From contig JAMCUS010000031.1 of the NCBI GenBank assembly GCA_023379385.1, positions 1 to 32,100 on the forward strand: a stretch of 32,100 nt of DNA, written 5' to 3'. Under the pieces are notes generated by a model. The model made no database searches, was not told the DNA's origin, and worked only from the letters and a program-made list of their open reading frames with translations. This document shows, one piece after another, positions 1 through 32,100 of this stretch. The DNA comes from Thermoplasmatota archaeon. Lineage in GTDB: Archaea > Thermoplasmatota > Thermoplasmata > Lutacidiplasmatales > JAMCUS01. Both the position numbers and the translations under genes were made by a program. Each line of letters starts with the position of its first letter. Position 1 is the first letter of the stretch.

Positions 1-208
1 CTGCAACATTAATTATTTTCTTTTTTCTTTTCTCGTTCTCAAGAAGAAATAATTTTTTATAAGCAATAATATCGCTATCATCATTAACAGGTCCAAGATG
101 CCTGATGATTTTAGTTTTCTTTATACCCTTTTCAACGATATCTTCAACGATCTGAGCGTATCTGAAAGTTTTAGAACCCGATTTCACACGATTAATCCTG
201 AGTCTCAT
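1..208 (-). CDS. IS1634-type transposase, N-terminal part (cut by window edge)
   Basis: This open reading frame begins at an ATG at 208 and runs off the left end, giving 69 residues. The translation starts MRLRINRVKSGSKTF and continues with RYAQIVEDIVEKG, then IRHLGPVNDD and a Lys/Arg-rich stretch. The order 'basic start, Y/AQIVE, IxHLG' is the usual beginning of IS1634-type (IS4 superfamily) DDE transposases, which cut and paste their element. The catalytic residues would lie beyond the edge, so intactness cannot be judged. A TATA-like sequence at 231-238 lies 23-30 bases before the ATG, which fits leaderless transcription. I saw no terminal inverted repeat between 209 and 449. The assignment rests on N-terminal pattern recognition only. 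Confidence 0.6.
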   Translation of the reverse strand, partial: MRLRINRVKSGSKTFRYAQIVEDIVEKGIKKTKIIRHLGPVNDDSDIIAYKKLFLLENEKRKKKIINVA

Positions 209-230
209 GATTAGTATAATGCAATACAAG

Positions 231-238
231 TATATAAG
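231..238 (-). promoter_or_regulatory. TATA box of the transposase gene
   Basis: On the minus strand the bases read CTTATATA, centred about 26 bases upstream of the ATG at 208. This matches archaeal TATA spacing for a leaderless mRNA. Confidence 0.45.
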
Positions 239-449
239 CATTGGTATTACAATCCGTACCAACATAATGAGCGTGGAGAGTAACAAATTACTAGGAATTT
301 CAAAACAAAAATGCGAAAGTCAAGTTTCAATGTAAATTTATATATTTAAAAGTATTCAATGAACAGTGCATGACGATTATGACTTTTATAAAAATATCAA
401 TAGCCATTTTTATCTGTAGCAATACAGCAGAAAAATTCATTATAGATTT

Positions 450-917
450 TTAAGCTTTAGATAAAAATGAATGCATTTGATTTTTAAGCTTCTTAGCAGC
501 ATCAGTATCTATGAATTCATTCATAAAATCCTGCTCGTTTTTATTGATAGCATAGTGATGATATGTATCAGGATCTGTAGGTATTTGATATTTATTTAAC
601 AACGTATTACCAGCACACTTAATTATCCAGTTTTCAAGTTTTTCTTCAAATTCTATAATCATTTTTTTTGAATTATTTTTTGAATTATCATCAAAATATA
701 CGGTAAAAAAGTATTCCGGAATTTTTTGTTTAGTAAGTTGTTTTAAATATGGAGGAATAGCTGCTGTAGGATCCTCATCAATAATTCCGATTGATTTAAC
801 AGATGTTTTTTTTAATTTAGTTATAACATTGCCTTTTCCACCTGCATGTTCATAATCTCTATCAAAACCCAGTGAAGTTATTAATAGTTCATCACGATTG
901 CATTCTATAAAAATCAC
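450..917 (-). CDS. small TOPRIM-like protein, partner of the adjacent ATPase
   Basis: This 155-residue protein is too short for a standard enzyme of known family, but its layout resembles a minimal TOPRIM fold. An N-terminal strand ends in Glu5 (MIFIEC), a glycine-rich turn follows (HAGGKGN, residues 24-30), and then a hydrophobic strand ending in Asp-Glu-Asp-Pro (IGIIDEDP, 43-50). In TOPRIM nucleases and primases the Glu and the DxD pair bind the catalytic metal. The C-terminal half is helical and charged, with no membrane segment. It lies 13 bases downstream of the ATPase gene, so the two are almost certainly co-transcribed and probably act together, as the ATPase and TOPRIM parts do in OLD-like and PARIS-like systems. 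The TOPRIM call is inference from motif order. The gene could instead be a DUF-type partner without nuclease activity. Confidence 0.55.
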   Translation of the reverse strand: MIFIECNRDELLITSLGFDRDYEHAGGKGNVITKLKKTSVKSIGIIDEDPTAAIPPYLKQLTKQKIPEYFFTVYFDDNSKNNSKKMIIEFEEKLENWIIKCAGNTLLNKYQIPTDPDTYHHYAINKNEQDFMNEFIDTDAAKKLKNQMHSFLSKA

Positions 918-930
918 AATAATCAGCCTT

Positions 931-1947
931 TTACATAAATTTATTTAAATTGAAAAAAACATCCATACCCATTACACCGTTTTCATCATACAATTTATCA
1001 ATATCATTTTCAGATAATTTTTTTACTTTAGTTGTATCTTTATCTTTTTCCAGGTATGTAATGAATATACTTCCCTCTTTTTTAGGAACTTTTTCAAGTA
1101 TTGAATAGAACACATAGGGATTATGAGTAGTTACAAAAAATTGATTGGTTTTATCAAGAGCAATCATTTCTGCCAATACTTTGGTGTAATATGGAAATGC
1201 GTATGATTCTGGCTCATCAAAAGTTATAACTGAATTTTTATTTGATTCAATTGCAATCATATGTGAAATAATCCTTAACATTGTATCTGACAATGTTTCT
1301 ATAGGAAAGTTAATGTGAATAGCATCCTCTATTTCTTTCTGAAATTCTATTGTCTTATTTTGCTGATTGATTACTAATTTTAAATTGATGTTTTTAATGT
1401 AGTTTGAAAAAAGATTGCGTGCTCCCTTATTTGTCTGTAGTAATGTGATCATATTAGCTCCATTAGGTGGCAGTAAATAATCAGTAACAATGTATGCTAA
1501 CGATGTAAACGTTTGTTTGTTAAAATCCTTGAATTTGTAAAATTTAAAAGGGCCTGGGTGATATGATGGTGGATTAATAGTAAAATTAATCATCGAACCA
1601 GTAGATATACCAATTTTAGGACCACCTTTCTTATCTATGGACAGGTTGTTGCTATCCCACGACACAGTTATAGCATCGTTATCATACCCAATTTCAAATG
1701 GCTTATCAAATTCATTGTTATAAAAAAGATTGTACAAATTACCATGACGTACAAAATCGTTAAGATGGAAACTGTTAAGAGATATTGTATTATGCTCAAG
1801 CCATGACAAAAAACCGATTGATTCCAATATATTTGTTTTTCCTGTGTTAGGTTCCCCTATAAAAACATTGACTCTGGAACATTCAATATCCAGATCGTTC
1901 ACCGTTTTGAAATGTTTAACATGCAAATTTTTTATAATTAAAATCAC
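931..1947 (-). CDS. AAA/OLD-like (AAA_21-type) ATPase of a putative defence pair
   Basis: Numbered from the GTG at 1947, the protein has an ABC/SMC-like ATPase head. Walker A is GEPNTGKT (31-38), a signature-like LSDTMLRIISH sits near 219-229, Walker B is VITFDEPE (240-247), and a switch histidine lies in TTHNPY (His275). No coiled-coil hinge or fused TOPRIM is present. This is the architecture of the AAA_21/AAA_15 ATPases of OLD-like and abortive-infection systems, which sense infection and control a nuclease partner, here probably the gene 13 bases downstream. An ATG at 1977 also opens the frame. However, a TATA box at 1979-1986 would start the mRNA near 1956, after that ATG. The GTG at 1947 gives MILIIKNLHVKHFK, a typical start for this family. 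The system's target is unknown. Confidence 0.75.
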   Translation of the reverse strand: MILIIKNLHVKHFKTVNDLDIECSRVNVFIGEPNTGKTNILESIGFLSWLEHNTISLNSFHLNDFVRHGNLYNLFYNNEFDKPFEIGYDNDAITVSWDSNNLSIDKKGGPKIGISTGSMINFTINPPSYHPGPFKFYKFKDFNKQTFTSLAYIVTDYLLPPNGANMITLLQTNKGARNLFSNYIKNINLKLVINQQNKTIEFQKEIEDAIHINFPIETLSDTMLRIISHMIAIESNKNSVITFDEPESYAFPYYTKVLAEMIALDKTNQFFVTTHNPYVFYSILEKVPKKEGSIFITYLEKDKDTTKVKKLSENDIDKLYDENGVMGMDVFFNLNKFM

Positions 1948-1978
1948 CTTTTTTAACAAGATATAATTATGTTGCATT

Positions 1979-1986
1979 AATATAAA
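1979..1986 (-). promoter_or_regulatory. TATA box of the ATPase/TOPRIM-like pair
   Basis: TTTATATT on the minus strand predicts transcription starting near 1956, about nine bases before the GTG at 1947. This is the argument for the shorter start of the ATPase gene. Confidence 0.4.
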
Positions 1987-2034
1987 TGTTATTATGGCGA
2001 TTTACTGATAATGTTTGATGTTAATGGCTTTAGA

Positions 2035-2979
2035 CTACCCCTTCACTAAAATTTTTTTCAGAATAGTGATCTGCACCTTTTTTCCTATCTTATCTGTATG
2101 ATCAACTTTTGATGTTATCTGGATAGTCTCGCCATTGATACTTATGTATCCATTCCATAACCCCTGTACATTGCTACCTGATATTATTCGCCCTGAAAAT
2201 TCACCAGCAGCCTCTGTTATTTCTATCTCTTCAGGTGCTATGGCATATGTTTTGCTGTTGATATTGAGTATATTATAACCTAAAAACCACGCCACAAAAC
2301 TGTTTTCCGGGTTGCTGTATAGAGTATCTGCCTTATCAATCTGCTCAATCTTGCCATTATTGAGTATAGCGAGGTAATCACCCATGAATAATGCTTCACT
2401 GTGATCGTGTGTTACATATATGAACTGGATTCCTTCACTGTATTGCATAGCCTTTAGTTCACCTCTTACTACCTCTCTATTCCGTCTGTCAATGGATGAT
2501 AAAGGCTCGTCATATAGCAGAAATTTGGGTTTAACAGCTATGGCTCTTGCCATGGCCACCCTCTGTTTTTCACCTCCAGATAGTTTATCAGGCATTCTAT
2601 CTATCAACCTCTCAAGATGAAATATGTTTTTCAATACCTCTATTCTATCATTTTTTTCTTCTCTTGTAAACCCATAGTTATCAAGACCAAATTTTATATT
2701 TTCTCTGACACTCATATGAGGAAAAAGGGTTGATTCCTGGAATACCATTCCGATCTCTCTCTCTTCCATTGGAATATCAGTTATATCTCTGTTATCAAGA
2801 AGAATTTTGCCATTATCAGGTTCTTCAATGCCACATATCGTTCTGAGAAGTGTGGATTTACCAGAACCGCTGGGCCCCAGAATAGACAAGGATTGTTTAT
2901 CAGATATGCTGAACGATAATGGCCCCAATTCCCATTTTACATACTTTTTCTTTAAATTTATAACATTTAGTTTTACCAT
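2035..2979 (-). CDS. thiamine-type ABC transporter, ATP-binding protein
   Basis: This 314-residue ABC ATPase powers the importer encoded just upstream. Walker A is GPSGSGKS (35-42), the Q-loop is MVFQES (around 78-83), the signature is LSGGEKQR (133-140), Walker B is FLLYDEP (153-159) and the switch histidine is His191. After about residue 230 a beta-rich tail resembles the TOBE-like regulatory domain of the Fbp/Pot/Thi subfamily. The start overlaps the end of the permease gene by 7 bases, showing translational coupling. The three-gene order of binding protein, fused permease, ATPase behind a TPP riboswitch argues for thiamine or a phosphorylated form as substrate. By sequence alone, iron or polyamine transport would also be possible; the riboswitch decides the call. 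All key residues look intact. Confidence 0.85.
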   Translation of the reverse strand: MVKLNVINLKKKYVKWELGPLSFSISDKQSLSILGPSGSGKSTLLRTICGIEEPDNGKILLDNRDITDIPMEEREIGMVFQESTLFPHMSVRENIKFGLDNYGFTREEKNDRIEVLKNIFHLERLIDRMPDKLSGGEKQRVAMARAIAVKPKFLLYDEPLSSIDRRNREVVRGELKAMQYSEGIQFIYVTHDHSEALFMGDYLAILNNGKIEQIDKADTLYSNPENSFVAWFLGYNILNINSKTYAIAPEEIEITEAAGEFSGRIISGSNVQGLWNGYISINGETIQITSKVDHTDKIGKKVQITILKKILVKG

Positions 2980-4550
2980 AGATTCTCTCCATTATATATA
3001 ATATAAAATGATAAAAAGGTAATTATAAGCAGAATTCCCGATGACGCGTATGCTAAATTATATAACTTTAACTGTTCAAAATCATATATGGATATGGGTA
3101 TTGTTGTATATTGCGGCGTATATATAAAAAGGGTTGACGCAAAGTTCCCCATACCCATGGCGAATGAGATCAATGCAGCCATTGTAAGGGAATATTTCAT
3201 TATTGGCATCTTAATTCTGAAAAAAATTTCAGTGCTCTTCGCATTGAGAAGCCTTGCTGCATTTTCATAACAGTCAGGTATATTCTTTATGCCATTATCC
3301 ACAATTCTGGCTGTTATTGGCAATGAGATGACTACCTGGGTAATGACGATAATAGGCCACACATTTATAAACAGATTCAGGTAAAATAGATAATCACTCA
3401 ATGCCAGTACAATGGGTGATACAATAAGCGGTATAACTGTGGAAAACCTTAGCCAGAATTTTTCACGTCCTATGTATACAATGAGCAGCGATAGTGCAAT
3501 GGTAATTATGGTAGATAGTGAAGAAAAAAACAATGTATTTATAATGACATTTGTATAGGATATGTCCAGATGATATTCTGTACTTTTCTGAAAGAGTTTT
3601 ATGTACATGCTGTAGGATAGCTGATTCCCATTCAAAAAAGAATGATACATAAGTTCATAGACAGGTATTGAAATGAATATGATATAGGCAGAGAGGATAG
3701 CTGTTACAGCTGCGCCATTTTTAAAATTACTGAACTCAATTCTGAGTTTTTTTAAATTTCTTTCAGATACTACAGAACCTGTTTCTGTTAATAAGAAATA
3801 GAGATAAGCAGGTATAATCAGTATACCTATCTGAATAATACTTAGAAAGATAGCACCTCTGTAATCAAGGAAGGTTTTAAAAAGCGAATAGATCCATACT
3901 TCCAGAGTATAATTTCTTACTCCACCAATCATGAGTGGAGCGGTGAACCCCATAAAAGAGTACAAAAAGGTTATGAGTGCACCCAGAAAAAGGCCTCTAT
4001 AACTGAATGGCAAATAGAGATCTTTTAGATTTTTGTACCATTTAGCCTTTAGTAATTTGGCTGAATATATCAGTTCGACCGGTAGCGCATCAAGCGATGC
4101 AGAGGTAAAGATGGCAACAACCGGTGCATTGAAAGTAACATTAACCAGAATAATACTCCATAATCCATAGAAATTGTATAACTTCATGCTGTAAAACAAT
4201 TCAATATACCCAAACACCATAAGTATTGACGGCATAAAGAAAGCCAGAAAAGAGAGTGATACTGCAAACTTCTTGCCCGGAAAGTCATAGATACCGAACA
4301 AAATTCCTACAGGAAATCCTATCATAATAGAGATAGCCGTGCTTAAAATAGCCTGTATTAACGAGTTTTTAAGTGCTATAGTTAAAAGTTCAACTTTAAC
4401 AGATGATGCAAAAAAGTTCATTATGTAAATATAAGATATATTGAAGGAAGCATAAAATAATGGAAGGAACAGAAAAAGAATGAAGGGTAGTAAAACAATC
4501 ACATAAAGTAGTATATTTATCGCTTTTCTGTAGAGAGACATATTTAGCAT
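2973..4550 (-). CDS. thiamine-type ABC transporter, fused two-domain permease
   Basis: This protein of about 525 residues has roughly twelve hydrophobic segments, arranged as two copies of the six-segment binding-protein-dependent permease domain. Each half carries an EAA-like coupling loop for the ATPase: around SAKLLKAKWYKNLKDLYLPF in the first half and AARLLNAKSTEIFFRIKMP in the second. The length matches ThiP and FbpB proteins (about 520-550 residues), where one chain replaces a permease dimer. The frame opens at a GTG at 4559, but a GGAG at 4562-4559 lies 8 bases before the ATG at 4550, so I prefer that start. An ATG at 4541 behind GGTGAT is a second choice. It sits 60 bases downstream of the binding-protein gene and overlaps the ATPase gene. 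It would carry thiamine across the membrane. Confidence 0.85.
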   Translation of the reverse strand: MLNMSLYRKAINILLYVIVLLPFILFLFLPLFYASFNISYIYIMNFFASSVKVELLTIALKNSLIQAILSTAISIMIGFPVGILFGIYDFPGKKFAVSLSFLAFFMPSILMVFGYIELFYSMKLYNFYGLWSIILVNVTFNAPVVAIFTSASLDALPVELIYSAKLLKAKWYKNLKDLYLPFSYRGLFLGALITFLYSFMGFTAPLMIGGVRNYTLEVWIYSLFKTFLDYRGAIFLSIIQIGILIIPAYLYFLLTETGSVVSERNLKKLRIEFSNFKNGAAVTAILSAYIIFISIPVYELMYHSFLNGNQLSYSMYIKLFQKSTEYHLDISYTNVIINTLFFSSLSTIITIALSLLIVYIGREKFWLRFSTVIPLIVSPIVLALSDYLFYLNLFINVWPIIVITQVVISLPITARIVDNGIKNIPDCYENAARLLNAKSTEIFFRIKMPIMKYSLTMAALISFAMGMGNFASTLFIYTPQYTTIPISIYDFEQLKLYNLAYASSGILLIITFLSFYIIYNGENLW

Positions 4551-4610
4551 CACCGCCACTCCTTTATAAAAGAGTTAATGGGTTTAAGGCATATGCAATT
4601 CTGATTAATT

Positions 4611-5756
4611 TTACGACATTGTTACCTGCCAATCCTCCAGCCAGGTATTTAAATTGACAGAAATTTCTGTTCTGGTCATATAATTGTTCAGAGATATAAC
4701 ATTATCAGAATTAACTGCGTATCTATACACAGAAGGAAGATGCACCGTACTGTTAGCGGGATATTCCCATTCATTCAATGGTATCTGATTCTGAACTGTA
4801 CCACTCAAAAACCAGTTTATAAAGGCTTTATCTAAATTTATGTTTTTTGAACCGTTAACAATTCCTATACCATATATCGTGTTCCAGCCATATATGCTGC
4901 CGTTATTTTCAGATAGTGTTGCATTGTACTGCATTGTTGCATTATAAACGCTGTTGTTATACATCTCATATGCAGGATCCGTTGCATAACTTACTACTGC
5001 CTGCTGTGGAGTACCAGCTGTAGTGAAAAGATTGAATGCACTACTCCATCCCTTTTCAACAGTTACCTTATTTTTAACAGATGACCACCACGATTCCCAA
5101 TTGCTCTGGTGGAGTACATACTGATAATATGCAATCTGCCATATGAGAAAATTCTCTCCAGTAATTGAGGTTGTTGGGTTTTCAACAATAAGATTCTTTG
5201 CCCATGTACCATTAGTAAAATTCTGAAAATTTGAATGTGCAATTTCACCTTTTGTTTCGTTGTAAAAATTCATCATATAATCTATTGATAAATATGAGTA
5301 TTCATAGGGTGTAAGGTAGTGGTGCGTGCTTAAATCAGAAGTCAGCCATCCCGGAATATTGTTATCGCCACTGACGTTATACGGTATGAGTAGTCCATTT
5401 GAGACAGCCGCAGGTTCTTCAACATTTGTAAGGCCTATAACGATATCTGCCTGTGGTTTTGATTTCTGCGTTAATAAGGTAGATAACAATCCGGCAGATG
5501 GGTAATCTATCACTATATTTACATTATACATGCTTTCAAATGCCTTGAAAACAATATTCATAGTCTGATTCGGATTAGCACCGTATTGAAAGAGAGAGTT
5601 ATACGTATATATAACAAGAGTACTCCTGTTACCAGAATTTCCACTACCTGCACTAAGCTCTCTCTGATACAGAACATAGCCAATAACTGCACCAACAACA
5701 ATCAGGGTTACAATAATAACTCCTATTTTCCAATTCAAAAAATCCTTTTCTTTCAT
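4611..5756 (-). CDS. thiamine-type ABC transporter, membrane-anchored binding protein
   Basis: This 381-residue protein captures the substrate outside the cell. Residues 1-10 are charged, 11-31 form a hydrophobic anchor (IGVIIVTLIVVGAVIG), then comes a Gly/Ser linker and a mature domain opening with TLVIYTYNS, which resembles the LTVYTYDSF opening of ThiB-type proteins. It has many Asn-X-Ser/Thr sites, fitting a surface glycoprotein. There is no lipobox cysteine, so it is probably held by the transmembrane helix. The frame is open to an ATG at 5792, but that lies inside the riboswitch. The ATG at 5756 has a GGAG 8 bases upstream (5768-5765), and that GGAG is the element the riboswitch can hide. 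Expression is therefore predicted to fall when TPP is plentiful. The substrate call depends largely on the riboswitch. Confidence 0.85.
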   Translation of the reverse strand: MKEKDFLNWKIGVIIVTLIVVGAVIGYVLYQRELSAGSGNSGNRSTLVIYTYNSLFQYGANPNQTMNIVFKAFESMYNVNIVIDYPSAGLLSTLLTQKSKPQADIVIGLTNVEEPAAVSNGLLIPYNVSGDNNIPGWLTSDLSTHHYLTPYEYSYLSIDYMMNFYNETKGEIAHSNFQNFTNGTWAKNLIVENPTTSITGENFLIWQIAYYQYVLHQSNWESWWSSVKNKVTVEKGWSSAFNLFTTAGTPQQAVVSYATDPAYEMYNNSVYNATMQYNATLSENNGSIYGWNTIYGIGIVNGSKNINLDKAFINWFLSGTVQNQIPLNEWEYPANSTVHLPSVYRYAVNSDNVISLNNYMTRTEISVNLNTWLEDWQVTMS

Positions 5757-5880
5757 TTTTCTTTCTCCAGTATGGGGAGAAAGCTGGAGCATCTTTTACC
5801 TACGCCAGTATTATCTGGATCAGGTTAAAGGGGTCGATATCTGTTGATACCCTCTCAGCTTTTTAAAGCTCCCCCAAGAC
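5757..5880 (-). promoter_or_regulatory. TPP (THI-box) riboswitch with ribosome-site-hiding hairpin
   Basis: The minus strand shows the conserved THI-box pieces in order: GGGGGAGC, a short stem AGCTTT/AAAGCT, CTGAGAGGGT, ACCCCTTTAACCTGATC, then ATAATACTGGCGTAGG. These are the pyrimidine- and pyrophosphate-sensing arms of the TPP aptamer. P1 can form between GTCTT (5880-5876) and AAGAT (5795-5791). Downstream, the GGAG ribosome site (5768-5765) can pair in either of two hairpins: an 8-bp perfect stem (5761-5768 with 5776-5783) or a 6-bp stem (5765-5770 with 5784-5789). GGAGC inside the aptamer (5872-5868) can compete for GCTCC (5790-5786). This suggests translational control: bound TPP releases GCTCC, which then covers the ribosome site. 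The aptamer is certain by sequence; the switching model is inference. Confidence 0.95.
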
Positions 5881-6803
5881 TGAATGTGTAATGGATAGCC
5901 AAGATATAAAGTTTTTTATGGTAGTCATGACGATTATACTTAAAAGAAAATCTAGGAATCCTAACGATTAGAAATGCCTCTTCTAAATAAGCAAGATATC
6001 TTTTTACAGTATGCACACTTCCAATTTCTAACATTTTAGTAATTCTATTCAATGATAGCTCAGTACTAAAGGTATTAAAAAGGTATTTTCCCAACTCATA
6101 CAATTCTGATGAAAATCGTATATTGTATCTTCTCACAATATCTTTAAATATCACACTTTCCACCAGTGTTTTTAAATAGGCAATATGGTCCAAATTTTTT
6201 ACAATTATTTCTGGATATCCACCCTTAATTTGATACTCTTCCAGTTTATTTTTTAAATATGATAAATCCTGTAATTTATTTTTTTCAATATCTCGGGCAT
6301 TTAGAAATTCAATAAATGAAAAAGGAAATATCTTTATCTCGTAATATCTTCCCGTTAAATGGGTAGAGAGTTCTTTGCTTACCAATTTGGAATTGAACCT
6401 ATAATTACTAAATTATAATTCTGTCTTTGAAGTCTATTCACAAATAACTCCCAATTATGTAAATTTTGTATTTCATCCATCAGTAAAAAATGTATGTTTC
6501 CATTAATTGAATAAAGATGTTTGGTTATTTCATCATAATCATTAATCTTGATAAGTGTTTCATCATCAAAATTAACATATGAAAATATTTTATTTTTTAG
6601 CAATTATAAAGCAAAAAAAAATTTCCAGACCTTCTTGGGCCAGTTATCACTTTGATTAGATTTTCATTTAAAACACGTGGATCTAAATCAACATCTCTAG
6701 AAACAAATTTTTGGTTATACATAGATTTGATTTCAAACTTTTGTTTTTCTAATAAAGCAGATATATTTTTTGTCATATTAAAACTATAGTGCATAAAATA
6801 CAT
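5855..6803 (-). pseudogene. decayed AAA_14/DUF4143 ATPase
   Basis: Three overlapping frames together spell one ATPase of the archaeal AAA_14 plus DUF4143 family. Frame one (6803-6597) holds VITGPRRSGNFFLLY, where the usual Walker A lysine (SGKS) has become Asn. Frame two (6603-6379) holds the Walker B region HFLLMDEIQNL and a sensor-like LVIIGS. Frame three (6385-5855) holds the DUF4143 part with KGGYPEI, IFKDIVRRYNI and ending KKLYILAIHYTFS, a worn form of the family's K-Y-x-x-D-x-G motif. Two frameshifts near 6600 and 6382, the lost lysine and the missing C-terminus show it is dead. Its last codons overlap the thiamine operon promoter and riboswitch. Intact members occur in many copies in Thermoplasmata; their role is poorly known. 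Confidence 0.85.
5903..5910 (-). promoter_or_regulatory. TATA box of the thiamine transporter operon
   Basis: TTTATATC on the minus strand is centred 26-27 bases before 5880. The predicted start of transcription therefore coincides with the first base of riboswitch stem P1. The box lies within remnant codons of the upstream ATPase pseudogene. Confidence 0.7.
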
Positions 6804-6999
6804 ATATTTTATGCATTATGATGCTTTTAATGCAAATAATCTCATTTGATTGCAGATGAGAGAGGTTTGGCATGGCTCCAGAAATGTGACTCCATAAAAG
6901 AAATGCTATAAATAGTATTATTCTGTACCAGTAACCTCTTTTTATATTAACAATGAAATTTAGATAAATTAATAAATAGCAAGATGTATATTCTGTCGT

Positions 7000-8028
7000 A
7001 TGAACAATAAAAAAGCATTGATAACAGGTATATCAGGACAGGAAACATCTGATTCATGGTTGAAGTTGGTGAATAAAGGATATGAAGTCCATGGAGTTAT
7101 TAGAAGGAATAGCCAGATGAGTAAAGGAACCGTTGAACTGCTGCCTGAACAGTACAGAGATAAAATCACGATACATTTTGGTGATGTTACGGATGCACCC
7201 TTTATAGAGGAGACAGTAAAAAAAATAGCTCCTGATGAACTTTATCATCTTGCGGCTCAATCATTTGTGGGTTACAGCTTTAAAAACCCCTCTGCTACCT
7301 ATGATGTGAATATCGGAGGCACATTGAACGTAGCTAACGCTGTTAAAGATCATTCACCGAATACAAAACTCTATTTTGCAGCTACATCAGAGCTGTATGG
7401 TCAACCAGAGACAACACCGCAGAATGAAGATACCGTATTCCGTCCCAGAAGCCCGTATGCCATATCAAAGCTTGCAGGATACTGGACAGTAAAAGTGTAT
7501 AGAGAGTCGTATAAACTCTTCATGTGTAATGGTATACTTTTCAACCATGAATCAGAGGTTAGAGGCCCTGAATTCGTTACGCGAAAGATCGCCATGAAGG
7601 TTGCTGCCATGGCAAAGGGTGATGATACACCGCTCGTTGTGGGGAATCTAGATGCCAGAAAGGACTGGGGATACGCCGAAGATTATGTATATGGTATGTG
7701 GCTCATGCTTCAACAGAAGGAAGCATCAGATTATGTTCTCTCCACCGGAGAAATGCATACTGTAAGGGATTTTATAAATGAGGCATTTGAATCCATAAAT
7801 AAAAAGATAGATTGGAAAGGTAAAGCTCTTAACGAAACAGGTATTGACAAAGAAAATAACAGGATTGTTGTCAAGGTAAGCCCAGAGTTTTACAGGCCTC
7901 TGGAATCTGATAACTATATGGGTGACTATTCCAAGGCAAAAAGAATACTGGGTTGGAAACCCAAGGTGCTGTTCAAGGATCTGGTCAAAAAGATGGTTAT
8001 GTCTGACTTGAATACAGAAAAGTTTTAA
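7000..8028 (+). CDS. gmd: GDP-mannose 4,6-dehydratase-like SDR enzyme
   Basis: This 342-residue protein matches the extended short-chain dehydrogenase family throughout. It has GYEVHGVIRR (27-36), HLAAQSFVGYSF (83-94), catalytic ATSELYGQ (128-135), YAISK (Tyr153, Lys157), NHES (182-185), FVTRKI and DWGYAEDYV (222-230), all hallmarks of GDP-mannose 4,6-dehydratase. The enzyme makes GDP-4-keto-6-deoxymannose, precursor of fucose, rhamnose and related sugars. The odd feature is the nucleotide-binding loop: the family's TGxTGQDGSYL reads TGISGQETSDSWL, so the third glycine of the Rossmann motif is replaced by Thr. Length and spacing are otherwise normal, so this is substitution, not deletion. It is convergent with the flippase gene (17-base gap), and together they suggest surface-glycan synthesis. 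No sugar-transferring partner is adjacent. Confidence 0.85.
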   Translation: MNNKKALITGISGQETSDSWLKLVNKGYEVHGVIRRNSQMSKGTVELLPEQYRDKITIHFGDVTDAPFIEETVKKIAPDELYHLAAQSFVGYSFKNPSATYDVNIGGTLNVANAVKDHSPNTKLYFAATSELYGQPETTPQNEDTVFRPRSPYAISKLAGYWTVKVYRESYKLFMCNGILFNHESEVRGPEFVTRKIAMKVAAMAKGDDTPLVVGNLDARKDWGYAEDYVYGMWLMLQQKEASDYVLSTGEMHTVRDFINEAFESINKKIDWKGKALNETGIDKENNRIVVKVSPEFYRPLESDNYMGDYSKAKRILGWKPKVLFKDLVKKMVMSDLNTEKF

Positions 8029-8045
8029 CGCCTGTACCATCCTGT

Positions 8046-9626
8046 TTATAAAAATAGTACCGGTATAATTTTTTTGAACCACCTCAGTCTATCAGGTATT
8101 ACATCTATAAACAGATCCAAATCGTTTTTATTTATAGCAGAGGTTAGTTTTATAATTCCTGTGAATATTAATGCGCCTATCACCATATATGGAAGGATCA
8201 TTAAAAGAGACCTGCCTAAAAAATATTCTATATCAATAACTGTAAAAAACATAACTATGGAGGCAAGCCATATTTTTGAGATGGTAACATAATCAATTTT
8301 AGCAACATTCTCTTTTTTTAAAAAATAAAAGAGAATAAAAAAGGAAACAAAATAGGTTGATGAAAAGCTAAGAGAAGCACCCAGTATATTGTATCTAGGG
8401 ATAAGCAGGATGGAGAATAAGACGTTGGAAAGAACAGACATTAGACCGGATATAATAAACAGGTTTGTCTTCTTCAACCCGTAAAGGACAGTGGTAAATA
8501 TGAAAAGATTTATACAGAATGCCAGAGAAAAGGTTATTATTATCAAAGGATAAGTACCTCTTAGATAATTACTACCACCTATGAGATACAGTATCATCGG
8601 AGATATTGCGGCAATACCAACCGCTACAGGAATAAAAATAAGTGATAAAAATATTGAGGACAACCGTACCCCTTCCCCAATTTTACTTTTGTTGCTTTCA
8701 TCGTAAAAACTTTCTCCATAATATTTGGAGAATTTTGTGATCAATATATTTGTGAATGGTGTTGCTATGAATGTTGTGGAGGTTGCTATAATCAATGCTA
8801 GATTATATATGCCCAGATCCGATAGATTTATGAAAAACGCAACAACAAATCTATCCACATATCCGGCGCCGTACCCCAGAATAGAGGATATAAACAGTGG
8901 CATGGAGTATTTCAATATCTCCTTTGTATAGAATGTTTCAGCTGTTACATTAATTTTTGTTTTACAATTCTTTTTCACATACTGTATAACGAACACGATA
9001 CCCATAGAGGTGGATACAGCACCACCTGCTATAAGCCCGTATACAATTGAATATACAATGTCAAGAGTACTGTTATGGTTATAAAGGATCATTAAAATTG
9101 CTGTCAAATAGCCTATACCAGATCCCATGGCTACCACATACGCTCCTTTTTTGAAGTTACCAACGCCAAGCAGTATGCTCTGTGCAAGTAATGAGATTAT
9201 ATTCAAAGCCACCGCAACAGAAAGTACGATTATAAGAAGAGTGTATATACTGCTATGGAACAGGTAAAGTGATAGATAAGGAGCTAACAGAACAACACCT
9301 CCAATGGATAAGGCTGCCATGATAAATGATAGATAAAAATAACTTAACAAGATTTTCATTACCTTGCTGGTATCACGCTTACCATAATAGAAAGAGATCA
9401 TATGCTGAACTGTGGGTGGCAACCCTACGGTGAATAATATAGGTAGAAGCATGTTGATAGCCTGTATTAAAGCAAATGTCCCCACAACCTCTGTTGAATA
9501 AAATCTTATTAAAAAAATGTAGAATCCAGAACCTGTTAAAAATGTTACTATAGCAGCAAGATACTGCGATAATACGCTATGAGAAAGCCTTTCTGCGGGT
9601 TCTTCTATAAGAAACAGATCTTCCAT
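8046..9626 (-). CDS. polysaccharide/oligosaccharide flippase (MOP superfamily, Wzx-like)
   Basis: This 526-residue protein has about 14 hydrophobic helices separated by short basic loops, the layout of lipid-linked oligosaccharide flippases. The first helix region, LSQYLAAIVTFLTGSGFYIFL followed by FYSTEVVGTFALIQAI and GLPPTVQHMISFYYGK, is characteristic of the polysaccharide-synthesis branch of the MOP superfamily. Such proteins turn lipid-linked glycans across the cytoplasmic membrane for protein glycosylation or glycolipid assembly. The start at 9626 is supported by a TATA box at 9649-9656 giving a leaderless mRNA. It lies 98 bases downstream of the asparagine synthetase gene on the same strand but has its own promoter, and it converges on gmd. 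The substrate cannot be read from sequence. Confidence 0.85.
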   Translation of the reverse strand: MEDLFLIEEPAERLSHSVLSQYLAAIVTFLTGSGFYIFLIRFYSTEVVGTFALIQAINMLLPILFTVGLPPTVQHMISFYYGKRDTSKVMKILLSYFYLSFIMAALSIGGVVLLAPYLSLYLFHSSIYTLLIIVLSVAVALNIISLLAQSILLGVGNFKKGAYVVAMGSGIGYLTAILMILYNHNSTLDIVYSIVYGLIAGGAVSTSMGIVFVIQYVKKNCKTKINVTAETFYTKEILKYSMPLFISSILGYGAGYVDRFVVAFFINLSDLGIYNLALIIATSTTFIATPFTNILITKFSKYYGESFYDESNKSKIGEGVRLSSIFLSLIFIPVAVGIAAISPMILYLIGGSNYLRGTYPLIIITFSLAFCINLFIFTTVLYGLKKTNLFIISGLMSVLSNVLFSILLIPRYNILGASLSFSSTYFVSFFILFYFLKKENVAKIDYVTISKIWLASIVMFFTVIDIEYFLGRSLLMILPYMVIGALIFTGIIKLTSAINKNDLDLFIDVIPDRLRWFKKIIPVLFL

Positions 9627-9648
9627 TTTATATGGGTACCAAATACTG

Positions 9649-9656
9649 TATAATAT
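9649..9656 (-). promoter_or_regulatory. TATA box of the flippase gene
   Basis: TATTATAC on the minus strand is centred about 26 bases from the ATG at 9626, predicting a leaderless transcript. Confidence 0.45.
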
Positions 9657-9724
9657 TCTTTTTGGTTTTAATCAGTTATCAACAGAATTATTTAATGATA
9701 ATTTTGTTCTGTAACCAGATCATA

Positions 9725-10666
9725 TCAAAACGAAAATTTATTGATAATTCTTGGAAAAGGCACGACCTCTTCTATTCTATCAAACCCGGTGATATACCTT
9801 GTAAGTCGCTCTACACCAATTCCGAATCCAGCTGTTCTGGGCAATCCTTTTTTGGCAAATTCCAGGTAATATTTGAATTGCTCTTCTGTCTGCCCTTTTT
9901 TTGATATTCTTGTCAGAATCTTATCATATTCATACTCCCTTTCGCCTCCGGATATCGCTTCGCCAAATCCTTCCGGGTAATACATATCCATATCGACAAG
10001 TATTCCCTCTTTATTTTCGTATTCTCTATCATAGAATTCCCTTTCCATAAGAGGGATATCCACAATCCAGAAAGGATTCTTTTCTTTTTTAGATAAGATC
10101 ATATCAAAATCATTACCATATCTGTTTTTTTCATCAATATACGAATACCTTCTAAATGGTTTCCCAGGAATTTGGAGTTTCCTTCCAAAATATTCAAGAT
10201 CCTCTTTACATGTTTCAGAGACCTCTTTTGTTGTGTATATAAACATATCCTCTGCTAAATCCATTACATGCTCTCTTGTCACATCCTTCATCTCAATATC
10301 AACCTGAGTGAATTCTGCAAGATGTCTGCCCGTACTACCTCTTTCTACCGGTTCAAGTCTAACATTGGGTGAAAATATGAAAACCTTATCGTATGACAAC
10401 AAAGCAATCTGTTTGTGAAAGATCATGCTCTGTGTTAAGCCATATGGAAATCCATAATAATCCACAGATGCTTTATACACTGGATGGTTAAGCGGATCCG
10501 TAATGGGTGCAACTATAACAGGTGATATTTCATAAAACATTTTCTTTGTAAAAAACAGATGAAGTGCCTTCCTTATCTCACTGTGTATCTTCATCAAATG
10601 TTGCATCTCTTTAGATTTCAATTTATTGTACAGTTCATCTATTCCACTTTTTTCAATAGCTTCCAT
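9725..10666 (-). CDS. asnA: archaeal asparagine synthetase A (AspRS-related)
   Basis: This 313-residue protein is a class II aminoacyl-tRNA-synthetase catalytic core without an anticodon-binding domain. Visible motifs are the substrate loop GLTQSMIFHKQ (76-86), motif 2 FSPNVRLEPVERGSTGRHLAEF (98-119) with Arg103, ISGGEREY (238-245) and motif 3 GFGIGVERLTR (280-290). This is the archaeal asparagine synthetase related to AspRS/AsnRS, which makes asparagine from aspartate, ammonia and ATP. A true AspRS would carry an N-terminal OB-fold, which is absent. The ATG at 10666 follows a GGTG four bases upstream and a TATA element near 10697-10706. It is divergent from an Lrp/AsnC regulator with 113 bases between starts, suggesting that regulator controls it. 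I am confident of the fold and fairly confident of the reaction. Confidence 0.85.
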   Translation of the reverse strand: MEAIEKSGIDELYNKLKSKEMQHLMKIHSEIRKALHLFFTKKMFYEISPVIVAPITDPLNHPVYKASVDYYGFPYGLTQSMIFHKQIALLSYDKVFIFSPNVRLEPVERGSTGRHLAEFTQVDIEMKDVTREHVMDLAEDMFIYTTKEVSETCKEDLEYFGRKLQIPGKPFRRYSYIDEKNRYGNDFDMILSKKEKNPFWIVDIPLMEREFYDREYENKEGILVDMDMYYPEGFGEAISGGEREYEYDKILTRISKKGQTEEQFKYYLEFAKKGLPRTAGFGIGVERLTRYITGFDRIEEVVPFPRIINKFSF

Positions 10667-10728
10667 ATCACACCTATTCTTGTAACGTACATAATTCTAT
10701 ATATAATTATTCCAAAATTTTTAATCAT

Positions 10729-10775
10729 TATGTCAATTATAGACAATTTATATATAATAAATATGTCATTATGAC
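10729..10775. promoter_or_regulatory. operator-like repeats between asnA and the Lrp/AsnC gene
   Basis: The divergent intergenic region carries two copies of TATGTCA, starting at 10729 and 10762, 33 bases or about three helical turns apart. The first sits in an imperfect 15-bp dyad, TGTC-7-GACA (10731-10745). The second sits in GTCATTATGAC (10765-10775), a near-perfect dyad overlapping the predicted start of the regulator mRNA. Lrp-family dimers bind 15-bp dyads set on one helical face, so these are likely autoregulatory sites. Confidence 0.5.
10747..10754 (+). promoter_or_regulatory. TATA box of the Lrp/AsnC gene
   Basis: TTTATATA is a consensus archaeal TATA box. Its centre is 26-27 bases before about 10777, favouring the ATG at 10780 over the one at 10771. 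It lies between the two operator-like repeats. Confidence 0.6.
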
Positions 10776-10779
10776 TATT

Positions 10780-11223
10780 ATGAAATATGAAATTGATAAT
10801 ATTGACAACATTATTCTGTCTCAGCTGGAGATGGATTCTAGAATAACAAGCAGCAATTTATCCAGAAAATTGAATATTCCCAGGACAACAATACAATTCA
10901 GAATAAAAAAATTAATTGATAATGGTATAATAAAGAACTTTACCATAAAAAAGGACTTCTCAAAAATGGGTATGGATGCTTCTGCCTTTGTACTTATATC
11001 ATATGATCCTTCCTCCGGCATAAATGAAAAAGAGGTTGCTAAATCCATAGGTGATATAGAGGAGGTTGAATCAGTGGATATAATTTCAGGTGAATACGAT
11101 CTGCTTGTGAAAATAAGAGCCAGGAATGTAAGGGAGATAGGGTCCATTGTGGTTGATAGGTTGCATTCAATAAAGGGGGTATCAAGAACCGTTACACTTT
11201 CTTCATTTTTTTCAATCAAGTAG
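10780..11223 (+). CDS. Lrp/AsnC family transcriptional regulator
   Basis: This 147-residue protein has the two-domain Lrp/AsnC layout. An N-terminal winged helix-turn-helix covers about 5-55 (DNIILSQLEMDSRIT, then LSRKLNIPRTTIQFRIKKLIDNGII). A C-terminal RAM/ACT-like domain covers about 65-145 (ASAFVLISYD, VESVDIISGEYDLLVKIRARN, LHSIKGVSRTVTLSS). RAM domains bind amino acids and build dimers and octamers. The start is chosen from the TATA box; the upstream ATG at 10771 would add three residues. Because it is divergent from asparagine synthetase and has dyads over its own start, the simplest role is control of asnA and itself in response to an amino acid, perhaps asparagine. The ligand is a guess from context. 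Confidence 0.85.
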   Translation: MKYEIDNIDNIILSQLEMDSRITSSNLSRKLNIPRTTIQFRIKKLIDNGIIKNFTIKKDFSKMGMDASAFVLISYDPSSGINEKEVAKSIGDIEEVESVDIISGEYDLLVKIRARNVREIGSIVVDRLHSIKGVSRTVTLSSFFSIK

Positions 11224-11480
11224 TAGAACAAAAATAGATGCATATAATGTTATATACTGCTCTTTGGAATGATTAATGCCTATAATGACTAATATTCTAT
11301 AATAATCTTTATATATATTATGTAGATGATCTGGATAAACTCAGAAACATAATCAGAGTTTCAAGCCTTCGCCCTGACACCGATTGTGGGCACAAATTAG
11401 TGGAAAGTAGAATAGTAAGTAAAACTGGTAACTATATAAATCATTAATGATATATATGTTAATAATAATAGAGGTAGGTT

Positions 11481-11880
11481 ATGAAAGTGATAAGGACTGA
11501 ACAGATATACATTAAAAAGGATGAAACTATTTCATATATGTGTCATCTTTTCTAAAAATCTCTACAATCAGGTTAATTACATTCTATTGAATCAGTTCTT
11601 AAGGCATGAAAAACTAAGCGAATATACTGTTCTTGCTAAACAACTCTCAATTCCTTCTGATAATGAGGAGTATAATAATTATCAGAAACTACCTGCACAG
11701 ACAGCACAGTGGACTATTAAAAAATTAATACAATCATGGAACCCGTTCTTTAAAGCCCTGAAAACATGGAAAAAACACCCTGATAAATTCACAGAAATGC
11801 CGAGATCACTGCATTATAAAAATAAAAACGGTGAGTTCATGCTGATTTTTACAAATCAGCAATGTAAAATTGAATCAGAA
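11481..11880 (+). pseudogene. IS605-family tnpB, N-terminal remnant with frameshift
   Basis: An ATG at 11481 behind GAGGT begins MKVIRTEQIYIKKDE and ends at a TAA within CHLF (about 11553). Shifting frame there continues SKNLYNQVNYILLNQFLR, then LPAQTAQWTIKKLIQSWNPFFKALKTWKKHP, then GEFMLIFTNQQCKIE. This order (SKNLYNxxNY, LPAQxAQ, SWxxFF) is the N-terminal domain of TnpB, the RNA-guided nuclease of IS200/IS605 elements. About 130 residues remain; the RuvC and zinc-finger parts are missing after about 11877. The gene is clearly broken. It converges with the AbiE operon, whose last stop overlaps the end of this open frame, so the truncation may mark the edge of the accessory region. Confidence 0.8.
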
Positions 11881-11909
11881 TGCCACTGGTACAATTACTG
11901 CAGAACCCA

Positions 11910-12542
11910 TTAATAAGGATTCTCAAGCTTTCCTGAATCCGCTGCCTCCTTATACTCTTTTACGAATTCCATAACTATCCTAGCTGTGCGCTTATCATAT
12001 ACTTTAAGATAGCGTCTCAATTTTTTTGTGTTTACTGCCCTTAAAAGCCCGCTATAGTTTTGTATCGCAAGTTTAACCTTGTAGTAGAAGAGATCTATGA
12101 GCGTCTTTTCGGGATCGGATACCAGCACCTTCATCGTTCCATATCTAACTACATCAAATCCAAAAAAGTATTTTGCAGACATATGGTGAACGAATATTCT
12201 GTCCTTCGGGTCGTCAAATATGCTGACGTTAGAGGTACGCACCTTTTTGATTGTGATTATGTCGGGTCTAGAATTCTGCGTCCACAACTCCCTTATTGTC
12301 AACGCAGACAGCAGCCCGTAATAAAATGGGCTATACGAGAAGCCTGATACCATATCGTCCTTTTTGAAGGTGTATACTCCCTTCCTTAGTGCATAGAGTT
12401 TGCCATTGCTCTTCATATATGATAGGAGTCTTGTAAGATTCGCTGCTTTTATCTTTCTATCGGTAAAATAGAGCTTGAGATCCCTACGGGTAAAGACAGG
12501 GTAGCTTGAAAAGTGATCTATTATGTCTTTAATTATTGTCAT
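11910..12542 (-). CDS. AbiEi-type antitoxin / winged-helix regulator
   Basis: This 210-residue protein begins with a winged helix (FTRRDLKLYF, then LTRLLSYMKSNGKLYALRKGVYTF, about 17-60). It continues into the alpha/beta region seen in AbiEi antitoxins (FYYGLLSALTIRELW, FVHHMSAKYFFGF, VSDPEKTLIDLFYY around 140-155). In type IV AbiE systems this protein counteracts the AbiEii nucleotidyltransferase without binding it and represses its own operon at inverted repeats. Its start overlaps the toxin's end by 14 bases and is preceded by GAGGTGG, showing coupling. The order is toxin first, the reverse of the classic abiE operon. A perfect palindrome over the promoter is the likely binding site. Function is inferred by family and by the neighbour. 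Confidence 0.8.
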   Translation of the reverse strand: MTIIKDIIDHFSSYPVFTRRDLKLYFTDRKIKAANLTRLLSYMKSNGKLYALRKGVYTFKKDDMVSGFSYSPFYYGLLSALTIRELWTQNSRPDIITIKKVRTSNVSIFDDPKDRIFVHHMSAKYFFGFDVVRYGTMKVLVSDPEKTLIDLFYYKVKLAIQNYSGLLRAVNTKKLRRYLKVYDKRTARIVMEFVKEYKEAADSGKLENPY

Positions 12543-13215
12543 TCAACCACCTCTCTACCCTCTCCATCATAAGCTCAAACGAAGGTGGCAGACCAGCTAG
12601 GATCAAATGCCCCAAGCTTCTTATATCCTGTGGCGGGTTCTCTTTTATTCTTCCAATCAGCGACCTTAGATCCTTTACAGTTCTCTCGTTGCCTTTTTTA
12701 ATTAAAGATACCAGATAATAAATATCATATAAATCATGCACTTCTGGATGCTTAAACCCTCCGGTGCTCGTTAACTTATCGTTATATGCGGCTATCTTCT
12801 CGTCAAGGAGTTCCGCAGGACTGAGCGTCAGCACTACGATTTTGCTGTCATCAACCCTTGTATATTCCGCCTGTGTCCCCTTTTTGTACCTGAAATTGAT
12901 GTCTATTTTCATTTTCACATTCAACTCTACTAGAAAGTGCGTCGTGTCTGTAGAGTTCTCATAGTCCTTTTCCTTGATTACAAACCCCGAATCCTTCAAG
13001 AATTTTGAAAGCTCTTTATAGTACTGCATTTTCTCCTTAGATGTTTTTGCATTCAGATAGAAATCCAGATTCCGTGAGAATCTGTTCCCACCATGACACC
13101 GCCATATCGATGTACCGCCGTGGAACACTAAGCCATTATATTTGTTATATAAAAGTTCTACCAGAATATCCTCCAAACGTGCTCTCTCTAACTGCGAAAT
13201 GTCCCGTATTTCCAT
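12529..13215 (-). CDS. AbiEii-type nucleotidyltransferase toxin
   Basis: Numbered from the ATG at 13215, this 228-residue protein has the AbiEii/AbiGii nucleotidyltransferase core. It shows LVFHGGTSIWRCHGGNRFS (29-47), the acidic pair position (NLDFYL, 49-54), a third acid in KMKIDINF (Asp105), and LSPAELLDEKIAAY, with HDLYDIYYL near the middle of the helical domain. These toxins transfer nucleotides and slow growth; related enzymes modify tRNA. The usual RFSEDLD reads RFSRNLD, so the first catalytic carboxylate is Asn49, which may weaken catalysis. The frame opens at 13263, but the ATG at 13215 matches the family start and the promoter spacing. It is the first gene of a two-gene operon with the AbiEi-like gene. 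Confidence 0.8.
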   Translation of the reverse strand: MEIRDISQLERARLEDILVELLYNKYNGLVFHGGTSIWRCHGGNRFSRNLDFYLNAKTSKEKMQYYKELSKFLKDSGFVIKEKDYENSTDTTHFLVELNVKMKIDINFRYKKGTQAEYTRVDDSKIVVLTLSPAELLDEKIAAYNDKLTSTGGFKHPEVHDLYDIYYLVSLIKKGNERTVKDLRSLIGRIKENPPQDIRSLGHLILAGLPPSFELMMERVERWLNDNN

Positions 13216-13230
13216 AAAATCACAACTACA

Positions 13231-13256
13231 TATTATTACATATTTATGTAATAATA
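13231..13256. promoter_or_regulatory. perfect 26-bp palindrome over the AbiE operon promoter
   Basis: Two 12-base arms, TATTATTACATA (13231-13242) and TATGTAATAATA (13245-13256), are exact reverse complements separated by TT. The centre reads ATAAATAT on the minus strand, centred 28 bases from the ATG at 13215, so it can also serve as the TATA box of a nearly leaderless mRNA. A protein bound here would directly block the basal transcription factors. AbiEi proteins are known to bind inverted repeats in their promoters. Confidence 0.7.
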
Positions 13257-13286
13257 TACACATATATATTTAAATACATTTCGATG

Positions 13287-13328
13287 TAATGGCAGCGCAC
13301 CTGCATGGCATGCAGGAGACCGCAGGTT
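13287..13328 (+). pseudogene. tRNA-Ala(GGC) remnant
   Basis: The stretch carries part of a tRNA: the end of a D arm (TGGCAGCGC), a complete anticodon arm (CCTGC, loop ATGGCAT with anticodon GGC, GCAGG; 13300-13316), a short variable region and the start of a T arm ending at GCAGGTT. Both acceptor strands, the 5' end and the T-loop consensus TTCGAAT are missing, so it cannot be a working tRNA. Such pieces are commonly left where an element integrated into or recombined out of a tRNA gene. It lies between the AbiE operon and the SNF2 gene. Confidence 0.75.
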
Positions 13329-13422
13329 AGGGGTTGTGTTAATCAGATCTGGCATTTGTTCAACAGAGCAGTATAACAATATATAAATAATACTAAAATA
13401 TTATTATAATAGATGAATTTGT

Positions 13423-16400
13423 ATGTTTGTTTTTCATACCATTTGGATAAATGATGGTAGTAAGGATAAAATATATGTATGGATAGAATCGTCAGACATG
13501 TTTTATATGACTAGAAAGGTAAGGCCGCATCATCCATTTGCAATTCCTGACTATCAATTATCAGAACTCTTTAAAGCGATATTTCAGGATTCTAAACGTT
13601 ACAGATGGGAAACTGAATCTGTTACGTTAATATTGCCAACTGTAGGTAACATGCCTTTGCCGTCTAAAGAACTGTTATTAAATAACCATATATCTGATTA
13701 TACCAGTGCTGAACTGAAAGAATGGATGGTGAATTGTTATACACTGTCCGGTATAGATGCACTGAATTTTCTTCTTGGATTGCCTGAACAACCACCTGCC
13801 AACAGTGCTTACGGTTCCACACTGAAATTCTGGAAGCTTGTTGCTAAATTCACTATGGAACTGCTTGTCAAACAGAATTTTATACCTGTAATAAAGGAGC
13901 TGGATCATTCAAATTCAGAAAAGGTCATACCATTATGGCAGGCATATATAGACGATGAAAACGATGCACGATTAAAGATGCTTGCTTCTATGATGCCACC
14001 TGTGGCAAGATCGTTTGTATTGAATAATGTGCAACAATCAGACACGTCAATAAACATGGTAAAAAATTTTGTAAATTTAATGATCGATTCATTTATAAGG
14101 GAAAGTATCAATGATAATCCTGTTCATTATAGAAAATATTCAAAAATGAAGATAGAGGGCTACAATGATATATTACCAGCATTCATATCAAAAACCAGAA
14201 CCTATTATAACAAAAGCCATGATGAAAAGAGATTTTACGAACAGCTAGCTACATGGTCCGGTACAATAACTGATGCTATCAATTCACCTTTCAAAACATG
14301 TTTCAGACTGGAGCCGCCCGAGGATGAAGAAAATGATACAGGTCAATGGAGAATTTCGTTCCATCTGCAGGCCCATGACGATCCAACAGTTCTCATATCT
14401 GCAGATAAGGTCTGGAACAGCTCGTCATCAGTTATAAAATTTATAAATAGGAAGTTCGAAAATCCTCATGAAAGACTGCTGAGCGACCTGGCTAGAGCAT
14501 CAAAAATTTACCCTGTTCTGAATAATGCGCTGGAGCAACCGGCACCCACAGAGGTTGGATTGCAGGATGATCAGGCATATACCTTTATTAAAGAAGTCGC
14601 ACCTCTGTTACAGCAGAGCGGATTTGGAATAATATTTCCTTCCTGGTATGTCAAAAATATTATAACACCCAAAATAAAGTTAAAAATGAAGACTGAGTCT
14701 TCGTTAAGCAGTGGTCTATTAGGACTGAACCAGCTTGCGACCTTTGACTGGGAGATAGCCATCGGTGATGAGCATTTAACGCTATCAGAATTTGAAAAAC
14801 TGGTGGATCTCAAGGTACCTCTTGTAAATATAAATGGGAGGTGGGTGGAGGTCAATGCATCAAATATACAGAAAGCCATAGACTTTTTTACAAAGAAAAA
14901 AAATATTACAGTAGGCGAGGCTCTCAGATTGAATCTGAGCAATAACAGTAAGGAGACAGGCCTTCCATTGGGTGAAATAGAGGCAGATGGATGGCTTGGC
15001 AATTTCCTTTCCAACATAGGTAAAGAGTCGTATACAGATATAGAGAAGATTGATAAGATTAATCATTTCACAGGTACTCTCAGACCATATCAGAATTATG
15101 GTGTTGAATGGCTGACTTTTTTAAGAAAGCTCGGATTGGGTGGCTGTTTAGCAGATGATATGGGACTTGGAAAGACAATAGAGATACTCGCAATGCTGCA
15201 ACATCATAAAAATAATAAAGAGATATGGGGGCCCTCTCTTCTTATATGCCCCATGTCTATAGTTGGTAACTGGGAAAGGGAATTGAAGAACTTCACACCT
15301 GAGTTAAAATATATGGTACACCATGGTGGAGAAAGATTATCAGGAAATAAATTCATGAAAGCAATTAAAAATGTAGATCTGGTAATTACCACATATTCCA
15401 TAGCCTATCGTGATGAAAAACACCTTTCAGGTCCAGAATGGAATTATATAATCCTAGATGAAGCGCAGAATATAAAGAATGTGCATACCAAACAGCGTAT
15501 AGCCATTAAGAAATTCAAAGGATTGCACAAAATAACCCTTACAGGAACGCCTGTAGAAAACAGGTTGAATGATCTATGGTCAATAATTGATTTTATAAAT
15601 CCAGGCTATCTCGGAACCATAGAGGAGTTCAAGGAGAACTATGGTACCAGCATAGAGAGATATCATGATCAGGAAAGAACGGATACTTTGAGAAGGCTGC
15701 TATCCCCTTTTATCCTGAGAAGATTAAAAACAGATCCTAAGATTATCAGTGATCTACCCCAAAAAATGGAGATGAAAGTCTACTGCAACTTAACAAAAGA
15801 ACAGGCAACCCTGTACGGATCTGTCGTTAAAGACATGCTTGATAAAATAGAGAATTCAGAAGGCATTACCAGAAAGGGGCTGGTTCTAAGCACACTGTTG
15901 AAGTTAAAACAGGTATGCAATCATCCTGCCCTGTTTTTGCATGATCAGAGCAAGATTATAAACAGATCAGGAAAGGTGGAAAGGCTTGTAGAGATGCTGG
16001 AAGAGGCTATATCGGAAGGAGATAAATCACTTGTATTCACGCAATATGCAGAAATGGGCACAATATTGCAGGAGCATCTTCAGAACAGGCTGAACTGCGA
16101 GGTGCTCTACCTGCATGGTTCCACACCAAAAAAGCAACGGGATATCGTGATAAACCATTTTCAATCCGGTAAAGAATCAGCTCCCGTCTTTATTCTTTCT
16201 ATAAAAGCAGGGGGGCAGGGTCTTAATCTTACGGCTGCTAACAGGGTATTTCACTTTGATAGATGGTGGAACCCTGCTGTAGAAAATCAAGCGACGGATA
16301 GAGCTTTCAGAATAGGACAGAAAAAAAATGTGATCGTACATAAATACATTTCAGCAGGAACACTGGAAGAGAAGATAGATCAGATGCTGGAGCAGAAAAA

Positions 16401-16512
16401 AAACCTTGCTGATAAAATCGTTGGTAGCTTTGATAACAAAATAACGGAATTATCTACCGTTGAATTAAAGAAGTTACTTACATTGAGCAAGGATTCCCAT
16501 AGAGGTGGGTGA
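13423..16512 (+). CDS. SWI2/SNF2-family helicase-like ATPase
   Basis: This 1029-residue protein has a long N-terminal region (1-540, including the SNF2-associated part around LGLNQLATFDWEIAIGDEHLTLSEF) followed by a two-lobed SNF2 motor. Motif Ia region: TLRPYQNYGVEWL; Walker A ADDMGLGKT (577-585); DEAQ box (679-682) in place of the usual DEAH; then LTGTPVENRL, LRRLKTDP, and motif VI QATDRAFRIGQ (956-966). SNF2 motors move along double-stranded DNA and remodel protein-DNA complexes. This branch (RapA/HepA-like with SNF2_assoc) is common in bacteria and archaea and often neighbours a SWIM protein, as here. It is probably leaderless with a TATA-like AAAATATT at 13395-13402. Role: DNA remodelling, possibly in transcription, repair or defence; which one cannot be read from sequence. 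Confidence 0.9.
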   Translation: MFVFHTIWINDGSKDKIYVWIESSDMFYMTRKVRPHHPFAIPDYQLSELFKAIFQDSKRYRWETESVTLILPTVGNMPLPSKELLLNNHISDYTSAELKEWMVNCYTLSGIDALNFLLGLPEQPPANSAYGSTLKFWKLVAKFTMELLVKQNFIPVIKELDHSNSEKVIPLWQAYIDDENDARLKMLASMMPPVARSFVLNNVQQSDTSINMVKNFVNLMIDSFIRESINDNPVHYRKYSKMKIEGYNDILPAFISKTRTYYNKSHDEKRFYEQLATWSGTITDAINSPFKTCFRLEPPEDEENDTGQWRISFHLQAHDDPTVLISADKVWNSSSSVIKFINRKFENPHERLLSDLARASKIYPVLNNALEQPAPTEVGLQDDQAYTFIKEVAPLLQQSGFGIIFPSWYVKNIITPKIKLKMKTESSLSSGLLGLNQLATFDWEIAIGDEHLTLSEFEKLVDLKVPLVNINGRWVEVNASNIQKAIDFFTKKKNITVGEALRLNLSNNSKETGLPLGEIEADGWLGNFLSNIGKESYTDIEKIDKINHFTGTLRPYQNYGVEWLTFLRKLGLGGCLADDMGLGKTIEILAMLQHHKNNKEIWGPSLLICPMSIVGNWERELKNFTPELKYMVHHGGERLSGNKFMKAIKNVDLVITTYSIAYRDEKHLSGPEWNYIILDEAQNIKNVHTKQRIAIKKFKGLHKITLTGTPVENRLNDLWSIIDFINPGYLGTIEEFKENYGTSIERYHDQERTDTLRRLLSPFILRRLKTDPKIISDLPQKMEMKVYCNLTKEQATLYGSVVKDMLDKIENSEGITRKGLVLSTLLKLKQVCNHPALFLHDQSKIINRSGKVERLVEMLEEAISEGDKSLVFTQYAEMGTILQEHLQNRLNCEVLYLHGSTPKKQRDIVINHFQSGKESAPVFILSIKAGGQGLNLTAANRVFHFDRWWNPAVENQATDRAFRIGQKKNVIVHKYISAGTLEEKIDQMLEQKKNLADKIVGSFDNKITELSTVELKKLLTLSKDSHRGG

Positions 16513-16514
16513 AT

Positions 16515-17414
16515 ATGAGCAGTTATGATTACTGGGATAACTATCCCAGATACCCAAAATCAACTCCCAGAACAGTAAAAAACGGAATAAGTACTAAAAG
16601 TAAACATGGAGCTATAGGCAATACCTGGTGGTCAAAAAAATGGCTTGAAGTACTTGAACGAATAGGCCTGGGAACCAGATTATCACGGGGAAGGAGCTAT
16701 GCCAGAAGAGGACAGGTAGTATCAATGGAGATGGATCACGGTGTTGTAAAATCAAAGGTACAGGGATCACAGGTAAAGCCATATAATGTTATCATAAAAT
16801 TAAAAATCATTGATGTCGCAAGTTGGGATAAAATAGAGACAATTCTTGTATCCAAAGCGATCTTTCTTGCAAAATTATTGGCCGGAGAAATGCCTGAAAA
16901 TATAGAAGAGGTATTTAGAGATGCAGGAATAGATCTGTTTCCCACTGATAAGAAAGATCTTGAAACGGATTGTTCATGCCCTGACTGGGAGAATCCATGC
17001 AAACACATAGCTGCCGTATACTATATAATGGCAGAAAAATTTGATGAGGACCCTTTTTTACTATTCAAGTTAAGGGGAGCTGATAAAGAAGAGCTTATTA
17101 AATCACTGAGGGAGAAACGTGTAACAATCAAGCAGGGTAATGAACCGGTAAATACAGACACTGTAAATAATAATAAGAAAGAGCATGTAGAATCTGTTGA
17201 TAAACCGTTGAAGGAACTTGTTGATGTATTCTGGGGGTATGGTAATGAACTTGAGCAATTCAGTGTGGACCCAACACCTCCTGAGATTGATAATGCTATT
17301 TTAAAAAGAATGGGAAAGTCTCCTTTTACAGTCAATAAAAAAGATTTGAGTGAAATATTTGCTGAAATGTATACACTGATAAGAAAAAAGGCAGAAAAAA
17401 AGATACTGGAATAA
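16515..17414 (+). CDS. SWIM zinc-finger protein, SNF2 partner
   Basis: This protein of 299 residues contains a SWIM zinc finger CSCPDWENPCKH (Cys153, Cys155, Cys162, His164), i.e. the CxCx(n)CxH pattern. It opens with YWDNYPRYPKSTPRTVKNGI and has WWSKKWLEVLERIGLGTRLSRGRSYARRGQV, the conserved N-terminal block of SWIM proteins that accompany SNF2 helicases. SWIM fingers bind DNA or protein. The middle is charged and likely disordered (about 205-230); the last 90 residues look helical. A GTG at 16509 also opens the frame and overlaps the SNF2 stop, but GGTG at 16504-16507 sits ideally for the ATG at 16515. The tight junction implies a shared mRNA and probably one complex with the helicase. Confidence 0.85.
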   Translation: MSSYDYWDNYPRYPKSTPRTVKNGISTKSKHGAIGNTWWSKKWLEVLERIGLGTRLSRGRSYARRGQVVSMEMDHGVVKSKVQGSQVKPYNVIIKLKIIDVASWDKIETILVSKAIFLAKLLAGEMPENIEEVFRDAGIDLFPTDKKDLETDCSCPDWENPCKHIAAVYYIMAEKFDEDPFLLFKLRGADKEELIKSLREKRVTIKQGNEPVNTDTVNNNKKEHVESVDKPLKELVDVFWGYGNELEQFSVDPTPPEIDNAILKRMGKSPFTVNKKDLSEIFAEMYTLIRKKAEKKILE

Positions 17415-17629
17415 TACCTGAACTGATTAATGCATATGAATTCAAAATTATTACTCTTCAGCAGGGTGATAGAATAGATTACGTATGCGGTTATTGCATA
17501 TAAAAGTTGCATGAAATACAGTGTAATAACATAAATAAACATGAATGGAACATCTGTTAATAGATAAGATAGCAAGGTGGATAACTTATAGAATAGTCTA
17601 CATATTGTTAAATGCACGGGTAAGGTTAT

Positions 17630-18763
17630 ATGAAAATACTTCAAATTTTGCCGTATTATTATCCACATGTTGGTGGTGTGGAAAATCACGTTCAAGGCCT
17701 GACTACGGAACTCATGAAGAAGGGGGTAGAGGTAGCTATTCTAACATCCAGATATAAAAGGGATTTACCTGAACATGAAATCATAAATAATGTTCACATA
17801 TACAGGGCAGGACCATCTATCACCATATTCAATACACCAATAACCCTCGGATTGACCAGCTTGATAAAAACAATAGATTTTGATATAGCACATATTCACT
17901 ATCCACCACCCGTAACATCATATATAGCCTCAGTTGGATGTAAACATATAAATAAACCATATTGTCTGACGTACCACTGTGATCTTGAACTTGATGTACC
18001 GGCCGGTGATTCCATTGTAAAGCTTTATCAGGAGACCTTTGCATACAATACAGTCAGACATGCAAAGGAGATAATAGTGCATACAAAAAGCTATCAGGAA
18101 AGTTCTGCATTGTTATGGAATGTTAGATCTACAATCATACCTTCTGCTGTGGATACGGCTATATTCAATCCTGCTGTGGATAAGAATATTATTAAAGCTA
18201 AGTACAGCCTTATGAATAAAAAAATAGTATTATTCGTAGGTAGACTTGTGCCTCATAAAGGTATTGATCAGTTACTGTATATGTTAAGATCTTTAGACAG
18301 AGATATTGTTTTATTAATAGTGGGCAATGGCCCTGAACTGGATCGTCTTAAAAAACTTTCCGTTACTCTTTCATTAGCTGGCAGAGTTTTTTTTGCAGAA
18401 AATATATCCAATGCAGAACTGCCGTACTATTATGCATCTGCAGATCTCTTCATATTGCCATCCATTACAAGACTTGAAGCTTTTGGAATGGTTACACTTG
18501 AGGCTATGGCCTCGGGAAAAGCTGTACTGGTATCAGATATACCCGGTGTAAGAGAGATTGTAACAGATGGGAAAGATGGTCTGCTATTCCAACCATTCAT
18601 ACTTGATGACCTTATAAATAAAATAAAATATCTTTTTGATAACCCGGATTTACTTGAAAAGTTTGGCAGGAATGGAAGAAAAAAGGTAGAAACGCAGTTT
18701 CAATGGGGAATAATAGCAGACAGTATAATAAAAGTGTACAATAGCATTTTGGAAAATGGTTAA
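17630..18763 (+). CDS. GT4-family glycosyltransferase
   Basis: This 377-residue protein is a GT-B-fold retaining glycosyltransferase. The N-terminal lobe opens with MKILQILPYYYPHVGGVENHV, including the family's glycine-rich loop, and has DIAHIHYPPP around 85-95. The C-terminal lobe has VLFVGRLVPHKGID near 200-213, IVGNGPELDRL, and the donor-binding E-x7-E motif EAFGMVTLE (283-291) followed by AMASGKAVLVSDIPGVREIV. Such enzymes move a sugar from a nucleotide donor to a lipid or growing glycan at the inner face of the membrane. A weak ribosome site AAGGTTAT precedes the ATG. It is about 8 kb from the gmd and flippase genes, so a shared pathway is possible but not shown. The gene is intact, and its stop abuts a tnpB fragment. 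Confidence 0.9.
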   Translation: MKILQILPYYYPHVGGVENHVQGLTTELMKKGVEVAILTSRYKRDLPEHEIINNVHIYRAGPSITIFNTPITLGLTSLIKTIDFDIAHIHYPPPVTSYIASVGCKHINKPYCLTYHCDLELDVPAGDSIVKLYQETFAYNTVRHAKEIIVHTKSYQESSALLWNVRSTIIPSAVDTAIFNPAVDKNIIKAKYSLMNKKIVLFVGRLVPHKGIDQLLYMLRSLDRDIVLLIVGNGPELDRLKKLSVTLSLAGRVFFAENISNAELPYYYASADLFILPSITRLEAFGMVTLEAMASGKAVLVSDIPGVREIVTDGKDGLLFQPFILDDLINKIKYLFDNPDLLEKFGRNGRKKVETQFQWGIIADSIIKVYNSILENG

Positions 18764-18765
18764 AT

Positions 18766-19005
18766 ATTTTTGATAATCATGCATTAAAAGATTTTGTATA
18801 TGTAAACGTTATTTATGGCAAAAATTCAAATGGCGTTTACAATAGAGACCTTAACGCTGCATTGAATGTAAGAGAGAATTATATACAGAATGTGTTGAAC
18901 TCTCAAAAACTTGAAATAGCCAATAAAAAGGTTGTAGAGGCTTTAACCTCTGCATATAGTAAAGATATGCAAGCAGGAAGCGGGGACACCCGTAAGGGCG
19001 AGTAG
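18766..19005 (+). pseudogene. IS605-family tnpB, C-terminal remnant with right end
   Basis: One frame ending at the TAG at 19003-19005 reads HALKDFVYVNVIYGKNSNG, VYNRDLNAALNVRENY, then a helical tail and QAGSGDTRKGE. NRDLNAALNVR is the last RuvC motif of TnpB (usually DRDxNAARNI), with the catalytic Asp kept. Only about 80 residues remain; everything before is replaced by the glycosyltransferase gene. The bases after AGCGGGGACACC to TTCAT are likely what is left of the element's right end, where the guide RNA of a TnpB system would be encoded. The relic touches the stop codon of pyrF at 19010-19012. Confidence 0.75.
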
Positions 19006-19009
19006 TTCA

Positions 19010-19822
19010 TTAACGTTTTATAAACTTTGAAGTATCACTGTTTATTTTATCAATATGTGCTGTAATAGCATTCATATAATTCTGCTCCGTTCTGTATATA
19101 AGGGATCTGGACATAGCTATCAAAGAGATATCATTTTTATTCAGAATGGAACTGTTCAAAGCAATCTCAATATCACCACCCTGAATACCTATACCAGGTA
19201 TAAGAAATATGGCTTTATTGCCCATTGTTATTCGTACCTCTTTAAGTTCAGACGGATAGGTAGCACCTAAAACGACACCAATATTGCCATGCATATTCAT
19301 TTCTACAAGTTTCCTTGCTATCACCATATACATTGCGGATTCGCCACACTGTAATTCCTGCAGGTCTTTTGCACCACTGTTTGAGGTATGACATAATACG
19401 AAAACCATTCTATCCATGTTATCTGAAAAAGTTCTGATGGAATCAAAACCCAGAAATGGATTGATTGTAACAGCGTCTACATTTAAATATTCAAATGTAA
19501 ATTTTTTATAAAAATTCATAGTAGATGGAATATCACCGAATTTAGCATCCAGTATAACATACGCATCAGGCAAAGCCAGGTCTACAAGAGACTTGAGAAG
19601 AGCAACTCCGTCTGAACCCATAGCCAAAAAATGTGCCATCTGGAATTTAAAGCCAGCTACTCTGTCAATAGTTTTGTTAATAATTAATTCAAAAAATTGT
19701 TTAATGCCCGGTATATCTCTGCTAAATGCAGAGGGTAATAAATTCACGTCGGGATCAATACCTGCAATGATAAGAGAACCGTTTTCGACAATATTCTTTT
19801 TCAGTTTCTCTATAGCAGTCAT
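19010..19822 (-). CDS. pyrF: orotidine 5'-phosphate decarboxylase, type-2-like
   Basis: This 270-residue enzyme catalyses the last step of UMP synthesis. Visible motifs are IIAGIDPDVNLLP (18-30), VAGFKFQMAHF (55-65) with the substrate lysine, the catalytic D-x-K-x-x-D as LDAKFGDIPST (Asp92, Lys94, Asp97), VTINPFLG, CHTSNSGA, VVLGATYPSEL and LIPGIGIQGGD. GATYPxEL, NPFLG and the 270-residue length fit the longer 'subfamily 2' enzymes instead of the roughly 210-residue form common in archaea. The residue after the lysine is Phe where most type-2 enzymes have Arg (DAKRGDI); the catalytic residues are intact. GGTG lies six bases before the ATG. It is 13 bases downstream of a small membrane-protein gene and probably shares its mRNA. 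Confidence 0.9.
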   Translation of the reverse strand: MTAIEKLKKNIVENGSLIIAGIDPDVNLLPSAFSRDIPGIKQFFELIINKTIDRVAGFKFQMAHFLAMGSDGVALLKSLVDLALPDAYVILDAKFGDIPSTMNFYKKFTFEYLNVDAVTINPFLGFDSIRTFSDNMDRMVFVLCHTSNSGAKDLQELQCGESAMYMVIARKLVEMNMHGNIGVVLGATYPSELKEVRITMGNKAIFLIPGIGIQGGDIEIALNSSILNKNDISLIAMSRSLIYRTEQNYMNAITAHIDKINSDTSKFIKR

Positions 19823-19835
19823 TGCGACACCTTAT

Positions 19836-20045
19836 TCATGTATCAATCCATCTAACTATGAGATAGATCCCTACGATAATAAAAAGAGAGGCATAGATGA
19901 TCTGCCAGTTCCACGGTATAATCTTTAAAACACTCAGTAACCATATCAACCCGAGAAAAACAAGGACCAGTCCCCACAATAGACTGCCGCGTTTTTTAGC
20001 ATTTTTATCGGGTATGTAATTCACACGTTTAGTATTTCCATTCAT
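19836..20045 (-). CDS. small two-helix membrane protein (LiaI/DUF5668-like)
   Basis: This 69-residue protein has a basic, polar N-terminus (1-20) followed by two hydrophobic helices: SLLWGLVLVFLGLIWLLSVL (21-40) and IIYASLFIIVGIYLIVRW (49-66), joined by KIIPWNWQ. The pattern 'LxxGxxLIxLGxxWLL...W..I.P..IIxxGIYLI' is the LiaI/LiaF-type transmembrane unit. The function of archaeal members is unknown. AGGAAG precedes the ATG at 20045. It lies 25 bases after the peptide ABC operon and 13 bases before pyrF, all on the same strand. Confidence 0.65.
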   Translation of the reverse strand: MNGNTKRVNYIPDKNAKKRGSLLWGLVLVFLGLIWLLSVLKIIPWNWQIIYASLFIIVGIYLIVRWIDT

Positions 20046-20070
20046 AATGTAACTTCCTATTTATTATACA

Positions 20071-21582
20071 CTATTTAGGCTTTATCTCCCGTATTATCCT
20101 TATTTTAAACCTTTTTCCTGTTTGATCAGATGCTGTAGTAGATTTAGCTTTCTGTTTATCAGTATCACTCTTATTTGTATCATTTGTGAATATGCTCTCT
20201 TCTGAAAAGTGATGCAGAAGTTCTATTTCCTTATTCTTATCTTTGATATATTCCTTCATGCTGTCGTCATACAGGAGACAGGATACCTGATGCTGCTCAT
20301 TTATGTTTATTAATTTTGGCTCTGCATAATCATGCAGTTTTATGAAGAGTTGATTGCCATTCCAGGTTATCTCCCTGATTCCGTACAGTGCTCTATCTTT
20401 AACCTTTTTATTCTTTTCTGTATTCAAAATTCTTTTTATGTTTTCTATATCTGTATCTGTCAGTGCTATACTGTATTTTACCGTTATATTTTTTTCATCA
20501 ATTATGTGAATAGAGTCAATTTTTGTATGATGTAGCTCAAGGTACCTCTCCGGATTTAAAACACTTCTCAGAACCTCAGTGAGTTCCTTTGACGTCCATC
20601 CACATTTCTCAAATGCAAATCTGCATCTGGTATGAAAGTTACATCCTTTAGGAGGATTTATAGGACTGGGGACATCACCTTCTAACAATATTCTATCACG
20701 TTTGACCTTTGGATTCGGTACTGGAACTGCTGAAAGCAGAGATATTGTATAAGGATGCATCGTTTTTTTGAATATTTCAGAGGTTTCCGATATTTCAACC
20801 ACCTTACCCAGATACATAACAATGATTCTATCTGCAATATGCCTGACCACTAGCAGATGATGGGTGATAAAAAGCATTGTCAGATTAAATTCCTCTCTCA
20901 AATCTTCAAGCAGATTCAGAACCTGCGCCTGAACAGATACATCAAGAGCAGAGGTAGGTTCGTCAAGAACTAAAAACTGTGGATTTAATGCAAGAGCCCT
21001 GCATACAGCAACCCTCTGCCTCTGTCCACCGCTCAATTCATGCGGGAACTTGTTCATAACCTCCTTGTTTAATCGTACCTTTTCAAGCAGAACAGCTACC
21101 TTTGTGTAAGCTTCTCTTGTTCTGTATCCATACGATACAAGTGGTTCTGCAATTATATCTTTTATGAGATACTTTGGATCAAGTGACGATACAGGGTCCT
21201 GAAACACAATCTGCATATGCTTTCTCTGTTCCCGCATTCTTTTTTTCTTCATGTGGTAAACAGAGTAAACTTTTAACTCCTCTTTTGATAGCTCAATACC
21301 TTTTTTAATTTTATATAATACCTCATCAGGAGGATTAAAATAAAGTGCCCCAGACGTAGGTTTGATCAGATTGATAAGCAGTCTACCAAGCGTGGTTTTT
21401 CCACAACCGGATTCCCCTACAAGTCCTACCACCTCACCTTTTTTTATGGCAATGCTTACGTCGTCCACTGCCTTTACGTATAATTTATTTGAAAATGTGG
21501 AAATTAAACTGCCTGTCTTTATTTCAAAATATTTTTTTATATTATTGGCAATAACAAGATATTTATCATCGGAATATTCCAT
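20071..21582 (-). CDS. oligopeptide ABC transporter ATPase (OppF/DppF-type), extended
   Basis: This 503-residue ATPase shows Walker A GESGCGKT (56-63), Q-loop IVFQDP (125-130), signature LSGGQRQR (183-190), Walker B VLDEP (205-209), and the switch His240. The oligopeptide-type tail has cysteines 314, 320 and 327. Typical OppF proteins are about 320-340 residues. Here a charged insert (about 84-121) separates Walker A from the Q-loop. The conserved last motif, normally HxVAC, comes only at 431-435 (HQVSC), so about 100 residues are inserted before it, and a polar tail of about 65 follows. The cysteines may hold a [4Fe-4S] cluster as in related peptide ATPases. It starts at the last base of the OppD-type gene's stop, so the two are coupled. 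Confidence 0.9.
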   Translation of the reverse strand: MEYSDDKYLVIANNIKKYFEIKTGSLISTFSNKLYVKAVDDVSIAIKKGEVVGLVGESGCGKTTLGRLLINLIKPTSGALYFNPPDEVLYKIKKGIELSKEELKVYSVYHMKKKRMREQRKHMQIVFQDPVSSLDPKYLIKDIIAEPLVSYGYRTREAYTKVAVLLEKVRLNKEVMNKFPHELSGGQRQRVAVCRALALNPQFLVLDEPTSALDVSVQAQVLNLLEDLREEFNLTMLFITHHLLVVRHIADRIIVMYLGKVVEISETSEIFKKTMHPYTISLLSAVPVPNPKVKRDRILLEGDVPSPINPPKGCNFHTRCRFAFEKCGWTSKELTEVLRSVLNPERYLELHHTKIDSIHIIDEKNITVKYSIALTDTDIENIKRILNTEKNKKVKDRALYGIREITWNGNQLFIKLHDYAEPKLININEQHQVSCLLYDDSMKEYIKDKNKEIELLHHFSEESIFTNDTNKSDTDKQKAKSTTASDQTGKRFKIRIIREIKPK

Positions 21583-22985
21583 TACTGTTCACCACCGTAA
21601 AGATAACATGAAACGTAGTGATCAGGTTCCACCTCAACAGGATTTGGTTTTACCTTGTCACATATATCCATTTTGTACTGACATCTGGGATGAAATCTGC
21701 ATCCTGGTGGTGGATCCAGCATATTTGGAATGGCACCAGGTATGATTTTCAGTCTATCACCTCGTGGTGTACTTTCGGTAGGAATGGATCGTAACAGCCC
21801 CTGTGTGTAAGGGTGATGGGGATTGCTAAAAATATCCATTTTATTTCCTATCTCCGCTATGTCCCCACCATACATAACTGCAACTCTATCAGCAATATCA
21901 GATATTACACCGAGATCATGTGTTATAAACAGTATGGAACTATTTATTCTATTCTTCAGGTCTTTGATAAGATCCAATATCTGGGCCTGTGTTGTCACAT
22001 CCAGAGCTGTAGTCGGCTCATCTGCAATGAGAAGAGCTGGATCACATGCAAGAGCCATTGCAATAACACACCTCTGCTTCATGCCTCCGCTCAGTTCATG
22101 TGGGTACATTCTTAAAATTTTTTCAGGATCATAAATACTTACGGTTCTAAGCAATTCAGCGGCTTTTAACCCAGCCTCCTTCAGCAGTGGTTTCATAAAA
22201 TACTTCTTTATATACGGTATTTTGGCATAAATAGGTAGCTTTCCATTGTTCTTTAAAATGTAATCTAGAAATTTTAATATGAGTACATTTATCTTAATTT
22301 TTCCAGTATCAGTAAGTTTATCTATATATTCATTTTTTTGCAGTGTAGTTATATCTGTTCTTAACTTAATAGCCTTCATCTGTTCATATATGACTTTAAC
22401 ATACCTATCTTCGTAATTTATACTGCTATCCACCGTATTGTTAAGAACCGATATTTTAAGCTTTTTAAAAGTATCATTACTAATTCTTGCTTTAGCTAAT
22501 AATCTTGTTGCAAGCATCTCTTTGGAATGCACAACCAAAGGCTCTGTTAACTGAAACCCTATTGTATATACTGGATTGAGAGAACTCATGGGTTCCTGGA
22601 ATATCATGGCCATGCCTGTTCCTCTGTATTTATTCATATAATTCTGTACTTTTTTATATCTGCCATACCTGTATTTCAGTCTGTATTTCTTCCTTTTATA
22701 TCTAATGTTTACATCATATCCTTTATATTTAGTAAGGTCTTCCCCTCTGAAGGTTATTTTGCCTTCAACAACAGCACCCTGTGTGGGTGGTATAAGGCTC
22801 ATTATAGAATAGGAGGTAACAGATTTACCGCATCCAGTTTCTCCAACAAGACCCAGTACCTCTCCTTTATGGATCGTAAAGGAGACACCATTCAGTGCCC
22901 TAACCATCCCTCTCCATGTAACAAAATTGGTTTTTAGGTTTTCAACAATTACCAGTGGTTCTCTATTATCTGTCAGATAAATCAT
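21582..22985 (-). CDS. oligopeptide ABC transporter ATPase (OppD/DppD-type) with large insertions
   Basis: This 467-residue ATPase has Walker A GETGCGKS (48-55), Q-loop MIFQEP (127-132), signature LSGGMKQR (298-305), Walker B LLIADEP (318-324), switch His356, and tail cysteines 429, 435, 442 and 460. Ordinary OppD proteins are about 330 residues, with Q-loop to signature spaced about 60 residues. Here that spacing is about 170, because a mostly helical insert of about 110 residues (155-265) sits in the helical subdomain. A second insert (92-122) is extraordinarily rich in Tyr, Lys and Arg (YKRKKYRLKYRYGRYKK). Both inserts are where the ATPase faces the permease or solvent. The start overlaps the permease stop by 4 bases. 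Confidence 0.9.
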   Translation of the reverse strand: MIYLTDNREPLVIVENLKTNFVTWRGMVRALNGVSFTIHKGEVLGLVGETGCGKSVTSYSIMSLIPPTQGAVVEGKITFRGEDLTKYKGYDVNIRYKRKKYRLKYRYGRYKKVQNYMNKYRGTGMAMIFQEPMSSLNPVYTIGFQLTEPLVVHSKEMLATRLLAKARISNDTFKKLKISVLNNTVDSSINYEDRYVKVIYEQMKAIKLRTDITTLQKNEYIDKLTDTGKIKINVLILKFLDYILKNNGKLPIYAKIPYIKKYFMKPLLKEAGLKAAELLRTVSIYDPEKILRMYPHELSGGMKQRCVIAMALACDPALLIADEPTTALDVTTQAQILDLIKDLKNRINSSILFITHDLGVISDIADRVAVMYGGDIAEIGNKMDIFSNPHHPYTQGLLRSIPTESTPRGDRLKIIPGAIPNMLDPPPGCRFHPRCQYKMDICDKVKPNPVEVEPDHYVSCYLYGGEQ

Positions 22986-23923
22986 CTCCTTAAGCGTGGA
23001 TCTAGAGCATCTCTCATAGCGTCACCAATCATATTCATGGCTAGTGCAAAAAGCAATATCGCAAACCCGGGTATAATCAGACCCCACCACTGCCCTATAA
23101 CCAGTACCTGTGATCCCATAGCTGATAAATAACCAAGTTCAGGTAGACCAGGTGGTATAATTCTGACCCCTATAAAATCAAGTGACGAAAGCAGTATCAT
23201 AATTGATGCAAGATCAAGTGAAAATTGAACAAATAACGGTGCCGTAGTATTGGGAAGAATATGCTTGAATATTATTTTAAGGTCCTTTACACCAGAGGCC
23301 CTTGCAGCCTCTATAAACGTTAACTCTTTAATAGATATCGCCTGACTTCTTACAAGTCTTGCATAGATTGGCCACCATATTATTATAAGAATAATAACAA
23401 AAGTAGTGGTAGAATTTGCTATAGTAGCGCTGGCAACGATTGCCAAAACTAAAAACGGTATGCTGAAGAATATATCTGTTATACGCATTAGAATTTCATC
23501 AAACCAGCCACCGTAATAACTGGCTAAAACACCTATAACAGCACCAATAGCACCCCCTGGTACAACAATAATAATGGATAACCAGATATCAACAGGTATA
23601 GCCTTCATAACACCGGTATATAGATTCAGTCCATATGGGGTACCGATTACACCGAATGGATATTGTTTACTGGGTGGATATCCCATACCGCCTGGACCTG
23701 CAAGTGATACCGGATGGGCTATCAGTACATTAACATTGGTATGAATACCAAGTAAAGATGGATCTGTTTTAACAATTATTGCTATAGCTATATAAATAGC
23801 TACAATTATTACACCGAACAACCCTGAAAAGCTACTGAATAAAATGCTTAATGTAAGTTTTAAACTTTCCAGCTTTGTTTTCAGACCTTCACGCCATTCC
23901 TCTGAAAAGATATACACTTTCAA
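22982..23923 (-). CDS. oligopeptide ABC transporter permease (OppC/DppC-type)
   Basis: This 313-residue membrane protein begins with a cytoplasmic N-terminus, a first helix near 30-50 (GLFGVIIVAIYIAIAIIV), an extracellular loop rich in Pro/Gly, then five more helices. The EAA coupling loop is FIEAARASGVKDLKIIFKHILPN (about 203-225), and the C-terminus GDAMRDALDPRLRR is a family hallmark. With the OppB-type partner it forms the peptide channel. It overlaps the neighbouring genes by 4 bases on each side (ATGA junctions), giving strict operon coupling. Confidence 0.93.
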   Translation of the reverse strand: MKVYIFSEEWREGLKTKLESLKLTLSILFSSFSGLFGVIIVAIYIAIAIIVKTDPSLLGIHTNVNVLIAHPVSLAGPGGMGYPPSKQYPFGVIGTPYGLNLYTGVMKAIPVDIWLSIIIVVPGGAIGAVIGVLASYYGGWFDEILMRITDIFFSIPFLVLAIVASATIANSTTTFVIILIIIWWPIYARLVRSQAISIKELTFIEAARASGVKDLKIIFKHILPNTTAPLFVQFSLDLASIMILLSSLDFIGVRIIPPGLPELGYLSAMGSQVLVIGQWWGLIIPGFAILLFALAMNMIGDAMRDALDPRLRR

Positions 23924-24996
23924 TCACCTAACTTTATCCTGGGGTCTATAACTGTATAGAGTATATCTATAATAAAATTTCCAAGTATAAGCATTATTCC
24001 AAACATCAAAGCGCCACCGATGATACCACCTATATCAAATTCCAGAGCAGCAGTTACAAGCCAGTATCCCAGCCCCAGATAGTTGAATATTGTCTCAACT
24101 ATAACGACACCACCCAGCAGGGATATGAGCATAATGCCCACAACCGTAACGATAGGCAGCAGGCTGTTTCTCATAGCATGTGTGTTTATAACACCACTTT
24201 CAGATATACCTTTCGAACGTGCTGTTTTTATATAATCAAGATTGAGTACCTCTACCAGAGAGGTTCTCATAAACCTCTGTACAACAGCAACCAATCCGAC
24301 AACAAGAGTTGCTACGGGCATTACCAGGTGTCTTAGTGCAGACCAGAAGATGGGCATATTGCCATGAATCAGTGCATCTATTAAGGGAATATGCGTTGGA
24401 TTGGTGACACCATTCTGTATCCATGGAACTCCACTTGCTAAGGTTGCATTAAAAGTTCCAGTGTATGATGGAAGGATTGCTTTAGGAAGAATTATGGTGG
24501 TACCAAATAAAAGAATCAAAATTTCGGCAGCCATGAATGCAGGCATAGCTATACCTATAAACGTTAGAACTCTGGAGGTTTGATCAATGGTACCATCTTT
24601 TCTCACACCAGATAACTTGCCAAGGTATAATCCAATAGGTACTGAAATTACGACTGATGCAACTGCAAGCATGATTGTATTGGGAAAGAAAATTTCGATG
24701 GCACTGATAACAGTGCCGGAGTAGATGGTTGTTTGTGTATATCCAAGGTTTCCATGAAGTAAATTTGATAGGTAATATATAAATTGTATGTATTCAGGTT
24801 GATTTAAATGCAATACCTGTGTCATATGGGCTGTTATTGTAGCTTTTTGAGCGGGTGTTTTAGCACCGGCAAGATATGGTGCAAGAATTATACTGTTACC
24901 TGCTGCATGGGTCAGTACAAAAAGAATTGCTGATAACCCGAACAATGTGAAGATCATTAAAAAAAGCCTTCTTATGAGAAATTGATAAAATTTCAT
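23920..24996 (-). CDS. oligopeptide ABC transporter permease (OppB/DppB-type)
   Basis: This 358-residue membrane protein opens with FYQFLIRRLFLMIFTLFGLSAILFVLTHAAG, the usual OppB start. It has a helix pair around 100-150, the EAA loop VEVLNLDYIKTARSKGISESGVINTHAMRN (about 243-272) and the C-terminal DILYTVIDPRIKLGD. An insert of about 35 residues (LPSYTGTFNATLASGVPWIQNG) between helices is likely extracellular and could contact the binding protein. A strong GATGAGGT ribosome site lies seven bases before the ATG. It lies 77 bases downstream of the binding-protein gene, a spacing often used to keep the binding protein more abundant. Confidence 0.93.
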   Translation of the reverse strand: MKFYQFLIRRLFLMIFTLFGLSAILFVLTHAAGNSIILAPYLAGAKTPAQKATITAHMTQVLHLNQPEYIQFIYYLSNLLHGNLGYTQTTIYSGTVISAIEIFFPNTIMLAVASVVISVPIGLYLGKLSGVRKDGTIDQTSRVLTFIGIAMPAFMAAEILILLFGTTIILPKAILPSYTGTFNATLASGVPWIQNGVTNPTHIPLIDALIHGNMPIFWSALRHLVMPVATLVVGLVAVVQRFMRTSLVEVLNLDYIKTARSKGISESGVINTHAMRNSLLPIVTVVGIMLISLLGGVVIVETIFNYLGLGYWLVTAALEFDIGGIIGGALMFGIMLILGNFIIDILYTVIDPRIKLGD

Positions 24997-25073
24997 TTCT
25001 TTTACCTCATCATTGAATTAAATGCAAAGGGTAACTTTAATAAAAATAAAAGATTTTTAAAAGGTTTGAGATT

Positions 25074-27830
25074 TTACTTCGTTAAATAGAAGTAAAGCGT
25101 ATCTCCACCGCCACCTAGCATAGGATTCTGTTCATATTGTGCTCCGTGCAGATATGACGAATAGAACCAGAATCCATTCTCCTGTTGTGTATAGACGTAC
25201 AGCGTCAGGTTAACCGCTATCTGCTGTGCCTGATCGAAATACGATATGGCAAGTGTTGCGTTACCGGTGTTATCTCCTTTCAGTATAAGATTGGTCATGT
25301 TTGTCCATTCTGCTGCCTGACTGGGGTGTCCTGCTGTTATCAGGGTTGTATTTGACCATCCATTTTCAGCTGGATAGGTACCGTCCTGCAGATACATAGC
25401 ATTCACATAATCTGTCGGATATGGAAAGTCTGGTGCCCATCCGAGAGATACCAGCGGAAGACCATTGCTGCCTGCAACAGAATAACCTATGATCTCTGAA
25501 AAGGGTAGGTATATGGTTGATAACGTTATGTGTGGATCTACTTTTGCAAGTGCGGTCGCCCATACTGGTCCCATGGCGTAGTCTAAAGTATCACCAGATG
25601 GTACTATATATGGTATGTTGACGGTTGTATTGTATTGACCTGATTTATACATCATTGCTGTAGCCTCAGCTAAGTTATACGATGGTGCGTTCTGTATCTG
25701 GCTTGGAGGTACATAACCGGGCATACCTTTTGGTATTATTCCTACATATGAGAATCCAAAGGTTGCACCGAATACCTTGTTACCTACTATATAATTAACG
25801 AACTCACTGTAGTTATATGCATCTGCAAAGGCACGCCTTACATATTGATTTGCAAAGTAGTATTGCGGTACACTATATGATGATCCCAATTTTTTCATTA
25901 TACTCTGACTTATATTCCAGTTGAAATAATTAAAGAATACAGACAGCGTTGGGAATTGCGTTATTGTTACTTTACCTGCAGCTTCATATTTTTGAACAGT
26001 TGGGTAGTCACTTGGTGGTAATCCTGTAACTATATCTGCCTGACCACTTTCCAGCATCAACAATCCTACGGAAGGATCCTTTATCCATTGTATATACACC
26101 TTTTCTGTTGGTGTTTTATTGTAACCTGGGTAACCTGGAATTGGTGTGTAGTACGGATTGGGTACCAGCACTATGGACTCTCCTGTAATGTATGTGGAAA
26201 CCATATATGGTCCAGAGCCCATTATGTGGGTTTGTACATAGGTATTATACGACACCTCATTCGCAAATGTTGTATAATACTGGAACCCAGCTGGAGTAAA
26301 TGTTATATTGGCACCATGTGCTGCCAGCCAGTTATAATCCATTATGGAGCCACCTTCTGGATCTGCAAGATAATCAAGAAATGCAGGATCTACCTTCAAC
26401 AGGTGGAACGTTACGGTATTGGTTGAATTGTCATAGGTAATCGCCCTGGTAATATTCGCATAGCTGTTTGTTAATCCGTTAGGACCGAATCCACCGTACG
26501 GCAGTAAATCCTGCGCCAGAATCCATCCAGCTGTTCCAGGACTACCACCTATGAACAGTAGAGTTCTTACCATGCTTACATATACATCAAATGCGGTAAG
26601 TGGATCCCCGTTTGAAAACTTCAATCCACTTCTTATTGTGAATGTATAATTCAGATAATTTGAGGAGATACCACCATTTGCAACTGTTGGAACCTCTGTC
26701 GCAACTGTAGGCACAAACTGACCTGCATTTGAACCATTATAGGCTATCAAGGTTTCATAGGTATTGGCCAGAACCTCCATACCGACTGTTTCATAATCTA
26801 TTGCGGGATCAAAGGAGTATGGTCCACCTGGCACAACCTCTGCAGAGTTTATAACGCCTGGATTGATAACTTTACCTGGAGACAATATACCGACTGTTTC
26901 GTTTGATGTTTTGATGTATAAGGTCTTCATGGCTGTTAAGTTCTGATACTCACCTGGTGTTGATAATATTTTAGACATGTATGATAATGGTAAATACTGA
27001 TATAATACTGCACCTGTACTATTTTTAACATTCACGATATCGCCAGTATATGCGGTATTATTATATGTAACAACACTCAAAGACACAGGGTACATGCCCT
27101 CTGCATTATATGTATAAGTTGTTACATTTTTATCAAAAGCTCCCGATGTTGTATTAAAATAAGCAGATAATGCTTCAGAATGCCCGTTACCATAATTTAT
27201 AATATAGTAACCTACAGTCCAGTTGGGAGCTGTTAATTGACCGGATAGTGTATTGGATGCAAGTTCAAAGCTGATTGATTGGCTTACATTAAATATCTGT
27301 CCACTAATCCCACCTTTAGTTATTAATAATGGCTCTGATGATTGTGCAGCTACAGATGCGTTAACAGTGCCTGGAGTTACTGTTATTGTGGAAAGGCTGG
27401 CAAGATTGGATGCGCTCCCTGCAGAACCTTTCGCGACTGCCTCAACCAGATAATTGCCCACATTGTTATAAGTATGATTTGCTATATATGAACCACTGGT
27501 AGGTGTACCAGTACTGCTCGTTCCATCACCAAAATATATTGTAACATTGCTAACGGTACCTGTTGTTATTGCTTTAAAGCTCAGAGATTGCCCTGCGGCA
27601 ACTGTTGATGACACGGCTAAAGATACACCTGGTGCGGTTGATGTCTTTGCGGATGGTTTAACCAGAACCATATAAGCTGCAATACCACCTACAACCAGGA
27701 TTATCACGACTACAATGGGTATGATAATTTTCATCTTACTTCCTTTTTGCTCTTTAGTTAATGTATCACTAACTACCTTTTCAGGCGGAGTCGTATTTCC
27801 AGCCCCACCACTATCACTACTTCCTTGCAT
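25074..27830 (-). CDS. peptide-binding protein with membrane anchor and PKD-like domains
   Basis: This 918-residue protein is the solute-binding part of the peptide importer. Residues 1-33 are polar and cytoplasmic, 34-53 form one transmembrane anchor (IIIPIVVVIILVVGGIAAYM), and a Ser/Thr-rich stalk follows. Two PKD-like beta domains come next: VTIYFGDGTSS ... NHTYNNVGNYLV (about 95-135), and YYIINYGNGHS ... TYTYNAEGMYPV (about 205-255). From about 335 to the end is an SBP_bac_5 domain with SFDPAIDYET, VLANTYETLIAYN, FTIRSGLKFSNGDPLTAFDV and a late WAPDFPYPTDYVN. Typical SBP_bac_5 proteins are 500-600 residues; the extra 330 are anchor and PKD-like parts. Many Asn-X-Ser/Thr sites imply a glycosylated cell-surface protein. 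Confidence 0.9.
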   Translation of the reverse strand: MQGSSDSGGAGNTTPPEKVVSDTLTKEQKGSKMKIIIPIVVVIILVVGGIAAYMVLVKPSAKTSTAPGVSLAVSSTVAAGQSLSFKAITTGTVSNVTIYFGDGTSSTGTPTSGSYIANHTYNNVGNYLVEAVAKGSAGSASNLASLSTITVTPGTVNASVAAQSSEPLLITKGGISGQIFNVSQSISFELASNTLSGQLTAPNWTVGYYIINYGNGHSEALSAYFNTTSGAFDKNVTTYTYNAEGMYPVSLSVVTYNNTAYTGDIVNVKNSTGAVLYQYLPLSYMSKILSTPGEYQNLTAMKTLYIKTSNETVGILSPGKVINPGVINSAEVVPGGPYSFDPAIDYETVGMEVLANTYETLIAYNGSNAGQFVPTVATEVPTVANGGISSNYLNYTFTIRSGLKFSNGDPLTAFDVYVSMVRTLLFIGGSPGTAGWILAQDLLPYGGFGPNGLTNSYANITRAITYDNSTNTVTFHLLKVDPAFLDYLADPEGGSIMDYNWLAAHGANITFTPAGFQYYTTFANEVSYNTYVQTHIMGSGPYMVSTYITGESIVLVPNPYYTPIPGYPGYNKTPTEKVYIQWIKDPSVGLLMLESGQADIVTGLPPSDYPTVQKYEAAGKVTITQFPTLSVFFNYFNWNISQSIMKKLGSSYSVPQYYFANQYVRRAFADAYNYSEFVNYIVGNKVFGATFGFSYVGIIPKGMPGYVPPSQIQNAPSYNLAEATAMMYKSGQYNTTVNIPYIVPSGDTLDYAMGPVWATALAKVDPHITLSTIYLPFSEIIGYSVAGSNGLPLVSLGWAPDFPYPTDYVNAMYLQDGTYPAENGWSNTTLITAGHPSQAAEWTNMTNLILKGDNTGNATLAISYFDQAQQIAVNLTLYVYTQQENGFWFYSSYLHGAQYEQNPMLGGGGDTLYFYLTK

Positions 27831-27875
27831 ATAATCATCTCTTTAGATTACTCTGTAAAAACGGATATATTTTAC

Positions 27876-27887
27876 ACTATATATACT
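27876..27887 (-). promoter_or_regulatory. TATA box of the peptide ABC operon
   Basis: AGTATATATAGT on the minus strand would start transcription near 27856, giving a leader of about 25 bases that contains GAGATGAT before the ATG at 27830. A second AT-rich box at 27864-27872 could give a shorter leader. Confidence 0.5.
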
Positions 27888-28110
27888 TTATCTATCAATT
27901 AATTTATAATTTTTTTTGCATTTATTAATACCAGATATTTTATTTATACCTGCACAATTTTTAAAATTCCGCCATTAACAGGTGACTCATACATTTAAAA
28001 ATATTAATGCTTCAACATCCTCAAAATTTGCATTTTTATCAATTTAGATAATTAAATAACATCATATAAATAAAATTAACAACACTATATTTTCTGATAA
28101 GATGATCAAT

Positions 28111-28596
28111 ATGAAGAAGCTGTTTATTATAATTATAGCTTTACTGATTGTGCTATTATCAGTAGCTGTTACAGCATTAGCTTATAAGGATAAGCAGAGC
28201 AGCATGATGGTGGGTGTATATATAAATAAAAATGGTTTTGATGGTTTTGGTTCAGGGTATGCTAATGGAAATAAAATATCTATCAGTCTTGATGCTCCTG
28301 TCAATACAATAATCATATTTTCAGATGTTCTGGTTATAAAATCACTGGATGGTGTTATGCATAATGTTTTTATCTCTGTAAGTTCAACTTTAACAAATAC
28401 CTCAATTCTTAATTTATTTGTAAGTCATGGAAATTACAGTTACAATTCTAAGAATTATGTAATGATCTCACCAATATCAGGTAATAGTTCAGCAAATATT
28501 GCTGTATATGGAACAGTTCCTTCATATATTTCAATAGAGGTATCAGTAGTAAAAGAGGTAATAAGTGGAACATTTACAGTAACTGTGGTAACCTGA
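28111..28596 (+). CDS. exported or membrane-anchored protein of unknown function
   Basis: I do not recognise this 161-residue protein. The N-terminus MKKLFIIIIALLIVLLSVAVTALA is a signal peptide or single anchor, followed by about 135 residues with alternating hydrophobic and polar residues (IIIFSDVLVI, NVFISVSS, SISIEVSVV near the end), suggesting a beta-sandwich outside the cell. Several Asn-X-Ser/Thr sites are present; no cysteine and no catalytic motif is evident. An ATG at 28102 also opens the frame, but GATGAT just before the ATG at 28111 fits a ribosome site, matching the GGTGATC used elsewhere in the window. It is a single gene, divergent from the peptide operon, with its own AT-rich promoter around 28060-28075. 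It could be a small surface-layer or pilin-like protein, but nothing specific supports that. Confidence 0.6.
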   Translation: MKKLFIIIIALLIVLLSVAVTALAYKDKQSSMMVGVYINKNGFDGFGSGYANGNKISISLDAPVNTIIIFSDVLVIKSLDGVMHNVFISVSSTLTNTSILNLFVSHGNYSYNSKNYVMISPISGNSSANIAVYGTVPSYISIEVSVVKEVISGTFTVTVVT

Positions 28597-28759
28597 TATT
28601 GACCATACTTCATAACTAAATGTGACTCATTGCTGATCAACTCTGTAAATGTGATTTCATATAACTATAATGGATATCTATCTAAATATCTATTTTTATG
28701 AAGCATGCTATTTACTGCTACGTAATACTGCAGGCAGGATATTAAACATAAATGAAAAT

Positions 28760-28767
28760 GTTATATA
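28760..28767 (+). promoter_or_regulatory. TATA box of the thioesterase gene
   Basis: GTTATATA is centred about 26 bases before the ATG at 28790, supporting a leaderless mRNA starting at that ATG and not the TTG at 28775. Confidence 0.5.
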
Positions 28768-28789
28768 GAATAAATTGTTTCTTGCCTCT

Positions 28790-29224
28790 ATGGATAACAT
28801 TATAGATGCAGATAAAACTGGAAATTTTTCTAAATTATTGGATATTAATATATTTGAAATGGGTCATGGAAAAAGTAAAGCCTCTTTAACGATACAACCG
28901 TATCATCTCAACATTGCAGGAATAGTTCATGGGGGTGTGTATGCTTCACTTCTGGATACGGCACTGGGTGTGGCTGTACTCGCCACTCTCAATACAGGAG
29001 AGATTGCAAATACCATAGACCTCAGTATACACTTTCTCAAAAGTGTAAGTCATGGTACAATAATCAGTGAAGGAATGGTAACCAAAAGAGGCAGAAAAAT
29101 TGCTTTTGCAACCGGTAATGTTTATGACGAAAATCATACCCTACTTGCTGATGCAATTGGTATATGGTATATATTTCCTTCAGATAATATTAATCCAGTA
29201 AAAAATGATGTAGATAAAAGGTAG
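28790..29224 (+). CDS. PaaI-like hotdog-fold thioesterase
   Basis: This 144-residue protein is a single hotdog domain. The central helix carries NIAGIVHGGVYASLLDTALGVAV (about 42-64), with the HGG motif and the following Asp that activate water in PaaI-type acyl-CoA thioesterases. The next strands, NTIDLSIHFLKSV and IISEGMVTKRGRKIAFATGNVYDENHTLLADAIGIWYIF, complete the sheet. Such enzymes hydrolyse acyl-CoA thioesters in the cytoplasm, often phenylacetyl- or hydroxybenzoyl-CoA; the substrate here is unknown. The frame extends to a TTG at 28775, but the TATA spacing selects the ATG at 28790. No neighbour shares its pathway. Confidence 0.85.
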   Translation: MDNIIDADKTGNFSKLLDINIFEMGHGKSKASLTIQPYHLNIAGIVHGGVYASLLDTALGVAVLATLNTGEIANTIDLSIHFLKSVSHGTIISEGMVTKRGRKIAFATGNVYDENHTLLADAIGIWYIFPSDNINPVKNDVDKR

Positions 29225-29287
29225 TTCATTTTAACATATTAATATAACATATAGAATAAAAACAAATAATGGTTTTTTATAGAGAAG

Positions 29288-29297
29288 TTTTGTATAT
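29288..29297 (+). promoter_or_regulatory. TATA box of the zinc-ribbon/coiled-coil operon
   Basis: TTTGTATATA ends 25 bases before the ATG at 29323, so the first gene is probably read from a leaderless mRNA, while the second has a strong ribosome site. Confidence 0.45.
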
Positions 29298-29322
29298 ATG
29301 AAAATATAATTACATAACTGTT

Positions 29323-30579
29323 ATGGTAGTAAAAGGTAGATCGGGTAAAAGTTTCTATTGCATGAAATGTAAACATGAAACCACTGCTGACTCAAAGAAA
29401 TGTTCCAATTGCAACGCTAGCTTTAATGATATAATTGAGGTAAAAGTCTGTCCTAGCTGTGGTAACATATATAAGGATGCCATATCAATATGTCCAAGGT
29501 GTAATGCAAAATATGAATCACCTAAAAAAAAGGGGTTATTTGATAAGCTAAATCCTTTTCAATACAAAGAGACAGAATCCGATAAAGTAGATGTCAGAAC
29601 GGATAAGGTTGTATCCCGTGAAAAATTGAATAATAATGAAAAAAAGAACCAAATTAAAGATAGTAAGGAGGTTAAAAATTCAGAGGTAACAGGTACAGCT
29701 TCTGGCACAACCACTTCATATGGAACAGTACCGCCGGTATTATCCACACCCACAGGCTCTACAGATGATGATAGCCCACCTCATAACATAGCAAAAGAGG
29801 TAGATAAACACCATACTGATAAGGAAAAATCCACAAAAACTGAAAATATACACAATATTGATGCGGCAATACAGAATACAGAAATACGCAAAGACGAAAT
29901 TGTTAATCCACCTTTTTACAATGAAGAATTAAAAATTATCGGAGAGGAACTTAAAGATATAGATGACCTGGATAGGGAGGACTCTGCAATCAATAAAGAT
30001 ATTAAACCAGATTCCAATAATATTAATGAAGAGCTTTCTCTTAATCAGTTGCTGGATTGGGCTAAAAGTAAGAATAAGGATCTGGATGAAGAGGTAAATC
30101 AATCTATAGAAAGAAAGCGTAAATTTATTTTAGATTATATATTCAGTAAATTAAATGAAATAATAGTAAAAAAGGTAGAAGCTATTAACATTTTTTATAA
30201 TGTATCAGACGATTATAAAATAGAACTTAATAAAAAGATCATGGAGATCAGTACAATAGCTACACATTCCAATGATGACGTAGAAGAAACTTTGAAAAAA
30301 ATAATAGATGAATATGGTAACTTTTTATCTTTAGAGGGAACGATTTTGAAGAATAGAAAAAAAGATATGGATAAAGAGATAGAAAACCTGAAAAACATTA
30401 ATTCAGAACTCAAAAGCAGACTTGAATATTACGAAAATTTAGAACGTGATACAGGTAGAGTATTATTGATTCTTGATAAATTACTGGATTCATTACCCGA
30501 TGATAAAATTGCAGAATTTTCTGAAAAAGAGGAATTTCAGATCTATTTAAAAATTCTAAAAAAGTTTGAAGGCAGTTAA
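29323..30579 (+). CDS. double zinc-ribbon protein with disordered linker and helical tail
   Basis: This 418-residue protein starts with two zinc ribbons: Cys13/Cys16 with Cys27/Cys30 (FYCMKCKHET, CSNC), and Cys43/Cys46 with Cys57/Cys60 (VCPSCGN, ICPRC). A basic patch KKKGLFDKLNPFQ (68-80) follows. Residues 85-235 are polar and low-complexity, with a Thr/Gly/Pro-rich core (123-152), and look disordered. From about 235 to 418 the protein is helical, with heptad-like stretches near 345-375. Zinc ribbons of this kind bind nucleic acid or protein; no enzyme motif is seen. It is followed after 14 bases by a coiled-coil gene, so the two products probably work together, perhaps as a scaffold. No family name can be given with confidence. 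Confidence 0.75.
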   Translation: MVVKGRSGKSFYCMKCKHETTADSKKCSNCNASFNDIIEVKVCPSCGNIYKDAISICPRCNAKYESPKKKGLFDKLNPFQYKETESDKVDVRTDKVVSREKLNNNEKKNQIKDSKEVKNSEVTGTASGTTTSYGTVPPVLSTPTGSTDDDSPPHNIAKEVDKHHTDKEKSTKTENIHNIDAAIQNTEIRKDEIVNPPFYNEELKIIGEELKDIDDLDREDSAINKDIKPDSNNINEELSLNQLLDWAKSKNKDLDEEVNQSIERKRKFILDYIFSKLNEIIVKKVEAINIFYNVSDDYKIELNKKIMEISTIATHSNDDVEETLKKIIDEYGNFLSLEGTILKNRKKDMDKEIENLKNINSELKSRLEYYENLERDTGRVLLILDKLLDSLPDDKIAEFSEKEEFQIYLKILKKFEGS

Positions 30580-30593
30580 ATACCGGTGATCAA

Positions 30594-32084
30594 ATGAGTC
30601 TTAAGGATAAAGCAAAAAAGATTCAATCCCGTGAAGACAAAGAGGAGCTAAATAATACGGATGGTAAAGAAGAGGATAAAAAGGATGATAAGGATAAGGA
30701 ATATAATCTAGATGATGTATTGAATGCACTGGATGATTTAAAAAAAATTGAAAATGACAAAAAAGGTAATAAGATTTATGATGAAATGGAAATGGATAAA
30801 GATAATTTATCAATAAGTAATAATGATAGCATTTCTGATGAGTCTATTAAAATAGAACAATCCAGTGTAATAAATAAAAAAGGGGATATAAGCAGCTCAA
30901 TAGAGAAAAAAGATATGCTTTCTGGTATTGACAGTAACTTGGAAGAAAGAGAGATCACTCTCAAGAAAATGGATATTGATTTAAAGAATAAAAGAGAACA
31001 GTTATCATTGTTAGATGCACAATACATAAAAAAAAAGGAATCTGTTGATGCAATTACCAGGGAAGAAAAGGATAGAAGAGAAAATATCAAATTACTGACC
31101 AATGAATATGATGCCTTACTTGGAAAAAGAAAAGAAATTGATAGAGCAATTGAAGAAACAGATACAATGCTGCATCAAAAAGAGATTGCTCTCACCAATC
31201 TGGTAAAGGAACTGGAAAAAAAATCCATTGAAAAAGAGGAGATAGAGCATGAAATAAACCTTCTTAACGAAAAATACAATGGTATAAAGGTAGAGATAGA
31301 GAACAGACTAACTTTGATTGAAAGCAGGGAGAAAAATATTGCTGTAGATGAAGAATACATCAATAAAAAAAAGAGGGAGTTGGAAAAAGAACTTGAACAG
31401 ATAAAATCAGATAGAGAACAGTTAATAAGGCAGGAAGAATCACTGGCGGAGATCAAACAGGGTGCAATTGCTCTTATGAGATATGGAGAGGTGCACGAAA
31501 AGAAACACAATGAAATGATATTGAAGGAGATAGAGAGTAAACAGCATAACTTAGAGGAACAGATTAAAGGATTCAATGAACTCATGAATGAAAAGGAAAA
31601 AGAACTATCTCTGAGAGAGCATAGATTACAGGAGGATATGTCAGCTATCAAGGAGAAGGAATTGTCTCTATCAGAAAAAGAGATGTGGATTAATAAACAG
31701 GAAGAGACGTATCTTACTGATAAAGAAAAGGTAATGGAGGTATGGTCCAAACTCAAAGGAGTACTTGATGAAATTGATAATAGAGAAAAAATGATAGAGA
31801 TGAAGATATCTGAAACATTTAAGGACAGAAATTCAGAAAATCAGAAAAAGAAAGAAGAAATTGAAAAACAGCTGGTCCTGTTGAAAGAACAGGAAAATAA
31901 ATTAAGTCTTAAAGAAGCCTCTTTGGAAAATAAATCAAATGAACTTATTCAGAGAGAGGTTTTGCTGTATAAACGTGAACATGACCTTATGGAGTACGAA
32001 AAAGAATTAAAAAAACGTTCAGAAAAACTTGATTCTATAAAGATGAAACTTGTAAATAATATGTCAGCACCTGATGAAAAATGA
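30594..32084 (+). CDS. long coiled-coil protein
   Basis: This 496-residue protein is highly charged. Residues 1-105 are Asp/Lys/Asn-rich and probably disordered. From about 110 to 485 nearly the whole chain is heptad-patterned Glu/Lys/Leu helix, with few prolines and no cysteine or ATPase motif, so it is not an SMC or Rad50 protein. The sequence has repeated 'xLSLxExxL' and 'EKELxLxE' phrases, e.g. KELSLREHRLQED and KELSLSEKEMWINK. A strong ribosome site GGTGATC lies just before the ATG. The only extra-helical clue is the conserved tail KLVNNMSAPDEK. As a partner of the zinc-ribbon protein it could form a filament or tether in the cytoplasm of a wall-less cell; this is speculation. The stop at 32082-32084 is inside the window, so the gene is complete. 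Confidence 0.8.
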   Translation: MSLKDKAKKIQSREDKEELNNTDGKEEDKKDDKDKEYNLDDVLNALDDLKKIENDKKGNKIYDEMEMDKDNLSISNNDSISDESIKIEQSSVINKKGDISSSIEKKDMLSGIDSNLEEREITLKKMDIDLKNKREQLSLLDAQYIKKKESVDAITREEKDRRENIKLLTNEYDALLGKRKEIDRAIEETDTMLHQKEIALTNLVKELEKKSIEKEEIEHEINLLNEKYNGIKVEIENRLTLIESREKNIAVDEEYINKKKRELEKELEQIKSDREQLIRQEESLAEIKQGAIALMRYGEVHEKKHNEMILKEIESKQHNLEEQIKGFNELMNEKEKELSLREHRLQEDMSAIKEKELSLSEKEMWINKQEETYLTDKEKVMEVWSKLKGVLDEIDNREKMIEMKISETFKDRNSENQKKKEEIEKQLVLLKEQENKLSLKEASLENKSNELIQREVLLYKREHDLMEYEKELKKRSEKLDSIKMKLVNNMSAPDEK

Positions 32085-32100
32085 TTATTATTGATTTTAT

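Follow-up and report, generated by a model that had tools for sequence, protein, structure and literature searches.

The window, i.e., the whole stretch of 32,100 nucleotides analyzed here, carries a pair of genes at the contig end, both on the minus strand. The upstream gene (positions 931 to 1977) was called as an open reading frame for a 348-amino-acid OLD/RecF-type ABC ATPase, whose true start, judging by the alignment, may lie about 10 codons further in, at a GTG. Thirteen bases downstream lies the gene for a small TOPRIM-like protein (450 to 917, 155 amino acids), which starts with GTG and has the N terminus V1-I-F-I-E5-C-x2-D9. These ORF calls agree with an earlier note on this DNA, which had described the two genes and the gap between them. 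The GC content of the pair is 28.6%, compared to 35.6% in the rest of the window. The earlier note had also placed a transposase gene next to the pair, but this could not be confirmed: the ORF concerned (2 to 286) runs off the end of the contig and gives no Pfam match. No Hma, R-M, or MZA-like gene directly adjoins the window's own copy.

Other genes in the window are worth recording. An AbiEi/AbiEii-type toxin-antitoxin pair (11910 to 13263, minus strand; AbiEii PF08843, E = 5e-17; PADLOC AbiEi, 4e-14) is located 10 kb away and is a second defense-type module on the same contig as the ATPase/small-protein pair. The plus-strand region 13423 to 17414 begins with an SNF2 helicase with DUF3670 that matches the PADLOC DpdE/ZorD models (E = 3e-136); many helicases of this sort have no defense role. 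After the helicase, an ORF at 16509 to 17414 resembles a SWIM zinc-finger protein by eye, and the remnant of a truncated archaeal AAA_14/DUF4143 ATPase is found at 5855 to 6385 on the minus strand.

The ATPase scores above the curated Pfam cutoffs for both AAA_21 (45.2 bits; cutoff, 27) and AAA_15 (42.4 bits; cutoff, 32.1), and its closest solved structure is the Thermus OLD protein TsOLD (6p74, E = 6.5e-6). An alignment with relatives (24 sequences in all) shows that its motifs are highly conserved. On the minus strand, these are the Walker A motif G41-E-P-N-T-G-K47-T48 (GEPNTGKT, 1834 to 1857), with G41, P43, N44, G46, and K47 in 24/24; the ABC-signature-like S230-D-T232 (1282 to 1290), with S in 24/24 and D and T each in 22/24; the Walker B/catalytic glutamate motif D254-E255-P-E257 (1207 to 1218), with E255, P256, and E257 in 24/24; and the switch histidine H285 (1123 to 1125), also in 24/24. 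The window protein thus has the Walker A and B motifs, signature, and switch histidine of an OLD-type ABC ATPase, and the AAA_21-type ATPase that the earlier note read from these motifs is confirmed. The Walker B aspartate is replaced by glutamate (EEPE) in 23 of the 24 aligned ATPases, e.g., L003:5024-6004, whereas the window copy reads DEPE. The best PADLOC model is AbiLi (2e-18), with AriA, NsnB, AbiLi, and HEC-01A all giving similar scores, so that AriA is not singled out. In the phylogenetic tree, the ATPases of the pair form one clade (support, 100/99), separate from the HEC-01-associated ATPases and the fused OLDs, a placement to be read with caution for long branches.

Predicted metal site and fold of the small protein

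The small protein has no Pfam family at E ≤ 10, no PADLOC match, and no usable NCBIfam match; a candidate identity as FrhD, for which there was a sub-threshold match (E = 0.1), was discarded. Conservation over 27 aligned relatives points to a set of predicted metal ligands: E5-x3-D9 after strand 1 (891 to 905, minus strand; E in 27/27 and D in 25/27), D47-E48-D49 after strand 3 (771 to 779, minus strand; 27/27), and, as a predicted further ligand position, E95 within P-x-L-E-x-W (633 to 635, minus strand; 27/27). C6 is nearly invariant as well. The earlier note had singled out Glu5, a GGKG turn, and a D-E-D strand end; the acidic residues hold up as invariant, but in GGKG only K28 is well kept (22/27).

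OLD nucleases bind two metals through E-x3-D/E, DxD, and a later (S/T/D)-x-E, which in TsOLD correspond to E377, D381, D431, D433, S478, and E480 (PMC7049728). The spacing of E5-x3-D9 equals that of TsOLD E377-x3-D381, and D47-x-D49 equals D431-x-D433 (PMC7049728). E95 comes in the right order for the last OLD ligand and its motif aligns with the RloB “NPDFEFW,” while the position two before it (S/T/D in OLD) is not conserved; we infer that E95 is the equivalent of TsOLD E480. E5, D9, D47, D49, and E95 together provide the E-x3-[DE], DxD, and later acidic residue expected of TOPRIM ligands. Two other copies have unusual features. In one (L030:1474-1944, minus strand), an in-frame TAG falls at the conserved W97. 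A more distant ATPase/small-protein pair (L130:1483-3104, minus strand) seems to have “LLFDSE” as its DED motif and is possibly intermediate to other TOPRIM effectors.

Confident AlphaFold2 models were obtained for the window protein (pLDDT 85, pTM 0.81) and for a Methanoperedens relative (pLDDT 91, pTM 0.86), the latter being the better of the two. Both have a beta-alpha-beta-alpha-beta core with acidic residues ending strands 1 (E) and 3 (DxD), and extra strands are found after the DxD strand, ahead of the E95 helix. In a Foldseek search of the PDB, the window model has GajA at ranks 1 and 3 (E = 0.14 and 0.33; probability, 0.72 and 0.38; top TM, 0.50), which is not significant, and the Methanoperedens model has no TOPRIM match. 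Only noise came from Foldseek against the viral library and from searching the PDB by hmmsearch with a profile of the small protein.

Profile-profile comparison is the stronger evidence for the identity of the small protein. We compared hhalign scores to a null of 150 column shuffles plus the reversed profile. Against DUF4435, the small-protein profile scores 36.3 (P = 4.5e-5; shuffled maximum, 21.9; reversed, 15.7), and against HEC-01B, it scores 29.3 (P = 6.7e-4; shuffled maximum, 20.5; reversed, 14.5); as a yardstick, known TOPRIM families score 33 to 41 against one another. The likeness to fused OLD TOPRIMs is at the motif level only (18.2 versus a shuffled maximum of 18.1), as is the weak match to one RloB sequence (P = 0.023). 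In the DUF4435 alignment, the small-protein segments VEC..D, H..GKG.V, and IGIIDEDP are in register with EG..D, [GS]KENVI, and IVDRDF, and the three DUF4435 proteins tested are themselves PADLOC AriB matches. The TOPRIM assignment of AriB also rested on a weak HHpred match (PMC9122126). The core topology, with the E after strand 1 and the DxD after strand 3, is consistent with the TOPRIM-like protein of the earlier note and, together with the register of the N-terminal motifs with DUF4435/AriB, tends to favor it, while Foldseek gives no significant TOPRIM match. We read the small protein as most likely a minimal TOPRIM domain, probably a nuclease.

Pairing, spread, and genomic surroundings

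The two genes form an operon that is rarely broken up. Of 33 distinct loci that could be assessed, 32 have them adjacent, in the same order and on the same strand, usually with an overlap of a few bases; one further locus (L127) was left out of this count because its contig ends there. This pairing is far above chance, and it is the outcome favorable to the earlier note on the question of whether the small protein co-occurs with the ATPase. The single exception is L038, where a reverse-transcriptase gene (RVT_1, E = 1.9e-42) takes the place of the ATPase and the small ORF is also shortened. At this locus (L038:242-1728), the shortened ORF overlaps the start of the HmaC/DUF499 gene.

Seven relatives were found in a contig scan, from Hydrothermarchaeota, Methanoperedens, Methanothrix, two Thermoplasmata, and two bacteria (one of them Desantisbacteria). 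In whole-genome searches, the pair occurs in 4 of 300 genomes from the class to which the window belongs (its own genome counted), 20 of 345 genomes of the Methanoperedens phylum (about 6%), and 3 of 19 and 4 of 23 genomes of two other groups. Its occurrence is thus patchy (1 to 17% of genomes); it is absent from same-order relatives of the window genome, among those listed, and the copies from Thermoplasmata and from bacteria fall at scattered places in the ATPase tree. The earlier idea of a compact archaeal member stands insofar as the pair is compact, mostly archaeal, and kept together, but it is not strictly archaeal, given the bacterial loci L005, L008, and L040. For close relative pairs, dN/dS is 0.09 to 0.21 for both genes, indicating purifying selection and hence that both are maintained as proteins. 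In about one-fourth of the copies, the reading frame of one of the two genes is broken, which may reflect decay or assembly error.

Most copies are lone two-gene cassettes between housekeeping-like genes (trp, hyp, and accC, by eye), outside defense islands. Three independent lineages have the locus within or bordering an Hma operon: in L008, HmaB and HmaC flank it, and in L002 and L038, HmaC comes directly after it, L038 being the locus without the ATPase. The window copy is outside any Hma locus. In L063 and L067, the pair adjoins HsdR and a YgjP-like gene, with HsdS (type I R-M) also present in L063; we counted these as one event because the synteny is common to both. In L060, it stands in divergent orientation beside MzaB/MzaC-like genes (a Z1/HATPase locus). 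Clustering with defense genes, which the earlier note had proposed to survey, is therefore seen in the Hma, type I R-M, and MZA-like loci, with most copies standing alone. Both genes are also carried by a pleolipovirus, Geoglobus ahangari pleomorphic virus 1, between two winged-helix regulators, and this viral sequence was also found in a whole genome (L029). Searches of the viral-contig collections gave no further relatives, and the plasmid collection gave none. Placement in such loci (Hma, type I R-M, Z1/HATPase), together with carriage by a virus, fits a defense role.

Proposed function and its alternatives

The two genes are kept together, occur in anti-virus clusters, and are found on an archaeal virus; the pair is therefore probably a compact, uncatalogued relative of the PARIS/HEC-01/AbiL defense modules. 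We consider it likely that it is a self-contained two-gene anti-virus or anti-plasmid module of the “OLD-ABC ATPase plus separate TOPRIM” kind, whose TOPRIM protein is unusually small (∼150 amino acids). The pairing, the AriB/DUF4435 profile match, and the defense-locus context support the earlier suggestion that an OLD-like ATPase and a TOPRIM-like protein make up a possible minimal defense module. Some points count against the defense or TOPRIM reading: no significant Foldseek match, an OLD-TOPRIM hhalign score at the shuffle maximum, mostly lone copies, and broken frames. The archaeal OLD protein Cran1, which has a role in the cell cycle and not in defense (PMC12796447), also counts against a defense reading.

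What might such a module do? In PARIS, a hexamer of AriA sequesters AriB, a trigger frees AriB, and the dimeric AriB cuts tRNA (PMC11455837; PMC12409363). In AbiL-like pairs, a toxic TOPRIM_OLD partner is neutralized by an AAA protein (PMC10440598). The best reading of the pair, by analogy, is that it works like PARIS or AbiL. By comparison with PARIS, AbiL, and OLD, an ATP-bound ring of the ATPase would hold the TOPRIM protein inactive in a complex while monitoring for a sign of infection. A trigger would then release or activate the TOPRIM protein, which would dimerize and make two-metal-ion cuts in nucleic acid, either host tRNA, as for AriB, or DNA, as for OLD and GajA. These cuts would halt both growth and the virus, i.e., abortive infection.

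A toxin-antitoxin-like explanation would make do with less, with the ATPase merely neutralizing a toxic TOPRIM nuclease: the cassette would thereby secure its own persistence or that of the element carrying it, and it would not sense viruses at all. An autonomous, virus-borne two-gene cassette that often stands alone among housekeeping genes would suit such selfish maintenance, as would the neutralization of the TOPRIM_OLD partner in AbiL-like pairs (PMC10440598). However, repeated embedding in multi-gene defense operons (HmaB-[pair]-HmaC) and the conserved ATPase machinery suggest a conditional sensor, and PARIS, the nearest studied relative, is non-toxic on deletion of either gene (PMC9122126). 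On balance, we regard the explanation as unlikely.

We see a similarly low but slightly smaller chance that the small protein is not an active nuclease but a divergent, Rossmann-like partner that regulates or binds the ATPase. The extra strands after the DxD strand and the Foldseek results, with no significant TOPRIM nuclease match, would allow this, yet it is precisely at the acidic metal-ligand positions that the residues are invariant, and the AriB/DUF4435 profile-profile match is well above the shuffles. Least probable, and in our view very improbable, is a cellular DNA-maintenance or cell-cycle factor like Cran1. Cran1, an OLD ATPase/nickase of archaea, acts in the cell cycle (PMC12796447), and the pair's ATPase is also RecF-like, but the Cran1 clade is conserved and vertical, while the pair is confined to a minority of genomes, is missing from the listed same-order relatives, has scattered Thermoplasmata and bacterial copies, and has one viral copy.

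Archaeal immunity is sparsely catalogued (PMC12988326), and the pair has been missed by Pfam, NCBIfam, and PADLOC despite its presence in ∼6% of sampled genomes in one archaeal phylum. An active pair would reveal how small a TOPRIM domain suffices for an abortive-infection effector, provide a compact model for the control of TOPRIM effectors by OLD-type ATPases, and add a defense module borne by an archaeal virus. It is tempting to go further, and we tentatively raise the possibility, short of an even chance, of a distinct, archaeal-centered defense system: a ∼150-amino-acid TOPRIM effector in a mobile, autonomous two-gene cassette. Within Hma or type I R-M operons, this cassette would form a second defensive line, and at least one pleolipovirus would deploy it against rival viruses.

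Comparison with known systems

PARIS (AriA plus AriB/DUF4435, class 4 OLD) resembles the pair in having adjacent genes for an OLD-type ABC ATPase and a TOPRIM effector, with a related DUF4435 profile. Its detection rule calls for an AAA_15 or AAA_21 ATPase (32/27 bits) and an adjacent DUF4435 (PF14491) above 27 bits (PMC9122126). The window ATPase exceeds these scores (AAA_21 and AAA_15 at 45.2 and 42.4 bits), but the small protein lacks a DUF4435 match, and for this reason we do not file the pair as PARIS. The AriB model also spans 236 positions, compared to an effector of ∼150 amino acids here, and PARIS features an anti-restriction-protein trigger and tRNA cleavage by AriB. At archaeal DUF4435 loci, the pair's ATPase profile matches an AriA-like neighbor in 1 of 17. 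One set of archaeal DUF4435/AriB-like genes (L108 to L121) has no adjoining OLD-type ATPase by the A2 profile, unlike PARIS.

HEC-01 (Hma-embedded candidate 1 of PADLOC) also has an ATPase gene followed by a TOPRIM-like gene, and its Hma embedding is seen for the pair as well; beyond the HEC-01B profile likeness (hhalign P = 6.7e-4), one small-protein relative matches at E = 0.032. However, the HEC-01B model has 204 positions, the ATPases beside HEC-01B are a separate supported group, and in PADLOC the window small protein has no HEC-01B match, while the ATPase matches HEC-01A among many. AbiL/RloAB (AbiLi plus AbiLii/RloB) likewise combines an ATPase and a TOPRIM_OLD effector, with a likeness between P-x-L-E-x-W and the RloB motif, but the small protein has no RloB (PF13707) or AbiLii match in Pfam or PADLOC. 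We place the pair outside HEC-01 and AbiL because its second protein matches neither system's effector model.

OLD and Gabija GajA share the same two domains and the same metal-ligand spacing, but in these the ATPase and TOPRIM are fused in one protein, and the TOPRIM profile match is not above shuffles. The OLD-ABC/TOPRIM modules of BREX and BREX-related systems are like the pair in being recruited beside DUF499/HmaC ATPase and N6-MTase genes, and such TOPRIM-linked modules have been proposed as backup effectors (PMC12839542). Altogether, the pair is a compact, mostly archaeal variant of the kind that combines an OLD-ABC ATPase with a separate TOPRIM protein, and it is absent from Pfam, NCBIfam, and PADLOC, the libraries searched.
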